Origin: Planctomycetia bacterium
GTDB lineage: Bacteria; Planctomycetota; Phycisphaerae; Phycisphaerales; SM1A02
Reading direction: 5' to 3'
Assembly (NCBI GenBank): GCA_005787685.1
Contig: SYAC01000059.1
Coordinates: forward strand, 1 to 64,000
DNA length: 64,000 nt
This document shows, in pieces, positions 1-64,000 of the stretch (position 1 is its first letter; every line of letters starts with the position of its first letter). The notes under the pieces are model-generated. The model searched no databases. It saw only the letters and a program-made list of their open reading frames with translations, and was not told the origin of the DNA. The position numbers and the translations under genes were made by a program.

Positions 1-378
1 GGCGGTCGCTACCACACCATCGCTCTCAAAGGCGGCGCCGTTCTGGCTTGGGGTAACAACGACTACGGTCAATGCGATGTTCCAAGCGCCGCCACAAGTG
101 GCGTTACTGCTATCGCGGGCGGTGGCTACCACACCATCGCTCTCAAAGGCGGCGCCGTTCTGGCTTGGGGTTACAACCCTTACGGTCAATGCACCATTCC
201 TGCTTCTGCTTCTAGCGGCGTTACTGCTATCGCGGGCGGTCTCTTCCACACCATCGCTCTCAAAGGCGGCGCCGTTCTGGCTTGGGGTAACAACGACAAC
301 GGTCAATGCACCATTCCTGCTTCTGCTTCTAGCGGCATTACTGCTATCGCGGGCGGTCTCTACCACACCATCGCTTTT
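1..378 (+). repeat. 117-bp tandem repeat array 1 (RCC1 blades)
   Basis: Near-identical 117-bp units: the GCGGGCGGT that precedes each Y/FHTIA ends at 123, 240 and 357, giving a constant step of 117 bp. Differences are mostly confined to the codons around the variable N.Y/GQ loop. The array continues to the left beyond the window edge. Confidence 0.9.
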
Positions 379-2070
379 GCCAGCGACTGCAACAACAACG
401 GCATTGCAGACGGCAGCGATGTTGCCAACGGCGCGCTTGACCAAAATGCGGACAAACTGCCCGACACCTGCCAAGGTATTGATGTATTTAATACAACCAC
501 CGCAAACTTGGGCCTGCCCACCGCCAACACCGCCTACAGCCACACCTTCACCAACTTGTACCCAACATATACCGATGCCACGCTCACCATTCAAGCCAAG
601 GGTGACCTTGATAGCGCCAACGAATTTTTTACGCTGAAACTAAATGACATTACCTACACGCGCATCTTTGACAATATCACCAGCACCGGCATCAACTGCA
701 CAAACGCCACCAATGGCGGCATAAGTACCGTGGCGCTGACTATTCCCAAGGCCACATTTGCGCAGTACGCAGCGGCGGGTCAACTGAAAGTAACACTGCT
801 TGCCAGCCCCTTTATCACCGCGGGCGAGTGCGCCGACGGCAGCACCAGCGTGCAGTTGCAATTTCAGGGGCTTACCCCAGGCGCCGACTGCAATAGTGAC
901 ACTGTGTGGGATTTAGCGGAAATCTACGCCAACCCCGCACTTGACCGCGACCTGAATCGCCAGCTTGATGCGTGTGAAATTCTGGACAACCCCTTGCTTG
1001 ATCGCAACAACAATGGCGAGCTAGACACCTACGACATTTTAGTGAACAGCGCGCTTGACTGCGACGGCAACAAATTCATTGACACTTATGAAATTGTGGA
1101 TACGCCTGGGTTAGATTGCGACAGCAACGGCACGCTTGATTTTTGCGATACGGCAAATTCGAATGGGGCATTATTGGCTTGGGGTTACAACAGCTCCGGT
1201 CAAAGCACCATTCCTGCTTCTGCTTCTAGTGGCGTTACTGCTATCGCGGGCGGTCGCTACCACACCATCGCTCTCAAAGGCGGCGCCGTTCTGGCTTGGG
1301 GTTACAACAACCAAGGTCAATGCACCATTCCTGCTTCTGCTTCTAGCGGCGTTACTGCTATCGCGGGCGGTCCCTACCACACCATCGCTCTCAAAGGCGG
1401 CGCAGTTCTGGCTTGGGGTGACAACGACTACGGTCAATGCACCATTCCTGCTTCTGCTTCTAGCGGCGTTACTGCTATCGCGGGCGGTGGCTACCACACC
1501 ATCGCTCTGAGCGCACCCAATGACTTCAACGCCAATCAACGCCCAGACACCTGCGACATCTTGGACAACCCACTGCTTGACCGCAACAGCAACGGGGTGC
1601 TGGATGTGTATGACATTCTGCTGAATCCAGCGCTTGACTGTGACAACAACCTGTTCATTGACCAATATGAAATTGTTGACAACGCGGTGCTGGATTGCAA
1701 TCAGAACGACCGCCTAGATTACTGCGACATTGCGCAAGGCACCGTTGACTGCAACATCAACGGCATTCCAGACTCGTGCGACACGCTGGCCGACCCTTCG
1801 CTTGACTGCGACGCCAACGGCAACATTGACACCTGCGATGTTGCAGGCGGCGCCGTTGATGACGACATTGACGGTCGACCCGACGCCTGCGAAATAGCCA
1901 AGGGCGACTTTGATTTAAGCGGTCTTGTGGACACTGGGGACACCAGCATTCTGCTTCTGTATTACGGAGATTTCAATCCACCGTTTGGCGACTTTGACGG
2001 CAACGGTCAGATTGACACCGGAGATGTGGCTTATCTGCTGCTGAACTTTGGTGAAGTGACTTGGCCGTGA
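1..2070 (+). CDS. Secreted RCC1-repeat / calcium-repeat / dockerin-like protein (5' partial)
   Basis: The reading frame is open from base 1, so the N-terminus lies outside the window; 689 residues are visible. Residues 1-126 and about 389-503 are two blocks of RCC1-type beta-propeller blades with the consensus AIAGG.YHTIALKGGAVLAWG, 39 residues each. Between and after them run Asp/Asn-rich repeats of the D.D.NG..D..E type, like thrombospondin type 3 or EF-hand calcium loops. The C-terminus (about residues 635-689) has two GD.D..G.VDTGD motifs, as in the dockerin-like tails of planctomycete surface proteins. It is probably an exported, calcium-stabilised surface or extracellular protein; the ligand is unknown. 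A relative with the same blade length follows at once on the same strand. The blades are almost identical at DNA level, unlike those of the neighbour, so the repeats have recently expanded or been homogenised. Confidence 0.85.
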   Translation, partial: GGRYHTIALKGGAVLAWGNNDYGQCDVPSAATSGVTAIAGGGYHTIALKGGAVLAWGYNPYGQCTIPASASSGVTAIAGGLFHTIALKGGAVLAWGNNDNGQCTIPASASSGITAIAGGLYHTIAFASDCNNNGIADGSDVANGALDQNADKLPDTCQGIDVFNTTTANLGLPTANTAYSHTFTNLYPTYTDATLTIQAKGDLDSANEFFTLKLNDITYTRIFDNITSTGINCTNATNGGISTVALTIPKATFAQYAAAGQLKVTLLASPFITAGECADGSTSVQLQFQGLTPGADCNSDTVWDLAEIYANPALDRDLNRQLDACEILDNPLLDRNNNGELDTYDILVNSALDCDGNKFIDTYEIVDTPGLDCDSNGTLDFCDTANSNGALLAWGYNSSGQSTIPASASSGVTAIAGGRYHTIALKGGAVLAWGYNNQGQCTIPASASSGVTAIAGGPYHTIALKGGAVLAWGDNDYGQCTIPASASSGVTAIAGGGYHTIALSAPNDFNANQRPDTCDILDNPLLDRNSNGVLDVYDILLNPALDCDNNLFIDQYEIVDNAVLDCNQNDRLDYCDIAQGTVDCNINGIPDSCDTLADPSLDCDANGNIDTCDVAGGAVDDDIDGRPDACEIAKGDFDLSGLVDTGDTSILLLYYGDFNPPFGDFDGNGQIDTGDVAYLLLNFGEVTWP
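1165..1510 (+). repeat. 117-bp tandem repeat array 2 (RCC1 blades)
   Basis: Three more units of the same 117-bp repeat, with the same landmark ending at 1254, 1371 and 1488. They are nearly identical to array 1 although about 790 bp of non-repeat coding sequence separates the two. Confidence 0.9.
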
Positions 2071-2155
2071 TGAACCAATACCAAAAGTCAAAATTGTTGG
2101 TTGGTGGATAAGCCGCAAAGCTTGCAATTTGTCTTACCCTGCAAGATCTGTCATA

Positions 2156-4264
2156 ATGAACTCCATGCTGTATTTGTGGAAGTATTTTGTTATTGCGCGC
2201 CGCTGGATTTCATTGCGCGCCTTGGTTCAAGCGAGTGCTTGCACCGTTGCGTGGGTGTCTACTTCAACCTGGGCCACTGCCGATACCACGGACAATTGCG
2301 TGGGTTGGGGATACAGCAACTACGGTCAAGCCACACCGCTTGGCGCATGCGCAAAAATATCTTCGGGTGGTCAACACACTGCCGCGCTTCAAAGCACTGG
2401 AGCCGTTGTGGCATGGGGAGCGGGTCAAATAAATACTGGCACTTGGCCCCAACTCGGACAATCCATTATTCCCGCGACATTGGGAGTATGCACGCAAATT
2501 TCTGCGGGCTACGCACACACTATGGCCCTGCAAACTGGCGGGCTGGTTGTCACATGGGGAGCAGGTACAACCAATCAAACCAATGGCGGTGACAATGGTT
2601 TGGAGTTTGGTCAATCAATTGTGCCTGCAACATTGGGAACATGCACGCAAGTCGCGGCGGGCGGCGCGCATTCGATGGCTCTTAAATCCAATGCCACAGT
2701 TGTGGCGTGGGGTAACAATGCGTACGGTCAATGCTCGGTGCCCGTGACCTTGGGGGCATGCACCCAGATTGCCGCGGGTCTTTACCACAGTGCGGCCATA
2801 AAGAGCACGGGCGTGGTGATTGCCTGGGGCAACAACGGCAGTGGTCAATGCGTCGTACCCGTGAATTTGGGAACATGCACGCAGATTGCGCTGGGCGCGT
2901 ACCATAGTGTGGCTCTCAAGAGCAACGGCGTGGTGGTGTGTTGGGGTTACAACGGCAATGGTCAAATAGATGTTCCTACCCAATTGGGGGCGTGTAGGAA
3001 CATCACTGCGGGCGGCTACCACACGGCTGCCATTCAAAATAGTGGATCGATTGCGGCTTGGGGGGCGGGTAAAACATCGCAAACCAATGGCGGCGCAAAT
3101 CAGTTGGAGTTCGGCCAATCGATAGTGCCTTTGAACATTGGCGCGTGCACGCAAATCACGGCTGGGTATTACAACACGGTCACATTAAAAACCAACGCAA
3201 CTCTGATCGCCTGGGGCAACAACGATTACGGGCAAATCACTCTGCCAATAAATCTTGGATTGTGCGCCAATATTTCCGCGGGCGGCTACCACAGCGCGGC
3301 ACTGACCAAGACCGACGAAGTGCTGACATGGGGCTACAATTTTTACGGTCAATCTAGTGTTCCCCCAACACTTGGGGCCTGTATTCAAGTTCGCGCTGGA
3401 TACGCTCACACCGCAGCCATAAAAGTGAACGGAAGTGTTGTGGCGTGGGGTGCTGGCACAACCAAGCAAGCCAATGGCGGCTCAAGCGGTTTGGAGTTTG
3501 GGCAATCCATTGTGCCGTTGAATTTGGGAATATGCCGTCAAATTTCAGCTGGCGGCTCCCACACCATGGCGCTTCAAAGCAACGCCAATGTTGTGGTCTG
3601 GGGTAACAATGCAAATGGCCAAGCGACTGTGCCAACCTCTTTGGGAAGTTGCACCGACATTGCCGCGGGGTTGTATCACTCGATGGTTATCAAGAGTACG
3701 GGCGCTGTCATTGCTTGGGGCAACAATGCAAATGGCCAAGCGACTGTGCCAACCACTTTGGGATCATGCACGCAAATTGCCGCGGGTGGCTATCACAGTT
3801 TGGTCATTCAATCCAATGGAAATGTCTCCGCTTGGGGCTACAACGCAAGTGGTCAAACCTCGGTTCCCCCCAACTTGGGAGTGTGCTCCCATATTGCCGC
3901 GGGCGGCTTTCACTCGGTTGCGCTGCAAGAGAATGGAACCGCCGTTGCGTGGGGTGCTGGAAAAACTGTACAAGTGAATGGCGGCACTTCCAATCTGGAG
4001 TTTGGGCAGTCGTTACCGCCAACCATTCTGGGTAGCGCGCAAACCATAAGCGCTGGCTACGGACACACATTGGCCATTCGTGTGGCGGATACGCCATGCT
4101 TTGGTGACTTGGATGGTTCAGGTCAAGTTGATACGGGCGATATAGCCATAATTCTGATTGATTACGGTGTTTGTATTGGTTGCACCACCGATCTTGACGA
4201 GTCCACCATGGTGGACGCTGGCGATATATCACTTGTGCTGTTGAATGTGGGGTTGTGCCCGTAG
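2156..4264 (+). CDS. Secreted double RCC1 propeller protein with dockerin-like tail
   Basis: About 702 residues. The ATG at 2156 is chosen because it gives a plausible signal peptide (basic n-region, hydrophobic stretch, Ala-rich end near STSTWATA) before mature sequence begins at DTTDN. Fourteen RCC1-like blades follow, each with an LG.C..I.AG..H..A core and a V.AWG strand, and almost every blade carries one Cys. Blades with an inserted LEFGQS loop recur seven blades apart, so the protein looks like two seven-bladed propellers; an N-terminal half blade (VGWGYSNYGQ) could close the last one. The C-terminus has two dockerin-like segments (GDLDGSGQVDTGD and DLDESTMVDAGD). Its exact role is unknown; extracellular binding is an inference from the fold. 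Confidence 0.88.
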   Translation: MNSMLYLWKYFVIARRWISLRALVQASACTVAWVSTSTWATADTTDNCVGWGYSNYGQATPLGACAKISSGGQHTAALQSTGAVVAWGAGQINTGTWPQLGQSIIPATLGVCTQISAGYAHTMALQTGGLVVTWGAGTTNQTNGGDNGLEFGQSIVPATLGTCTQVAAGGAHSMALKSNATVVAWGNNAYGQCSVPVTLGACTQIAAGLYHSAAIKSTGVVIAWGNNGSGQCVVPVNLGTCTQIALGAYHSVALKSNGVVVCWGYNGNGQIDVPTQLGACRNITAGGYHTAAIQNSGSIAAWGAGKTSQTNGGANQLEFGQSIVPLNIGACTQITAGYYNTVTLKTNATLIAWGNNDYGQITLPINLGLCANISAGGYHSAALTKTDEVLTWGYNFYGQSSVPPTLGACIQVRAGYAHTAAIKVNGSVVAWGAGTTKQANGGSSGLEFGQSIVPLNLGICRQISAGGSHTMALQSNANVVVWGNNANGQATVPTSLGSCTDIAAGLYHSMVIKSTGAVIAWGNNANGQATVPTTLGSCTQIAAGGYHSLVIQSNGNVSAWGYNASGQTSVPPNLGVCSHIAAGGFHSVALQENGTAVAWGAGKTVQVNGGTSNLEFGQSLPPTILGSAQTISAGYGHTLAIRVADTPCFGDLDGSGQVDTGDIAIILIDYGVCIGCTTDLDESTMVDAGDISLVLLNVGLCP
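2478..4090 (+). repeat. 891-bp direct duplication (seven RCC1 blades)
   Basis: The LEFGQS insert codons start near 2601 and 3105 in the first half and near 3492 and 3996 in the second; both pairs are exactly 891 bp (297 codons) apart. The IAAGLYHS blade core at about 2771 recurs at 3662, again 891 bp away. DNA identity between the halves is clearly lower than in the upstream gene, so this duplication is older. Confidence 0.8.
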
Positions 4265-4307
4265 CGGATTGACGCTAACATGCCCGACCCTACTTGAAGG
4301 AACCAAC

Positions 4308-4442
4308 ATGCATTATCCGCACAAACTCAGCCGCATTAAGAAACTTCGCAAAGTTGGCTTCCGCGCCCGAATGAAGACCCGCAAGGGACGCGCCATTGTC
4401 AATCGTCAACGACGCATCGGTCGAACAGTCAAGACCCGCTAA
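4308..4442 (+). CDS. rpmH: 50S ribosomal protein bL34
   Basis: 44 residues with the canonical bL34 layout: a basic N-terminus, KLRKVGFRARMKTRKGR and a final arginine-rich RRIGR stretch. It is a component of the large ribosomal subunit. The ATG at 4308 has a GAAGGAA Shine-Dalgarno about 6 bases upstream. In most bacteria rpmH is followed by rnpA. Here the next gene is a shikimate kinase whose reading frame starts inside rpmH, and no RNase P protein gene is seen. Confidence 0.95.
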   Translation: MHYPHKLSRIKKLRKVGFRARMKTRKGRAIVNRQRRIGRTVKTR

Positions 4443-5031
4443 TCAGCGTGTCCCCATTAACAAGATTGAAACCAAATTGGTTTTGATTGGCCTGCGACTT
4501 TGCGGAAAGTCCACGCTTGGCTCCATGATTGCAGCAACATTACAACTCGACTTTGTGGATCTTGACCAGGCGGTCTTGCACACACTTGGCGCAACAAGTG
4601 TCACCCATATCTTTGACAAATTGGGTGAAAATGCGTGGCGCCAGGCGGAACGCGTCGAACTTGATCGCTTGCTTGGCGAAAAAGGGCGGCGCGTCATTGC
4701 GCTTGGTGGCGGAACTCCCATGGCTCCAGGCGTTGCGGATGTGTTGCAAGCCGCCAAGGTGCGTGGCGAAATATATGTCGTGTTGCTTGATCCAGGCGAA
4801 CGCGAGCTGGCGTTGCGATTGAAAAGTAACCGCGGCGATCGACCGTTGCTCAACACGGCCGCCGCAAGTGGCGACGCACAAGCGAATGCCACCGCGGAAG
4901 TGCGCGCTCTGTATGAGAGCCGTATGCCGCTGTATCGCAAGCTTGCCAATGTGCGTGTGGACACCACGCAAAGCGAAGCCGCGTGCTGCCAGCAAGTGAT
5001 CACCGCGTTTACCGATGCGCATGCGCGGTGA
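4396..5031 (+). CDS. aroK: Shikimate kinase
   Basis: 211 residues. Phosphorylates shikimate with ATP in the chorismate pathway, in the cytoplasm. Walker A is GLRLCGKST at residues 32-40. The shikimate and Mg-binding DLD is at 55-57, the GGG substrate loop at 104-106, and the lid Arg in GDRPLL near 149. The only usable start upstream of the first beta strand is TTG 4396, which lies within rpmH and gives a 47-base overlap; an AAGGGA about 7 bases upstream could serve as ribosome-binding site. The next in-frame TTG (4477) would delete part of the first strand. Translational coupling to bL34 is inferred. The family is clear; the start is less certain. Confidence 0.9.
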   Translation: MSIVNDASVEQSRPANQRVPINKIETKLVLIGLRLCGKSTLGSMIAATLQLDFVDLDQAVLHTLGATSVTHIFDKLGENAWRQAERVELDRLLGEKGRRVIALGGGTPMAPGVADVLQAAKVRGEIYVVLLDPGERELALRLKSNRGDRPLLNTAAASGDAQANATAEVRALYESRMPLYRKLANVRVDTTQSEAACCQQVITAFTDAHAR

Positions 5032-5114
5032 AACCTCAAGGCGTCTGTGGCAACCTTGTTGTGGTTGAACACTGATTGAATTGGCACGCCTGTCGGAATA
5101 CAACGGCGGGCGCG

Positions 5115-5870
5115 CTATTTGGCGTCGTTGGGACCAGATTTCCCGCGGTTCAATGGTCGAGCCACTTCAATGCCGCGCTCATCCAGGGCAATCACGCCCA
5201 ATTCCCGTAGCGCCGATTGCGCCGCGGCTTGCTCGGCGGCTTTTTTACTTGCGCCCCAACACGATGCGAAGCGCCGATCGCCGCTGTGCACCGCAATTTC
5301 AAAGCACTTGGCGTGATCGGGCCCCTTCTCATCAAGAATCATGTAAATAGGTGGCGACATGCGCAGGGAAACCAGCGTTTGCTGCAGCACGCTTTTGAAA
5401 TTATGTTGATGCCCGCCGTGCAATGACTCGTTAATGCGCGGGCCCAGATGGCGAAGAATGAAGGCCTGCGCCGGCTCCAAACCACCGTCCAAATAAATGG
5501 CACCAATGACGGACTCCAGAACCGCCGCGCAGACAGAGCCTGGCAAGGTGGCGGCTGGTCCCATGCCCTTACCCAGGCGCAAAGCCTCGTGCAATTTCAA
5601 TTCAAGGGCGATTTCCGCGCACACTTGCCGACTCACGGCGTGACTTTTTACTTTGGTGAGATCGCCCTCCAAACTTTGCCCCAAAGAGCGGAACAAATGT
5701 TCGCACACCACCAGACCAAGCACCGCGTCACCTAGAAATTCCTGACGCTCATTGCTTTGGGAGCGATGATCCGAAAGCGATGCGTGCGTGAACGCCGTTT
5801 CAAGCAGTGTGATGTCTTGAAAGTGATAGCCAATACGCTGTTGAACTTCTGCAAACGGAATTTCTTTCAC
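5115..5870 (-). CDS. rnc: Ribonuclease III
   Basis: 251 residues. Cleaves double-stranded RNA in rRNA and mRNA processing. The catalytic signature NERQEFLGDAVL is at residues 40-51, a second catalytic segment is ESVIGAIYLDGG, and a double-stranded RNA-binding domain spans about 157-226 and ends in KKAAEQAAAQSAL. The start is GTG at 5870; an ATG overlapping it is out of frame. It faces the shikimate kinase convergently. Usual length for the family is 220-250 residues; the last 20 residues are a variable tail. Confidence 0.95.
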   Translation of the reverse strand: MKEIPFAEVQQRIGYHFQDITLLETAFTHASLSDHRSQSNERQEFLGDAVLGLVVCEHLFRSLGQSLEGDLTKVKSHAVSRQVCAEIALELKLHEALRLGKGMGPAATLPGSVCAAVLESVIGAIYLDGGLEPAQAFILRHLGPRINESLHGGHQHNFKSVLQQTLVSLRMSPPIYMILDEKGPDHAKCFEIAVHSGDRRFASCWGASKKAAEQAAAQSALRELGVIALDERGIEVARPLNRGKSGPNDAK

Positions 5871-6073
5871 ATGAACCTCTAGCCGCGAGTGCGGCGCAAA
5901 TACGACTGTGTGACGCGGGTTCTCCAGAAGACTCCCATTTGAAATTATGGAAGTCCACTGGAGATCACGCGTACAAGTTGCTCACGCGAGCCACTTGTTC
6001 AAACTTCAATCAATCATTGATCCGACCCAGCACATTGACCGCAGAGCAACTGAATTCTGCGCCAGTAAGAAAT

Positions 6074-6484
6074 TTATCTCAACATACCAAGCGAGGCGCT
6101 GTCAAGCAAACTATTCATGCGTAGCTCATCTGCATCGCTTATAAACCGAAGAATTTCAATACCCATGCGCCGCGGACCTGGATCATCAATTTCATCAAAG
6201 ACACGCGTGACAACTCCGGTGAAATGAATGCCCTTGAGTATGCCCGCGAAGAAGAAATCAACTTCAACTATTTGACCAATGGCAAGCGCCTTATCTAACT
6301 CCAAACGAATACCAGTGCCGCTGATGTCGTAGACATGCCCTTCCAATGACGAGCCATTGCCATGAACCACCACATGTGAAAGATTGGCTTGCAGCGCAAA
6401 TCGCTCATTGGTACGGCGTTCGTTGGAGCGATTGGGTTCAAGAGTTTTCATGGAGGAGGTCGGCATACAGTTACTAATCAACAT
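6074..6484 (-). CDS. PilZ-domain protein (probable c-di-GMP receptor)
   Basis: 136 residues, a single PilZ domain. The RxxxR motif that binds cyclic di-GMP is R24-R28 (RTNER), and the second motif D-x-S-x-x-G is D53-G58 (DISGTG), so both key motifs are intact. Such proteins relay cyclic di-GMP signals to motility, secretion or exopolysaccharide systems; which one is not shown by the neighbours, although a flagellar operon lies a few kilobases away. Starts at 6484, 6466 and 6451 are all in frame, and none has a clear Shine-Dalgarno. The region between it and the divergent ilvC is AT-rich and probably holds promoters for both. Confidence 0.82.
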   Translation of the reverse strand: MLISNCMPTSSMKTLEPNRSNERRTNERFALQANLSHVVVHGNGSSLEGHVYDISGTGIRLELDKALAIGQIVEVDFFFAGILKGIHFTGVVTRVFDEIDDPGPRRMGIEILRFISDADELRMNSLLDSASLGMLR

Positions 6485-6640
6485 ACGACTGTTATCGGTC
6501 GAGAGATCTTTGAAACTTGAATTTGTCTAAACATTGCGGACATAATTACATTCTGTATTTAGTGTGCAATTAAATTTAAGAACACCTAATCTGAACCCCA
6601 AAATGCCACAAGTTTTTTGATTATTTTGTATTCTGACGCG

Positions 6641-7672
6641 GTGACTAGGACAAATAACACAAAAATACAGATCGCCATTATTCAAAGTGAGGTCCAAGCG
6701 CCACTTGATCCACTCATTGGAAAGTGCGTCTGCATATTGGGTTATGGAAATCAGGGGCAGGCGCACGCGCAGAATTTGCGCGACAACGGTGTTCAGGTGC
6801 GGATTGGAGCCGAGGCTGGAACCCGCGGCCTGGCCATGGCAAAGTCGGCTGGATTTGAGGTGCTTACAAGCGCAAAAGCCGTAGAAAACGCGGATTTGGT
6901 CATTGTTGCCCTACCCGATGAAATTCATGGGCAAATGTGGAGTGTGGCGATTGCCCCCCACCTAGCGCCGCATGCGGTTGTGGGATTTTTGCACGGGTTT
7001 TCAATTCGCTTTGGAATTCTCAAGCCGGCGCCCCATATTGGCGTGGTCATGGTTGCGCCCAAGGGACCGGGCAAGACATTGCGCAATCGCTTTGTCATGG
7101 GTCAAGGAATTCCCAGTTTGTTTGCGGTACATGCCGACGGCGTGAATGCCGCCAACACGCGCGCGCTTGGACTTGCGTGGGCCAACGGAATTGGATCGGT
7201 GCGCGCGGCCATTGTTGAAACTACTTTCGCCGCCGAGGCCGAGGCGGATTTGTTTGGCGAGCAATCCGTGTTATGCGGCGGAATGTTGGCGCTGGTGAAA
7301 GTTGCTTATGAAACTTTAGTGGACGCGGGATATCCACCCATGCTTGCGTACATTGAATGCTGCCATGAGCTTAAACAAGTCGCGGACTTGGTGTACGCGC
7401 GTGGGCCATCTGGCATGCGCGATGCCATCAGTACCACCGCGGAGTTTGGTGCGTTTGACGCAGAACAAATGTTCGTGAGCGAACAATTACGAGCGGACTT
7501 CAAACGCATTCTTGCGGGCGTGCAAGATGGAACCTTTGCGGCGCGCTTTCAACGCGATGCCAATGATGGATTCACGCGTCTGAAAAAAATGCAAGAAATT
7601 GCGCAGCAACATCCAATTGAAGCCGCGGGGCGCGCGGTGCGCGACCTAATGCCTTGGCTCAAGGAAGAATAA
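6641..7672 (+). CDS. ilvC: Ketol-acid reductoisomerase (divergent class I)
   Basis: About 343 residues from GTG 6641; a TTG at 6617 is an alternative. Converts acetolactate to dihydroxyisovalerate in valine, leucine and isoleucine synthesis. The nucleotide-binding glycine motif is GYGNQGQAHAQNLRDNG, the Mg-binding segment is DLFGEQSVLCGG, and the C-terminal helical domain carries AYIECCHELK and MRDAISTTAEFG. The length matches short class I enzymes. The first 30 residues do not resemble the usual YYD.DAD start, and the cofactor-specificity loop reads RIGAEAGTRG instead of the common G.R.GS.S, so cofactor preference is open. It forms an operon with the undecaprenyl-diphosphatase gene 2 bases downstream; no acetolactate synthase genes are nearby. 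Confidence 0.9.
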   Translation: MTRTNNTKIQIAIIQSEVQAPLDPLIGKCVCILGYGNQGQAHAQNLRDNGVQVRIGAEAGTRGLAMAKSAGFEVLTSAKAVENADLVIVALPDEIHGQMWSVAIAPHLAPHAVVGFLHGFSIRFGILKPAPHIGVVMVAPKGPGKTLRNRFVMGQGIPSLFAVHADGVNAANTRALGLAWANGIGSVRAAIVETTFAAEAEADLFGEQSVLCGGMLALVKVAYETLVDAGYPPMLAYIECCHELKQVADLVYARGPSGMRDAISTTAEFGAFDAEQMFVSEQLRADFKRILAGVQDGTFAARFQRDANDGFTRLKKMQEIAQQHPIEAAGRAVRDLMPWLKEE

Positions 7673-7674
7673 AA

Positions 7675-8592
7675 ATGACTATTTTTGACGCAATTATCCT
7701 TGGAATTGTGGAGGGCGTGACGGAGTACTTGCCCGTGAGCAGCACTGGGCATCTCATTCTGGCGGGGTCCATGCTCGGCCTTGGCAAGGACGAACACGGC
7801 GCCGATATGGCGTCCATAAAGGAGTCGCTGGATCAATTTGAAATCATCATTCAAGGCGGCGCAATTTTGGCGGTGGCAGGCTTGTACTGGAAACGATTGC
7901 GCACCATGGGGCAAGGGTGCGTGGGCGTGGCGCGTCCACGGTTGGCCACTGAAGAATCCAAGGTTGGCTTTGCCCTGCTGTTGAAACTGGTCATTGCGTT
8001 CATACCTGCGGCGGTGATTGGCTTGATATTTCGCAAGACCATTAAGGCGCATTTCTTTTTTCCTGGACCAGTTGTTGTGGCGTTATTAGTTGGCGGCTTG
8101 GCAATGGTGTTGCTCAAAAGTTGGAACCAGAAAAAAATTCAGCAGGACTATGAGCCCGGCGATGCGTTGGCGCGCTTGACAATCAAGGGCGCGTTGATCA
8201 TTGGCATGATGCAAGTGTTGGCGCTGATGCCTGGAACCAGCCGCTCGCTGGTCACGCTGCTTGGCGGAATGTTGGTTGGACTGCCTCCCGTGGCGGCTGC
8301 GGAATTTGCGTTCTTGTTGGGGCTTCCAACATTGGGAGCGGCGTCGCTGTATGAAAGCCTGAGCGTGATCAAGGGCGGCTCTGAATCAATACAACAATTC
8401 ATAGCGGCGCTGGGCGGACCGCTTCCAATTCTTGTGGGTCTGGTCACGGCCACCGTGAGCGCGGCTATTAGCGTGAAATGGCTCGTGAAATGGCTGGGAA
8501 GCCATACTTTGGCGGTCTTTGGTTGGTGGCGAATTGTGGTGGCTGGAAGTTTTGCTTGGGCGGTGTACGCGGGTTGGATCGCCCGATCATGA
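7675..8592 (+). CDS. uppP: Undecaprenyl-diphosphatase
   Basis: 305 residues, a polytopic membrane enzyme that dephosphorylates undecaprenyl diphosphate so that the lipid carrier can be reused in cell-wall and polysaccharide synthesis. The N-terminal signature GIVEGVTEYLPVSSTGH carries the catalytic glutamates, and the second signature PGTSRSLVT carries the catalytic Ser/Arg; several hydrophobic helices follow. The ATG at 7675 is preferred because AAGGAAG inside the end of ilvC is at ribosome-binding distance. Two bases separate it from the ilvC stop, so co-transcription is likely. Length is slightly above the usual 260-280 residues because of an insert near residues 40-55. Confidence 0.95.
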   Translation: MTIFDAIILGIVEGVTEYLPVSSTGHLILAGSMLGLGKDEHGADMASIKESLDQFEIIIQGGAILAVAGLYWKRLRTMGQGCVGVARPRLATEESKVGFALLLKLVIAFIPAAVIGLIFRKTIKAHFFFPGPVVVALLVGGLAMVLLKSWNQKKIQQDYEPGDALARLTIKGALIIGMMQVLALMPGTSRSLVTLLGGMLVGLPPVAAAEFAFLLGLPTLGAASLYESLSVIKGGSESIQQFIAALGGPLPILVGLVTATVSAAISVKWLVKWLGSHTLAVFGWWRIVVAGSFAWAVYAGWIARS

Positions 8593-8639
8593 GCTGCAAC
8601 TTGTTTGATCAATACGACTAAGATGTCGCTCCGAAAGAA

Positions 8640-9125
8640 ATGTATATGGGACAAGCCACACTCGCTTTTCGAAATTTACTAGTGCGCGCCGCCATCTTTG
8701 TGCTGCTGGCTGCAATCTTGGCGTGGTTTGTTGGTGGAACACTTTTTGGAAAGCACCGCGTGACATTTCCCGCCATCACATGGGATGGCCGCGGATGGGC
8801 TGCGCAAGTCATTGGCAATGGAACGCGCCCCGAAGAAATTCAGTGGCGATTGCTTTGGAATTTGGGCGATGATGAATGGACAATTGCTCCCATTTCTGAA
8901 ACTGGCAAATGGCGTCAACTTGTGGGTCCATATGTGGACGAACAAGGTTTATGGATGAAGATCGCCGTGCATGGATCACCAACAACATCGGATTTGCAGT
9001 GGTCGCTGATTCGCTTCGCCAAGGCGAACGCGCAACCCACAATCACGCCCATGACAAGCGAGGCGTTGCCGAGCGCGCAGTCATTGCCACCTGTGCCCGC
9101 CAAAGACAAACCAAGCAGGGCTTAA
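8640..9125 (+). CDS. Membrane-anchored protein of unknown function
   Basis: 161 residues. One N-terminal membrane segment (about residues 13-34, LLVRAAIFVLLAAILAWFVG), then a soluble part rich in Trp (WRLLWNLGDDEWTIAP) and a Pro/Ser/Ala tail. No known family is recognised. The ATG at 8640 follows GAAAGAA; an ATG at 8646 is also possible. It lies 47 bases after uppP on the same strand, so it may belong to that operon. Its stop codon overlaps the stop of the convergent dehydrogenase gene in the shared bases CTTAA. Confidence 0.7.
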   Translation: MYMGQATLAFRNLLVRAAIFVLLAAILAWFVGGTLFGKHRVTFPAITWDGRGWAAQVIGNGTRPEEIQWRLLWNLGDDEWTIAPISETGKWRQLVGPYVDEQGLWMKIAVHGSPTTSDLQWSLIRFAKANAQPTITPMTSEALPSAQSLPPVPAKDKPSRA

Positions 9126-10672
9126 TCTCCAAAGCGAATGCCTTGGGCTAAAGGCAAATCAGTGCCCCAATTCACCGTGCATGTTTGACGGCGCATGTAT
9201 TGCTTCCACGAATCAGAGCCACTTTCACGGCCTCCGCCCGTGTCCTTTTCGCCGCCAAATGCGCCGCCAATTTCAGCGCCGCTGGTTCCCAAGTTCACAT
9301 TGGCAATACCGCAGTCGCTTCCTTTGTGCGATAAGAATCGCTCGGCGCTACGGACACTGTCGGTGAAGATTGCGCTGGAAAGTCCTTGATCCACACCGTT
9401 GTGAATTTCCATGGCCTCCTCCAAATTTTTCACGCTGAAGATATACAAGATGGGCGCGAAGGTTTCCTCGCGACAAATGCTTGGCACCACGCCCTTGGGT
9501 ACGGTGATAATGGTGGGCTCGCAGAAATAGCCGGGTCGATCCTCCATTTTGGCAATACCAGGCAGACCGCCATATTTCACTTGGCATCCCTGCTCCACGG
9601 CTTGCTCAATGGCGCTCTTCATGGCGCGCTTGGCGTCGGCGTGAATAAGCGGACCCATGAGCGTTGACGCATCCATAGGGTCGCCAATTTTTATGCTGGC
9701 GTACAAGTGTGTCAACTTTTCCGTGAGCTTCTGCGCGATACTTTCATGCGCGATCAATCTGCGCGTGCTGGTGCAGCGCTGCCCCGCCGTTCCCACCGCG
9801 CCAAATACAACCGCGCGTTCCACCAATTTCATGTCGGCGTCGGGCATGACAATAATGGCGTTGTTTCCACCCAATTCAAGCAACGCTCGGCCTAGGCGCC
9901 CCGCCACAACTTGACCGACTTTGCGGCCCATACGGCAACTTCCGGTGGCGGAAATAAGCGGCAACCTGCGGTCCGCCACCATGCGCTCGCCCACCTCGCT
10001 GTCGCGGCCAATGACAAGGCCAAAGACATCACGCGGGTCGCCATAGTCGGGGCGAAAAATAGTTTGTGCTTGCATAACGCGTTGCGCGACTTCGTTGCAG
10101 GCAATGGCCACAATGGGTGTAATTAAACTTGGCTTCCATAATGTGGCGTTGCCGCAAGTGGCGGCAAGCATGGCGTTCCATGCCCACACGGCGGCGGGAA
10201 AATTGAACGCCGTGATGCAGCCAATGGTTCCAAGCGGATGCCATTGCTCAAACATGCGGTGGCTTGGTCGTTCGCTGTGCATGGAGTTTCCATACAACTG
10301 TCGCGAAAGTCCCACGGAAAAATCGGCAATATCAATACACTCTTGAATTTCGCCAAGACCCTCGGCGCGAATTTTACCGGCCTCGAGCGTGACCAATTCG
10401 CCAAGATCATTTTTGTGTTTACGAAACTCCTCGCCAATTTGGCGGACAATTTCGCCGCGCTGAGGAGCGGGCAACATGCGCCATGCCTTTTGAACGGCAA
10501 CACATCGCACAATGGCCGCCTCCAAGTCCGCGGAGGTGTCCATTCGAACCGTTCCTATGGCCTCGCCCGTTGCCGGACATTCGCTGACAATGCTGTCGGC
10601 GCCACCGCAAGGCAGCAAGCGTGGGTGTCGATCAATTCCAAGGCGTTTCAATAGGTCTTTTGCGTTTGACAT
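9122..10672 (-). CDS. ALDH7-family aldehyde dehydrogenase (probable alpha-aminoadipic semialdehyde dehydrogenase)
   Basis: 516 residues. The C-terminal signature GGEKDTGGGRESGSDSWKQY and LPLAQGI are typical of the ALDH7 (antiquitin, Pcd/AmaB) group, which oxidises aminoadipic semialdehyde or piperideine-6-carboxylate with NAD in lysine breakdown. Active-site Cys300 sits in AGQRCTS, general-base Glu266 in LLELGG and oxyanion Asn157 in TAFNF. Substrate is assigned by family only. It is divergent from a CoA-transferase subunit gene, with 65 bases between the starts, so the two may share regulatory DNA. Confidence 0.88.
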   Translation of the reverse strand: MSNAKDLLKRLGIDRHPRLLPCGGADSIVSECPATGEAIGTVRMDTSADLEAAIVRCVAVQKAWRMLPAPQRGEIVRQIGEEFRKHKNDLGELVTLEAGKIRAEGLGEIQECIDIADFSVGLSRQLYGNSMHSERPSHRMFEQWHPLGTIGCITAFNFPAAVWAWNAMLAATCGNATLWKPSLITPIVAIACNEVAQRVMQAQTIFRPDYGDPRDVFGLVIGRDSEVGERMVADRRLPLISATGSCRMGRKVGQVVAGRLGRALLELGGNNAIIVMPDADMKLVERAVVFGAVGTAGQRCTSTRRLIAHESIAQKLTEKLTHLYASIKIGDPMDASTLMGPLIHADAKRAMKSAIEQAVEQGCQVKYGGLPGIAKMEDRPGYFCEPTIITVPKGVVPSICREETFAPILYIFSVKNLEEAMEIHNGVDQGLSSAIFTDSVRSAERFLSHKGSDCGIANVNLGTSGAEIGGAFGGEKDTGGGRESGSDSWKQYMRRQTCTVNWGTDLPLAQGIRFGD

Positions 10673-10737
10673 GGGGCGTGAAGCATATCGAATTTACGCC
10701 AGTTGCCGTGGCGGGCAAGTCAGCGCACAATCCCCCA

Positions 10738-11400
10738 ATGCCCTTGAACCGTGATCAACTTGCAAAGCGTGCCTCACTTGAACTTCGCGAAGGTTTTTAT
10801 GTGAACTTGGGAATTGGCATTCCAACATTGGTGGCGAACTATGTGCCCGCCAACATGACCGTCTGGTTGCAAAGCGAGAACGGAATGTTGGGCATGGGTG
10901 CCTTTCCAACCGAGGCGAATGTGGACGCGGATTTAATCAACGCCGGCAAGCAAACGGTGACCGGCGTGGCAGGGCATAGTTTCTTTTCCAGCGCCGACAG
11001 TTTCGCCATGATTCGTGGAGGCCACATTGATCTCGCCATTCTGGGAGCAATGGAGGTGAGCCAAGCGGGCGATCTTGCCAATTGGATGATTCCTGGAAAG
11101 TTGGTCAAGGGTATGGGCGGCGCCATGGATTTGGTGGCGGGCGTGAAGCGGCGCGTGGTGGTGATGGATCACTGCAATAAAAAAGGCGAGAGCAAGGTGC
11201 TGCCACAATGCACGCTGCCACTGACTGGACTTTCATGCGTTGATTTGTTGATCACCGATTTGTGCGTGATGGAATTTGATCGCAAGCGCGACCGCTTTGT
11301 GCTGAGGGAATTGGCGCCGGGCATTGGCGTGGATGAAATTCGATCCAAGACCATGGCGGAATTTTTAATCGACGCTGATCCAATCGCGGTTCGTCAATAA
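10738..11400 (+). CDS. scoB: 3-oxoacid CoA-transferase subunit B
   Basis: 220 residues, full length for the beta subunit of succinyl-CoA:3-oxoacid (or acetate:acetoacetate) CoA-transferase. The catalytic Glu47 lies in the family motif SENGMLGMG, and GIGIPT near residue 26 and GGAMDLVAG match family landmarks. The enzyme normally needs an A subunit, usually encoded immediately upstream; none is present in this window. The ATG at 10738 is chosen because upstream in-frame sequence runs into the divergent dehydrogenase start region. Which 3-oxoacid is used cannot be told. Confidence 0.9.
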   Translation: MPLNRDQLAKRASLELREGFYVNLGIGIPTLVANYVPANMTVWLQSENGMLGMGAFPTEANVDADLINAGKQTVTGVAGHSFFSSADSFAMIRGGHIDLAILGAMEVSQAGDLANWMIPGKLVKGMGGAMDLVAGVKRRVVVMDHCNKKGESKVLPQCTLPLTGLSCVDLLITDLCVMEFDRKRDRFVLRELAPGIGVDEIRSKTMAEFLIDADPIAVRQ

Positions 11401-11471
11401 TTGCTTTTTTGAGGCAATTCATGCTTGGAATGCGGCTTGCGCAATGGACCTGAACAAGTCCTGAAAGAGAA

Positions 11472-11508
11472 AGGCCGTCCCCTCTGATCGGACGAGAGGA
11501 GACGGCCT
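11472..11508 (-). terminator. Strong hairpin, probable terminator of fliA (possibly bidirectional)
   Basis: AGGCCGTC (11472-11479) pairs with GACGGCCT (11501-11508), and CCTC (11481-11484) with GAGG (11496-11499), across one mismatch. On the minus strand the hairpin is followed by TTTCTCTTTC, a T-rich tract, 30 bases after the fliA stop. It may also block read-through from scoB. Confidence 0.7.
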
Positions 11509-11537
11509 AGAAAAGTGAGGATCTCAGATGGATTGGT

Positions 11538-12557
11538 TCAGAGATCCTTCACGCGATGTTTCATCTGGGCTTTCAGCCGCGCCAAGATGGAAGAGTGCAT
11601 TTGGCTCACACGACTTTCCGAGAGATCAAGCGTGAGACCGATTTCTTTCATGGTCATTTCTTCGTAGTAGTACAGAATTAAAATCAACCGTTCCGAGCGG
11701 CTCAGGCCCTTGGTCAACAACTCTTGCACATCGATGCGATGAATGCGATCGGTCGGCATTTCTTGACCACGATCTTTGGCCACATCCATTTCGCGCGACT
11801 CGTTTCCCGAATCCTTGTCATTCCATTTGCGGTTCAAGCTGACAATGCCCACGGGCTTGGAGTCGCGGTTGAGTTTCTCAAAGTCATCGGGGTTCATTTG
11901 CAGACGCTCAGCCACCTCGTCCTCGGTCGCCTTTTGCCCATGCTCCATTTCAATGGCTTTCTTGGCGCGGTCCATGGTGGCGGTACGGCTGCGAACAAGG
12001 CGCGGAACCCAATCCATGGCTCGCAGCTCGTCAAAGATGGCGCCACGAATGCGCTGCGCGCAATAGGTTTCAAACTTCACATTGCGGCTGAGGTCGAAGG
12101 AATTGATCGCGTCCATGAGGCCGAACAAACCCGCGCTGGTGAGGTCGTCCACATCCACTTCGGCGGGCAACCGCTTGTGCATGCGCTCAGCGGTATAGCG
12201 CACTACTTCGCGGTAGCGCTCCATAAGACGGTTGCGAAGTTGCTCGCGCGCGGGCGAATCACGCGCCAACTCGCTGAACATTTTCCACGCCACATACACG
12301 CCCTCAGGCGTGTCCATGACCAGTTCGGCAATGGAAGGTGCGCTAGCTCGAACCGCTTTTTTACTTCGCGGTTTTTCAGTGGCGGTGGTTCCACTGGGAT
12401 CCGTCGCTGCAATGTTGGAAATGCGGGAAGAACGAGAACGCTTTGAGTTTGTGATACGCGACGGCGAATTGGTTGACGACTTCTTCGCCACGCCAATCAC
12501 CGGCTTTTCACCGCGGGCTGCGTTTGTACGCGTGGCCTGCGAATTTATCTTGGACAT
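11538..12557 (-). CDS. fliA: RNA polymerase sigma factor for flagellar genes (FliA/WhiG type, sigma-28)
   Basis: 339 residues. Region 2 includes DLTSAGLFGLMDAINSFD and an RGAIFDELR segment typical of FliA/WhiG. Region 4 ends with TMKEIGLTLDLSESRVSQ. The ATG at 12557 is preceded by AAGGAG at about 8 bases. Residues 1 to about 90 are a basic, Ser/Thr/Ala-rich low-complexity extension not usual for FliA (about 240 residues). It is the last gene of the flagellar export cluster and is separated from the preceding gene by 288 bases, so it may have its own promoter. By family it directs RNA polymerase to late flagellar promoters; no anti-sigma FlgM is seen nearby. Confidence 0.92.
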   Translation of the reverse strand: MSKINSQATRTNAARGEKPVIGVAKKSSTNSPSRITNSKRSRSSRISNIAATDPSGTTATEKPRSKKAVRASAPSIAELVMDTPEGVYVAWKMFSELARDSPAREQLRNRLMERYREVVRYTAERMHKRLPAEVDVDDLTSAGLFGLMDAINSFDLSRNVKFETYCAQRIRGAIFDELRAMDWVPRLVRSRTATMDRAKKAIEMEHGQKATEDEVAERLQMNPDDFEKLNRDSKPVGIVSLNRKWNDKDSGNESREMDVAKDRGQEMPTDRIHRIDVQELLTKGLSRSERLILILYYYEEMTMKEIGLTLDLSESRVSQMHSSILARLKAQMKHRVKDL

Positions 12558-12700
12558 GCGGTCGCTCCTTGACCTAAAGCCCATCAACCAGCCACCCCCG
12601 CGGGGCGACATGGTTCAATATCTTGCGGAAAATACGCCCGCAAATCTTGATGTGCCGATTCCTTGGCATCACCTTGATGTTCATATCTTAACTTAAGTGT

Positions 12701-12731
12701 TGAAGTACGCAAGTCAAAGTTGAATACTTCA
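12701..12731. promoter_or_regulatory. Interrupted inverted repeat upstream of fliA
   Basis: TGAAGTA (12701-12707) and TACTTCA (12725-12731) are perfect inverted arms with a 17-base spacer, in an AT-rich stretch about 145-175 bases upstream of the fliA start. A TTGACT on the minus strand lies inside it. It could be an operator or part of the fliA promoter. Arms this short can arise by chance. Confidence 0.3.
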
Positions 12732-12818
12732 TCAAAATTATTATTTCAAGTTGCACATATTGGCAAACGCGCAAATGTGGTGCATTGGAACACCATGTGC
12801 GTCGCCAGATGGGCGCCG

Positions 12819-12860
12819 CAAGAATTAGACGCTGCGTTGCAAGAATTAGACGCTGCGTTG
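12819..12860. repeat. Perfect 21-bp tandem duplication
   Basis: CAAGAATTAGACGCTGCGTTG occurs twice in direct succession (12819-12839 and 12840-12860). The right-hand copy contains the stop codon and last codons of the 98-residue flagellar-operon gene read from the minus strand. Confidence 0.9.
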
Positions 12861-13142
12861 CGAATGAGCATCATGCGCGTGACGCATGACATCCTGCTGC
12901 GCCGCCTGTTGCTGGCGCCGCTCGCGTTCGGCATAAATAGCACAAACAAGCCTAGTTTTACGCAATTCTTGGTGCCCGCTTGGAACTAAAGGCCGCACTT
13001 GCAAAACGAATTTGCGCCACCATGCGAACCCCGTTGTGGTCATGGAGAGAATTTCAAAGCCATCAGGATGCTCCGCTTGCGCTTGTGCCAGCAGAATGGT
13101 TTTATTTACGCCTGAATACAGCCGTACCTTCAAGACACTCAT
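12846..13142 (-). CDS. Small flagellar-operon protein, possibly an FlhF N-terminal-domain relative
   Basis: 98 residues. Its ATG overlaps the flhA stop (ATGA, 13142-13139), strong evidence that it is translated and belongs to the operon. The pattern LKVRLYSG, a helix, EILSMTT and FVLQVRPL loosely resembles the strand-helix-strand start of the flagellar GTPase FlhF, which often follows flhA, but there is no GTPase domain. The C-terminal third is charged and Gln/Arg-rich (ERERRQQQAAQQ), probably helical. No membrane segment. I do not recognise it with certainty; the FlhF resemblance is an inference by eye. Confidence 0.65.
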   Translation of the reverse strand: MSVLKVRLYSGVNKTILLAQAQAEHPDGFEILSMTTTGFAWWRKFVLQVRPLVPSGHQELRKTRLVCAIYAERERRQQQAAQQDVMRHAHDAHSQRSV

Positions 13143-15235
13143 TGAACCACCTCAGTTTGCGCTGGTTCCACCAAAATCAACTCAACACCTTCTGGAATTT
13201 CCTCGCGTGCGATCACTGACACATCGCCCAAGCGACCACGCAACGCGCGGCTCACTGACCCTCGAAGTTGCCTTGGCGTGACAACAATCGCGGGCAGGCC
13301 ACGGCGTAAAAGATCACGAAGGCCCGGCGCCACGCAGCGCAGCAACTTTTCAGCCGCCGCCGCTTCCGGCACCACACTGCGCTGGGCGGCGGCCAATGCA
13401 CCACATGAAATCATCATGGCCTCGTCCATCCACACCGCTTGTAAAATGCTTTTACCACTGGAGTTACGCGTGGTTAATCGATCGCAGACATCGCTTGAGA
13501 CCACGCTGCGAACGACAGCGACCGTCTGCTCGGGCAAGGCCGTACTGGGCATGGAAACCATGAGTTCGGCGATCTTTTCAATGTCGCGAATGGCCACACC
13601 TTCACGCAGCAGCTCCTGAAGAATTCCACGAATGCGATCCAGTCCCCATGTGGGAGGCGTCAACATGGCCGCCAAGTTGGGCGAGCGCGTTCGAAGCCGC
13701 TCAAGGATTTTGGCGGTCTCCTCGAGGGTGATCAATTCCCAGGCTTTCTTGCGCAAAACCTCCAATACATGCGTGGCTAGAACGCCACCAGCATCGGCGA
13801 TGGCAAAGCCCTGACCCTCTAGATTGTTCGCGGCCGCGCTATCCACCCAAATCGCCGGCAACCCAAACGCCGGCTCGGTTGCCAACTCGCCCGGCACATC
13901 GGGCACGCCACCTTTGGAGTCCATGACCAACATCTGCTGCGGTCGAAGCACCCCGCCACCCACCGCCGCACCGCGAATGCGGATGACATATGAATCGGCT
14001 GACAAATTTGGATCATCACGAATGCGAACCGATGGAACCACCACGCCCATTTCCATTGCAAGACGCCGACGAACACCCGCAATCAATGCAAGCAAGCCGG
14101 TTTCCTTGCGTTGCTCATGCGCCAACATCAACAAGTCAAGCCCCAAATCAATGCTGATGGGTTCAATCACAAGCGCGTCTTCCAGCGACTCCGACGCGCT
14201 CAGCGCCGAGCGTTGCGTTTGCGCGGCGAGTTGGGTGGCGGCAGATTGCACGCGACCAATCCACCACGCGGCGGCCGCCAGTAGAAGCGACGCGCCCAAG
14301 AGAGGAACCGTGGGAAGCGGCGTCATGGAAAGCGCCGCAAGCAACCCCGAGACAATCCACAATGTGACCGGCCGCGCGCCCAGTTGACGGGGAATTTCCA
14401 CGCCCAATGTTTCGCCGCTGGCGGCTTTCGCGGCCACCAATCCAGAGGCGGTTGCCACCAAAAACGCGGGGATTTGCGTGACTAAACCATCGCCCACCGC
14501 CAGCAGCGTGAAGACGCGCAGCGACTCTGCCATGGTCCAATTTTTCTGAATCATGCCCACCAAAAATCCACCCACGATATTCACCAACACGATCACAATG
14601 CCCGCTACCGCATCCCCGCGCACAAAGCGGCCCGCGCCATCCATGGCTCCGTGAAAATCCGCCTCGCGCAGCACCAACTCGCGCCGCTCACTGGCTTGCG
14701 CCGCGCTGATGGCGCCACTGGCAAGATCCGCGTCAATGGCCATTTGTCTTCCAGGCAATGCATCAAGCGCAAAGCGCGCGGAAACTTCACCCATACGCAC
14801 CGAGCCGCGCGTGACCACCACAAACTGCACAACCACCAACATGGCGAACACGCTGAGTCCAACTATGGGATTGCTTCCAGCGGCAATTTCACCAAAGGCT
14901 TCTATGACCGATCCGGCCACGGCGCCACCCGCCTGCGGAGTGGTGGCATCCATTGCCAAAATTAAACGCGTACTGGCGATATTGATTCCAAGACGCAGCA
15001 GCGTGGTGCCCAAGACCAACGCAGGAAAAACGCTGAAATCCAGAGGTTTTCGCATATTTGCGGCAGTGGCCAGCACCAATCCACTGAGCGCGAAATTGAT
15101 GGCGATCAGCGCGTCCATGGCCATGGGTGGAAGCGGAACAACAAGCACCGTCACCAAACCAATGAACGCGGCAGGAACCAACCATTCGGTGCGTAGCGTT
15201 GGCTTGGCGTGTGTGTCGATCAAGTTTGAAATCAT
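13139..15235 (-). CDS. flhA: Flagellar export gate protein FlhA
   Basis: 698 residues. FlhA is the large gate of the flagellar type III export apparatus; its cytoplasmic ring docks chaperone-substrate complexes. The N-terminal half has about eight membrane helices, and the FHIPEP-family loop reads RMGEVSARFALDALPGRQMA followed by IDADLASGAI. The C-terminal half (from about residue 340) is the cytoplasmic domain. The ATG at 15235 overlaps the flhB stop (ATGA), so the longer upstream in-frame extension is not coding. It is translationally coupled to flhB before it and to the 98-residue gene after it. Confidence 0.95.
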   Translation of the reverse strand: MISNLIDTHAKPTLRTEWLVPAAFIGLVTVLVVPLPPMAMDALIAINFALSGLVLATAANMRKPLDFSVFPALVLGTTLLRLGINIASTRLILAMDATTPQAGGAVAGSVIEAFGEIAAGSNPIVGLSVFAMLVVVQFVVVTRGSVRMGEVSARFALDALPGRQMAIDADLASGAISAAQASERRELVLREADFHGAMDGAGRFVRGDAVAGIVIVLVNIVGGFLVGMIQKNWTMAESLRVFTLLAVGDGLVTQIPAFLVATASGLVAAKAASGETLGVEIPRQLGARPVTLWIVSGLLAALSMTPLPTVPLLGASLLLAAAAWWIGRVQSAATQLAAQTQRSALSASESLEDALVIEPISIDLGLDLLMLAHEQRKETGLLALIAGVRRRLAMEMGVVVPSVRIRDDPNLSADSYVIRIRGAAVGGGVLRPQQMLVMDSKGGVPDVPGELATEPAFGLPAIWVDSAAANNLEGQGFAIADAGGVLATHVLEVLRKKAWELITLEETAKILERLRTRSPNLAAMLTPPTWGLDRIRGILQELLREGVAIRDIEKIAELMVSMPSTALPEQTVAVVRSVVSSDVCDRLTTRNSSGKSILQAVWMDEAMMISCGALAAAQRSVVPEAAAAEKLLRCVAPGLRDLLRRGLPAIVVTPRQLRGSVSRALRGRLGDVSVIAREEIPEGVELILVEPAQTEVVQ

Positions 15236-15945
15236 GATGGCTTCTCCGTGACGCGGCTGGTCATGCGCAATGGCGCTCGACGAGTCACGCGCCCCTCGCC
15301 GGATTCGCGCGCCGCCTCGCGCGCTTGGGCGCTTGTTAAACGAATACCCACCTCGAACGCGTGACGCGCCTTGAGGCGCTGCATGAATGCCGCCAAACAC
15401 AGCGTCATGGCGGCGCCCAATGTTGTAAGACCAATCATTGCAAGCACCGACCACACCACATTGACGAGCGAGTCTGAACTCCATGTCGAAATATTTTTCA
15501 GCCACGGCCACGCGAAGGCCAGGCTGGCTGCCATGGTTGCAACAGCCGCAATAACACCTGCAAATACGCTAGGAATGCGTTGCAACACACTGCTGCGTGG
15601 TCGCAGTTTCCAGCCCCCCAACCGCAACCAAGTTCCATGCGCGCAAGCGTGGCCCAACACGGCGGCAAGCAGCGCCATGGCGACCAGCCACAATGTTGGC
15701 GTGATCGCCGCGGACCAGTATTGGATTGGGGATTGTGTCGCAGTCAGTTGAAATAAGTCACGCGCCATTTGCACAAGCGAGCCAATCCACAGCGGCGCGG
15801 CCAATGAAGCCAGCCCTATGAAAAACACAATGCCCAGAAACGACGCAAGCCAACTTGCTCTTGGTCCATATCCTTGTGAAACAACTTGCTCGCGTTTGGA
15901 AGGCGATGGCGCATGAACGCGTTCGGCGGATTCGCTCGACATCAT
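15232..15945 (-). CDS. flhB: Flagellar export protein FlhB, lacking the autocleavage domain
   Basis: 237 residues against the usual 350-380. Four membrane helices are visible at about 33-53, 80-100, 125-147 and 162-187, followed by a linker (FMQRLKARHAFEVGIRLTSA, then QAREAARESGEGRV) that matches the start of the FlhB cytoplasmic region. The protein then stops: there is no NPTH cleavage motif and no C-terminal switch domain. Both ends are fixed by ATGA overlaps with fliR and flhA, so a frameshift hiding the rest is unlikely. FlhB normally switches export from rod/hook to filament substrates, so that step must be handled differently here or by a separate protein. Confidence 0.82.
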   Translation of the reverse strand: MMSSESAERVHAPSPSKREQVVSQGYGPRASWLASFLGIVFFIGLASLAAPLWIGSLVQMARDLFQLTATQSPIQYWSAAITPTLWLVAMALLAAVLGHACAHGTWLRLGGWKLRPRSSVLQRIPSVFAGVIAAVATMAASLAFAWPWLKNISTWSSDSLVNVVWSVLAMIGLTTLGAAMTLCLAAFMQRLKARHAFEVGIRLTSAQAREAARESGEGRVTRRAPLRMTSRVTEKPS

Positions 15946-16673
15946 GGAGCGACTCCATTGGCAATCTGCGCCAGTGAATTCTGAATGAACGCATTTTCGC
16001 TGGCCCATATCACGCCGCAGGTGGCCAACGCCGCCGCCATGCCCACCGCGGCGCGCGGGCCAAATCCCGCGGAAAAGGTTGAAAAACCCGGCACAATACG
16101 CGCCACCAACGCGGCCACCGCGGTGACCGCGGCCAACACGCCCACAACCGGCAAGCACGCTTTCAATCCCACCACCATGGCAGCGTCAAGCAAGGACGCC
16201 ACCATGTCGGCAAGCCCGCTTTGCGCCCATGATTCCGGCGGCAGCGTGCGCACGCTTGCGGCGGCGGTCATGGCGATGGTTTGAATTCCACCGACCGCGA
16301 CAAAGATGGTGATGGCACTCCAAGTGAAAAGCATTTCAGCGGCGTTGGCTTCGCCATCAATCGCGGGGTCGTAGGCTTGAGCCAATGACAACCCCATTTG
16401 CTCGCCAATGACTCGCCCACACACGCGCAACGCTTCAACGGCAATGGCCGCTAGCAAACCAATCAACGCGCCAATGGAAATTTCAACCGCAATGTGCGGC
16501 ACGGAAATGGTGGTGATCATGGAATCACCCGCCGCGATTGGCGCCGCAGCCCAACCCGCCCCGGCTGCTAAAACCAATCGAAAACGCCATGGAATCATGG
16601 TAAATGCTGGTGCGCACATGGCGGCTCCCACCGCGCGCGCCGCGCCCGCGATCGCAATAGCAGAGACACTCAC
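15942..16673 (-). CDS. fliR: Flagellar export protein FliR
   Basis: 243 residues, polytopic, with about six hydrophobic segments. Conserved landmarks are GEQMGLSLAQAYDP after the second loop and a P-rich, R-containing first loop (PAFTMIPWRFRLV). FliR forms the FliP5Q4R1 export gate in the inner membrane. The start is GTG 16673, directly abutting the fliQ stop; its own stop overlaps the flhB ATG. Length is slightly shorter than the usual 255-265. Confidence 0.93.
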   Translation of the reverse strand: MSVSAIAIAGAARAVGAAMCAPAFTMIPWRFRLVLAAGAGWAAAPIAAGDSMITTISVPHIAVEISIGALIGLLAAIAVEALRVCGRVIGEQMGLSLAQAYDPAIDGEANAAEMLFTWSAITIFVAVGGIQTIAMTAAASVRTLPPESWAQSGLADMVASLLDAAMVVGLKACLPVVGVLAAVTAVAALVARIVPGFSTFSAGFGPRAAVGMAAALATCGVIWASENAFIQNSLAQIANGVAP

Positions 16674-16964
16674 TTAGCCACCTCCGGTCACGCTCAATGC
16701 GTTGATGTTCATGACCATGCCCATCATTGTGACGGCGAAGTCGATCACCTTTGAGCTCATCCAACCCGCAAGCGCGATGGCCACCAATGCCACCGCGATC
16801 AAGCGTGGCGCAAATGCTGCGGCGGCGTCTTGCACATTGGACAACGACTGAATGAAACCAGAGATCAATCCAACCAAAAGTCCCACCAATAAAAGTGGCA
16901 ACGCCAACACCAACGCCGCCGACAGCGCGGAGCGCAATGCGTCCACCATGTCAGCCTCAGTCAT
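16674..16964 (-). CDS. fliQ: Flagellar export protein FliQ
   Basis: 96 residues (usual 88-90). Two membrane helices: LVLALPLLLVGLLVGLISGF and the segment around RLIAVALVAIALAGWM. The connecting part SLSNVQDAAAAFAPRLIA matches the FliQ family. Part of the FliPQR gate. ATG at 16964, 52 bases after the fliP stop. Confidence 0.92.
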   Translation of the reverse strand: MTEADMVDALRSALSAALVLALPLLLVGLLVGLISGFIQSLSNVQDAAAAFAPRLIAVALVAIALAGWMSSKVIDFAVTMMGMVMNINALSVTGGG

Positions 16965-17016
16965 GGCTGAACCTTTGGTGCATGGTGAATGGGTGCATGG
17001 ATAGAGGTTGCATTGT

Positions 17017-17733
17017 TTATGTTTGCGCCACGCGCGCCACGCCAGCGATCAAGCCCGTGGACACCAGCGCCCAACCATCGACTGCCACAAAAAGGAGCAA
17101 TTTCAAGGGCAAACTGATTAAAGAAGGTGGTGTCATGAAAAGTCCAAGACTGGCCATAACCGCCGCCACGGCTAGGTCGATCACCAGGAATGGCAGTAAA
17201 ACTTTGAAGCCCAGCATGAACGCCACGCGCAATTCATTCAGCGCGAAGGCAGGAGCAAGCGTGAGCGTGTCCACATCGCGCCGCGTGAGCGACTGACCAG
17301 CTTCAACCGGCGTGCCTTTGGATTTCAACACGGCCTCCAAAGTTGGTCCACCATTCTGCGCTTGCAGTTGGTCAAACATGAACGCGCGCAGTGGAGCCTC
17401 GGCGCCTTTGACGGCGATCATTGGATCGCCGGTGCTGCCGCTGGCCAGTTTCGACAAGCCGCCATCCCAAGCGGCCTTTAATGTTGGCGTCATGGCCGCA
17501 ATGGTGAGCGCGACGCTGAGGCCAAGCACAATAAGGTTGCTGGGCACCGCGCCCAAGCCCAGTCCTTGTCGAAGAATGCTGAGGGTGATGAATATGCGTG
17601 GAAAGCAAGTGCATAAAGCCAACGCCGCTGGAAGCAGCGCAAAGCCAACCGCAGCCGCGGCCAGTTCCGCGCCGCCGCTCAAACCCACGGGCACATTGCC
17701 CACCGTTTGATTCAGTGTTGCCAACAGCGCCAT
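17017..17733 (-). CDS. fliP: Flagellar export protein FliP
   Basis: 238 residues. The N-terminal half has LP.ALALCTCFPRIFITLSIL and GLGLGAVPSNLIVLGLSVAL. The C-terminal half has FALNELRVAFMLGFKVLLPF and IDLAVAAVMASLG, then SLPLKLLLFVAVDGW, all FliP signatures. The N-terminus may be a cleavable signal sequence, as in other FliP proteins. The start ATG 17733 follows GGGAGGG and shares one base with the fliO stop (TGATG). Confidence 0.95.
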   Translation of the reverse strand: MALLATLNQTVGNVPVGLSGGAELAAAAVGFALLPAALALCTCFPRIFITLSILRQGLGLGAVPSNLIVLGLSVALTIAAMTPTLKAAWDGGLSKLASGSTGDPMIAVKGAEAPLRAFMFDQLQAQNGGPTLEAVLKSKGTPVEAGQSLTRRDVDTLTLAPAFALNELRVAFMLGFKVLLPFLVIDLAVAAVMASLGLFMTPPSLISLPLKLLLFVAVDGWALVSTGLIAGVARVAQT

Positions 17734-18254
17734 CAGCCCACCCTCCCAAGCAAATCGCTGGCGCAATCATTGCGTGGGGATTGTTCGCTCATGCCATGGA
17801 TGGCTTGTGGAGAGTCGACCGCGAACTCCGCCAACCGCTGAAAGCCTTGCGCGCTTTGGCCAAGTAGCACCACACGATCACCAACACGCACCAATGCAAG
17901 CGCCTGTCCCTTTGCCATGGCGGTGCGATCCAGTATTTCAATGGCGCCATTGCCAACGGCGCGCTGGGCATGCGCCGTGAAAAATAATTTGGAAATAAAT
18001 CCCGCGCCCCCTGCGAAGCGAAATCCAAACCTTGCGCGCCACCACAATGCGACACCCAACAGGCACAATCCAGCAAACACAAAGATTGAAATCCAACTTC
18101 CGCTCGTGGACACATGCGCATCCACTGGTCGAAGCACCACAATTTGCGATTCTAGATCGACAGAATTGCCAAGTGCAATCGCCTGAATTGAACCAAGTGC
18201 GATGACCGCGCTCGCAATGCGAGCAATCAATAGGTGAGGGTTACGCCCATCCAT
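17733..18254 (-). CDS. fliO: FliO-like flagellar biosynthesis protein
   Basis: 173 residues. A hydrophobic N-terminus (about 8-28, possible signal peptide) is followed by one membrane helix (about 53-70, ISIFVFAGLCLLGVALWW). The cytoplasmic domain ILDRTAMAKGQALALVRVGD and RVVLLGQS has the FliO pattern. FliO helps assemble the FliP ring. First gene of the operon, starting at ATG 18254, divergent from the BamD-like gene across about 200 bases. Confidence 0.85.
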   Translation of the reverse strand: MDGRNPHLLIARIASAVIALGSIQAIALGNSVDLESQIVVLRPVDAHVSTSGSWISIFVFAGLCLLGVALWWRARFGFRFAGGAGFISKLFFTAHAQRAVGNGAIEILDRTAMAKGQALALVRVGDRVVLLGQSAQGFQRLAEFAVDSPQAIHGMSEQSPRNDCASDLLGRVG

Positions 18255-18360
18255 GGCAGCCCCTAAGCTTCACGCCCCGCATCCTGCGAAAACGGTCGGA
18301 CCCATCCGACATGTGTAGATCGGCAATTTGCCCCCCAAAGGCATAGTCAAAATAAAAAAA

Positions 18361-18390
18361 TTGACACCGTTCAAGCATATTTTCTATGCA
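18361..18390 (+). promoter_or_regulatory. Candidate sigma-70 promoter for the BamD-like gene
   Basis: TTGACA at 18361-18366 matches the -35 consensus exactly. After 16-18 bases comes a weak -10 (TCTATG/CTATGC/TATGCA). It lies in an AT-rich stretch about 65-95 bases upstream of the ATG at 18455. Confidence 0.4.
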
Positions 18391-18454
18391 AATACTCTTT
18401 GCAAATGCAAGCGCATCTCGCCATAGCCTGAGCGTCATCGCTACCATTCCCACA

Positions 18455-19645
18455 ATGATTCGGCGGATTCAATTGAGCGTGTTTGTGGCGGTGATGGGCT
18501 TTGGCGCCGGCTTGTTCGCCACCGCCGAATGCGCCCTGGCACAAACCGACTACACCCTGGATGAATTTGACCGCTGGAAGCCCTCGGAAGTTCCCTCGCC
18601 AGTTGATGAGCAATTGCAACAAGCTCGCGTGGCGCTCGCCAATGGCGACGCGGCGCGCGCCAAGAACTTGTCCGATAATTTTCTGGAAAACAATCCGCTT
18701 GGTCAAGGCCGCGCCGAGGCGTTTCTCATCCTGGGCGACGCTCAATTAGCTCTGGGCAATGAATACAAAGCGCTCTTCGCCTATGAAGATGTGGCGCGCC
18801 GCTATTCATCCACCTCGTCATTCATTCCCGCGCTGGAGCGCGAATTTGAAATTGCCAAAGCCTACGCGCATGGCTTGCGAAAAAAATTCCTGGGAACTTT
18901 TCGGTGGCTCGACGCGGGCGATGACGCGCAGGAAATTTTCATCCGCATTCAAGAGCGCCTGCCTGGCAGCGAGCTTGCAGAAAAAGCCGGCATGGAATTG
19001 TCCGACTACTACTTCCGCATTCGCGACATGCCGCTGGCCGCTGATTCGTACGACTTGTTTGTGCAAAATTATCCACGCTCCAAGCAGGTGAATAAAGCCA
19101 AATTACGCTTGATTTATAGCTATTACGCGCAGTTCAAAGGCCCGCAATATGACGCCAGCGGCTTGCGTGAGGCCACCTCCAGGTTGAAGTTGTTGCAAGC
19201 GGATGATCCAGCGTTGGCGCAGCAAATTGGCGCCGAGGCGCTGCTTGTGCGGGTGTATGAAAGCGAAGCCGCCAAACTTCTCAACGACGCCATGTGGTAT
19301 CAAAGTATGGGCGATTATATTTCCACTGAACTCACGCTGCGCTCGCTGGTAAATCGATTTCCAAAATCAATCGCCACCATTCAAGCGCTCAAGATTGCGC
19401 CAGGTGTGGTCGCCAAATTGCCGGAACGGGTGGCCAAAAATTGCCCCGACTACGCGCAACTGCAAAGCACATTACTTGGAACACCAAACATAAATGAACC
19501 CACTGGCGTGGTTCCCGCTGCGGAAATTCCTCTTCCCGCGGTCGATCAAACAACGCCACAGCAACCTGTCGCGGGCGCCACATTGCAGTCCGAGGATCAA
19601 ACCACCAAGCCCGCGGCGCCGCCTTCGCCCCCTCAACCACAATGA
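18455..19645 (+). CDS. BamD/YfiO-like tetratricopeptide outer-membrane assembly protein
   Basis: 396 residues. From ATG 18455 there is a signal peptide (MIRRIQLSVFVAVMGFGAG, cleavage near ALA-QT). TPR-like helical repeats follow at about 50-260, including ARVALANGDAARAKNLSDNF and DSYDLFVQNYPRSKQVNKAK, the pattern of BamD/YbgF-type proteins. No clear lipobox Cys is present, unlike classical BamD. The last 70 residues are Pro/Gln/Ala-rich and probably disordered. The stop overlaps the ATG of the LptE-like gene, so both envelope proteins are co-translated. Confidence 0.75.
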   Translation: MIRRIQLSVFVAVMGFGAGLFATAECALAQTDYTLDEFDRWKPSEVPSPVDEQLQQARVALANGDAARAKNLSDNFLENNPLGQGRAEAFLILGDAQLALGNEYKALFAYEDVARRYSSTSSFIPALEREFEIAKAYAHGLRKKFLGTFRWLDAGDDAQEIFIRIQERLPGSELAEKAGMELSDYYFRIRDMPLAADSYDLFVQNYPRSKQVNKAKLRLIYSYYAQFKGPQYDASGLREATSRLKLLQADDPALAQQIGAEALLVRVYESEAAKLLNDAMWYQSMGDYISTELTLRSLVNRFPKSIATIQALKIAPGVVAKLPERVAKNCPDYAQLQSTLLGTPNINEPTGVVPAAEIPLPAVDQTTPQQPVAGATLQSEDQTTKPAAPPSPPQPQ

Positions 19646-20190
19646 AATTGAACTTTCAAACTGATCCCAGACGCCTGGCTCTTGGAATGATCGCGCTTGC
19701 GTGCGCCGCCATGGCCTTTTCAATCACGCTTGCTTGCTCCTCCAAGGGCATGAAGGGCGGAAGCGTTTTACCCACCAAATATCGCAGTATTTCCGTCCCT
19801 GTTTTTGCCAACGCCACGCCTGATCGCGATATGGGATTTCAATTGACGGAGGCTTTGCAAAAACGATTGCAACAAACCACGCCATACACCGTCACGCATG
19901 ACGGCAAAGCGGACACCATTCTGCGCGGCAAAGTGGTCACTGTCAAAGTTTCACAAATGAGCCAAAGCGTTGCAACTGGTTTATCGGAGGAAGTCGCCTA
20001 CACTGTGACATTGGATTGGGATTGGGTCGATGTGCGAACTGGAAAGTCTATTACGGCCCGTAAAGGCTTTACCTCAAGTGGTGTGGTGGTTACAAGCCGC
20101 TCGCAGGCGGAACCACTTGACTTGGCGCGATTTGAAGTGACTCAACGGCTTGCCGACGATATTGTGGCAAACCTTCAAGCAGATTGGTGA
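19642..20190 (+). CDS. LptE-like lipoprotein (LPS assembly)
   Basis: 182 residues. A lipoprotein signal peptide ends in ITLACSS, so Cys32 is the likely lipidated residue. The body SISVPVFANATPDRDMGFQL and RLQQTTPYTV matches the LptE-like family found in planctomycetes. LptE plugs the LptD barrel that inserts lipopolysaccharide into the outer membrane; family membership supports an LPS-type outer membrane, but the function is inferred. Start ATG overlaps the previous stop (ATGA). Confidence 0.78.
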   Translation: MKLNFQTDPRRLALGMIALACAAMAFSITLACSSKGMKGGSVLPTKYRSISVPVFANATPDRDMGFQLTEALQKRLQQTTPYTVTHDGKADTILRGKVVTVKVSQMSQSVATGLSEEVAYTVTLDWDWVDVRTGKSITARKGFTSSGVVVTSRSQAEPLDLARFEVTQRLADDIVANLQADW

Positions 20191-20228
20191 CTATGCGCGC
20201 ATTGTTATGCGCGATTGAAAAGTAGAGA

Positions 20229-22292
20229 ATGAACATGAACAACAAACCCATTGATCCGAACACATTGCCCATGGCCTCTAAAAAGAAAATTGACAAACCC
20301 GTGAAGCGAATTGATCCGCCCACTCCAAATTCCTCCGCTCCACAGGGCAAACCGCGACGCCAAAGCGCGACATGGTTCATACTGGCTCTACTTGGCGTTC
20401 TTATTTCTATTATTATTTTTGGCGGCCCCACACGCGGCGAGCCCATTGAAACTTGGCAACAATTCATGGTGCTTGCCAAAGAAGACAAGCTTGTAAGCAA
20501 CTCCGTTGTCATTCAAAGCGATAAAATCAGCGCGGATGTCAAACCCAATACCAAGGGTTTTTCTGAGCGTTATGGAGATAAACCGGCGCCGATTTTTGTA
20601 TCCATTTTCCCTGGCGAGTACGAAAAGTACACCAAGGATTTAGAGGCTGCCAGCATTCCTTGGCGCGCCGATGTGGCCACCAGCGCCCTGGCTCAGATCG
20701 CAATGACCATATTGCCCACGATCATAATTCTTGGACTTTTGTGGTTCCTACTTTCGCGCAGCATGCGCAACGCGGGTGGTGGCGCGGGTGGAATGCTTGG
20801 CAACTTTGGCCGCAGCAAGCACCGCGTGAGCAACAAGGACATGGCGCACACAACCTTCGCCGATGTCGCCGGTATTGACGAGGCCAAGGAGGAAGTTTCC
20901 GAATTGGTGGAGTTCTTAAGGGACCCAAAACGATTTCAACGCCTTGGCGGACGCATTCCGCGCGGAGTGTTGCTTGAAGGTCCACCAGGGTGTGGAAAAA
21001 CATTGCTCGCCAAAGCCATCGCTGGCGAAGCGGAAGTTCCTTTCTTCTCCATTTCTGGAAGCGACTTTGTCGAAATGTTTGTGGGCGTTGGCGCCAGCCG
21101 CGTGCGCGATTTGTTCAAGCAAGCCAAGGAAAATTCTCCGTGCATTATTTTCTTGGATGAAGTGGACGCCGTTGGCCGCCGTCGTGGTGGTGGATTCACC
21201 ACGGGTGGACACGATGAACGAGAACAAACTTTGAACGCCATTTTGGTGGAAATGGACGGATTTGACGCCAATGACCAGGTTATTGTCATTGCAGCCACCA
21301 ATCGCGCCGATGTGCTTGATCCAGCGTTGACACGACCAGGCCGCTTTGACCGCACCGTGGCCGTGCAATTCCCTGATGTGGCCGGCCGCCGACAAATTCT
21401 GAGTGTGCACGCGAAGAAAGTAAAGATGGGTCCAGATGTAAACCTGGAGCGCATGGCGCGCAGTACCCCCATGTTCAGCGGCGCCGACCTTGCCGCCATC
21501 ATCAATGAGGCCGCCATTCTTGCCACCATGCTGGACAAGGAATTCATTGAGATGACCGACATGGAGGAGGCACGCGACAAGATTCGATTTGGACGCGCCA
21601 AGAAAAGTCGCCGCATTGAACAGCAGGAACGCATCGCCACGGCGTATCACGAATCCGGCCACGCCATTTTGCAAGTGCTTTTGCCCGACGCTGACCCCCT
21701 ACACAAGGTCACCATTATTCCTCGCGGCCAAATGTTGGGCGTGACATTTAGTTTGCCCGAGAAGGATCGCTATGGCTATTCACGCAAATTTGTACTTGCC
21801 ACCATGCGCGTCTTGTGCGCTGGACGCATTGCTGAGGAGCGCCAGAATGGCGATGTTTCCAGCGGCGCCTCCATGGATATTAAAATGGCCACATCGTTTG
21901 CACGCGCCATGGTGTTGGAATGGGGCATGAGCGAAAAGCTTGGATTTGTGCGCTACGCAGGGCAAGACACGCGCGAGTCATTCGTGTCGGAACGCGACTT
22001 TTCAGAGGACACCGCGCGCATTATTGACGAGGAAGTTCGCCGCATCATTGACAGCGCGTTCAGCGACGCCCATCGCATTGTCAACGAAAACTGGGACAAG
22101 GTTTCCACGCTTGCCGAGGCGTTGTTGAAATATGAAACACTTCATGTGGAGGATGTGCAGCGCATTATTCGCGGCGAAGCGATTCAAGCGCCAACCGTGG
22201 TTGAAATACTTTCCACGGCAACCACCGCGCCAACGACACCCAAGACGGAACCACCACCACCGGAAATTGGCATTATGCCAAGTCCGGCGTAA
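20229..22292 (+). CDS. ftsH: ATP-dependent zinc metalloprotease FtsH
   Basis: 687 residues. Membrane helices at about 47-66 and 159-178 flank a periplasmic domain. The AAA module has Walker A GPPGCGKT (251-258), Walker B IIFLDE (D310, E311) and the second region of homology [20 protein letters not shown]. The zinc site is HESGH at 474-478, with a third ligand Asp near 553. It degrades membrane and short-lived cytoplasmic proteins. A basic and Pro-rich N-terminal extension of about 45 residues precedes the first helix. It follows the LptE-like gene by 38 bases and may be co-transcribed. Confidence 0.97.
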
Positions 22293-22407
22293 GACCCCCA
22301 CGCATTGCAAGCGTCAATCTGAGAGCGTCGCGCCACAACCAATAGGCGTGCGAGCCAAGTCTTGTGTACTTTTATTCACGCGCCATGGCTGGCGTTGGAT
22401 GAAGCCA

Positions 22408-23805
22408 TCACACCAACAGCGTGGCCGGATTTTCAAGCAATGCCTTGAGCGTGTTCAACCAACGCGCCGCCATGGCGCCATCAATTACGCGGTGATCAAG
22501 CGAAAGCGTGGCCGTCATTTCATAGCCGATGGTCAATTGATCATCGCGCACCACGGGCTGCTTCAACGCGGCGCCGCAGGCAAGAATGGCGGAGTTGGGT
22601 GGATTGATAATGGCCGTGAAATGCTCTACGCCAAACATGCCCAGGTTTGAAACGGTGAAGGTGCTGTCGGACATGTCATCCATGGACAAGCCGCGGGTGC
22701 GCGCCTTCTCTGAAAGGGACTTGGTTTCGCTGGAAATGGCGCGCAAACTCTTGCGATCCACATCGCGGATAACGGCCACCAACAAGCCACCGCCCTTCTC
22801 CTCATCCAACGCCACAGCCACGCCCACATTCACCTGCTGATGCATGAGAATTTTATCGCCGGCCCAACTTGCATTCACATACGGGTGCTTGGCCATGGCC
22901 AACGCGCAGCCACGCACAATGAAATCGTTCACCGAAAGTTTAATACCCATGCCAGCGAGCTCGCCATTGAGTTGCTCGCGCAGCGCCATCAATCGATCAA
23001 GTTCAAACTTCATGGACACTTGGTAATGCGGAATGGTGGTCTTGCTTTCAACCAATCGTTTGGCGATAGTTTGGCGCATGGAATTCACCGCCACCTCGGT
23101 GCTTTGCAGACCCGCGACAACCAAGCCGCCCGAGCGCGGAGTTGGCGTAACTGGAACAGCCAACGAACTTGACGCGCTGACCTGCGCGCTGGTTGTGGCC
23201 GAGGACATTGAACCACCCTGTGGGGCTTTGGTGAATTGTGAGGCTGGCGTCGCGCCGCGATTTTCAAGCGCATTCAACACATCGCGCTTGATGATGCGCC
23301 CGGCGGGACCCGAACCTTGAAGCGATGCAAGATCAACGCGCTCTTGCTCGGCGATGCGCCGCGCCACTGGGCTTACGCGAACACGCGCGCCGTCGGGCTG
23401 AAGAATCTCCTCGGCTTGGGCGTCGATGGGTTGAGCATGGCTTGCGCCGTGCGTGTGGACAGTGGGGGAAATACCCGTAGTTTCAGCCACTTTTGTGGAG
23501 GAAGTCGCAGGAACCACCACGCCGGAATGCGCCTGGCTGGAGGCGCCACTTTGGTCATGGGTTTCGCCATCCTCCGCAATCAGCGCGATCTGCGTGCCCA
23601 CTTTCACTTGCTGACCCGCGGGCACAAGCAGTTTCAAAATTTTCCCGTCGTCAAAAACCGGCATTTCCATGGTGGCCTTGTCGGTTTCAATGTCGGCCAC
23701 AACCATTCCGCTTTTCACGGCGTCGCCCTCTTTCACATTCCAACGAACAATGGTCCCAGATTCCATGGTGTCCGAAAGGCGTGGCATTGTGACTGAGATT
23801 GGCAT
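22408..23805 (-). CDS. pdhC: Pyruvate dehydrogenase complex E2, dihydrolipoamide acetyltransferase
   Basis: 465 residues. The N-terminal lipoyl domain has the lipoylated Lys in ETDKATME (about 42-49). An Ala/Pro/Ser-rich linker leads to the peripheral-subunit-binding domain (VSPVARRIAEQERVDLASLQ, GSGPAGRIIKRDV). The C-terminal catalytic domain ends with the DHRVIDGA motif carrying the active-site His. Transfers the acetyl group from E1 to CoA. Third gene of the E1alpha-E1beta-E2 operon, 27 bases after pdhB; no dihydrolipoamide dehydrogenase follows. Confidence 0.95.
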   Translation of the reverse strand: MPISVTMPRLSDTMESGTIVRWNVKEGDAVKSGMVVADIETDKATMEMPVFDDGKILKLLVPAGQQVKVGTQIALIAEDGETHDQSGASSQAHSGVVVPATSSTKVAETTGISPTVHTHGASHAQPIDAQAEEILQPDGARVRVSPVARRIAEQERVDLASLQGSGPAGRIIKRDVLNALENRGATPASQFTKAPQGGSMSSATTSAQVSASSSLAVPVTPTPRSGGLVVAGLQSTEVAVNSMRQTIAKRLVESKTTIPHYQVSMKFELDRLMALREQLNGELAGMGIKLSVNDFIVRGCALAMAKHPYVNASWAGDKILMHQQVNVGVAVALDEEKGGGLLVAVIRDVDRKSLRAISSETKSLSEKARTRGLSMDDMSDSTFTVSNLGMFGVEHFTAIINPPNSAILACGAALKQPVVRDDQLTIGYEMTATLSLDHRVIDGAMAARWLNTLKALLENPATLLV

Positions 23806-23832
23806 GTTATTTATATGGTGCGTGCGTTGCGT

Positions 23833-24825
23833 TTATGCGTTGTATGTGGCGCTGCGAACCGCCTCGCAAATTTTTCGAGTGTTGGGCAAATACTCTTGCT
23901 CCAGATTGAAAGCGTACGGCGCGGGTACATCCTCGGTGTGAACGCGGTGCACATGATTGTCCAAATCATCAAAGCAACGCCGATGAATTTGCGCCGCGAC
24001 TTCCGAGCCGGGGCTGCCAAAGCTCCACGATTGATCAACTATGACAAGGTTGGATGTTTTGCGCACGGAGCGCTCAATGGCGCCAATATCCAGCGGACGA
24101 ATGGTGCGCAGATCAAGCACCTCGCAGGAAATGCCCTCTTTGGCCAGCTCTTGCGCGGCTTCCATGCAGAAATGCACGGGCCGACCCCATGAGGCGATTG
24201 TGCAATCGGTGCCTGGGCGGCGGACACAGGCTTGCCCAAATTTCAAAAGCACATCATCGCCAACGGGCACCTCGCCCTTCATTCCAAGCAAACGCTCGCT
24301 CTCCATAAAGAACACGGGATCGTCGTCGCGAATGGCGGTCTTCATGAGGGCTTTGGCGTCGGCGGGCGTGGATGGAATGACAATTTTTATTCCAGGAACA
24401 TTGGAGAACAAACCCTCCACGCACCAACTATGCGTGCTTCCAAGTTGGCCACCCGCTCCGTCATTTCCGCGGAACACAATAGGACAACCAAATTGCCCGC
24501 CGCTCATGAACAACATCTTGGGCGCATTATTTAAAATAGGATCAGCGGCCACCAAACTAAATGACCAGCTCATGAATTCAACCACGGGGCGCAAACCCAA
24601 CATGGCGGCGCCGATGGCCATGCCCGCGAAGCCACTTTCAGAAATGGGCGTGTCAATCACCCGCTTGGGACCAAACTCGTCCAGCATTCCGCGACTCACT
24701 TTATAGGCGCCGTTGTACTCGGCCACTTCCTCGCCGATCAACATGACGCGCTTGTCACGGCGCATCTCCTCGCTCATGGCGTCGCGGATTGCGTCACGAA
24801 ATTCAAGTTCCTGCGTGGCGCTCAT
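23833..24825 (-). CDS. pdhB: Pyruvate dehydrogenase E1 component, beta subunit
   Basis: 330 residues from ATG 24825, which overlaps the pdhA stop (ATGA). Typical E1-beta landmarks are GEEVAEYNGAYKVSRG, DTPISESGFAGMAIGAA, the HSWCVEGLFSNVPG segment and the C-terminal EVLDLRTIRPLD transketolase domain. Together with E1-alpha it decarboxylates pyruvate using thiamine diphosphate. A branched-chain 2-oxoacid substrate cannot be excluded from sequence alone. Confidence 0.95.
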   Translation of the reverse strand: MSATQELEFRDAIRDAMSEEMRRDKRVMLIGEEVAEYNGAYKVSRGMLDEFGPKRVIDTPISESGFAGMAIGAAMLGLRPVVEFMSWSFSLVAADPILNNAPKMLFMSGGQFGCPIVFRGNDGAGGQLGSTHSWCVEGLFSNVPGIKIVIPSTPADAKALMKTAIRDDDPVFFMESERLLGMKGEVPVGDDVLLKFGQACVRRPGTDCTIASWGRPVHFCMEAAQELAKEGISCEVLDLRTIRPLDIGAIERSVRKTSNLVIVDQSWSFGSPGSEVAAQIHRRCFDDLDNHVHRVHTEDVPAPYAFNLEQEYLPNTRKICEAVRSATYNA

Positions 24826-25988
24826 ATCAAACCATCTCCCTCGCGGGTGGCGCGAAATGTTGGTGGATTCAATGCGCCGCCGTACATGCGCGGCTCGCTG
24901 GTGCCGGTGTAGGGCCCCCATGGTTCACGGTACACATCGTGATATAAATCTGACAGCGGCGGCACTGGACTATTGTCGGCAAATTCAACCGCGTCGCGCA
25001 CCTCTTGCTTCACATCCTTGTTCAAGGCCTTGATTTGATCCTGTGTGATGGCGCCTTGATCTACAATAAATTTCTCAAATGTGCCAATGGGATCGCCCTG
25101 CTCCCAAATAGCCTCCTCATCGCGCGTGCGGTACTTGCGTGGATCACTCATGGAGTGGCCCTTGTAGCGATAGCACCGCATATCGACAAACGCTGGACGA
25201 CTTTCGCGGCGGCACTTGTCCACCACATCCTTCATGCCGTGATAGACCTCCAACAAATTCATTCCATCAATCACCGCAGAATCAATTCCGTAGCCAAGCG
25301 CCTTGGATGAAAGGTCGTGGCTTTGGGTTGTGCCGCGGTGAATGCTGGTTCCCATGGAGTAGCCGTTGTTCTCCACCACAAAAATGACGGGCAGATTCAT
25401 AAGCCCCGCCAAGTTCAAGGCCTCATGGAACGCGCCTTGATTCAGCGCGCCGTCGCCCAAAAAACACAGTGTCACGCGCGAGGATTTGCCATTGTTGATG
25501 ACCTCGTCCTCGTACTTGGTGGCGAAGGCCAAGCCCGCACCGAGCGGCGTTTGCGCGCCCACAATTCCGTGGCCACCAAATAAATTGTTCTTGCGATCAA
25601 ACATATGCATTGATCCGCCCTTGCCTTTGGCGCAACCATCCACGCGTCCAAACATTTCCGCCATGCACGCTCGCGCCGTCATGCCGCGCGCCAAGGCGTG
25701 GCCGTGATCCCGATACGCGGTCACCAAAGGGTCTTGTGGTTTCAACGCGGCAACACAACCAGTCGCCACCGCTTCTTGACCAATATAAACATGGCAGAAG
25801 CCGCCAATTTTTTTATCTTGATAGGCCTGCATGCAGCGAATTTCAAACTCGCGCATGAGCAACATTTGACGGTACCAATCGCGCAATATCTCAGCGCGCG
25901 GCACGGCTCGATTGGCGGCGCGCCGAGGTATGGGAAGTCCACCGTGGACATCATGCGCAGATTTGCCGTCAGTGGTTGGTGTTTCCAT
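24822..25988 (-). CDS. pdhA: Pyruvate dehydrogenase E1 component, alpha subunit
   Basis: 388 residues. The thiamine-diphosphate motif begins GDGALNQGAFHEALN and ends VVENN. The phosphorylation-loop region YRYKGHSMSDP is typical of pyruvate-specific E1-alpha, as is GGHGIVGAQTPLGAGLAFA. First gene of the operon; ATG at 25988. Length is slightly above the bacterial average of 330-370 owing to extensions at both ends. Confidence 0.95.
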   Translation of the reverse strand: METPTTDGKSAHDVHGGLPIPRRAANRAVPRAEILRDWYRQMLLMREFEIRCMQAYQDKKIGGFCHVYIGQEAVATGCVAALKPQDPLVTAYRDHGHALARGMTARACMAEMFGRVDGCAKGKGGSMHMFDRKNNLFGGHGIVGAQTPLGAGLAFATKYEDEVINNGKSSRVTLCFLGDGALNQGAFHEALNLAGLMNLPVIFVVENNGYSMGTSIHRGTTQSHDLSSKALGYGIDSAVIDGMNLLEVYHGMKDVVDKCRRESRPAFVDMRCYRYKGHSMSDPRKYRTRDEEAIWEQGDPIGTFEKFIVDQGAITQDQIKALNKDVKQEVRDAVEFADNSPVPPLSDLYHDVYREPWGPYTGTSEPRMYGGALNPPTFRATREGDGLI

Positions 25989-26196
25989 ACAGAATTTCCC
26001 GCGGGGCGAGTCCTTTCAGGAACCACGGGCAGTCCATCGTTATAAAGGAAAAAACCATTTCAAGCAAGATGCATATCCAAAAGTTTTATGCACAGGAGTT
26101 TCAGGCTGATTGCGCCGTCCGATGCTTGATTGTGCGGTGTAGGAGTTGTTGGTAGGCATTGAAAATGAAGTGTGGCATGACCACAAGCGCTGGCAC

Positions 26197-28590
26197 TTAG
26201 GGGTTGGCCGTTTCTGGCGTTGCTTTGGGGGCGCCCGCCACTTCCGTTCCCACGGTGTCCTTGACCACGCGCGCGCGCATGACCATTAACGCCAGTTCAA
26301 GTTGCGGGTCTATCCCCTGGATGAATAAATCATTGGGGTCTGGTCGCGGCTTGGCCTTGGGGTCGGCGTCATCGACAATGAGATCTGCCTTTGTCCGCAA
26401 CTCGCTTGATGCGTCAATTTGATCGGGCGTCATGATGGAGCGAAGATCGGGATTCACACCCCAGTCATTGGAGCCTGGCTTCTTGTGAACAAGTCGTCCC
26501 TTGGTTCCTTGGGGTTGTGAAACTTCCGGGGGCAACACATAATGTTGCGTCGTGATTTTGACCGCGGCTTGCTTGCCACGATCGGCCAGGGGATTCACCT
26601 CTTGCACACTGCCTTTGCCAAAAGTTCGCTCGCCAACAATCACCGCCTTGTCATACGCCTGCAAACATCCACTTAAAATTTCACTGGCGCTGGCGGATAC
26701 TTGGTTCACCAAGACGACCACAGGTAAATCTTTCAACTCGGCGCGATGACTCTCAGCACTTTTGCTGGAGGTGGTTATTCCAAAGCGATTCTCGGTGGAA
26801 ACCAGCACGCCATCCTCTATCCATAGATTGCAGAAATCAACGGCTGAACTTAGAAGCCCTCCAGGATTACCGCGCAGATCCAATATCAAACCGTTCAGTT
26901 TGCGTTGCGTGCGCATGTCTTTCAGCGCGTTTTGAAAATCGGAGAAACTGTCCTCATTGAAACTTGTCAAACGAACATAGCCAATTCCCATGGCCGGATC
27001 CATATACCATTCCCATGTTGGATTGCCGCTTTCGGTCAAACTTTTTTTGCTCCAGCCGTTTACCGAGCGAATTTTTATGCTCTCACGCTTCATGGGGACA
27101 TCGAATGGCTCGGGAACGCTTGGCCTGCGAATGGTGAGCGTGACAACATCGCCCTCAGGACCGGTGATCAGATCAACGGCTTTGTTCAAAGCCCAACCAG
27201 TTGTGCTTTGACCATTGACCGCAATAATGCGGTCATTGGGTTTCAGACCAGAGCGCGAAGCAGGCGAACCTTCCAGCGGATTGATGATTTGAATATCGCG
27301 TTTCTCATCATGACGAATCATGATGCCGACGCCGACAAAGTTGCCATCCACTTGCTGGCGAAATCGACGCAAAGATTCTGGCCAAATCATGGAGGAGTAA
27401 TTATCCTCGAATCGGCGCGAAAGAACGCCCATTGCGCCTTCGCCAAATTCATGCAGCACAACTTCCTCGGGCAGAGTGACGGTTGTTTCATTGGCGGCCA
27501 TGATTTGACTCATGACCTCGCGAAACAGCACGCTCGTCGCAGTTTCACGGGAGGCCGCCGCAACACTCGCTGCAGCCTTGTCAATTGCGGCAATCCAAGC
27601 GGCGCGCTTGGCTTGATCGTTCAGTGTTGGGAAACTTTCGGTGCATTCATTGGTCGTGGCAAGCAACCGCAGCGCATCAATTCCCCCTTCAAGCAAGGGC
27701 TTCCAGCCTCCATTTTCAATATGTTCGGTTGCTGCCTTGCGTAATCCTTCTTTGAGCATGCCCAAAGAAATTCCTTGAAACTGATCCTTCCAACTCTCGA
27801 CTAAGACTGGGTTGTATTCCGGAAAAGCCTCCTCCGCTTTCGTGGACATCGTGCCATTGAGATCGTTGGGATCAACTTTGGAATCATCGCTTGGGCGCTC
27901 TTTCTTTTCATCCTTGGGCTCAAGTGCCTCCATGGCTTTGTAGCGATCATTTTGTCTTTTACGCAAGTCGTACAAATGCTTGGGCGCGTACTCAGCCAAC
28001 AATTGAACGCGGTTGCCGCAATCATCCAACGCATCGGATAGTTTTTTCAACCGAGTTGGGTCGACGCCATCTTCATACAGCGCGCGCAAACGAAAGAGCA
28101 TCTCTTGCGCGAGCAGCCAGTCCGAGGCTTTAAGCGCATCTTCATATTGCGCCTGGCCTTTGGCTTGAAGTTGAATAACCGCGTCACTTTCAAGCTCCAA
28201 TTTCCAGGCTCCGTTGTCTAGTAAAAACTTTAAATTGGCGGCCGCCACCATGGCTTTGGTGAGATTATTTCTAGCCAATTCATCAACGATTTCCTTGCGT
28301 CGCGCCGTGATTGATTCTTGGCTCGCTTTCTCTTGATCCGACTTGTGCGCGTTGCGTAAGGCAATGGCATCTTGCAAAGCCTTGATGGACGCACTGTCGC
28401 CCGTGGGAGCGTTCAGAATGGCGGCATCAAATGCGGCTTGGTCAGCGCGCTGGGCCGCGTCCCAAGCGTTGTCACTCCAAGTTGCGACATCAGTTTGGGG
28501 TGGAACCGTTTGAAATGCGAACACCGCCTCGACAAACGAAAGACTTGCAGCGAGCGCGCAACTGACGATCATGCGAAATTGGGACTTCAT
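26197..28590 (-). CDS. Carboxy-terminal processing protease (S41) with PDZ domain
   Basis: 797 residues from ATG 28590, which gives a signal peptide (MKSQFRMIVSCALAASLSFV, cleavage near VFA-FQ). A long helical N-terminal region of about 400 residues precedes the PDZ domain (FVGVGIMIRHDE to GLKPNDRIIAVNG). The S41 catalytic domain has Ser in SASASEILSG and Lys in GERTFGKGSVQEV. Periplasmic processing or degradation of proteins is the family role. Compared with short CtpA enzymes it resembles the large Prc/Tsp type; the final 100 residues form a polar tail. It stands alone on the minus strand between pdhA and trpE. Confidence 0.92.
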   Translation of the reverse strand: MKSQFRMIVSCALAASLSFVEAVFAFQTVPPQTDVATWSDNAWDAAQRADQAAFDAAILNAPTGDSASIKALQDAIALRNAHKSDQEKASQESITARRKEIVDELARNNLTKAMVAAANLKFLLDNGAWKLELESDAVIQLQAKGQAQYEDALKASDWLLAQEMLFRLRALYEDGVDPTRLKKLSDALDDCGNRVQLLAEYAPKHLYDLRKRQNDRYKAMEALEPKDEKKERPSDDSKVDPNDLNGTMSTKAEEAFPEYNPVLVESWKDQFQGISLGMLKEGLRKAATEHIENGGWKPLLEGGIDALRLLATTNECTESFPTLNDQAKRAAWIAAIDKAAASVAAASRETATSVLFREVMSQIMAANETTVTLPEEVVLHEFGEGAMGVLSRRFEDNYSSMIWPESLRRFRQQVDGNFVGVGIMIRHDEKRDIQIINPLEGSPASRSGLKPNDRIIAVNGQSTTGWALNKAVDLITGPEGDVVTLTIRRPSVPEPFDVPMKRESIKIRSVNGWSKKSLTESGNPTWEWYMDPAMGIGYVRLTSFNEDSFSDFQNALKDMRTQRKLNGLILDLRGNPGGLLSSAVDFCNLWIEDGVLVSTENRFGITTSSKSAESHRAELKDLPVVVLVNQVSASASEILSGCLQAYDKAVIVGERTFGKGSVQEVNPLADRGKQAAVKITTQHYVLPPEVSQPQGTKGRLVHKKPGSNDWGVNPDLRSIMTPDQIDASSELRTKADLIVDDADPKAKPRPDPNDLFIQGIDPQLELALMVMRARVVKDTVGTEVAGAPKATPETANP

Positions 28591-28875
28591 TTTATTTGCA
28601 TTCCTTTGCTGAAACAAATGGATTCCGAAAGCCGAAGTATTCATAGTGTGTGATTCAGTTCCAACATGTGCGACAGAGATGGAGAATGATTTAAAACTTG
28701 CAATGAAATGAATCTGTCGTGCTTGCTAGTCCAGCTATTCTAGGTCCGCAAACAGTTTGTGCGGACATAAAAGTGCGAAATTTGTTGCCAAACACGCTGA
28801 CACACAGCGCGCCCGTTCTGGTCTTAAAGATTGTTCATCCTGCCGTGCGCTGCGCGATCGCTCGTTGAATTTCTG

Positions 28876-30402
28876 TCAAATCGCTGGGGACTTGGCGCAA
28901 AAAGCATGCTCCGCCAAATCCATGGCGCGCCCCATGCCCGCGGCTTTGACCATGGTTTCCTGCCATTCGTTGGCGGGGTCGCTGTCCAGCACCACTCCCG
29001 CACCGGCTTGTAAATGAACCGTCCACGGCGCGTTGGGAGCGCGCTTGGTTGGCATGACCATGGTGCGCAGTGAAATAGCCATGTCCATGGAGCCATCAAA
29101 TCCAATCACGCCAATACCGCCGGCGTAGGGACCGCGGCGAACAGGTTCCAGTTGATCAATGATTTGAATGGCGCGGATTTTTGGTGCGCCTGAAACAGTT
29201 CCCACTGGAAGCGTGGCACGCAGCGCATCCCATGCGTTGTGTTGATGTTCCAGCGTGCCCGTGACGGTCGATGACAAATGCATCACATGGCTGTAGCGCT
29301 CCACATCCATGCAGCGATCAATATGAACGGAGCCAGGTTCGCACACGCGGCCAAGATCATTGCGGCCAAGGTCGACCAGCATGACATGCTCCGCGCGTTC
29401 CTTCTCGTCGGCCAATAATTCTGCCTCAAGCTGCTTGTCCAACTCCGGCGTGGCACCGCGCGCGCGCGTGCCAGCCAGCGGTCGATTGACCACAGTTCGA
29501 TCACGCACTCGGCACAAAATTTCTGGACTGGACGCCGCCAAAATACAACCAGACGCCTGTAAATAGACCTGATATGGACTGGGGTTGACGATGCGAAGCG
29601 CGCGGTACAACTCGAAGGGATCAACCCATGTTTCACGCTCTAGGCGCTGCGATAGCACGATCTGAAACGCGTCACCGGCGGCTATGGCGTGCTTGGCTTT
29701 CACCACGGCACTTTCAAATTCGGCGCGCGTCATGGAGCTACGCGTTGGCGGCTTGGGAGGCGAACGAAGGTCCAATTCAATCTCACCCGAGGGCAGCGCG
29801 GGCCGCTGATGAAACAAATCTCCCTGCAGTTGCTCCAGCGCTGCGTCGGCCGCGGTCTGCGCGGCGGCTTCACTGCCATGCTCATCCAGCGATTGCGCCA
29901 CCACGCAATCAAGCGTGCGCGTGAAGTGATCAAACACAACAACTTGGCGGTACAAACCCATGTGCATGTCTGGAAGTTGACGGTCGTCTTGGGGGGCGTT
30001 GCCAAAACTCAAGGCCTTGGGTTCAAGCCAGCGCACCGCGTCAAATGAAAGAAAGCCAACCCAACCACCATGAAACGCTTCTGGCAGAGCCGCGCGCGAA
30101 AATGGCTTCCACGCCGCGGCAATATCGCGCGGAACTTGCAGTGGATCGGCGCATTCAAAGCGCTTCTGGCTGTGGCCGTCGCGAAATATTTCCACCACAT
30201 GTTCTTTGGCAACCACTTCTTGCACGGGCCGTGCGCCCAACATGGAGTGGCGTCCAACGCTTCCACCTTGCTCTACGCTTTCAAACAAAAAGCTTGGCGC
30301 GTTGCGATCGTCCGGCGCCACCAGTCTGCGGTAGGCAAGCACGGGCGTCAGTTGGTCCGATGGAATTCGCCGACATTGAATCAGAAGATTGCCTGCGGAC
30401 AT
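28876..30402 (-). CDS. trpE: Anthranilate synthase component I
   Basis: 508 residues. Converts chorismate to anthranilate with ammonia from TrpG. The chorismate-binding C-terminal domain has GDAFQIVLSQRLE, RPLAGTRARG, DEKERAEHVMLVDLGRNDLG and the PVGTVSGAPKIRA segment. An N-terminal tryptophan-binding region is present; its LLESVE-type motif reads FLFESVEQGG. No trpG or other trp genes are nearby. It lies 118 bases downstream of ruvC on the same strand. Confidence 0.94.
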   Translation of the reverse strand: MSAGNLLIQCRRIPSDQLTPVLAYRRLVAPDDRNAPSFLFESVEQGGSVGRHSMLGARPVQEVVAKEHVVEIFRDGHSQKRFECADPLQVPRDIAAAWKPFSRAALPEAFHGGWVGFLSFDAVRWLEPKALSFGNAPQDDRQLPDMHMGLYRQVVVFDHFTRTLDCVVAQSLDEHGSEAAAQTAADAALEQLQGDLFHQRPALPSGEIELDLRSPPKPPTRSSMTRAEFESAVVKAKHAIAAGDAFQIVLSQRLERETWVDPFELYRALRIVNPSPYQVYLQASGCILAASSPEILCRVRDRTVVNRPLAGTRARGATPELDKQLEAELLADEKERAEHVMLVDLGRNDLGRVCEPGSVHIDRCMDVERYSHVMHLSSTVTGTLEHQHNAWDALRATLPVGTVSGAPKIRAIQIIDQLEPVRRGPYAGGIGVIGFDGSMDMAISLRTMVMPTKRAPNAPWTVHLQAGAGVVLDSDPANEWQETMVKAAGMGRAMDLAEHAFCAKSPAI

Positions 30403-30520
30403 GGCGCAGAGATTAGCGGGACTTGTCCATCATGGACACCCTGCGGGAGTGGTCAATGTTTCATTGCGCCAGCCGCATGGCGCTGATGTCACGCTGCCTC
30501 TTGTCTTTTGGCTACAACCA

Positions 30521-31018
30521 TCACATGGATTTGCTGTCGTGTGCAAGTCGCCGAGCCGCTGTAAGCGCGATGGCCATAGCGTCGCTGGCGTCGTGGGGAC
30601 CCTTGAGGGAGCGCAATCCACATTGCGCCATGACCGCGCGGCGAACTTGCTCCTTGGTGGCGTTTCCATTGCCGGCGACGGAGCGTTTGACTTCTTTGGG
30701 CGCGAACTCGGTGATGAGCATGGTTTGTTCCGCCAATGTGGCCAGCAACACGCCGCGTGCGTGCCCCATGATCATGGCGGTCTGCGCGTGCTTGACATGG
30801 CTGAACAATGTTTCAATGGCGGCGTGACTAGGCTTTAAATCACTCAAAACATCTTGAAATTCTATGCTGAGTTGCAGCAAGCGCGCGTGCAGCGGACCGG
30901 TTGTGGCAATGCGAAGCACCCCCGCTTCAATCAATTTTGGCTCGCCACTGCGCGCGCTTATTTGAACGCACGCGTATCCGGTTCGCCGCAGTCCGGGATC
31001 AATTCCAAGAATTCGCAT
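30521..31018 (-). CDS. ruvC: Holliday junction resolvase RuvC
   Basis: 165 residues. Catalytic acids are D7 (GIDPGLRRTGYA), E69 (AAIETLF), D143 and D146 (HDASDA). Cleaves Holliday junctions with RuvAB in recombination repair. The ATG at 31018 lies 9 bases after the stop of the YdjY-domain gene, so the two are probably co-transcribed. No ruvA or ruvB is in the window. Confidence 0.96.
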   Translation of the reverse strand: MRILGIDPGLRRTGYACVQISARSGEPKLIEAGVLRIATTGPLHARLLQLSIEFQDVLSDLKPSHAAIETLFSHVKHAQTAMIMGHARGVLLATLAEQTMLITEFAPKEVKRSVAGNGNATKEQVRRAVMAQCGLRSLKGPHDASDAMAIALTAARRLAHDSKSM

Positions 31019-31027
31019 GGGCGCATG

Positions 31028-31777
31028 CTAAGGCTTGAGCGGCTTAAAGATAAGCACCACATCGCTGCCTTCGGGGGGAATGTGCGTGGTGTTGGCTTGC
31101 CAGTGCGGCTTGGAAATTTCGGCTTGATCTGGAATGACTTCTGCATAGGCGATGAGTTCATCGCCAAAGGTGACAAGCCCAACAATGCTGCCTGTGACAT
31201 TCGCTGTGTAACGCTGAGCCCCACGGCCGTCCGGCTCAAAGCGACTGCCCGCAAATACAAACCTTGAGTTGAATATTTCCTGATGGCGCGCGTCCTGAAT
31301 CCACTGGCCAAGGTCGCAGCGCTGCGTGACGCCGTCCATGGCAAATTCAACCTGCACGCTCACCACATCACCCGCCGGCGGTTGAAGTTTCAAGTCGTTG
31401 GTGGTGGAATTGTCGCGGCTCCAAATTCCAGGGTGCCCCGCATGCGCGCCAACCGCCAACAATGCGGCGTGAATGTGCGACGCAGCCACATTGACCACAA
31501 CCAACGATTCATGCTCGCGCGTGCCCTTCAAACACACCAACTGCTCTAAAAATCCCTGGCGCATGGCCACCTTGCCCCGCACGAGAACCTGGCCGGCGCT
31601 TTGGTTGATGGATAGACCGTTGACCAAATGAATGTCCACTGGCGCGGGAATGACATGCATGTTTGACGAGGCAACCAAGGTCTTGGCGTTGTTGTCTAGC
31701 GTGGCAACAGGCGCGACGCATCCACAAACATGCAACAGCATGCACAATGCCGCGACGAAATTGAATTGCAAAGCCAT
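31028..31777 (-). CDS. YdjY-domain lipoprotein
   Basis: 249 residues from ATG 31777, chosen because it begins a lipoprotein-type signal (MALQFNFVAALCMLLHVCGC). The body carries the YdjY pattern QLVCLKGTREHESLVVVNVA followed by IHAALLAVGAHAGHPG, found in many planctomycete secreted proteins and in ferredoxin-like YdjY of enterobacteria; its function is not known. The C-terminal half is a beta-rich extension. It precedes ruvC by 9 bases. Upstream, a strong intrinsic terminator on the same strand (31861-31897) lies between any distant promoter and this gene, suggesting attenuation. Confidence 0.75.
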   Translation of the reverse strand: MALQFNFVAALCMLLHVCGCVAPVATLDNNAKTLVASSNMHVIPAPVDIHLVNGLSINQSAGQVLVRGKVAMRQGFLEQLVCLKGTREHESLVVVNVAASHIHAALLAVGAHAGHPGIWSRDNSTTNDLKLQPPAGDVVSVQVEFAMDGVTQRCDLGQWIQDARHQEIFNSRFVFAGSRFEPDGRGAQRYTANVTGSIVGLVTFGDELIAYAEVIPDQAEISKPHWQANTTHIPPEGSDVVLIFKPLKP

Positions 31778-31860
31778 TGGTTCAACGCCATGGTACTTGC
31801 CAAATATCGATCGAAATGTAATCCAAGTCCGTGGGGTATTGAAAAATGCATGAACCAAGT

Positions 31861-31897
31861 AAAAAAGGCCCAGCGGAGGCAAGCCTCACGCTGAGCC
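31861..31897 (-). terminator. Intrinsic terminator upstream of the YdjY gene (possible attenuator or sRNA terminator)
   Basis: On the minus strand a GC-rich hairpin (CAGCG-GAGGC pairing with GCCTC-CGCTG, one bulged A, extended by GGC/GCC) is followed directly by six T residues. It lies 84-120 bases upstream of the YdjY start and reads in the same direction. No minus-strand gene lies to its right before the QueD gene, so it should end a short leader or small RNA. Confidence 0.75.
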
Positions 31898-32161
31898 CTT
31901 CCGGGGGCTTTGAGAGGTGTCATTCTATTCTCATACTTTGATTGAATCAAGATATTTATTAAAATCTATCAATTTTTCTAGATTATTTTGATACGACTTT
32001 ATACAGCCCTCTTGAGTCAAGTAGGTATCAATACTTATGTGACGCGTCAGAAGCAAGAACCAATTTCCAGGTTTTGCTTTAGGTCTTGGCGATCAATAGT
32101 TCCATGAGCAATCTTAACATAAAGGTTTGTGGTACATGAATTTGATGGATACTCTTTAGGC
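31898..32161. other. AT-rich intergenic island
   Basis: About 260 bases, much richer in A/T than the flanks. It has no convincing gene. It lies between the divergent YdjY and QueD genes and probably holds both promoters. A minus-strand frame of 62 codons overlaps it but has no recognisable features. Confidence 0.6.
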
Positions 32162-32941
32162 ATGTTGCTGTGTCGAACCGTTCGATTTGCCCTGTCACCA
32201 ACCCAAGCCGTTGAATTAGGCTCATTCAAAAACAATGCTTATGCAGCTTGGCCCAGCGCGCAAGGTTGGCATGCTCATATTTCATTAGATGTGACGCTTG
32301 CTGGAGAGCCCGACGCCCGCACGGGCTACATTATTTCCATTTCAGAAATTGATGAAGTTACCCGCCGCGAAGCCCTGCCCTTGCTTGATGAGGCGTTTCG
32401 AGCTGGCGGCGCACAGGCTTTGTGCCTGAAACCAATCGCCACCCGCCTTGCACGTGCGTTGCCTTTCCCTTTGCAATCCATAACGCTGATGCAAAGCGAA
32501 TTTTTATCTTTTTCCCACGAGGTTTCCATGCCCAACCACGCCACCATGACCCAGTCGTTTGAGTTTGCCGCCAGCCACCGATTGCACTGCGACGATCTTG
32601 ACGCCGCAACCAATTTGAAAATTTTTGGCAAGTGCAACAACGCGGCTGGTCATGGACATAATTACCGCGTTGAAGTTTCCGTGCGTACGCTGATTCAGGA
32701 TCCGCCCAAAGTGCGGCTGGATCAACTTGAACATGTGGTGCGCCAACATGTGATCGACAAACTTGACCATAAACATTTGAACAGCGATGTGGCTGCCTTT
32801 CAAAAGAACAATCCAAGTGTTGAGCTGATCGCGCGCGTCTGCCACGATTGGCTTGTGCAACCCATCAAAGATTTAGGCGGCGATTTGGTGCGCGTTCGCG
32901 TGTGGGAAACCGAAAAGACCTCCGCCATATACCCCAGTTGA
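32162..32941 (+). CDS. queD: QueD / 6-pyruvoyl-tetrahydropterin synthase, two-domain form
   Basis: 259 residues from ATG 32162; single-domain QueD has about 120. The C-terminal domain is canonical: zinc His139 (ASHRLH), catalytic Cys158 (FGKCNN), zinc His164 and His166 (GHGHNY), and the acidic WETEKTSA end. The N-terminal half (residues 1-120) has the same fold signals (RTVRFALSP, GWHAHISLDVTLAGEP, DEVTRREALPLL) but lacks the Cys and His ligands, so it looks like a degenerate tandem copy. By family it makes carboxytetrahydropterin for queuosine or related deazapurines. No other que genes are nearby. Confidence 0.85.
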   Translation: MLLCRTVRFALSPTQAVELGSFKNNAYAAWPSAQGWHAHISLDVTLAGEPDARTGYIISISEIDEVTRREALPLLDEAFRAGGAQALCLKPIATRLARALPFPLQSITLMQSEFLSFSHEVSMPNHATMTQSFEFAASHRLHCDDLDAATNLKIFGKCNNAAGHGHNYRVEVSVRTLIQDPPKVRLDQLEHVVRQHVIDKLDHKHLNSDVAAFQKNNPSVELIARVCHDWLVQPIKDLGGDLVRVRVWETEKTSAIYPS

Positions 32942-33032
32942 GGCCTGCGTACTCAATCGCGACACTCTGAAACAGCCAAGTGCAATACTGCGCGTTGATT
33001 GCGGCGGCGCGGTTTGGCCACGCCTGCTCAAG

Positions 33033-33230
33033 TCATTCAGTGACTTCGCTACGCGTCTGATCGGCGTCGTACTGAAAGCACTTTCCCTCGGGTTCATCGC
33101 GGCACTTCTTGTGGCTGCCATCGCAAAAAGGAGGATTTTTTGTAAGGCCGCAGGCGCAAATAAAGATGGGCTTGTCTTGCGGCTCCACTTTAATTGGACC
33201 AGTTGCGCTGAGTTTGATAATTCGTGCCAT
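33033..33230 (-). CDS. CDGSH iron-sulfur domain protein
   Basis: 65 residues. CACGLTKNPPFCDGSH at residues 26-41 fits the CDGSH rule exactly (three Cys and one His binding a [2Fe-2S] cluster, as in mitoNEET). Small soluble electron-transfer or redox-sensing protein; partner unknown. It lies 45 bases downstream of a tandem-ACT protein on the same strand, and the two are probably one transcript. Confidence 0.9.
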   Translation of the reverse strand: MARIIKLSATGPIKVEPQDKPIFICACGLTKNPPFCDGSHKKCRDEPEGKCFQYDADQTRSEVTE

Positions 33231-33275
33231 AGGGATTTTCTTTCACAAGTTGTTGTGGACATCGTGCGCAAACAA

Positions 33276-33743
33276 TTACGATAAATCTTCCTCGCCAAGC
33301 AGGCGGAAACCTTTGCGAAGAAGAATTTGGCCGGCGAGCGTGAGGTCATCAACCGCAATGGCCACGGTGGGCGCGTCTTGTAGGCGCAACATCACTGGAT
33401 AGGCAAAGCGGATATTCAGTTCTGCGCCGAGCAGATGCAAGCACAAATTGGTCAAACTTTTTCCCTCAGGCAATTCCACGACCAGCAAATCGACCTCGCT
33501 AAAGGTGTATTGGTTGGCGCGCAACACCACGCGCGCGGCGTCGGCGTTGTTGAAGATAAGCCGCACCACGGCGTGATCGCTGGAATCCAAAATGCTAAAG
33601 GCCGCCAAATTCAGCCCCGATTGATCTTCGCACTTTTGCAGGAGATCAAGCAACTTACCCACCTTGTTGTCCAGGAAAACGCCAAACTGGCGCACCGATG
33701 GCGGGGTGTAGCCTTGCTGGGTTTCTTGGGGAAGAATGCTCAT
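33276..33743 (-). CDS. Tandem ACT-domain protein
   Basis: 155 residues from ATG 33743. Two ACT-like folds: the first with RQFGVFLDNKVGKLLDLLQK, the second with LRLQDAPTVAIAVDDLTLAG, with AAFSILDSSDHAVVRLIFNN between. ACT domains bind amino acids and regulate biosynthetic enzymes; stand-alone pairs of this kind are often annotated as acetolactate-synthase-related regulators. The ligand cannot be read from sequence. Divergent from the DUF885 gene and followed by the CDGSH gene. Confidence 0.75.
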   Translation of the reverse strand: MSILPQETQQGYTPPSVRQFGVFLDNKVGKLLDLLQKCEDQSGLNLAAFSILDSSDHAVVRLIFNNADAARVVLRANQYTFSEVDLLVVELPEGKSLTNLCLHLLGAELNIRFAYPVMLRLQDAPTVAIAVDDLTLAGQILLRKGFRLLGEEDLS

Positions 33744-33828
33744 ATGTGGTGGGGCAAGAATATAGCCGCGAATCAAGTACCCGTTGCGGAGGAAGTTTGA
33801 GCGCCAATTCTGGGGTGTTGCGCTGGGG

Positions 33829-33857
33829 TTGACACCCTTGTCTGCTGATACTTTAAA
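33829..33857 (+). promoter_or_regulatory. Near-consensus sigma-70 promoter abutting the DUF885 gene
   Basis: TTGACA (33829-33834), a 17-base spacer, then TTTAAA (33852-33857). The first ATG of the gene is at 33861, only 3 bases after the -10, which implies a leaderless message or use of a later start codon. Confidence 0.55.
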
Positions 33858-33860
33858 ACC

Positions 33861-35786
33861 ATGACAACTCAAAATGACTGGAGCCTGAAATGCTGGCGCG
33901 TGTGTTGCGTGGGCGTCGTTGTGTTCAATGGACAACGGATCGCCATGGCGCAGATATCGGGCAGCGATACTGGCGATGCCAAGACCATTCAGAAAGCAGA
34001 GTCCACGCCCGAACCCGCAACTGCCCCCGCCAACTCCGCGGTGCTGCGCGAAGCCTTTGACGCCATTCAAACATTCAAAGACCGCGAGGACCCAATGGAG
34101 GCCATCGCAAACGGTCGACCAGGCGACGCGTTTCGAATCAGCGACCACAGCGCGGCCGCCATCGCACGGCGCGAGAAGGAAACGGCCGCGTTGTTGAAGG
34201 CTCTTCAAACAGTTTCACGCCAAGGCTTGAGCGAATCGGAGGCGCTTGATCTTGATCTTGTGATTCGCGATTTATCCATGGATGTACGGGCGCAAAAATT
34301 TCTGGGACACCTGCTTGTCATTGGCCCACTTGGTGGACCGCAACAATCCATCGCGCAAATGTGCGATCGAATGCCCTTTGAGCGCGCCCAGGATTTACAA
34401 GCGCACGCCGCGCGCCTAGAGCAAGTGCCCAAGCAACTTGCGGACGACCAAGCGTTGCTGGAGGAGGGCTTGCGCCAACGCATCACGCCTGCCAAGGTGG
34501 TTTTGCAGGGAATTGACGCGCAATTTGGGGCCGTGATCGGCGGAAATTTGGACGCTCTGCGCGCGCCTTTTTTGCGCGAGTACCCGGATGTGCCACCAGC
34601 CATGCGCGCGCAGTTGCTGGAGCGTGCCGACAAGGCCATTCAAAATATCCTGGCGGCCATGACCACCATGCGCGCATTCATCCGCGATCGCTATCTGCCC
34701 AATTGCCGCGATGACATTGCCTGCGCGGCGCTTCCCAATGGACAAGAGTGGTACGCATTTCGCCTGAACCAACAGACCACCACCATGCGCTCGCCCAAAG
34801 AAATTCACGCGATTGGCTTGGCCGAGGTGGCGCGCATTCGCGGCGAAATGTTGGTGGTGATTCGCAAGACCGATTGGTTTACCAATGACCCCGCGCTGGC
34901 GGCCTTGGGTGAGGACGAATTGTTCGCGCGCTTCATTGCGTACTTGCGAAGCGACCCGCGATTTTATTTTCAAAGCGCGCAGGAATTACTGAGCGGCTAC
35001 CGCGACATTTGCAAGCAAATTGACGCGCACTTACCCGCGCTGTTTGGAACTTTGCCGCGCCTGCCCTACGGAGTGCGCGAGATTCCGCGCTTCATGGCGC
35101 CCAGCCAAACCACCGCCTATTACCAACAAGGCAGCATTGATTCAGGTAATCCAGGCTGGTTTTACGCCAACACATTTGCGCTGAATCAACGCCCAAAATA
35201 CGAAATGATTCCGCTGGCCTTGCATGAGGCCGTACCTGGCCACCATTTACAAATCGCGCTGACGCAGGAGTTGCCGCAGCGCCACGCTCTGCGGCGCGAC
35301 ATGGGGTTCACGGCGTTCGTGGAGGGTTGGGCCCTGTACGCCGAGCGCCTTGGCATTGAGATGCAATTGTTTGATGATCCCTACAACGATTTTGGCCGCT
35401 TGCTGTATGAAATGTGGCGCTCGTGCCGACTTGTGGTGGACACCGGAATGCACGCGTTGGGTTGGAGCCGAGAGCAAGCCGTGGCGTTCATGCGCGCCAA
35501 CACCGCGCTGAGCGAGTTGAACATTGAGCGCGAAGTGGATCGCTATATCAGCTGGCCTGGGCAAGCATGCGCCTACAAATTGGGCGAATTAGAAATTCGC
35601 CGATTGCGCCTGTACGCCGAGAAGGAGTTGGGGAATACTTTTAACCTGCGCGCCTTTCACGACGCGCTGCTGTGCGATGGCGCCCTGCCATTGGATGTGC
35701 TGGACGCGCGCATGACCCGATGGATTGCCGCGCGCAAAGGCGAGATGTCGGCGCAGAATTCCACCTTGATCAACAGCGACAACTAG
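33861..35786 (+). CDS. DUF885-family putative metallopeptidase
   Basis: 641 residues. The zinc-peptidase-like motif HEAVPGHHLQ with a downstream FVEGWALYAE Glu is the hallmark of DUF885, a family of predicted zincin metallopeptidases common in exported bacterial proteins. The N-terminus (CWRVCCVGVVVF then AMA-Q) may be a weak signal peptide, followed by a low-complexity Thr/Pro/Ala linker. ATG 33861 is the longest start, but a promoter -10 ends 3 bases upstream. The later ATG at 33942 would remove the possible signal peptide. Substrate unknown. Confidence 0.85.
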   Translation: MTTQNDWSLKCWRVCCVGVVVFNGQRIAMAQISGSDTGDAKTIQKAESTPEPATAPANSAVLREAFDAIQTFKDREDPMEAIANGRPGDAFRISDHSAAAIARREKETAALLKALQTVSRQGLSESEALDLDLVIRDLSMDVRAQKFLGHLLVIGPLGGPQQSIAQMCDRMPFERAQDLQAHAARLEQVPKQLADDQALLEEGLRQRITPAKVVLQGIDAQFGAVIGGNLDALRAPFLREYPDVPPAMRAQLLERADKAIQNILAAMTTMRAFIRDRYLPNCRDDIACAALPNGQEWYAFRLNQQTTTMRSPKEIHAIGLAEVARIRGEMLVVIRKTDWFTNDPALAALGEDELFARFIAYLRSDPRFYFQSAQELLSGYRDICKQIDAHLPALFGTLPRLPYGVREIPRFMAPSQTTAYYQQGSIDSGNPGWFYANTFALNQRPKYEMIPLALHEAVPGHHLQIALTQELPQRHALRRDMGFTAFVEGWALYAERLGIEMQLFDDPYNDFGRLLYEMWRSCRLVVDTGMHALGWSREQAVAFMRANTALSELNIEREVDRYISWPGQACAYKLGELEIRRLRLYAEKELGNTFNLRAFHDALLCDGALPLDVLDARMTRWIAARKGEMSAQNSTLINSDN

Positions 35787-35882
35787 AATGGCGTGTGGGC
35801 TACAGCGGACGCCGCCACGCCGATAAAAGTTGCCGATATTTCGGCTGAATCAAAGGGGCTTGCATCAGGAACGCTGCGCGCA

Positions 35883-36542
35883 CTATCGCAAAAACGGATT
35901 GTTTCTTCGCTCAACCTCAATGGTGGTGCTTGGACCGTGGCCGGGGTGCACGGCGGTATCGCCAGGCAATTTCATGAGCACTGCATTGATTGAATGCAGA
36001 AGCACATGCGGGTCGCTGCCAGGAAAATCGCTTCGACCAATCGAATTTTGAAAAAGCGTATCGCCCACAATGGCGAACTTTTCACTTGGGCAGTGCAGCG
36101 TGACGGAGCCAGGCGAGTGGCCTGGTGTTGCAAGAATTTGAAATTGAATTCCTCCAAGTGAAAGTTGTTGCGCGTGCGCAAGCGTACCCGTTGGCGTGGA
36201 TACGGATACAGGCTCGCCAATGAACAGCGACAAGTTGAGTTGCGGGTCTTGAAACCAATCATGTTCAAGCGCGTGAGCCAAAACCGGAATGTTTGCAAAC
36301 ATGGCGCGAACCTGGTCAACCCCCGCGATATGGTCGGCGTGGGCGTGCGTGAGCAGGATGGCCTCTGGTTTCAAGCCGGTTTTTTTCAAGAAGGTCAACA
36401 AGGGTTGGGGATCCTCACCTGGATCAACCACCCAACAGGCAGACTTGCCCATTTCTGGGGGATTTGCTGCCACTTCCAACACATACGCGTTGGTTTGACA
36501 GCGGCCCAATGCGAAGGCGTGAAGTTTGACGGCGCGGACCAT
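35883..36542 (-). CDS. Metallo-beta-lactamase-fold hydrolase (glyoxalase II-like)
   Basis: 219 residues from ATG 36542. The zinc motif THAHADH (HxHxDH), then GHSPGS, GDTLF and the final HPGHGP.T are those of the hydroxyacylglutathione-hydrolase-like subgroup. Likely a thioester or related hydrolase in the cytoplasm; the substrate is not known. Starts back to back with possible early starts of the HEAT-repeat gene on the other strand. Confidence 0.88.
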   Translation of the reverse strand: MVRAVKLHAFALGRCQTNAYVLEVAANPPEMGKSACWVVDPGEDPQPLLTFLKKTGLKPEAILLTHAHADHIAGVDQVRAMFANIPVLAHALEHDWFQDPQLNLSLFIGEPVSVSTPTGTLAHAQQLSLGGIQFQILATPGHSPGSVTLHCPSEKFAIVGDTLFQNSIGRSDFPGSDPHVLLHSINAVLMKLPGDTAVHPGHGPSTTIEVERRNNPFLR

Positions 36543-36645
36543 GTCCAACCATATACTGCCCACCGTGAAATGCAATGTGAAATTGAGGCTTGTGGATATT
36601 TTTTCGAAATGTGTTGTGCTTGGAAAATATTGCGCGCAAGGCGCC

Positions 36646-37467
36646 ATGCTTGGAACTTTTTCGTTTGCCAGCCTGGCCCTGCTGACAAATTGCGATTCCA
36701 TGTCCAGCGATGTTGCCAACCTGTCAAATTCATTTTCCCCGCCGACGCCCGCCCAGGCCGCGCAGTGGGCGCTTGATCCATACGACGCGGAAAATCAGCG
36801 GCGCGGAACTGTGTTGTTGGCCAACGCGCCTTGGGGCGGAAGCCCCGCGTATCTGGCAATGTATCGATTGTATGTGGAGGACAACGCCGATCCGTTGGTC
36901 AAAGCCACCGCGCTTGACGCGTTGGCGCGTCATGGCGAAGCAAGCGACGCGGAATTGGTGGCCAAGCAATTACAAAATAAAAATATCCAAGTGAAAGTTG
37001 CCGCCGCGAAAGCGTTGCAGCGAATTCATGCTCCGCAAGTCACAGCCATTCTGTGCTCGCGTGGCACCGATGAGGGTGAAGATGCGGCGGTCCGGATTGA
37101 GGTGGCTATCGCGCTAGGTCAATACGCCGCCGATGATTCATTTCAAGCCTTGTGCGCCATGATTGATCAGCGCGAATTGGCGGTGAATTTGGCCGCGAAT
37201 GATTCGCTGCGCCTGTTAACTGACCAAGATTTTGCGCTTGATCGGCGCCTGTGGCTGAGTTGGTACCGCGCCAACAAGACTCCATTTCGCAAGGAGTTGC
37301 AATATCTTTATCCAACCTATCAACGCGAAAAAGGATTTTGGGATTACGTGGTTTTTTGGGCGCCGCTGACCTTTGAGAAGCCTGGGATTCCCGAAGGAAT
37401 GGATGAATCCAAATTGGCGCCATCCACCGCGCCGGAAGATTTTCAGAATCTAGGCAACACGAAGTAG
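36646..37467 (+). CDS. HEAT-repeat protein, probable lipoprotein
   Basis: About 273 residues from ATG 36646; other in-frame starts (ATG 36541, GTG 36616) are possible, the last giving a more typical charged signal peptide. The hydrophobic segment ends in ALLTNCDS, a possible though imperfect lipidation site. Helical HEAT-type repeats follow (PLVKATALDALARHGEAS, IQVKVAAAKALQRIHAPQ, VRIEVAIALGQYAADDSF). These are usually protein-protein scaffolds. Upstream of the MATE transporter gene with 17 bases between, so the pair is likely co-transcribed. Confidence 0.72.
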   Translation: MLGTFSFASLALLTNCDSMSSDVANLSNSFSPPTPAQAAQWALDPYDAENQRRGTVLLANAPWGGSPAYLAMYRLYVEDNADPLVKATALDALARHGEASDAELVAKQLQNKNIQVKVAAAKALQRIHAPQVTAILCSRGTDEGEDAAVRIEVAIALGQYAADDSFQALCAMIDQRELAVNLAANDSLRLLTDQDFALDRRLWLSWYRANKTPFRKELQYLYPTYQREKGFWDYVVFWAPLTFEKPGIPEGMDESKLAPSTAPEDFQNLGNTK

Positions 37468-37484
37468 CGAAATCAGTAGCAAAG

Positions 37485-39047
37485 ATGAAATCTTCACAAC
37501 TCATTAAGAGCGTCGCCAACGCGGACAAGCATGTTGCATTCTCGTCGATTGGTCCCGACGATCCCGCCGATGGAATGATGGCCGTTGCGCAAGTGGACGC
37601 TGACGCGATTGAAGAAGGACAAATACGCTCGGGCCGCTTGGCGGGCAAGAGCATGTGGGCGGCGATTTGGATTTTATCGCTGCCCATTTTATTGCAGCAA
37701 CTCATGGCGGCATGCGTGGGCTTGGTAGACAAAATCCTAGCGGGACATTTGCCAAGCACAATCGTGGTGCCAGCCATGGACGGCATTGGTGTGGGAACCT
37801 ATGTGGGTTGGTTCACGGGCATCGCGCTGGCTGGTTTGGGCGTTGGCGGGCAGGCCATTATTGCGCGCGCCATGGGAGGCGGAAATAAAAAAGACGCGCA
37901 CGTCGCGCTGGGCGCCAGCGTGACGCTGGGCGTTGTGTGGGGCGCGATGGTTGGCGTCATCATGTGGCTGCTGGCGGCGCCACTGGCCACCGTTTCTGGT
38001 TTAACAGCCGAAGCAGCCACGCATTGCCAAACCTATGTCACGGTGATCGCTTGGAGCATGCCCTTCTGCGGCGTGATGACTGTGGGCGGTTTGTGCCTGC
38101 ACGGCGCGGGCGAAACCGCCAAGCCTTCGTGGATTTCCATCGCGATCAACATCATCAATCTGGTTGCCAGTTGGATGCTGTCGGGGGTTGTGCTGCGCTA
38201 TGGAGAGGTCAGTTTGCCCGCGCCACTTTCCATCAATCCAGAAACTTGGGGCGTGTGGGGAATTGCCGCGGGAACTTCGCTGAGTTACATAGCGGGTGGA
38301 ATTGCGACCGTGTGGGTAATGGCCGCGGGCGTGAAAGATTTGCGTTTAGAAAAACGCGCGCTCAAACCAACGCGTCAGATCACATGGCGCATCGCGCGCT
38401 TGGGAATTCCAAATTTCTTCGAGGGTCTGGCCATGTGGGGCTCCGGTTTATTTTCAATGGGATTCATTGGCGATATCGCGCGTGGCGCAACGGGCATGGC
38501 ACCGCGAGAAGGCTTGATTGGCGCGCACATGATCACCGTGCAATGGGAGGCATTCTCATTTTTGCCAGGCTTTGCCATGGGAACCGCGGCCGGCGCGCTG
38601 GCTGGACAATATTTGGGCGCGCGCAATCCAGTGATGGCGCGTAAGGCGATTTGGGCGTGCACTTATCTTGGAATGATTCTCATGGGGACGATGGGAATTC
38701 TTTTCATGACCAAGGGAAGATTTCTTGCGTCCATTATTTCCGACCAGGCGGTGCATTTGGAGGAGGTTCCAAAATTATTGCTGGCGTGCGGCGTGGTGCA
38801 AGTGTTCTTTGCGTTGTGCATGACCGTGCGCCAAGGACTGCGCGGAGTGGGCGATGTGAAATGGATCTTGGGAATTACCGTGGGCAGCATTTACTTGTTG
38901 CGCTTGCCGATGGCGTGGGCGCTTGGAGTGTGGATGGGCTACGGACTGGCCGGAATTTGGTGGGGCCTCAGCATTGAGTTGGCGATACGCGGAATAATAT
39001 TCCTGGCGCGCTTTCATTATGGAAACTGGGAGAAACTGCAGGTGTGA
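37485..39047 (+). CDS. MATE-family multidrug/cation efflux transporter
   Basis: 520 residues, about 12 membrane helices in two MATE halves (SLPILLQQLMAACVGLVDKI and LGIPNFFEGLAMWGSGLFSM begin each half). MATE proteins export drugs or metabolites in exchange for Na+ or H+. The first 55 residues are a polar N-terminal extension. Substrate cannot be inferred. It converges with the zinc-ribbon membrane protein gene, 14 bases apart. Confidence 0.92.
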   Translation: MKSSQLIKSVANADKHVAFSSIGPDDPADGMMAVAQVDADAIEEGQIRSGRLAGKSMWAAIWILSLPILLQQLMAACVGLVDKILAGHLPSTIVVPAMDGIGVGTYVGWFTGIALAGLGVGGQAIIARAMGGGNKKDAHVALGASVTLGVVWGAMVGVIMWLLAAPLATVSGLTAEAATHCQTYVTVIAWSMPFCGVMTVGGLCLHGAGETAKPSWISIAINIINLVASWMLSGVVLRYGEVSLPAPLSINPETWGVWGIAAGTSLSYIAGGIATVWVMAAGVKDLRLEKRALKPTRQITWRIARLGIPNFFEGLAMWGSGLFSMGFIGDIARGATGMAPREGLIGAHMITVQWEAFSFLPGFAMGTAAGALAGQYLGARNPVMARKAIWACTYLGMILMGTMGILFMTKGRFLASIISDQAVHLEEVPKLLLACGVVQVFFALCMTVRQGLRGVGDVKWILGITVGSIYLLRLPMAWALGVWMGYGLAGIWWGLSIELAIRGIIFLARFHYGNWEKLQV

Positions 39048-39061
39048 ATAGCGTTCGCCAA

Positions 39062-39934
39062 TCAGCTTGCAGCGGTAATGGATTGCGTTGATGGTTGCGC
39101 CGACTTCCAACGCGATCTTTCTGGAACTTCTTTGCCGCACTCGGGACAATGCACGCCATTGAGTTTGTGCAGCAAATAGCCGCACTCGCAGCGTGGTTCG
39201 TCGCACTCAATGTGGATGGACAATTTGCACTGTGGGCACGCGGAGTGGCCCAGGAGCGACTGGATCAAATCTCCGCAGCGCGGGCAAGTCATGCTGACTT
39301 TCATGCGCTCGGAAAATGTCTCGGCCAATTGAACGGACTTTTCTTTCTCCATGGCCGCAAAGATGGCGCTGGCGACTTGGCTGGAGAGAGCGATCAAGGC
39401 GGCGATGGCGCCAAGTTGCCAGGGAATGACATTCCAAATCTCGTCCCACAATCTTTGGAATGATGGTGACAACACCGCGACCATAAAAGTTGTGGCGCCA
39501 AGAATGGCAAGACCTGCCGCTAGAGCGCGAATGGATCGATGGAGAAACTTTTGAAGTGGAAGGCGCAACAGCACCATGCAATCGCAGACCAACGCCACAA
39601 ACACAACCGCGCATGACACCGCCTTTTCCATGTTGTTTTTTTGCAGCGCGAACCAAATCGGCACATTCCAAATCTCTGATACAGATACCGACACCACAAA
39701 TACAATGCACAGCCAACTGCTCACGGCGAGAAATTTCTGCCACAACGCGCGCGTCCAAAGCCAAAACAGCAGGCGAGCAAACGACAATCCAATGCACATC
39801 ACAAGCATGGTGCCAAGCGCCTGTCCGGTCATGGCTGACGAGGCAAAAATGGCGTACACCCCAAGCGCGAACATGACACCAAGCAACCAAAGTGCGAATT
39901 GGTTGTACATGCTCAGGGCGGCGCGGTTACGCAT
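39062..39934 (-). CDS. Polytopic membrane protein with C-terminal double zinc ribbon
   Basis: 290 residues. Five or six hydrophobic segments occupy residues 10-190. A short coiled stretch then leads to two Cys pairs, CPRCGD..ACPQC and CECGY..HCPEC, forming a double zinc ribbon in the last 75 residues. I recognise no family name. ATG 39934 lies 2 bases after the ilvE stop; a TTG at 39940 would overlap it. Coupling to ilvE is therefore tight, but a functional link is not evident. Confidence 0.75.
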   Translation of the reverse strand: MRNRAALSMYNQFALWLLGVMFALGVYAIFASSAMTGQALGTMLVMCIGLSFARLLFWLWTRALWQKFLAVSSWLCIVFVVSVSVSEIWNVPIWFALQKNNMEKAVSCAVVFVALVCDCMVLLRLPLQKFLHRSIRALAAGLAILGATTFMVAVLSPSFQRLWDEIWNVIPWQLGAIAALIALSSQVASAIFAAMEKEKSVQLAETFSERMKVSMTCPRCGDLIQSLLGHSACPQCKLSIHIECDEPRCECGYLLHKLNGVHCPECGKEVPERSRWKSAQPSTQSITAAS

Positions 39935-39936
39935 GC

Positions 39937-40830
39937 TCAATCTTCGGGCGCGTTCACTTGGACGCGCCTCTTGAAATCCGCGGCCAGTTTGCGTGTGAGT
40001 GGTCCAACTTTTCCAGCGCCAATATGCCTGCCATCAATGCTTGAAACACCGATGATTTCCGCGGCAGTTCCAGTTAAAAATACCTCGTCGGCGGCAAAGA
40101 CATCCTGCAACATCATGGGATTCTCCAGCACTTTCATGCCCGCGGCGGGCGCCAGCGTGTCAATGACAAAGCGCCGCGTCACGCCGCGTAAAATTCCGGC
40201 GCTCACTGGCGGCGTGTGCAGCACGCCACTACGAATGATAAAAATATTGTCGCCTGTGCACTCGCTCACCTCGCCTTGGATATTCAACATGATGGCTTCG
40301 TGCATGCCGGCGTCGATGGCCTCTACCTTCGCCAAAATATTGTTGAGGTAATTCAAACTCTTGAGCGCGGGATCAAGGCACGCGGCTGGAATGCGTGGAC
40401 GCTTTGCCACAAGAATGGGCATGCCCTGCTCGTACATTTCTGGCGGATACAAATGAATACGGTCAACAATAATAATGGTGCTTGATCGCGGACAATGATT
40501 TGGATTCAACCCCAGCGATCCCTTGCCACGCGAAACCACCAGTCGGATATAGCCATCCTGTAAACCGCTGTGGGTCACGGCGTCGCGAACGGCTTGAGCC
40601 ATCTGCACCCGATCCTGCACGGGCTTCAGGCGTAATTCCGCGGCGCCGCCAAAAAGGCGCTCCACATGCGACGCCAACTTGAAGACCTTGCCGCCATACA
40701 CCCGGATGCCCTCAAAAATACCGTCACCGTACAGAAATCCATGGTCGTACACGCTAATCATGGCCTGATCGGGGGCCATGAATTTTCCATCGATGTAAAC
40801 CACGGGACCAGGTTGAATCAAAGTTGTCAT
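39937..40830 (-). CDS. ilvE: Branched-chain amino-acid aminotransferase
   Basis: 297 residues, PLP class IV transaminase. Landmarks are YDHGFLYGDGIFEGIRVYGG, the PLP-lysine segment LKSLNYLNNILAK, EVSECTGDNIFII and FLTGTAAEI. Interconverts branched-chain amino acids and 2-oxoacids; a D-amino-acid transaminase specificity is possible in this fold, but the GIRVYGG start fits IlvE better. Divergent from ispH with 48 bases between. Confidence 0.92.
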   Translation of the reverse strand: MTTLIQPGPVVYIDGKFMAPDQAMISVYDHGFLYGDGIFEGIRVYGGKVFKLASHVERLFGGAAELRLKPVQDRVQMAQAVRDAVTHSGLQDGYIRLVVSRGKGSLGLNPNHCPRSSTIIIVDRIHLYPPEMYEQGMPILVAKRPRIPAACLDPALKSLNYLNNILAKVEAIDAGMHEAIMLNIQGEVSECTGDNIFIIRSGVLHTPPVSAGILRGVTRRFVIDTLAPAAGMKVLENPMMLQDVFAADEVFLTGTAAEIIGVSSIDGRHIGAGKVGPLTRKLAADFKRRVQVNAPED

Positions 40831-40878
40831 AGGAGAAAGGTACCAAGCAAATCGATCAAATGACTATGATCGCAGGTC

Positions 40879-41940
40879 ATGAAACTTGTTCTTGCAAACC
40901 CCCGCGGATTTTGTGCCGGCGTCTACATGGCGATCGATGTTGTTGATCAACTTCTTGAGTTGTGCCCAGGCGAGCCAATTTATGTCTATCACGAGATCGT
41001 GCACAATATGCATGTTGTGGATCGCTTCCGCGAACGCGGCGTGAAATTTGTCGAAGATGTGAACGTGGTTCCAGAGGGCTCTATTTTGGTGTTCAGCGCG
41101 CACGGTGTGAGTCCAATGTTGCGCGCACAGGCCGAGGCGCGGCGTCTGACCGCTATTGATGCGACATGTCCTTTGGTGACCAAAGTGCACAACGAGGCCA
41201 TTCGCTACGCGCGTGTTGGCTACCAAATTCTTTTGGTGGGCCATGTGGATCATCAAGAAGTTGTTGGCACGCGCGGCGAGGCGCCAGACTCGATTCAAGT
41301 GGTGCAAAGTCCAGCTGATATTGAGAACTTGGTGATCCATGATCCAGCCAAACTTGTGTACTTGACGCAAACAACCCTCAGTACCGACGACGCCGATGTG
41401 ATCATTCGGGCGCTCAAGACGGCGTTTCCGCTGCTCAAGGAACCGCCCTCGAGCGATAGTTGCTACGCCACCACCAACCGTCAACGCGCTGTACGCGCGC
41501 TTGCGCCTTCGGTCGATTTAGTGCTTGTGGTTGGAAGCCGCAATTCAAGCAACTCGGTTCGCTTGACGGAGATCGCGCAAAAGGTGGGAACCAAGGCGCG
41601 CTTGATCGATGACAAAAGCGAGTTGCAACCCGAATGGTTTAAAGGCGTGGAAACCACGCTGATCACCGCGGGCGCGAGCGCCCCGGAGGATTTGGTGCAT
41701 GACTTGATTGCAGAATTGATCGAACGCTTTGGCGGTGAAGTTGAGCAGCGCGATATTTACCGCGAGGAAGTTGAATTTGGTTTACCCGGAACATTAAAGG
41801 AGTTGATGCGCGAACGCGGCGTGGACCCCAGCAATTGCAAGGTGGTTCGCACCGACAGCGCCCCCGCCCTGCACAATTGGCTGGAGGCGCGCAACATTCC
41901 CCATCGCACGGTTGATCTGACCATTGGCGCCACACAGTGA
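40879..41940 (+). CDS. ispH: 4-hydroxy-3-methylbut-2-enyl diphosphate reductase
   Basis: 353 residues. The three cluster cysteines are C12 (GFCAGV), C97 (DATCPLV) and C195 (SDSCYAT). The catalytic Glu region QTTLSTDD and GSRNSSNS are also present. Last step of the MEP isoprenoid pathway, making IPP and DMAPP. Its stop TGA overlaps the GTG start of rlmN. Confidence 0.97.
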   Translation: MKLVLANPRGFCAGVYMAIDVVDQLLELCPGEPIYVYHEIVHNMHVVDRFRERGVKFVEDVNVVPEGSILVFSAHGVSPMLRAQAEARRLTAIDATCPLVTKVHNEAIRYARVGYQILLVGHVDHQEVVGTRGEAPDSIQVVQSPADIENLVIHDPAKLVYLTQTTLSTDDADVIIRALKTAFPLLKEPPSSDSCYATTNRQRAVRALAPSVDLVLVVGSRNSSNSVRLTEIAQKVGTKARLIDDKSELQPEWFKGVETTLITAGASAPEDLVHDLIAELIERFGGEVEQRDIYREEVEFGLPGTLKELMRERGVDPSNCKVVRTDSAPALHNWLEARNIPHRTVDLTIGATQ

Positions 41941-43070
41941 GTGAAGTGGAAAGCGCAATAGGCACAAGCGGCGCCTTCTTTGAGTTCGACCCCACCACAT
42001 TGGGGGCCTGGGCGACGGCGCGCAAAATGCCGGCCTTTGTGCCCAAGCAAATCCTGGAGTGGGTCTACAGCAAAGGCGTGATCGCGCCCGCGTTGATGAC
42101 CAATCTTTCCAAGTTGAATCGAGAGCGCCTTGAACAAGAAATGATCTTCGAGCAAGGGAATGTGCAGGCGCACATGAGTGCCACTGATGGCACACAAAAA
42201 CTACTGTTGGCGTGGCCAGATGCGTCCAAGCCAGCGGCGAAGTTGCTGCCCATTGTTGGTAATGCAAATGCGGATCGCGCCACCGAGTGCGTCATGATTC
42301 CAAGTTCCGATCGCAAGACCGCGTGCGTCAGCAGCCAAGTGGGCTGCCCCGTGGGTTGCAAATTTTGCGCCAGCGGCATTGGCGGACTTGAAGGCAATCT
42401 CACGCGCGGCCGCATTGTTGAACAAGCGTGGCGGTTGGGCCGCCTCAAAGGCGTGGAGAGAATTTCACATGTGGTGTTCATGGGCATGGGTGAACCGTTG
42501 GCCAACTTTTCCGCGGTTACCGACGCCATTCGAACACTGAATGCGCCGTGGGGCATGGGAATTTCAGCGCGTCGGATCACGGTGAGCACGGTTGGACTTC
42601 CTGCCGCAATTCGAAAACTGGTTGGGTTTGAAATTCCTGTCACGCTGGCGCTGAGTTTGCACGCGCCCAACGACCAGATGCGCCGCGCCATTATTCCGTG
42701 GGCGCAATATTCCACCATTGAGGAATTGCTGGACGCATGCGATGAATATTTCCGCGCCACCGGCCGCGAAATTACGCTGGAATACATTGTTCTTGGCGGC
42801 TTCAATGATCGCCCCGAGCACGCCGATGAACTGAGCGTGCTGGCGCGCAAATTACGCGCCAATGTGAATTTGATCCGCTGGAACGAGGTGGCGGACCTGC
42901 CGTTTCGCCGACCATTGACCGAGGACGTGTTGCAATTTCAGGAAGTGCTGCGAAGCCGCGGCGTCAATGCGCACATTCGCGCCAGCCGCGGCCGCGATAT
43001 TGCCGCCGCGTGCGGGCAACTTCGCCATGAAGTGAAAGCGGCTTCCACGGCCACGACCGAGCGCTTGTGA
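41937..43070 (+). CDS. rlmN: Dual-specificity 23S rRNA / tRNA adenine-C2 methyltransferase
   Basis: 377 residues, radical-SAM enzyme. The cluster motif CPVGCKFC is at 137-144, FMGMGEPLAN is the SAM-binding GEP segment, LALSLHAPND is conserved, and the methyl-carrying Cys is in AAACGQLR near the end. Start GTG 41937 overlaps the ispH stop (GTGA), showing translational coupling. Methylates A2503 of 23S rRNA and A37 of some tRNAs by family knowledge. Confidence 0.96.
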   Translation: MSEVESAIGTSGAFFEFDPTTLGAWATARKMPAFVPKQILEWVYSKGVIAPALMTNLSKLNRERLEQEMIFEQGNVQAHMSATDGTQKLLLAWPDASKPAAKLLPIVGNANADRATECVMIPSSDRKTACVSSQVGCPVGCKFCASGIGGLEGNLTRGRIVEQAWRLGRLKGVERISHVVFMGMGEPLANFSAVTDAIRTLNAPWGMGISARRITVSTVGLPAAIRKLVGFEIPVTLALSLHAPNDQMRRAIIPWAQYSTIEELLDACDEYFRATGREITLEYIVLGGFNDRPEHADELSVLARKLRANVNLIRWNEVADLPFRRPLTEDVLQFQEVLRSRGVNAHIRASRGRDIAAACGQLRHEVKAASTATTERL

Positions 43071-43161
43071 TTGTTCAAAGCAAACCCATTTCAATGCCAT
43101 GCGCTTGCTGGTGATCGCCACCACGGTGACCGCTTGCACCGCGCCCAACGCCGCCAGGGCG

Positions 43162-46100
43162 TTACGCGGTTGGTGGCGCGGTTGGTGGCGCGGACTTTTG
43201 GGAAATAATCGCCTCGGGAAGAACTCCGTCCCCGCTGTCGGCCACAATTTCAGCGGCGCTTAACCACTCCGTGGCCAAGGTTCGGATTGATTTCTCATCC
43301 AGTGAAAGAAGCGTGCCGTCCACGGCGGACTCATGCAAGCGCGCGAAGAACGCGCCCCAGGAATTGCGCCGCTCTGGTTCCACCGCGGCGCGCACCACCA
43401 TTTCCGTGACCGCGTCGCGCTCGGCGCGCTCTGAAAGTTTGCCTCGAACACCCAGCGGAACAAGCCACGAAAGCGTGCGAATGACTTTGGCGGGCCAATC
43501 GCTGGAGCGAAAATCAAGGCGAATAAAGCGTCCAAACACCGTCGCCTCAATGCGGTTCAAGAAGCGCCGCTCCATGCGGTCGCCGCGGCCAGCGCGCACA
43601 TCAAGCCGCCGCCGAGTGAGTCGTCGCTGCTCCAAACTGGTGCTCATGGTGGCCACAAACACCAGATCGCGAATCAACATTACCTCCGCCAGCGGCAGTG
43701 GCGCGTACACCAATAATGGCCAACCATCTTTGGCGGAATCCGCCCGCGCCAAGCCGCGCAATAAGCGCGCGTATGTTTCGGCGTATGTCATGCCACCCCA
43801 CAACCAACAACGATGAAGACCCGTGACGGCATCGCGCCGCGCAGATCGGCCAGCGCGCGTTCCTGAAAGCGGAGCCATGGACTGCAACAACTCGCGCATC
43901 AACAAACGAAATCGTCCGCGTGAACGGCGCGCGAAGAAGCCACTTTCTGAAATTTCTAGATCAATGCGCCGCACCAAACGCGCCAAGCCTTCCGGTCCGC
44001 GGTCCTTGGTTTCACCGGCGCCAAGCGGCAAATTCATCAGGCGCGTGCGCTCGGTGGCAAGGACGCGACCGTATTGCATGGCTTGCACACAACGGCCATA
44101 GCCGCGCTCTTCTATGCGGCGAACCGCCGCCTCCAACGCGACTTCGCTCACTGGAAGAAGCCCTTGTTGAAAGGCCATTCCAAGCAAAACCAGATCCGCC
44201 AGGCGCTCAGTTAAAAAAGTCCGTCGACACAGATTGGCGACATCCATTAACAACACGCCGTCGCCGCGACACATGTACGACGCCGCCATTGGCAACTCGC
44301 CCGCGGCCTTGAAATCCGCCGCGTCCACTTGATCATCAAGCAACCCAGTGTTGGCAACCAGATAGGTGCGCTCGCGCTGACCCACACGCAGAAATGGATC
44401 GGGCCCAAGCGCGCGCACGGTCTCCACCGCGTCAAGGCCAATCACCACATCAGCTTCGCCGTAGGGAATTTGCGTGGCGCTTGTGGTGGCAATGGCGTCC
44501 AGACTTGTGAAGGCAACTTGACTCCACGCGCGTCGACCAGGGCCGATCGGTATGGATTGCGAAACCGCCTGGACGCGGTAGCCCATAGAACGGCCGGCCT
44601 CGCATAAGGCAAGCGCCGCAAGTCCCGGCGCCTCGCCACGCCAACCTGCGAAGTGCGCGCGCCAGCGACCGCTGTCGGCATGAATAATGCGCGGCGGAGC
44701 AGGCCGCGCAGCGCCAGGCTGCAACTCCTCTGGACGCGGCGGCTTGGTGCGCAAGACTTCAACTTGCTCAAGCAATGGCCGCGCGTGAAATTGAAATTGC
44801 GTTCCGGTGCGATCCGCAAGCACCTCTACCTTAAATTCTGTTTTAAGCGGATTTGTGCCGCGTTCAAGCCCTTTTTCAACCATCTCCGCAGGCGCGCCCA
44901 CGCGCACGTCGCATGCCGCCTCCGCCGACCAAATGGCGCGCTGCAGTGGAACAAATCCCATGCGATCCACTTCGGCGAACGCGCGATCAAGCAAATACAC
45001 ATCGCGTCGCGGCGGAGGGCCATCGCGTCCTATGACCACCGTGAGCCCCTCACGCAAAACCGCCGTGCGCAGCAACTCGCGAAATGCTGGACGATCATTC
45101 AGATCGCCGCGCATAATTTCAACGGCGCTGGCGGCGTCCTGCGGAATAGCCGCGCGTGTGAGTTGCTCAATCTCGGGCGTGTCCTCACCACCCAAATCGC
45201 ACACCGCTAAAATTCGCGGCATGGTATCGCGCGCGCCTTGACGCACGGCGGCTGCGCCCTCGCGCGCATAGCGGCGGCGATCCCAGGCTTCGATCACAAC
45301 CAATCGATCCGATTCCGGAGCGCCGCTATTTTCAAAAATAATTCCAGTGCGTATTTCCTGCTGCGCAACCTCATTGCGCGAATCAAATTGATCAGCCACC
45401 TCCCGAATAATGGAACGCAGTGAATCCATGGCGCCCGAGACGCCAATGCCCTCGCCCCGATCGGGCACCTCGATCTGTTGCGTTTGTTCCACAACTTCCA
45501 AAAGCTTTTCCTTGATCACCAAAGAAGGTCGAACTCGGGTTAAAAGATGGCCAATTTTGCGCGCCAAGATGGATGGCCGCGTCGCGTCATTCATTTCCAG
45601 AATGGGTTCAACCGCGCCGTCGCTGGGCAGGCGATCCCACCAAATCGCGGCGATCTTTTCACCACCGCGGCGGGCCTGCTCCGCCAGTTGCAACACTTCA
45701 CTCGCCAACATGCCTGGGCGCGGCTCCAACACAACCACATTGGCGCAACGCGACAACAACCGCACCAACGACGCGCTGTCCAGTGGGTGAGCCATGGTAA
45801 GCGCCAACAATGGCACACGCCCCAATAAACCCAATTCCTCCAACAAGTGGTGGATGGCCATGACGCATGAGCCCATTGCGATCATGCCCCACGGCTCCAT
45901 TTCTCCGGGCGAGGGCATCGCGCTGAATTGATTCAACTCCAAGCGACGCGCGATGGCCAACGGCTCCTCGCGCTCGGCCGCGCGCGTGGGCCGACGATTG
46001 CGCCGCAACTCCAGCGCTGCGTCGATGCGATCAAGCACACGATTGGGTTCCACTTCAAGCGTGTCCATGGAGCGCAGCAATCCAACATGCACGATCAACG

Positions 46101-46650
46101 CCACCACGCGTTCGCAGGCTTGCGCCACGCGAAACGCATCTTGAATTCCAATTCGCAAACCCGCAACCGTGCTTGGCGCCAAGCATGGCAAGTCCAATTG
46201 CGCCGCACTTTGCAGTGGACACGCGGCGGACGAGAGATATGGATTGTCCTCCAACACCAGCACCACCCGCCCCTCGCCACTGGCGCGCCCGCCACCCTCG
46301 CGCGCCAACACCTGCATGGCCGCGTGCAATTGATCGTTGGGAATAAAGGCGACAGCTCGTTTGCCCTGCGCCGCCGCTCTCAGCGCCAACTCAAGCGCGC
46401 GCGTGGCGTCCACGCAGATTTGCAGAGAAAGTCCGTGGCGCTGGGCCACCTCAAAGGCGCGCGGCTCCACAAAAATTCGAAACAGCATGTCCAGCGGCGG
46501 CTTGCGCGGAGCATAGACATCCGTAATTGGCCATTCGCATTCAAAAATACCCTTCAAAATGGCTTCAAATGCAGTGCATAGCGCAAAGCCCTCGGCGCGC
46601 ACCACCGGCGGCGCCCACACATCATTTTGATTGCGTCCAAATACACTCAC
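43162..46650 (-). CDS. Large degenerate indolepyruvate/2-oxoacid oxidoreductase-like fusion
   Basis: 1162 residues. Residues 20-200 resemble the pyrimidine-binding domain of IorA (QICVDATRALELALRAAAQG, VVLVLEDNPYLSS, VALIVHVGLL). Residues 255-345 resemble its transketolase C-terminal domain (GMIAMGSCVMAIHHLLEELG, VVVLEPRPGMLASEVL). Residues 475-545 resemble only the tail of the thiamine-diphosphate domain (LREGLTVVIGRDGP). No CPGCPH motif, no GDxxx..N cofactor motif and no 4Fe-4S cysteine clusters are visible. Residues 665-860 resemble the IorB/gamma domain (EADVVIGLDAVETVRALGP, YLVANTGLL). The last 300 residues recall the C-terminal domain of fused IOR proteins. Start GTG 46650 overlaps the HAD gene stop. 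Probably not an active oxidoreductase; function unknown. Confidence 0.75.
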   Translation of the reverse strand: MSVFGRNQNDVWAPPVVRAEGFALCTAFEAILKGIFECEWPITDVYAPRKPPLDMLFRIFVEPRAFEVAQRHGLSLQICVDATRALELALRAAAQGKRAVAFIPNDQLHAAMQVLAREGGGRASGEGRVVLVLEDNPYLSSAACPLQSAAQLDLPCLAPSTVAGLRIGIQDAFRVAQACERVVALIVHVGLLRSMDTLEVEPNRVLDRIDAALELRRNRRPTRAAEREEPLAIARRLELNQFSAMPSPGEMEPWGMIAMGSCVMAIHHLLEELGLLGRVPLLALTMAHPLDSASLVRLLSRCANVVVLEPRPGMLASEVLQLAEQARRGGEKIAAIWWDRLPSDGAVEPILEMNDATRPSILARKIGHLLTRVRPSLVIKEKLLEVVEQTQQIEVPDRGEGIGVSGAMDSLRSIIREVADQFDSRNEVAQQEIRTGIIFENSGAPESDRLVVIEAWDRRRYAREGAAAVRQGARDTMPRILAVCDLGGEDTPEIEQLTRAAIPQDAASAVEIMRGDLNDRPAFRELLRTAVLREGLTVVIGRDGPPPRRDVYLLDRAFAEVDRMGFVPLQRAIWSAEAACDVRVGAPAEMVEKGLERGTNPLKTEFKVEVLADRTGTQFQFHARPLLEQVEVLRTKPPRPEELQPGAARPAPPRIIHADSGRWRAHFAGWRGEAPGLAALALCEAGRSMGYRVQAVSQSIPIGPGRRAWSQVAFTSLDAIATTSATQIPYGEADVVIGLDAVETVRALGPDPFLRVGQRERTYLVANTGLLDDQVDAADFKAAGELPMAASYMCRGDGVLLMDVANLCRRTFLTERLADLVLLGMAFQQGLLPVSEVALEAAVRRIEERGYGRCVQAMQYGRVLATERTRLMNLPLGAGETKDRGPEGLARLVRRIDLEISESGFFARRSRGRFRLLMRELLQSMAPLSGTRAGRSARRDAVTGLHRCWLWGGMTYAETYARLLRGLARADSAKDGWPLLVYAPLPLAEVMLIRDLVFVATMSTSLEQRRLTRRRLDVRAGRGDRMERRFLNRIEATVFGRFIRLDFRSSDWPAKVIRTLSWLVPLGVRGKLSERAERDAVTEMVVRAAVEPERRNSWGAFFARLHESAVDGTLLSLDEKSIRTLATEWLSAAEIVADSGDGVLPEAIISQKSAPPTAPPTA

Positions 46651-47540
46651 ACTGTGGATCGTACCGATTGTGCGTTGATGACTCCGCTTAAAATTTGCTC
46701 GGCGGCGTGGGCGAAACCATCCTCATTATGGTGCGGCACAATGTGCTTGGCCAGCGGACGAAGATCGGCGTGCGCATTTTGCATGGCAATTCCAACGCCG
46801 GCCTCACGCACCATGGTGAGATCGTTCAGACCATCGCCAATGGCGAACACCTGCTCATTGGCCAGGCCATGTCGATCGCGCAACTTTTGAATCATGGTCC
46901 ACTTGTCGCTCTCCACGGAATAGATTTCAAGCAGATGCGTTTCGCTTCCAACGGCCGCGCTGGATGTCACGGCGCTCCATGATTGCATGGTGGTCTGTCC
47001 GTGAAATTGCGCGCGCATGGCGGCGCACACTGGCGCCAACACATCGCCATTCTCCACCGCTCCCACACGCAGCACATGGTCAAAACCCAATGCCTCCAAC
47101 TCGTGCAGCGTCCGCACACGCCGCACATCCACTTGATGCGTCTTCAACCACCACTCGGTGGCTGGATTGACTTTCCCCGTGCCCACCAAACAATAATCGT
47201 GGCAACTTCCGTCGTGATCGCGCAGCAAGTGCGCCAACAAACCGCGTTCAATCACCGCCTGAATCAAACTGCGTGCGAGTTCGGGATGGATAGTAAGTCG
47301 CTCCACGGTTTTTCCAGTGGCCGCGTCGCTCATCACGCTTCCGCCCGCAGTGACCGCCATGCCTTTGGCTTGGATCACCTCCAAAATTCGCCGCGATTCC
47401 CGCCACGATCGACCCGTGGCCGGAACAACCTTGAAACCCGCCGCGCGCAGGTCCGTGACGGCCTTGAAATTGCGCGGCGAAACCTTGCCGCCCGCATCCA
47501 GCAGCGTTCCATCCAAGTCGACGGCGATTAAACCTTTCAT
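46647..47540 (-). CDS. HAD-superfamily hydrolase, Cof type
   Basis: 297 residues from ATG 47540. Motif I DLDGT at residues 8-12 with nucleophile D8; motif II in PATGRSW; motif IV GDGLNDLTM near the end with a C2B cap between, as in Cof/YbiV sugar phosphatases. Its substrate is unknown. The stop overlaps the start of the oxidoreductase-like fusion gene, so the pair is translated together. Confidence 0.9.
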   Translation of the reverse strand: MKGLIAVDLDGTLLDAGGKVSPRNFKAVTDLRAAGFKVVPATGRSWRESRRILEVIQAKGMAVTAGGSVMSDAATGKTVERLTIHPELARSLIQAVIERGLLAHLLRDHDGSCHDYCLVGTGKVNPATEWWLKTHQVDVRRVRTLHELEALGFDHVLRVGAVENGDVLAPVCAAMRAQFHGQTTMQSWSAVTSSAAVGSETHLLEIYSVESDKWTMIQKLRDRHGLANEQVFAIGDGLNDLTMVREAGVGIAMQNAHADLRPLAKHIVPHHNEDGFAHAAEQILSGVINAQSVRSTV

Positions 47541-47601
47541 GTCCGCAGCATAGGGGCAACGCCATGAGAAGTCGCCACTTCTCGCTACACTCATTTGCCT
47601 T

Positions 47602-48426
47602 ATGGACAACCGACTCAAAGACATTCAACAAGGCACGCTCACCGAGAGCCGCCTGAACAGCGATTTTCTTTTCTGGCTCAAGACCAAGGGACCCAACTAT
47701 TTATTGGTGGCCATGTTGGTGTTGTGCGGATTCATGGGTTTGAACTGGTGGGAAAATCGCGTGATGCAGGCGCGCGATAGCGCGTGGAGCGAATTTCTGA
47801 GCGCGCAAACTCCGCTGGAATTGATTGAGGTCGCCAACAAAAATGCTGGAACCGATTCCATCTCGCAATTGGCCACGCTCAACGCCGCCGACGCCTACAT
47901 GATGTCCTTGCAAATGAACAAGCGATTTGATCGCGAAGCGGGCGCGGCGGACGCGGCGCTGACACCCGATATGCGCGTGGAATATCTCGCGGAGGCCGCC
48001 CGCTTGTACGCCAAAGTGGCCAGCGAAGGTTCGACCACGATTGGTCCCGCAAGTCTGCTCACGGTATCCGCGCTGTTTGGTCAAGCGGCTGTCGCTGAAA
48101 CAAAAAATGATCCGACCCAAGCCGGGCTGCTTCTGACTCAAGCCAAGGAACTGGCCGCCAAGACCTATCCGCATTTGGCGACCGTGGCGGACAATCGCAA
48201 GCAATCCTTGCCCGAATTGACCAAAGTTCGCGACATGCCCCCGCGACCGGTGGACCAAAACACTTCCATGGACGCCTCGGCGAGCACCCAAAATGTGTTG
48301 ATGCCAGTCAACGCAACAACCGACGCGACCAACTCTGCGCCCATGCCTATTCGCGTGACTCCCATTGAAACTGCTCCAGTATCCACGCCATCCACTGAGC
48401 CCGCCGCGCCCGCTTCACCAAAGTAA
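47602..48426 (+). CDS. Membrane-anchored TPR-like protein, YfgM-like
   Basis: 274 residues. A short cytoplasmic N-terminus (DFLFWLKTKGPNY) leads into one membrane helix (about 33-48, LLVAMLVLCGFMGLNWW), then a helical domain, then a Pro/Thr/Ala-rich disordered tail from about 205. The layout and the WWENRV segment after the helix resemble YfgM-type ancillary translocon proteins; similarity is moderate. It lies 12 bases upstream of the pseudouridine synthase gene. Confidence 0.7.
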   Translation: MDNRLKDIQQGTLTESRLNSDFLFWLKTKGPNYLLVAMLVLCGFMGLNWWENRVMQARDSAWSEFLSAQTPLELIEVANKNAGTDSISQLATLNAADAYMMSLQMNKRFDREAGAADAALTPDMRVEYLAEAARLYAKVASEGSTTIGPASLLTVSALFGQAAVAETKNDPTQAGLLLTQAKELAAKTYPHLATVADNRKQSLPELTKVRDMPPRPVDQNTSMDASASTQNVLMPVNATTDATNSAPMPIRVTPIETAPVSTPSTEPAAPASPK

Positions 48427-48438
48427 TCGCGCCAGTGA

Positions 48439-49551
48439 ATGAGAGAGCCCAACGAAATCAATCCCGAGGAACTTCAGGCGCTCTATGAGGGCCAAGAAGG
48501 CGACGACGACACTCCGATCAAGGTGACATTTGAATTGCAGCGCGACTTGGACAAGCGCCTTGACCGCTATTTGGTCGACCGCATTCCATTTCTCAGCCGC
48601 ACCTCGCTGCAGCGTCTGATCCATGAGCAAAGCATCACGGTGAACGGGCGCATTCCAAAGCCCAGCACCAAGTTGCACAAGGGCGACACCATTGTCGCGG
48701 TGCTTCCGCCGCCACCTTCCAGCGAGGTTCCACCCGACGACATTCCACTGGACATTGTGCATGAGGACAACGACATTATTGTTGTCAACAAGCAAGCTGG
48801 ACTGCTGGTGCATCCGGCGCGCAGCTACAAGCGCGGGACGCTCATCAACGCGTTGGCCTGGCATTTTCTGCATCGCTCGCAAGGCGCGTTGAGCGAAGTT
48901 GGCAAGGAGTTCGCGCGTCCAGGCGTGGTGCATCGCCTAGATCGCTGGACCACCGGCGTCATGGTGGCCGCCAAGACCGACACCGCGCACTGGCGCATCG
49001 CCAAGCAATTTGAGAATCGCACCACTGAAAAACGCTATCTGGCGTTGGTGCATGGAACGCCCGAGCCGGTGACGGATTTGATTGATTTACCGCTGGGAAA
49101 GCACGCAACGATTCGCGAGTTGTACGCGGTGCGCTGGGGCGACGAGGGCAAGGAAAGCCGCACCATCTATAGAACCATTGAGCGCTACGACGGCTTTGCC
49201 CTGGTTGAATTGGAATTGCTGACTGGGCGTACGCATCAAATCCGCGTGCATATGAGCCACTTGGGTTGGCCCATTGTGGGCGACGACATGTACGACGGCA
49301 AGCGGCTCACCGCGGCACAGTTGGGCATTGATGGTGGCGACAGTACGCGCATTGTCATGGATCGCCAAGCGCTGCATGCGGCAATGTTGCGCTTGGATCA
49401 TCCGACTTCGCGCCAGAAGGTCACCTTCACTGGCGCGGTGCCCGATGACTTTCGCGAGATTATTTTCGCTCTGCGTAAAAAAGGCTACGAGGCTGTGGAC
49501 GCGGCTGGCTCCACGCTGTCGCTGGAAAAGCTCGGCTTGTCACGCCAATAA
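48439..49551 (+). CDS. RluA/RluD-family ribosomal large-subunit pseudouridine synthase
   Basis: 370 residues. An N-terminal S4 RNA-binding domain (LDKRLDRYLVDRIPFLSRTS to ITVNGRIPKPSTKLHKGDTI) precedes the catalytic domain with HRLDRWTTGVMV (catalytic Asp), EKRYLALVHG and GRTHQIRVHM. It isomerises uridines of 23S rRNA; the RluD target helix 69 is likely but not proven. An acidic 25-residue N-terminal stretch precedes the S4 domain. Confidence 0.92.
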   Translation: MREPNEINPEELQALYEGQEGDDDTPIKVTFELQRDLDKRLDRYLVDRIPFLSRTSLQRLIHEQSITVNGRIPKPSTKLHKGDTIVAVLPPPPSSEVPPDDIPLDIVHEDNDIIVVNKQAGLLVHPARSYKRGTLINALAWHFLHRSQGALSEVGKEFARPGVVHRLDRWTTGVMVAAKTDTAHWRIAKQFENRTTEKRYLALVHGTPEPVTDLIDLPLGKHATIRELYAVRWGDEGKESRTIYRTIERYDGFALVELELLTGRTHQIRVHMSHLGWPIVGDDMYDGKRLTAAQLGIDGGDSTRIVMDRQALHAAMLRLDHPTSRQKVTFTGAVPDDFREIIFALRKKGYEAVDAAGSTLSLEKLGLSRQ

Positions 49552-49566
49552 AGTTCCTTGCGAACT

Positions 49567-49586
49567 GCGCGCGCAACTTGCGCGCG
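49567..49586. terminator. GC-rich inverted repeat between convergent genes
   Basis: GCGCGCAA (49569-49576) and TTGCGCGC (49578-49585) can fold into a short hairpin between the convergent rluD-type and aat genes. There is no T tract, so a terminator role is weak. Confidence 0.3.
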
Positions 49587-49603
49587 ATATTGGCGAATCA
49601 AAA

Positions 49604-50212
49604 TTAAAATGACACATCCAAGTCCAGCGCCGTCCCCAACTGCGCCCCATAGTCCGCCGCGGATATTTCAACGCCGCCAAAGCTCAACACCAACGGATTG
49701 GAATATTGGCTGTCAAGCAGCGTAAATTGCCTTGATTTCAAGTGCGTGACCAGCCAATGCAAGCATGCCTTGCTGGCGTTGCCCGCGCCGGCGTTGCGTA
49801 ACACAAACATGCTTTCGCCAAAGAAGGCTCCACCAATGGCAACTCCATACAGTCCCCCCACCAACTTGTCATCCAACCACGCCTCGACGCTGTGGGCAAA
49901 ACCCAAGGCATGCAACGCGCAGTACGCCGCCACCATGGATTCGGAAATCCATGTGCGCTCTTGATCTGGCCGCGGCAACATGCATCCGCGCATCACTTGC
50001 TCAAACGCCGTGTCGGCGCGTAAGCGAAACAGGCTTGATCGGATCGCACGCTGCGAAGTGTGCGGCAGTTGAAATGCGTTCAGCGGAATCACGCAGCGCG
50101 GATCGCATGTGTAGTAGTTCACCACGCCGGTCTCCGCATCCGCCATTGGAAACGCTCCGCTGGCGTATGCGGCCAGCAATGATTCTGGAGAAAGATCAGC
50201 CTGGCTTGACAT
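49604..50212 (-). CDS. aat: Leucyl/phenylalanyl-tRNA-protein transferase
   Basis: 202 residues from ATG 50212. Landmarks: LLAAYASGAFPMAD near the N-terminus, TWISESMVAAYCALHALGFA, HSVEAWLDDKLVGGLYGVAI and GGAFFGESMF, all strongly conserved in Aat. It adds Leu or Phe to N-terminal basic residues to mark proteins for ClpAP (N-end rule). No clp genes are nearby. Confidence 0.95.
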   Translation of the reverse strand: MSSQADLSPESLLAAYASGAFPMADAETGVVNYYTCDPRCVIPLNAFQLPHTSQRAIRSSLFRLRADTAFEQVMRGCMLPRPDQERTWISESMVAAYCALHALGFAHSVEAWLDDKLVGGLYGVAIGGAFFGESMFVLRNAGAGNASKACLHWLVTHLKSRQFTLLDSQYSNPLVLSFGGVEISAADYGAQLGTALDLDVSF

Positions 50213-50307
50213 AGGTTTGATTGTGTCCAATTGCCCGCGCATGGCAAGTCCCAAAGCCTTGCGCAATTTCATGTGGCGCCCACACTTCAACCGATAGACA
50301 GTGCGAC

Positions 50308-50556
50308 ATGATGTGTGGCAATGGACATCTTGACGGACAAGTGATTGCCTTGACCAGCAAAATAATTCACCACGACCACGTTGTGGATTTAGTGGTGGTC
50401 TTTGATGGCCAGCCGACCGGCGTACCTATTCGAGTCACTGGTTTGGCGCTTCCAGCCGGCGGCATTGACTCCGGCAGCCGTATTCAAGTCGCCTGGATTT
50501 CTGGACGGGTTCAGTCCATCCGATTGCTGCAATCTCCCGCCTATTTGCTGGCTTGA
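50308..50556 (+). CDS. Small protein of unknown function
   Basis: 82 residues from ATG 50308 (ATG 50311 is also possible). The composition is that of a folded, beta-rich domain (VVDLVVVFDGQPTGVPIRVT and SGSRIQVAWISGRVQSI). No family recognised and no clear Shine-Dalgarno. It sits between aat and a convergent small gene that ends 5 bases away. Confidence 0.45.
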   Translation: MMCGNGHLDGQVIALTSKIIHHDHVVDLVVVFDGQPTGVPIRVTGLALPAGGIDSGSRIQVAWISGRVQSIRLLQSPAYLLA

Positions 50557-50560
50557 GCCT

Positions 50561-50908
50561 TCAAACAACCTCTATGAGCCCCCCGCGCAGCGCTGTCCAT
50601 TTTTCAACGCGCCAAGGCTTGAGTTGATCGGCCGTTTCGGCTAAAGTTTCCCCCCTCGGGCCGTCGGTGACGAACTCCACAAGAGTCGGCGCCGCACGGG
50701 GCGTGCCGTCGCGGCTGACGGGCGCTCCTGCCTCGACGACAGCCGCGGTGCGGGGAATGGTCCCTGAGCCGCGAAAAGAGTTGCGCGCGTGCGGGCTCTT
50801 CGGTTCAGGTTGACTTTTTCTCGGAGCACATTCACAAGCGACACACTCAACACAACTCAACAGACGCTTCTCACAATCCGCAATGGATTGATCCAAGATA
50901 GAATTCAT
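50561..50908 (-). CDS. Small Cys-rich-start protein of unknown function
   Basis: 115 residues from ATG 50908. Five cysteines fall in the first 30 residues (CEKRLLSCVECVACECAP), followed by a polar middle and a Trp-containing end (KPWRVEKWTALRGG). No known family. It starts 27 bases before tRNA-Gln on the opposite strand, so the two may share an AT-rich promoter region. The local base composition is more GC-rich than the flanks. Confidence 0.45.
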   Translation of the reverse strand: MNSILDQSIADCEKRLLSCVECVACECAPRKSQPEPKSPHARNSFRGSGTIPRTAAVVEAGAPVSRDGTPRAAPTLVEFVTDGPRGETLAETADQLKPWRVEKWTALRGGLIEVV

Positions 50909-50934
50909 AGATAGTATTGAAATTGAATTTATTT

Positions 50935-51005
50935 TGGCCCGTGGTGTAACGGTAGCACAGGAGATTTTGGTTCTCCTTGTCCTAGTTCGAATCTAGGCGG
51001 GCCAA
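50935..51005 (+). tRNA. tRNA-Gln (anticodon TTG)
   Basis: The 7-bp acceptor stem TGGCCCG/CGGGCCA closes fully. The D arm is GGTGTAACGGTAGCAC. The anticodon arm GGAGA-TTTTGGT-TCTCC gives anticodon TTG (UUG, Gln). The T arm is CCTAG-TTCGAAT-CTAGG. The discriminator is A51005, and CCA is not encoded. Confidence 0.96.
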
Positions 51006-51074
51006 TTCTATTCACACCAGAGGCAGCGTCCGCGCGCAAGCGTGTTGAGTGCCGCCTTCATTGCAAATCTCATC

Positions 51075-51869
51075 ATGAACAACCACACCACGACAACTTC
51101 GCCCGACTCCGCAATTATTTTGGCGGCAGGAAAAGGCACGCGCATGAACAGCGACTTGCCCAAGGTCATGCATCCGGTGGCCGGGCAACCCATGGTGAAG
51201 TGGGTTGTGCAAAGCGCCCGCCAAGTGGGCGCCAAAGAAATTGTGCTCGTCGTGGGCCACCGCGCCGATGTTGTGCAAGCCGCGTTCGCCAATGACAAAC
51301 CCGCCTGCCACTGCGTCATGCAATCGCCGCAACAGGGAACTGGCCACGCCGTTGATCAAGCGCGCGCGCTGCATGAAAAAGGCTTGCTGGGGGAAAATGT
51401 CTTCGTGTTGTGCGGAGACGGCCCGCTGATTCAAGCGCAAACCCTGCGAAAATTATGGCAAAAGCATGACAGTGAACACGCCGCCGCCAGCCTGGCCACC
51501 AGCATTGTCAAGGACGCCAGTGGCTACGGCCGCATTGAGCGCGACGGCGCCGGAAAGTTTCTGCGCATTGTGGAGCAGAAGGACGCCACGCCCGCGCAAC
51601 TGGCGTTGAAGGAGATCAATCCCAGCTACTACCTCTTCAATACCAAGGCGTTGTTTGAGGCCCTGAAATTGGTCACCAACAAGAACGCCAACGGCGAGTA
51701 CTACATCACCGATGTCTTTGAACTGCTGCTCAAGCGCGGTTTGCATATCGCCGTCATGAACGCGGTGCCAGAGGAGGAAGTCCTCAGCATCAACACCCCG
51801 CAACAACTCGCGCAAGTGGACGGAATTCTGCGCGCACGCAATCGCATTCCATTGGAATCCACATCATGA
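51075..51869 (+). CDS. glmU: GlmU-type N-acetylglucosamine-1-phosphate uridylyltransferase (N-terminal domain only)
   Basis: 264 residues from ATG 51075. The nucleotidyltransferase signature AIILAAGKGTRMNSDLPKV, the QQGTGHAV motif, CGDGPLI and the Mg-binding region N.NGEYYITD match the pyrophosphorylase half of GlmU. The left-handed beta-helix acetyltransferase half of bifunctional GlmU (about 200 residues) is missing; the protein ends where the linker helix would start. It makes UDP-GlcNAc from GlcNAc-1-P. Another enzyme must supply GlcNAc-1-P. The stop overlaps the prs start (ATGA). Confidence 0.88.
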   Translation: MNNHTTTTSPDSAIILAAGKGTRMNSDLPKVMHPVAGQPMVKWVVQSARQVGAKEIVLVVGHRADVVQAAFANDKPACHCVMQSPQQGTGHAVDQARALHEKGLLGENVFVLCGDGPLIQAQTLRKLWQKHDSEHAAASLATSIVKDASGYGRIERDGAGKFLRIVEQKDATPAQLALKEINPSYYLFNTKALFEALKLVTNKNANGEYYITDVFELLLKRGLHIAVMNAVPEEEVLSINTPQQLAQVDGILRARNRIPLESTS

Positions 51870-52849
51870 GCGTCAAAGATAAAAATACATTGAAGGTATT
51901 TGCTGGAACCACTGGCCTGCATTTGGCCAATGGCATTGTCAAGTATTTGGAATTGCAACTTGGCGCCGGCGAGACCAAAGTTTTTCCAGATGGCGAATTG
52001 CTGGTCAAGTTGGATGAGGACGTGCGCGGCCGCGATTGCTTTGTGGTGCTGTCCACATGCAGTCCTGTGAACGCCAGCCTCATGGAACTGCTGATCTATA
52101 TTGATTGCCTGCGCCGCGCCAGCGCCAACCGCATTACCGCGGTCATTCCCTACTTTGGCTACGCCCGCCAGGACCGCAAGGACGAGGGCCGCGTACCCAT
52201 TACCGCCAAGTTGGTAGCCAATTTAATCACCACCGCGGGCGCGCACCGCGTGATGTGCATTGACTTGCACGCCGCACAAATTCAAGGGTTTTTTGATCTG
52301 CCTGTGGACCACCTCACGGCCAGTCCAGTGCTGCTGGATCACTTCCGCAAGGCGTTGCCAGGCTTCGTGAATCCAATTGTGCTGAGCCCCGATGTTGGCA
52401 ACGCCAAGACCGCCAATATGTTTGCGGAGCATTTGGGAATTGACCTTGCGATTATCGAGAAGCGCCGCCAGAGCGGCAGTGAAGTCAAAGTAAAAAATGT
52501 GATTGGCGATGTGAAGGGCCGCTCGGTGATTATGTTTGACGACATGATCACCACCGCAGGCACCGTGGTGGAGGCCGCCAAGATTGCGCGCGAGCGCGGA
52601 GCAACCAGCGTTCACATTGCGTGCACGCATGCCGTCATGGTGGGACAAGCCATGGAGCGCTTGGCCGGGCCTGAAATCACCAGCATCACCGTGACCGACA
52701 CCATTCCAATCGACAATCGCTTAAACGCCATCCGCCACAAATTGCGCGTGCTCACCGTGGGCAGCATGTTGGGCGAAGCCATTCACCGCATTCACCACAA
52801 CCAAAGCGTCAGCGCGCTATTTGGAAAATCATTCGGACCAGCACGCTAA
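51866..52849 (+). CDS. prs: Ribose-phosphate pyrophosphokinase
   Basis: 327 residues. Conserved PRPP synthetase segments: FPDGELLVKLDEDVRGRD, AVIPYFGYARQDRKDEGR, CIDLHAAQIQGFFDLPVDH and the PRPP loop VIMFDDMITTAGTV. Makes PRPP from ribose 5-phosphate and ATP. Translationally coupled to the upstream uridylyltransferase. Confidence 0.96.
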   Translation: MSVKDKNTLKVFAGTTGLHLANGIVKYLELQLGAGETKVFPDGELLVKLDEDVRGRDCFVVLSTCSPVNASLMELLIYIDCLRRASANRITAVIPYFGYARQDRKDEGRVPITAKLVANLITTAGAHRVMCIDLHAAQIQGFFDLPVDHLTASPVLLDHFRKALPGFVNPIVLSPDVGNAKTANMFAEHLGIDLAIIEKRRQSGSEVKVKNVIGDVKGRSVIMFDDMITTAGTVVEAAKIARERGATSVHIACTHAVMVGQAMERLAGPEITSITVTDTIPIDNRLNAIRHKLRVLTVGSMLGEAIHRIHHNQSVSALFGKSFGPAR

Positions 52850-52863
52850 AATTTTAGATTTCA

Positions 52864-52893
52864 TTGACAACTTTCAACTTTCATTCATAACTT
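52864..52893 (+). promoter_or_regulatory. Candidate promoter of rplY
   Basis: TTGACA (52864-52869) followed 16-18 bases later by CATAAC/TAACTT (52886-52893), in a T/A-rich stretch between prs and rplY. AGGAGA precedes the rplY ATG. Confidence 0.5.
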
Positions 52894-52921
52894 TTTCGTT
52901 CTTCAATAGGAGATTTCAACC

Positions 52922-53593
52922 ATGTCTAAGACCACCCCGACACTGCAAGCCCAACCTCGTGAAAAGCTGGGCACCCGCTACACCAAAAGACTGCGCGCCA
53001 GCGGCAAAATGCCCGCCATTTTGTATGGCCACGGCAGCCAACCCATGGCGTTGCAACTGGACGCCAAGCAAACATTGCAATCGCTGCAACAAGGCGCCCA
53101 CGTGTTGAACATCGCTCTGGAAGGCGGCACCACCGAAACATGCCTAGTCAAGGATCTGCAATTTGGCTGGCTGGGCGACAATGTTATTCACATGGATCTT
53201 GCGCGCGTGAACTTGGACGAAGTCGTCACGGTCAAAGTACGGCTGGATTACTTTGGCCATCCTGAATCCGCCAAGCGTCCCGGCGCCGTGTTAACCCACG
53301 ATGTCACGGAGCTTGAAGTGAGTTGCAAGGTGCGCGATATTCCAGAGGAAATTCGCATCGACCTGACCAACATGAAGGGCGACTTGCTGACCGTTGGCGA
53401 GTACAAACTTCCAGCCGGTATCACCGCGGTCACCGATTCACATTCCGCCTACGCGCGCGTGATCATTGTGCAGGAAGAATTAAGCGCTGAAGCCGCCGCG
53501 CCAACCGCGGTCGCCGAACCAGAAGTGCTGACCGCCAAGAAGGACAAGGAAGGCGCCGAAGGCGCGCCAGCCAAGGAGGACAAGAAGGCGTAA
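52922..53593 (+). CDS. rplY: 50S ribosomal protein bL25 (general stress protein CTC type)
   Basis: 223 residues, the long CTC form. The N-terminal bL25 domain (REKLGTRYTKRLRASGKMPA, ILYGHGSQPMALQLD) binds 5S rRNA. The C-terminal TL5-like domain has DVTELEVSCKVRDIPEEIRI. A charged Ala/Glu/Lys-rich tail follows from about 185. AGGAGA is at ribosome-binding distance of ATG 52922. Followed by pth after 15 bases, a common pairing. Confidence 0.95.
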   Translation: MSKTTPTLQAQPREKLGTRYTKRLRASGKMPAILYGHGSQPMALQLDAKQTLQSLQQGAHVLNIALEGGTTETCLVKDLQFGWLGDNVIHMDLARVNLDEVVTVKVRLDYFGHPESAKRPGAVLTHDVTELEVSCKVRDIPEEIRIDLTNMKGDLLTVGEYKLPAGITAVTDSHSAYARVIIVQEELSAEAAAPTAVAEPEVLTAKKDKEGAEGAPAKEDKKA

Positions 53594-53608
53594 GCCTGTT
53601 GAAATTCC

Positions 53609-54208
53609 ATGCGTCTTATTGTTGGTCTTGGAAATCCTGGAGCCGAGTACACCGCCACCCGCCACAACGCGGGCTTCGATGTGCTTGATCGATTGGCAAG
53701 AAGGTTCACGAATCCGCCGGCATCGCCCGCGAAATCGCGTTTCACCGGATTGCTGCTTGAGGCCCAGATTGGAAGCGAACGTGTGCTTCTGCTGAAACCA
53801 ACCACCTTCATGAATCTCAGCGGCGTGAGCGCGTTGGAGGCCATTCGCTTCCACAAACTTGACGCCACAAAAGATGTGCTGGTGATCGCCGACGACTTTG
53901 CGCTGCCTTGCGGAGTGATCCGCTTGCGTGGCCAAGGCGGCGATGGTGGACACAATGGATTGGCCGACATCACGCGCCGACTTGGCAGCGATCATTGGTC
54001 GCGCTTGCGAGTTGGCATTGATGCGCCTGGAAAAATTTCAACCGAGAATTACGTGCTTGGACATTTCACCACGGAACAAAAGACCCGCATGGAGGCGGGA
54101 CTTGACGAAGCGGCGCAGGCCGCGGCATGTTGGGCTGAGCGCGGGCTTGAGCACGCCATGAACACTTTTAACCGCCGCGGCGCTGGAGCGACCGCGGGTG
54201 AGACTTGA
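53609..54208 (+). CDS. pth: Peptidyl-tRNA hydrolase
   Basis: 199 residues. GLGNPGAEYTATRHNAGFDV carries the catalytic His and the conserved Asn; KPTTFMNLSG and the GGDGGHNGL segment complete the active site. It recycles peptidyl-tRNA in the cytoplasm. The C-terminus has a short tail beyond the usual 185-195 residues. Downstream of rplY by 15 bases. Confidence 0.96.
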   Translation: MRLIVGLGNPGAEYTATRHNAGFDVLDRLARRFTNPPASPAKSRFTGLLLEAQIGSERVLLLKPTTFMNLSGVSALEAIRFHKLDATKDVLVIADDFALPCGVIRLRGQGGDGGHNGLADITRRLGSDHWSRLRVGIDAPGKISTENYVLGHFTTEQKTRMEAGLDEAAQAAACWAERGLEHAMNTFNRRGAGATAGET

Positions 54209-54289
54209 CATCACTCCGCTGAAGTACGTTCTGAAGCGGAATCAAATTTTGGATTCACATTCACCACACATCTTCGAAAGGACACTGAT

Positions 54290-54733
54290 ATGGACGCAAC
54301 ACTGACAGCCGAACGAACCCGACCCTACGAGGGCATGTTTCTCTTTCCACAATCCGCCAGTTCCGATTTGCAAGGCTCCACCGATCTGGTCAAGGAAATC
54401 TTGAACCGCAACGGCGCGGAAATTCTTTCCATCGCAAAGTGGGACGAGCGCAAATTGGCCTACGACATCGCGGGCAACAAGCGCGGTTTGTACATCTTGG
54501 CGTTTTTTCGCACCGTCAGCGACCGTCTGGCCGCCATTGAGCGCGATTGCAACCTGAACGAAAAGTTGCTGCGAAGCATGGTTATTCGCGCGGATCATTT
54601 GACTGAGGAGCAACTCATGAACGCTGAATCCATGCAAAAAACCATGGATGAAAGCCGTTTGCGAGCCATGCCCGCCGATGAGGGTGGTCCAACCGACCGC
54701 GATATGGATCGCGATATGAATCGCGACGACTAA
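54290..54733 (+). CDS. rpsF: 30S ribosomal protein bS6
   Basis: 147 residues. The bS6 fold is clear: RPYEGMFLFP, ILNRNGAEILSIAKWDERKL and the YILAFFRTVSDRLAAIERDC region, then NEKLLRSMVIRAD. An Asp/Arg/Met-rich tail (DRDMDRDMNRDD) extends it beyond the typical 95-130 residues. AAAGGA precedes ATG 54290. Separated from ssb by a terminator-like hairpin. Confidence 0.95.
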   Translation: MDATLTAERTRPYEGMFLFPQSASSDLQGSTDLVKEILNRNGAEILSIAKWDERKLAYDIAGNKRGLYILAFFRTVSDRLAAIERDCNLNEKLLRSMVIRADHLTEEQLMNAESMQKTMDESRLRAMPADEGGPTDRDMDRDMNRDD

Positions 54734-54790
54734 GCCCATGGACGACTCGGCGATGGCGCTTGGTTGACCCGGTTCCTTGTGCACATTCGG

Positions 54791-54823
54791 GCCACCCATT
54801 TTGGGTGGCTCGATTTATTTTTC
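54791..54823 (+). terminator. Intrinsic terminator after rpsF
   Basis: GCCACCC (54791-54797) pairs with GGGTGGC (54803-54809) around an ATTTT loop, followed by TCGATTTATTTTTC. Located between rpsF and ssb, so ssb probably has its own promoter. Confidence 0.7.
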
Positions 54824-54901
54824 AAGAACTTCCGCCACAAATGCAAATGTTGCAATGGCGCCGTTATAGAATGATCGCACGCAACAAGGAGGCGTAATGA
54901 C

Positions 54902-55351
54902 ATGGCAAATTTCAATAAAGTAATGTTGATGGGCAATCTCACTCGCGATATCGAGCTCAAGGTCTTGCCGCAAGGCAATCAGACCGTGGGAAATTTCGCA
55001 ATTGCCATGAACCGCAAGTTCAAGTCGGCTTCAGGCGAGGAGCGCGAAGAAACTACTTTTGTGGATTGCGAAGTTTGGGGTCGCACCGCAGAGGTCATGA
55101 AACAATATCTTTCCAAGGGTCGCCCAGTCTTCATTGAAGGCCGACTCAAGCTTGACCAATGGGAAGACAAGGAAGGCAAGAAGCAGTCCAAACTTCGCGT
55201 GGTCGTAGAAAATTTCCAATTCATTGGCGCGCCGGCTGGCGCTGGTGGCGGCAATGGTGGCGGCAATGGTGGCGGCGGTTACAGCAAGGGCGCAAATCAC
55301 TCGCCAAGCGAAAGCCATAGCACAGTTCCAGACACCGACATTCCATTCTAA
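54902..55351 (+). CDS. ssb: Single-stranded DNA-binding protein
   Basis: 149 residues. The OB fold starts NKVMLMGNLTRDIELKVLPQ, followed by EETTFVDCEVWGRTAEVMKQ and KGRPVFIEGRLKLDQWEDKEG. A Gly/Asn-rich linker leads to the acidic tip DTDIPF that recruits partner proteins. The ATG at 54902 has AAGGAGG 9 bases upstream. Confidence 0.97.
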   Translation: MANFNKVMLMGNLTRDIELKVLPQGNQTVGNFAIAMNRKFKSASGEEREETTFVDCEVWGRTAEVMKQYLSKGRPVFIEGRLKLDQWEDKEGKKQSKLRVVVENFQFIGAPAGAGGGNGGGNGGGGYSKGANHSPSESHSTVPDTDIPF

Positions 55352-55525
55352 GTTTTTCTGCACTTCATCTCGCCGCTGTCCATCATCGCTCTCGACGTGC
55401 CGTTTTTGCATGACCTCGTTGCCGAAACCGTATGCAAGTGCTGACCCCACTTTCGCTCATGGCTTACACAAAGAGCGTGCATGCTTGGCATGTTGGCGAT
55501 GATGTGCAAGGGCAACCTCAATTGG

Positions 55526-55552
55526 GGGGGGCGCTAGGGCGCTCTGTTTTTT
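55526..55552 (+). terminator. Possible terminator after ssb
   Basis: A short GCGC-TAGG-GCGC hairpin flanked by G-rich bases and followed by CTCTG and six T. The stem is weak, so confidence is limited. Confidence 0.4.
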
Positions 55553-55739
55553 CAATGGGGCCAACACCGCGCCTGTGGGTTCAATGCGTGGGAACTTGAT
55601 TGCTCCTGGGTTGATGCATGGGATTTATGCATGGGCTTATCAATGCGACTAACTATGGTGTTCGCCATGAATTCGCAGCGATGTAGCCCATTGGCACTGC
55701 ACAGGCGGCGCTTTCAAAAACAAGAGTTCAACTGTTGAC

Positions 55740-55764
55740 CCCCTTGTAAATCAAGGGGTTTTTT
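55740..55764 (+). terminator. Intrinsic terminator upstream of rplI
   Basis: CCCCTTG (55740-55746) and CAAGGGG (55752-55758) form a perfect 7-bp stem with a 5-base loop, immediately followed by six T (55759-55764). It lies 100 bases before the rplI start and reads in the same direction, so it may act as an attenuator or end an upstream small RNA. Confidence 0.8.
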
Positions 55765-55864
55765 GGCATACTCAGGGGCTCGCCGCAGCCAAGCTTCCGC
55801 GTGGAAGTTGGCACAAGTTGGGTGTCGCGGCCACCCTCACTCCCCAAAGGGGAAGGACAGCGTC

Positions 55865-56605
55865 ATGGCAAAGCGAAATGTTGAGTTGCTTCTAAATATC
55901 TCCGTTGAAAATCTGGGTCTGGTTGGCGATGTAGTCAAGGTCAAGCCTGGACATGCGCGCAATTATTTGCTGCCACACGGCCTTGCTGAATATCCAACCG
56001 CAGAAAAAATTGAGTCGCTCAAGGAAGCCCGCGCAGTCGCCGCGGCCGCCATGCAGAAGCGTCAAGAGGGCCGCGCCAAGTTGATTGAGCGCCTGAGCGA
56101 TGTCACCATTAAACTTATTCGCAGCGTGAACGATCAAGGGGCCCTGTATGGTGCGGTCACCCACCGCGACATCTTTGACCAATTGCACTTGGATGGTTTC
56201 CCTGTGGAAATGCAAGCCGTGCGTTTGGCGAACACGGTTCGTCGAATTGGTTCCTACACCTGCGCCATCGTGTTTGACCGCGAACTGCGCACGGAAATCA
56301 ATGTAGAAGTTCTTCCAGATCGCACACTTGAGCTCTTCCAACAAACCGTTGACGCCGAGCGCGCCGCCGATAATGAGGATGAAGCTCAAGACACCGACAC
56401 CTTCGTAGCCCAAGAAGAATCCGAAGAAGGCGACGATTCACAAGGCATTGGCAAGAAGGGCAAGAAAGACAAGAAGGGCAAGAAGTCATCCGATAAGTCG
56501 GATCAGGAAGCCGCCCCCAAGGGCGAGAAGGCTGACAAAGCTGACAAAACTGAGAAGCCTGGAAAGTCCGACAAAGGCAAGAAGTCCAAGAAAGACAAGG
56601 ACTAA
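55865..56605 (+). CDS. rplI: 50S ribosomal protein bL9 with long charged C-terminal tail
   Basis: 246 residues against about 150 for typical bL9. The N-terminal domain has NLGLVGDVVKVKPGHARNYL and LPHGLA; the connecting helix and C-terminal RNA-binding domain run to about 165. The remaining 80 residues first become acidic (DNEDEAQDTD) and then strongly Lys-rich (KKGKKDKKGKK and repeated KADKADKTEK). ATG 55865 follows AAGGGGAAGGA. The tail is probably disordered; its role is unknown. Confidence 0.93.
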   Translation: MAKRNVELLLNISVENLGLVGDVVKVKPGHARNYLLPHGLAEYPTAEKIESLKEARAVAAAAMQKRQEGRAKLIERLSDVTIKLIRSVNDQGALYGAVTHRDIFDQLHLDGFPVEMQAVRLANTVRRIGSYTCAIVFDRELRTEINVEVLPDRTLELFQQTVDAERAADNEDEAQDTDTFVAQEESEEGDDSQGIGKKGKKDKKGKKSSDKSDQEAAPKGEKADKADKTEKPGKSDKGKKSKKDKD

Positions 56606-56896
56606 GACACTCTCCGCTGCATGAACTGTGTCGAGTCGCTTTGGGGGGCAACCTGTTCTATCGCCCTGCGTCCACCCGGTCCCACCCACACGCAAAGTCT
56701 GCTTCAACAGCGTGCATTGGTTAGAAACTTTCGCACACCCACCATTCGCCGCGCCACTTTTTACCCCAGGGATCGCGTCCCTGCCCCGCGGCTTCGCTCT
56801 ATGACAAATTTGAAATAATTCGGTTTGCGCGCACAATGTGGTCGCAAAAAAACCTAGTTAAAGTTACGCTGAAATCTCCTCGTGAGGTCCAGCAAA

Positions 56897-57331
56897 ATGT
56901 CCGAAATAGAAAGTTTAGTTGAAGAGGTGATTGAACCGATGGATATTTCTTTCGAGGATCAATCTATGACGCTTCTATCATCCCGCCGCGAAATTCTTCC
57001 TGAAACCCGTCGCAGTCAAACCCACAAGTTCTGCATCGCGGGACATGAGGGCTACCTCACGGTTGGTCTTTTTCAAGATGGGCGCCCCGGCGAAATTTTT
57101 ATCAAGATGAGCAAGGAAGGCTCCACGCTTTCTGGACTCATTCAAGGTTTTTGTCGCGCATTTAGTTTGGCGCTGCAACATGGCCTGAGTACGCACGACG
57201 CGGTCGATCGATTCCGCGGCATGCGCTTTGAACCCATGGGAATTACGGGCAATCCAGAAATTCCAGAGGCTTCAAGTATTCTTGATTATGTCGCGCGCTT
57301 TCTGCAAATCCACTACGTGGAACGCCGCTAA
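56897..57331 (+). CDS. Stand-alone NrdJ C-terminal-domain-like protein
   Basis: 144 residues from ATG 56897 (a GTG at 56882 is possible). The sequence HKFCIAGHEGYLTVGLFQDG, PGEIFIKMSKEGSTLSGLIQ and the RFEPMGITGNPEI segment closely follow the C-terminal part of B12-dependent ribonucleotide reductase NrdJ, where it reads G.EGY.TVG.Y.DG.PGE.FI.M.KEGSTL. The catalytic barrel and the final Cys-rich TSCPD-type tail are absent. It could be a split subunit or a regulator of a reductase encoded elsewhere. It stands alone between rplI and mfd. Confidence 0.8.
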   Translation: MSEIESLVEEVIEPMDISFEDQSMTLLSSRREILPETRRSQTHKFCIAGHEGYLTVGLFQDGRPGEIFIKMSKEGSTLSGLIQGFCRAFSLALQHGLSTHDAVDRFRGMRFEPMGITGNPEIPEASSILDYVARFLQIHYVERR

Positions 57332-57366
57332 GCCCATCATTGACGCGCACCGAACCGCACCAAGCG

Positions 57367-60300
57367 TTATGGGGAACTGGTCGGCACCGCTGGCAGCGAC
57401 CTTTCCAATTGTGTCAGCAGCAATTTCAGCATGCGTTGTGGATCGCTTAAGGATTGACCGGGTCGCACATAAATATCAATCAAACCGTCGGCATCAACCT
57501 TGCCAACCACGCGAACTGTGACTTGCGTCTTGGCGAATGCGCGTTGCAGCAGAAGTGGATGCGTGGCGCGGAAAATGTAATCCAAGTCGCGCCGCACCAA
57601 AGAGCGCGCGCCCGAAGCCGCCAAAAGTACGCGTAATTGCGCCAAATCCACCAACATCTGCATGGTCGCGGGAAGTTTGCCATACGCATTTTCAATATCG
57701 CCTATGGCGCGGCGCAACACATCAATGGTGTCCGCGCTGGACAAGCGCCTATAGGCCTCCAACCTCCTGCGCTCACTGGCGATGAATCCGCGGGGAATGG
57801 CGCCCGCCAATCCAATATCTAGCACATTGTCGGCGGATCGAATTTTCTTGCGCGCCGTCAAGCCATCCACCGCATCCTCCAACAGTTGGCAATACATTTC
57901 ATAGCCCACCGCCGCAATGTGTCCGCTTTGCTGCGCCCCCAATAAATTGCCGGCGCCTCGAATCTCCAAGTCGCGCATGGCAATTCGAAATCCCGCGCCC
58001 AGCATGCTGTAGTCCTCTATGGCGCGCAAGCGACGACGCGCGTCATCCGTCAGCGGCCTTCCCTCTGGCAGAAATAAATAGCAATAGGCGCGGTGGTTTG
58101 AACGGCCCACACGGCCGCGCAATTGATGCAAGTCCGACAAGCCATGCAAATCGGCCAGATCAATGAACATGGTGTTGGCGCGCGGATTGTCAATTCCACT
58201 TTCAATGATCGATGTGCTCACCAACACATCGCATTCATGGCGCATGAAACGCAACATGACTTGTTCGAGTTGCTCGGTGGGCATTTGACCATGGCCAATT
58301 TCAATGCGCGCCTGCGGCACAAGCGCCTTGATGCGCTCGGCGGCTCGCTCCAGACCATGAATGCGATTGTGTACATAATAAATCTGACCATCGCGCGCCA
58401 GTTCGCGATGAATGGCCTGCTGCAAACGCGAGGACGACATGGCCAGCACTTCCGTGACAATGGCGCGCCGATCCGCCGGTGGCGTTGTCAAACTCGAAAT
58501 GTCGCGCAAGCCCAATAGCGACATGTGCAAAGTGCGCGGAATGGGCGTGGCGCTGAGCGTCAACACATCGGCCGTGGCGCGAAATGAAAGCAAGCGCTGC
58601 TTGTGCTCCACGCCAAATCGTTGCTCCTCATCCACCACCACCAATCCAAGATTTGCAAAGTGGATGTCCTTGGACAACAAGCGATGCGTGCCAATCACCA
58701 AGTCGATGCGCCCCGCTTGCAGATCCTGCAAGATTCTCTTTTGCTGCTCGTCGCTTTTAAAGCGGCTCAAACTTTCAATTCGAAATGGGTAGGCGCGAAA
58801 TCGATCACGGAATGTCCGCTCATGTTGCTCCGCCAATAGCGTGGTGGGAACCAACACCGCGACTTGCCGTCCGGACTCCACGCACTTGAAGGCGGCGCGA
58901 ATGGCCACCTCGGTTTTCCCAAAACCAACATCGCCGCAGATCAATCGATCCATGGGCTTGGATGTTTCCATGTCGCGCTTGGTAGCCGCGATGGCCGTCA
59001 ATTGATCTGCGGTCTCCTCCCACGGAAAGGCGCTTTCAAATTCATGTTGCCACGCGGTGTCCGCTGGAAACGCAACGCCATGCGTGGCGGCGCGCACCGC
59101 TTGCACGCGCAACATTTCGCTCGCCAGGTCGCGTACCGCCTCAGAAACGCGTTCTTTCTGCGCTTTCCAGCGTTTTGCGCCCACCTGGCTCAGCGTTGGC
59201 TTGGACGCGCCTGCTCCAACATATTTCTGGACCAAGTCCACGCGCAGCGCTGGAACATGCAACTTTGTGCCGCCCTCAAATTGCAGCGTGAGATATTCCA
59301 TCTCCGGATGCGCCGCATTTTGCAGCAAGGTATTGGCGCCCTGACCACGGTCACTTGCGTCCTCGCTACTCGCGCCACTTCGATCAAGCGCCGCGCGCGT
59401 CACCAGTCCAACATATTGCGCCACGCCATGATCGCGGTGGGTGACATAATCGCCCTTCTCGAAATGCAAGAACGCGTCGCGCGCGCGCGGACCAGCGGCG
59501 GTGGCGGCCGAACCTCCGCGGCGACGCACGCCAAATCGACCAAGCAACTCATGCTCTGGAATAAGCATGAGCGGCTTGCGGCCATCTTGCTCCCAGCGAA
59601 ATCCCCGATGCAAATGCTGACGGACCACTTGCACGCCCGCGTTTGGCGCGTGGCGCTGCACCAATTCTTTGGTGCGCGAAAGGTCGCCGTCGGTGGAGCA
59701 AAATACAATCACCTGCGCATCCTGGGAGAATTCAACAAGCGCTTGAAATGCTTTCGCGGTGTCGTGTTCGGTTAAATTCAGCGAGCGCACGGGCACCTCC
59801 AACGAGGCTGGTTCTTTGGTGCTTGAAAATTGATTGAATGCCAGCGTGGCCCCAGCGCGGTCCATGAATCCTTTCACCGTGTCGTTGGGGGCGATCACGC
59901 CCTTGGAATCATCAATGCGCTCCCAATATCCACGCGCCTGCTCCATGACTTCGCCCAATTCAGCGAACACAAAGAGCGCCTCGGGCGGCAATATCTGCGC
60001 CAACTCCATGTCGTGGTTGTCCGTGGCCAATTGTTTTTCATCGCATGAAAGCACATCCACGCTTTCAATTCGCCGATCGTTGGCCTGGGTCGCCGCATCC
60101 ATTTCATGCATCTGCTCAATGTCATCGCCAAAAAAATCCAAACGCACCGCCACGCTGGCGCAGGCTGGATAGATGTCGAATACGCCGCCACGCACCGAGA
60201 ACTCCCCTGGATTTTCGACCGCTTCCATGCGTTGATAGCCGCGCGCGGTCAACCAGGTCGCCAATTCCGCAGGCGCCACGCGCGCGCCCACGCGCAAAGT

Positions 60301-60705
60301 GCGGTACAACAATTTTCGTTTCTGCGCGTTTGGAATTCGCTGCATCAACGCCGCAATTGGGGCGATAATCAAATCAACCTGGCCCGCCTCGAGCGCGTCC
60401 GCAACCTTGATTCGCTCAAGCAACGCATCGGCGGCCAGCATGCTTTCTCCCGCGGAGGATTCAAGCGCCGGAAATCGCAAGGCCTTGCATCCAAGGTCTT
60501 GCCACTCCGCGATCACCTCGTCGGCTTCATCCAAATGCGCCGTGGCCAAGACCGCAACGCCATTCAAGGTCGCGCGCAAGGCGGCGGTGATAATGGAAGT
60601 GCTCGATCCAGTCGCGCCCCGCACATTGGTTGCGCCCCCGGTACGCACCTTCTGCGCAAGCGCGGCGAGCGCTGGAGAGGTGGATATATGTTCGCGCCAA
60701 TTCAT
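57367..60705 (-). CDS. mfd: Transcription-repair coupling factor
   Basis: 1112 residues from ATG 60705. Domains in order: UvrB-like N-terminal part (NPGEFSVRGGVFDIYP), the RNA-polymerase-interacting domain (FEKGDYVTHRDHGVAQYVGL), the helicase with Walker A GDVGFGKT and DEEQRFGVEHK, motifs SATPIPRTLHMS and the GRVGRS segment, and the C-terminal TRCF domain. Removes stalled polymerase and recruits UvrA to damage. Length agrees with the family (about 1100-1170). Confidence 0.96.
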   Translation of the reverse strand: MNWREHISTSPALAALAQKVRTGGATNVRGATGSSTSIITAALRATLNGVAVLATAHLDEADEVIAEWQDLGCKALRFPALESSAGESMLAADALLERIKVADALEAGQVDLIIAPIAALMQRIPNAQKRKLLYRTLRVGARVAPAELATWLTARGYQRMEAVENPGEFSVRGGVFDIYPACASVAVRLDFFGDDIEQMHEMDAATQANDRRIESVDVLSCDEKQLATDNHDMELAQILPPEALFVFAELGEVMEQARGYWERIDDSKGVIAPNDTVKGFMDRAGATLAFNQFSSTKEPASLEVPVRSLNLTEHDTAKAFQALVEFSQDAQVIVFCSTDGDLSRTKELVQRHAPNAGVQVVRQHLHRGFRWEQDGRKPLMLIPEHELLGRFGVRRRGGSAATAAGPRARDAFLHFEKGDYVTHRDHGVAQYVGLVTRAALDRSGASSEDASDRGQGANTLLQNAAHPEMEYLTLQFEGGTKLHVPALRVDLVQKYVGAGASKPTLSQVGAKRWKAQKERVSEAVRDLASEMLRVQAVRAATHGVAFPADTAWQHEFESAFPWEETADQLTAIAATKRDMETSKPMDRLICGDVGFGKTEVAIRAAFKCVESGRQVAVLVPTTLLAEQHERTFRDRFRAYPFRIESLSRFKSDEQQKRILQDLQAGRIDLVIGTHRLLSKDIHFANLGLVVVDEEQRFGVEHKQRLLSFRATADVLTLSATPIPRTLHMSLLGLRDISSLTTPPADRRAIVTEVLAMSSSRLQQAIHRELARDGQIYYVHNRIHGLERAAERIKALVPQARIEIGHGQMPTEQLEQVMLRFMRHECDVLVSTSIIESGIDNPRANTMFIDLADLHGLSDLHQLRGRVGRSNHRAYCYLFLPEGRPLTDDARRRLRAIEDYSMLGAGFRIAMRDLEIRGAGNLLGAQQSGHIAAVGYEMYCQLLEDAVDGLTARKKIRSADNVLDIGLAGAIPRGFIASERRRLEAYRRLSSADTIDVLRRAIGDIENAYGKLPATMQMLVDLAQLRVLLAASGARSLVRRDLDYIFRATHPLLLQRAFAKTQVTVRVVGKVDADGLIDIYVRPGQSLSDPQRMLKLLLTQLERSLPAVPTSSP

Positions 60706-60733
60706 GCCTTGAATCAATCTCACGCGATTGGGT

Positions 60734-61090
60734 TCAAGGCATACAGTAGCCCACGGAGGGCGCTTGCAAAACAAATGGCTTGATTTGTTCCAAAATGGAC
60801 GGCCCCACCCCGCGTACTCGATCGAATTCCGCCAATGTTTTGAAAGGGCCATTGGCTTGGCGATCAGCCACAATGGCCGCGGCCAAAGAGGGTCCCACGC
60901 CCGGCAATGCGGCAAGTTCGTCCACGCCTGCGTGGTCAAGGTCAACTCGCCAAACGGGCAAGGTGCTGTAGCGATATCCCTGCATGGGCGTGCGCATTTG
61001 GGTTTCGCTCATGCGCAAAACGCAAAGCGCCACAACCGCGCACAATGACAACAACCCAAGTCCCTGGGCTGGGGCGCGTGCGTTGTTCAT
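60734..61090 (-). CDS. ComEA-like helix-hairpin-helix protein
   Basis: 118 residues. One N-terminal membrane helix (about 10-26, LGLLSLCAVVALCVLRM), then the ComEA-type HhH domain: DELAALPGVGPSLAAAIVAD and FDRVRGVGPSILEQI. By family it binds DNA at the cell surface during uptake, but such domains also occur in proteins of other roles. Its ATG overlaps the stop of the GH10-like gene (ATGA). Confidence 0.85.
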   Translation of the reverse strand: MNNARAPAQGLGLLSLCAVVALCVLRMSETQMRTPMQGYRYSTLPVWRVDLDHAGVDELAALPGVGPSLAAAIVADRQANGPFKTLAEFDRVRGVGPSILEQIKPFVLQAPSVGYCMP

Positions 61091-62616
61091 TCGACCGCCG
61101 GCGCACCAGCGCGCGACTCCTCTTTTGTATCTTCATTCACGGGAGTCTTGCTTGCGACAGGCAGGTTTAAAGGCTTGCGCAAAATTTTACGGATGGCCAG
61201 CAGTTTTGCGAAAACATTTTTTGGCTTTCCATTTTCAAACAGCAATCCCGTGGAATCATCTCCATGATCGATCAACCGCTGCCACACAACGGTCTCCACA
61301 AAAAGTTTGGACAAGGCAATGGTGACAAATCGACTGGCCCACTGCGCCTGGGCTTTCTCGCTCCATGGCTCGCGCCACCAACCAGCCTTGGGATTCATCG
61401 GGGCGCTTGGAACGCCAAACGCGCTGACCATGACCTTGCAATCGAATGCCAAAAAGCGATCAAGCGCCGATGAAATTTGCATTAAATCACGCATCATGGC
61501 GCCATTGTTCAGGCCGCTAAAGCACATCTGAATTCCAACGGCATCAAAGTGCAAACCGTCTTGCGACAGTCGCTCAAGATATTGCCAAGGCGTGAGCGCG
61601 CCCGTCCGAATTGAGACATAGTCACAAAATGGTTCGGTCAATTCAATCAGCGTGCGCGCGCTTGGGCGACTTTGCTTGACCAGCAAACTGGCGCGGCGAG
61701 TGAGGTCCATCATTTGCTCATCGGTGAATTGAAAATGCTGATTGGCGTGCAATCCGCTTGCAAGATTCCACATGGTGACAAAGTCTTTATAGCGATTCAC
61801 AACTTTCTCCATGAACACATAGGAGCGGTCCACGCATATGGAAAAATCCTTCTTGTACGCCTCCATCCAAGGCGGCAATGAGCCTGGATCAAATCGAAGC
61901 AACGGCCCAGCCACGATTGTTTTCTTGGATTTCACCGCGAATGCCATCCAACGATCAACCTCGTCGAAGTGAAACTTCCCTTTGATAGGCTCTATTAATC
62001 TCCACACGGTTGGCACAACCAACACATCCAAAAAATTGGCGCTCTCGCCGCATAATTGCAAGTCACTGCGCGGATCCACACGCACGCCAAACACCGTGCT
62101 GGTTGAACCCTTGCGTCCAAACCTGTACTTCACATGCAAGTCCGCATGCAAAATCGCGAGTTGCTCGTTAGCGTCCAGGGCCACAACCAAGGCATCCATG
62201 GCGAACTTTTCGGACATGGCCATATCGGGTTCGTTCATCGCGCGCACAAAGAGTGTGCGCGCGTGCTCCCATCGCTTTAAACTTTCCCTGGCAATAGCGG
62301 GATCAAAAAGTTGCCACTCCTCACTTTTGGCGATGTACAATTTAATTTGATGCCGAGCCAATTCCAAAATTAAGTGGTACGGCTCAGCTCGCTGCTTGAG
62401 CAAACATGTTTGCAACATCAGTCGCCCCATCGCCCCCGCTTCAATCTCCAAGCACAACGCGGTGGCGGACAATTCCACTGGCTCACACCTCACACTTTCA
62501 TGGTCGCGACGCACTTCCCCCGCAACCGGCAAATCGTCACGACCTAATAAGTGCGCCCCAGGCAACCGCCCATCATGCACGTTTTGAACTTTGTGATGGA
62601 TTTTGAAATGCAGCAT
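61087..62616 (-). CDS. GH10-like TIM-barrel protein, probably non-canonical
   Basis: About 509 residues from ATG 62616. The second half looks like a glycoside hydrolase family 10 barrel (VPTVWRLIEPIKGKFHFDEV, DRWMAFAV, YKDFVTMWNLASGLHANQHF, SARTLIELTEPFCDY). The strand-4 acid/base position, normally WDVVNE, reads MWNLASG without Glu, whereas a Glu remains in LTEP at the nucleophile position. The first half is a beta-rich domain without a signal peptide. Activity is doubtful. It is translated just ahead of, and coupled to, the ComEA-like gene. Confidence 0.65.
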   Translation of the reverse strand: MLHFKIHHKVQNVHDGRLPGAHLLGRDDLPVAGEVRRDHESVRCEPVELSATALCLEIEAGAMGRLMLQTCLLKQRAEPYHLILELARHQIKLYIAKSEEWQLFDPAIARESLKRWEHARTLFVRAMNEPDMAMSEKFAMDALVVALDANEQLAILHADLHVKYRFGRKGSTSTVFGVRVDPRSDLQLCGESANFLDVLVVPTVWRLIEPIKGKFHFDEVDRWMAFAVKSKKTIVAGPLLRFDPGSLPPWMEAYKKDFSICVDRSYVFMEKVVNRYKDFVTMWNLASGLHANQHFQFTDEQMMDLTRRASLLVKQSRPSARTLIELTEPFCDYVSIRTGALTPWQYLERLSQDGLHFDAVGIQMCFSGLNNGAMMRDLMQISSALDRFLAFDCKVMVSAFGVPSAPMNPKAGWWREPWSEKAQAQWASRFVTIALSKLFVETVVWQRLIDHGDDSTGLLFENGKPKNVFAKLLAIRKILRKPLNLPVASKTPVNEDTKEESRAGAPAVE

Positions 62617-62727
62617 GTGCAATTAAAGTGTAACCAGAAACAAGTGGATTTCACTCAGAAGAGAGTTTTTTAGGCGTGGTCTGCGTAAGACAAGCATCTC
62701 ATTGACGGGCGCAGTTAGCATTGGGCA

Positions 62728-63717
62728 ATGCAAGAGAATGCGCATGCTCCGAACATGGCCGCTGGATCCGTTGACCATGGCGGCCGCACGGAAATGGTCA
62801 TGGCCACCAATTTGGCGCTCGGCGGCAAACGCGCTGGAAAAGTGCGCGATGTCTATGACCTTCCCGCGCCCGCCGGTGAGTGCCCAAGAATTTTGGTGGT
62901 GGCAACCGACCGCATCAGCGCATTTGATGTGGTGCTGCCAAGCGCCATCGCGCGCAAGGGTCAATTGCTCACCCAGATTTCATTGCGCTGGTTTGAACGA
63001 ATACGCCAATGGAAAATAATTTCCGACCATTTGATTGCAACCGACCCCGAACTTGTTCCAGGAATCTCCGCCAGTGACCGCGCCATGTTGCGGGGCCGCT
63101 GCATGATTTGCCGGCGCGTGAACATTGTTCCCATCGAATGCGTGGTGCGTGGGTGGCTCACGGGTAGCGGCTATGCGGAATACAAAAAAAATGGTGGCGT
63201 GTGCGGCGTGGCCTTGCCCGCGGGACTGAAGCAATGGGATAGGCTTCCCGCGCCAATCTTTACGCCCTCCAGCAAGGCGCAAACAGGTCATGACGAAAAT
63301 ATTTCTTTTCAGCAAGCCTGCGCGGCCGTTGGCGAAGGAGTTATGCAACGTCTGCGCGAAACCAGCGTCGCGATCTACAAGGAGGCCAGCGAATTGTGCG
63401 CGCAACGCGGCTTGATATTGGCTGACACCAAATTTGAATTTGGTTTCGCGCTTGATGGCCAAGGCAACGCCACAAATGAACTTGTCCTAGCCGACGAGGT
63501 GCTAACGCCGGATTCCAGCCGCTACTGGATCGCCGCCACCGTTGGCACAGGCAAAGAGCCCCAAAGTTTGGACAAGCAATTTGTGCGCAACTGGCTGCTT
63601 GCCCAAGAGGCCGCTGGACTGTGGAATCGTTGCCCGCCTGGACCCGAGTTGCCACCGGATGTCATCGCCAAAACAATCGAGCGCTACGAGCAAGCGGCCG
63701 CCATGTTGAGCCAATAA
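62728..63717 (+). CDS. purC: Phosphoribosylaminoimidazole-succinocarboxamide synthase
   Basis: 329 residues, the long (yeast-like) form. GKVRDVYDLP, VVATDRISAFDVVLPSAIAR, PIECVVRGWLTGSGYAEY, FTPSSKAQTGHDENISF and the LADTKFEFGF segment are all signatures of SAICAR synthase, step 8 of IMP synthesis. ATG at 62728. It converges with folD. Confidence 0.96.
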   Translation: MQENAHAPNMAAGSVDHGGRTEMVMATNLALGGKRAGKVRDVYDLPAPAGECPRILVVATDRISAFDVVLPSAIARKGQLLTQISLRWFERIRQWKIISDHLIATDPELVPGISASDRAMLRGRCMICRRVNIVPIECVVRGWLTGSGYAEYKKNGGVCGVALPAGLKQWDRLPAPIFTPSSKAQTGHDENISFQQACAAVGEGVMQRLRETSVAIYKEASELCAQRGLILADTKFEFGFALDGQGNATNELVLADEVLTPDSSRYWIAATVGTGKEPQSLDKQFVRNWLLAQEAAGLWNRCPPGPELPPDVIAKTIERYEQAAAMLSQ

Positions 63718-63800
63718 GCCAACATCCATTTCATTTCAACACCATTTATGTTGGCTACGCCAACCGTGCCAATGACCGCGCAGCCTTGGCGCAAGGCCGC

Positions 63801-64000
63801 TTATGTTTTAAGACACGCGTCAGCGACGTTGCGCAACAACATGGCCACAGTCATTGGCCCAACGCCACCAGGGACAGGCGTGAGAAATCCAGCCACTTTG
63901 CTCACGCTTTCAAAATCCACATCACCCATGGTCGTGGTTTTTCCTTGGGGCGAAGTCAAGCGGTGAATGCCCACATCAATCACCACGGCGCCTGGCTTGA
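63801..64000 (-). CDS. folD: Bifunctional methylenetetrahydrofolate dehydrogenase/cyclohydrolase (5' partial)
   Basis: The C-terminal 65 codons of a minus-strand gene that enters from the right edge. [31 protein letters not shown] and [11 protein letters not shown] are the FolD C-terminal signatures. Makes formyl-tetrahydrofolate for purine synthesis, which fits the adjacent purC. The frame is open to base 64000. Confidence 0.93.

Follow-up and report, generated by a model that had tools for sequence, protein, structure and literature searches.

The closest described systems to the gene reported here are the fused indolepyruvate:ferredoxin oxidoreductases (IORs) NF009589/PRK13030 and NF009588/PRK13029, which share the domain order of the large protein, are of similar length and align with it over nearly its full extent. 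Unlike them, the large protein is without the thiamine diphosphate (ThDP)/Mg2+ residues, the front of the PP domain and the cysteine clusters, and the Gly-rich motif of its gamma domain is replaced. Crystal structures of Sulfolobus 2-oxoacid:ferredoxin oxidoreductase (OFOR) show that Mg2+ is held by an Asn together with a Gly-Asp-Gly motif, and that TPP is activated by a conserved Glu (PMC5020499). Foldseek matches the whole model best to PFOR (PDB 2c3y, 6cin and 7plm), whose cofactor sites are absent from the large protein, and matches its PP remnant best to OFOR beta subunits (5b48_B and 6n2n_B).

Most pseudoenzymes that have been studied belong to groups such as the kinases, peptidases, and transferases. 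The large protein differs from pseudoenzymes in general in that it comes from a multi-cofactor oxidoreductase of 1160 residues. It fits the sequence-based definition in which a family's conserved catalytic motifs are missing (PMC10211241), since it shares common descent with a catalytic family and has lost the catalytic motifs while being kept under selection. The text of that review contains neither "thiamin" nor "ferredoxin." Searches of the open-access literature found no earlier report of an OFOR pseudoenzyme or of such a protein, and none of DUF6537. It would be unusual for a pseudoenzyme to derive from a giant ThDP/iron-sulfur oxidoreductase and to be encoded by almost all genomes of an uncultured family.

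Domain layout and cofactor sites

The window denotes the whole 64,000-nucleotide stretch of DNA that was analyzed, f1 is the code for the family of the window's genome, and f2-f5, f85, and f93 are other families. The large gene, 43162-46650 on the minus strand, has an unbroken reading frame of 1162 codons, in agreement with the roughly 1160 intact residues given in the preliminary description. The features are:

43162..46650, minus strand: whole degenerate fused-IOR (putative pseudo-OFOR) gene, 1162 aa, GTG start
45961..46623, minus strand: PYR-like domain, residues about 10-230 (TIGR03336 match; family profile against 9u8r; alignment columns)
45616..45960, minus strand: domain II, residues 231-345 (alignment columns)
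44707..45615, minus strand: ThDP PP domain remnant and ex-Fe-S segment, residues 346-648 (columns, fold prediction, Foldseek)
44041..44673, minus strand: POR/gamma domain, residues about 660-870 (Pfam match, columns, dN/dS)
43237..43986, minus strand: DUF6537-like helical C-terminal domain, residues about 889-1138 (domain match, model)
46647..46650, minus strand: GTGA overlap of the HAD gene stop and the large gene start
46647..47624, minus strand: upstream HAD-IIB (Cof-type) phosphatase, catalytic motifs intact

The fused-IOR domain order that had been proposed from the sequence was borne out by matches to TIGR03336 IOR_alpha at residues 66-327 (E=4e-9, single-sequence profile search), PF01558 POR at residues 678-850 (E=5e-5, slightly under the curated cut-off), PF20169 DUF6537 at residues 944-1065, and the fused IOR NF009589 (E=8e-15, single sequence). 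The NF009589 score, 53.6 bits, compares with a curated cut-off of 816, which is a weak criterion, as intact relatives from the class (about 426-489 bits) also score below it. A single-sequence search of the PDB with the large protein gave no match, and the f1 family profile matched the TPP N-terminal domain 9u8r (E=1e-4). When the f1 profile was compared with intact fused IORs, profile to profile, 1077 columns were aligned at E=1e-108. The order PYR, domain II, PP, gamma, DUF6537 is present, with PP as only a truncated remnant, and by these sequence comparisons the large protein is homologous to fused indolepyruvate-type 2-oxoacid:ferredoxin oxidoreductases from end to end.

The whole chain was predicted by AlphaFold2 from a 48-row alignment with a pLDDT of 86 and a pTM of 0.84. 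In Foldseek, every top match of this model was a PFOR (E about 1e-12 over about 925 columns), at a sequence identity of about 10% and a global TM-score of only 0.32, so the domain packing differs from that of PFOR. Predicted alone, the PP remnant (residues 346-648) folded with a pLDDT of 78 and gave weak Foldseek matches to OFOR beta subunits (E about 5e-3 to 1e-2, probability 0.91-0.99); on the model, it is a truncated ThDP domain.

Cofactor motifs were tabulated for 92 proteins, and column counts compare 33 intact homologues from other families with 51 f1 members. The ThDP-activating catalytic Glu and the Mg2+-binding Asn are each present in 33/33 intact homologues vs. 0/51 f1 members, and the Mg2+-binding Asp in 33/33 vs. 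1/51. At the catalytic Glu position, f1 proteins mostly have Ala, close to a new near-invariant Arg84, within a PYR fold that is kept. The front blocks of the PP domain (CPGCPHRD, HGDTGCY, and SGMGLGG) are missing, replaced or unrecognizable in f1, and its GDG strand reads WDRRRF or similar in the profile alignment. Both [4Fe-4S] cysteine clusters, CxxCxxCx5CP and Cx5Cx5C, are gone from all f1 members, and near-invariant cysteines number 12 in intact homologues and one in f1. In the gamma domain, the GVGGMGIG of intact enzymes has become AGxRGxxPG. The preliminary description had reported the ThDP front, the metal motif and the Fe-S cysteines as missing from the one protein; the loss proves to be family-wide. 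It had also asked whether sensitive alignment would recover displaced motifs, and none was found by profile alignment or by the separate fold of the PP remnant; since the f1/intact profile alignment spans 1077 columns at that significance, the motifs are not merely displaced. Loss of the Glu alone is no proof of inactivity, as glyoxylate carboligase is without it (cited in PMC5020499), but here the Mg2+ residues, the PP front, and the clusters are gone too. The sites for ThDP-Mg2+ and [4Fe-4S] are lost, which on the sequence should leave the large protein unable to bind either, and we infer with great confidence that the parent activity has been lost with them. Automated annotation may assign this core gene to the indolepyruvate or pyruvate ferredoxin oxidoreductases and so wrongly predict ferredoxin-dependent 2-oxoacid oxidation.

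Conservation, gained residues and descent

An orthologue of the large gene is found in 113/121 f1 genomes, at 25-91% identity, and in 81 of the 83 that are at least 90% complete and at most 5% contaminated; nearly always, f1 genomes carry one full-length copy. Close relatives with named records are from Phycisphaerales/Planctomycetia metagenome bins, and no relative was detected in viral contigs. Thirty-two columns are invariant in an alignment of 39 members that reaches down to 25% identity. Against four congeners, dN/dS over the whole gene (about 1158 codons) is 0.09-0.11, lowest in the gamma domain (0.04-0.08) and 0.13-0.25 in the PYR domain. The whole-gene value is lower than that of the adjacent intact HAD gene (0.20-0.22); rlmN gives 0.12 and ispH 0.04. 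The large gene is thus constrained like a functional gene. The PYR and PP regions evolve faster than the rest. Near-invariant positions make up 17% of domain II and 12% of gamma but 2% in PYR and PP, and those of domain II include P246, G249, G260, R278, P280, P289, R297, R301, and E309.

Conservation is accompanied by replacement. At 13 positions, including R84, R297, R301, R671, R706, R809, R816, and R1069, Arg is present in at least 85% of f1 proteins and rarely in intact homologues, and there are likewise new acidic residues at E134, E238, E454, D562, E732, D819, and E847. Fixed switches from intact homologues to f1 include G to R671, G to R706, E to R809, N to D819, and V to E454. The Arg share of conserved positions is 19-23% in f1 vs. 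5-6% in intact homologues, an excess that is due in part to the greater Arg content of f1 proteins overall (12.4% vs. 8.1%). That near-invariant Arg, Glu, and Asp residues have newly arisen suggests that a new constraint, not decay, is at work.

Many other families of the class, and sister families within the order itself, encode an intact fused protein. Fully degenerate forms outside f1 occur in genus g56 of f5 (L093, L094, L103) and genus g59 of f4 (L092, L106, L111), and two f4 proteins are half-eroded: L100, with GDAAY and HER, and L110, with GQGTF and NES. Like f1 members, the g56 and g59 proteins are full length and have lost the cofactor motifs. In a tree built without the PP and Fe-S columns, the degenerate forms of f1, f5, and g59 make up one clade (support 99/99), which together with the two half-eroded proteins (97/97) is nested inside the intact enzymes of the order. 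Multiple independent losses are disfavored by this topology, and a single origin is the favored reading of the tree, in which the degenerate rows are long branches. Whether the loss is ancestral to Phycisphaerae, as the preliminary description had asked, can be answered in the negative: sister families keep intact enzymes, intermediates are half-eroded, and the degenerate clade is nested. With intact, half-eroded, and degenerate forms all living, the order of loss and gain is testable.

In f3 and f4, a FabF-like ketoacyl synthase gene often adjoins the fused-IOR gene, whether this is intact, half-eroded or of the g59 degenerate type (L096, L099, L102, L104, L108, L110, L112, L092, L106, and L111). 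The shared neighbor suggests that the gene decayed where it stood and did not arise anew, and hints that the intact f3/f4 enzyme feeds fatty-acid or related synthesis. Unlike f1, the g59 members keep this neighbor of the intact enzymes and adjoin an E1-lipoyl-FabH fusion gene, and no HAD neighbor was seen in L092-L094 (g59/g56).

In the class families f85 and f93, the fused-IOR open frame is 1570-1700 aa long (L128, L126, L129, L134, and L138). The one frame of these that was scanned, L128:1699-6519, runs on into a module of GltD type, NAD(P)-linked and with flavin/Fe-S; this domain content suggests a single-chain NAD(P)-coupled 2-oxoacid oxidoreductase.

The phosphatase neighbor and possible functions

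The stop of the upstream HAD gene and the start of the large gene overlap by four bases, GTGA, and the overlap is conserved in the congeners checked. The HAD-IIB catalytic motifs are intact in the window (D36xD38GT, K241, and G263D264GxN267D268), as are the catalytic residues in 55 aligned sequences. Of 63 f1 loci examined, some of them near-duplicate records, two had no room for the neighbor, and the HAD gene is adjacent and co-oriented in 54 of the remaining 61. The HAD orthologue is elsewhere or reversed in G009, G001, G067, G026, and G093, and G012 has a weak HAD match but no clear orthologue. Usually, the pair lies tail to tail with rlmN-ispH. In f3, f4, and f5 genomes, a HAD orthologue is present but unlinked, and the intact enzymes of other families are not beside a HAD gene. 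Some f1 members have frames of 1400-1600 aa, but a fusion to HAD was rejected for these: Pfam and tblastn detected no HAD domain in them, and the HAD gene is in another frame or place. The gene overlap behind the translational coupling noted in the preliminary description is therefore confirmed in the window, but the phosphatase is not a constant neighbor across f1, and a partnership between the two proteins is plausible, not obligatory.

The best reading of these comparisons is that the large gene encodes a conserved pseudoenzyme, which might serve as a scaffold, a sensor or a new catalyst; the whole of f1 appears to keep the enzyme's shell for another job. The new function put forward in the preliminary description is made probable by loss of the sites under strong purifying selection with newly fixed residues. 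A fused indolepyruvate-type 2-oxoacid:ferredoxin oxidoreductase is its direct ancestor, and loss of the ThDP-Mg2+ and [4Fe-4S] sites would have made the parent reaction impossible. The folded multi-domain body is kept, and new near-invariant Arg, Glu, and Asp residues have been fixed in its most constrained parts, domain II, gamma, and DUF6537. Most likely it acts non-catalytically, in regulation or assembly, by binding a ligand or partner that carries negative charge. At a guess, domain II and gamma might bind a CoA ester, a nucleotide or a phosphorylated metabolite. The protein would often be made together with the upstream phosphatase, and its degeneration probably came after lipoate-type 2-oxoacid dehydrogenases had taken over catalysis. 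As a whole, a non-catalytic regulatory or assembly pseudoenzyme is the best explanation and a fairly probable one; the proposal that domain II, gamma, and DUF6537 carry out such a role, perhaps together with HAD, is tentative, and we give it somewhat less than even weight. A rather doubtful extension is that the cofactor-free body bears a new Arg-rich site, formed by domain II and gamma, and now works as a new enzyme or as a metabolite sensor coupled to HAD, with the steps preserved in the intact, half-eroded, and degenerate homologues of the same order.

A neofunctionalized enzyme, with a cofactor-independent active site drawn from R297, R301, H666, R671, D734, R809, R816, D819, and E847 and possibly acting on the substrate or product of HAD, is consistent with the charges that f1 has gained or reversed, and fixed, by comparison with intact homologues, with the strongest selection falling on gamma, and with the operon-like overlap with an intact phosphatase. 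The same residue pattern is expected from a binding role, however, and the protein has no known catalytic motif, so we regard this alternative, though it is the main rival, as unlikely. That the PP remnant and the PYR domain still fold like ThDP domains could instead point to a ThDP or Fe-S enzyme that has diverged, with its motifs displaced or its catalytic half supplied by another subunit. Against this stand a GDG strand that reads WDRRRF with no Asp or Asn at the Mg2+ positions, the lack of a conserved cysteine cluster, and a genome with neither POR_N above the cut-off nor an OFOR beta-type partner, which together make it very improbable. Least credible is a pseudogene or slowly decaying functionless relic: every catalytic residue is lost and PYR and PP evolve faster, but intact frames in 113/121 genomes, a dN/dS of about 0.09 over about 1158 codons, the 32 invariant columns in 39 sequences, and a high-confidence fold are at odds with it, and the conservation data contradict it.

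Metabolic context of the genomes

The window's own genome (2.37 Mb, 91% complete) has one copy of the large gene. No other POR domain and no POR_N above the cut-off were detected in it, and TPP_enzyme_C was found only in one 584-aa frame, which we take by its size to be acetolactate synthase. These POR, POR_N, and TPP_enzyme_C searches therefore revealed no separate catalytic OFOR subunit for the large protein to join. Real OFORs, recognized by POR_N, are encoded elsewhere in 35/91 f1 genomes and in 0/5 sampled genomes of the window's genus. The pseudoenzyme thus occurs both in genomes that have them and in genomes that do not, and its retention does not track OFOR metabolism. In the f1 genome G008, a 1165-aa frame contains a further, weak homologue (G008:C90:4177-5061) and also matches POR_N; by this match, a true fused OFOR may be encoded there in addition to the pseudoenzyme.

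Genes for the E1 alpha subunit of PDH/BCKDH-type complexes were counted, leaving out 2-oxoglutarate-dehydrogenase-sized and transketolase matches. At least two full-length copies are present in 17/17 sampled genomes with the degenerate form, and at most one in 13/13 genomes with the intact form and, by the strict count, in 19/20 of a second set; if shorter matches in 748-886-aa frames are counted, 5/20 of the second set reach two. Two f2 genomes without the large gene have two E1 alpha genes. The pattern is as expected if lipoate-type dehydrogenases replaced the ferredoxin enzyme before it decayed, but the relatedness of the genomes confounds the correlation.

The window itself also encodes the E1 beta and E1 alpha subunits of a 2-oxoacid dehydrogenase complex (23563-25880, minus strand), at a distance of about 17 kb from the large gene. 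The fusion that adjoins the degenerate IOR gene in g59 is a single 1182-aa gene (L092:6677-10222, and also in G697, G727, and G217) comprising E1 alpha, E1 beta, lipoyl, and FabH (KAS III) domains, an arrangement that might connect branched-chain 2-oxoacids directly with the starter units of fatty acids.
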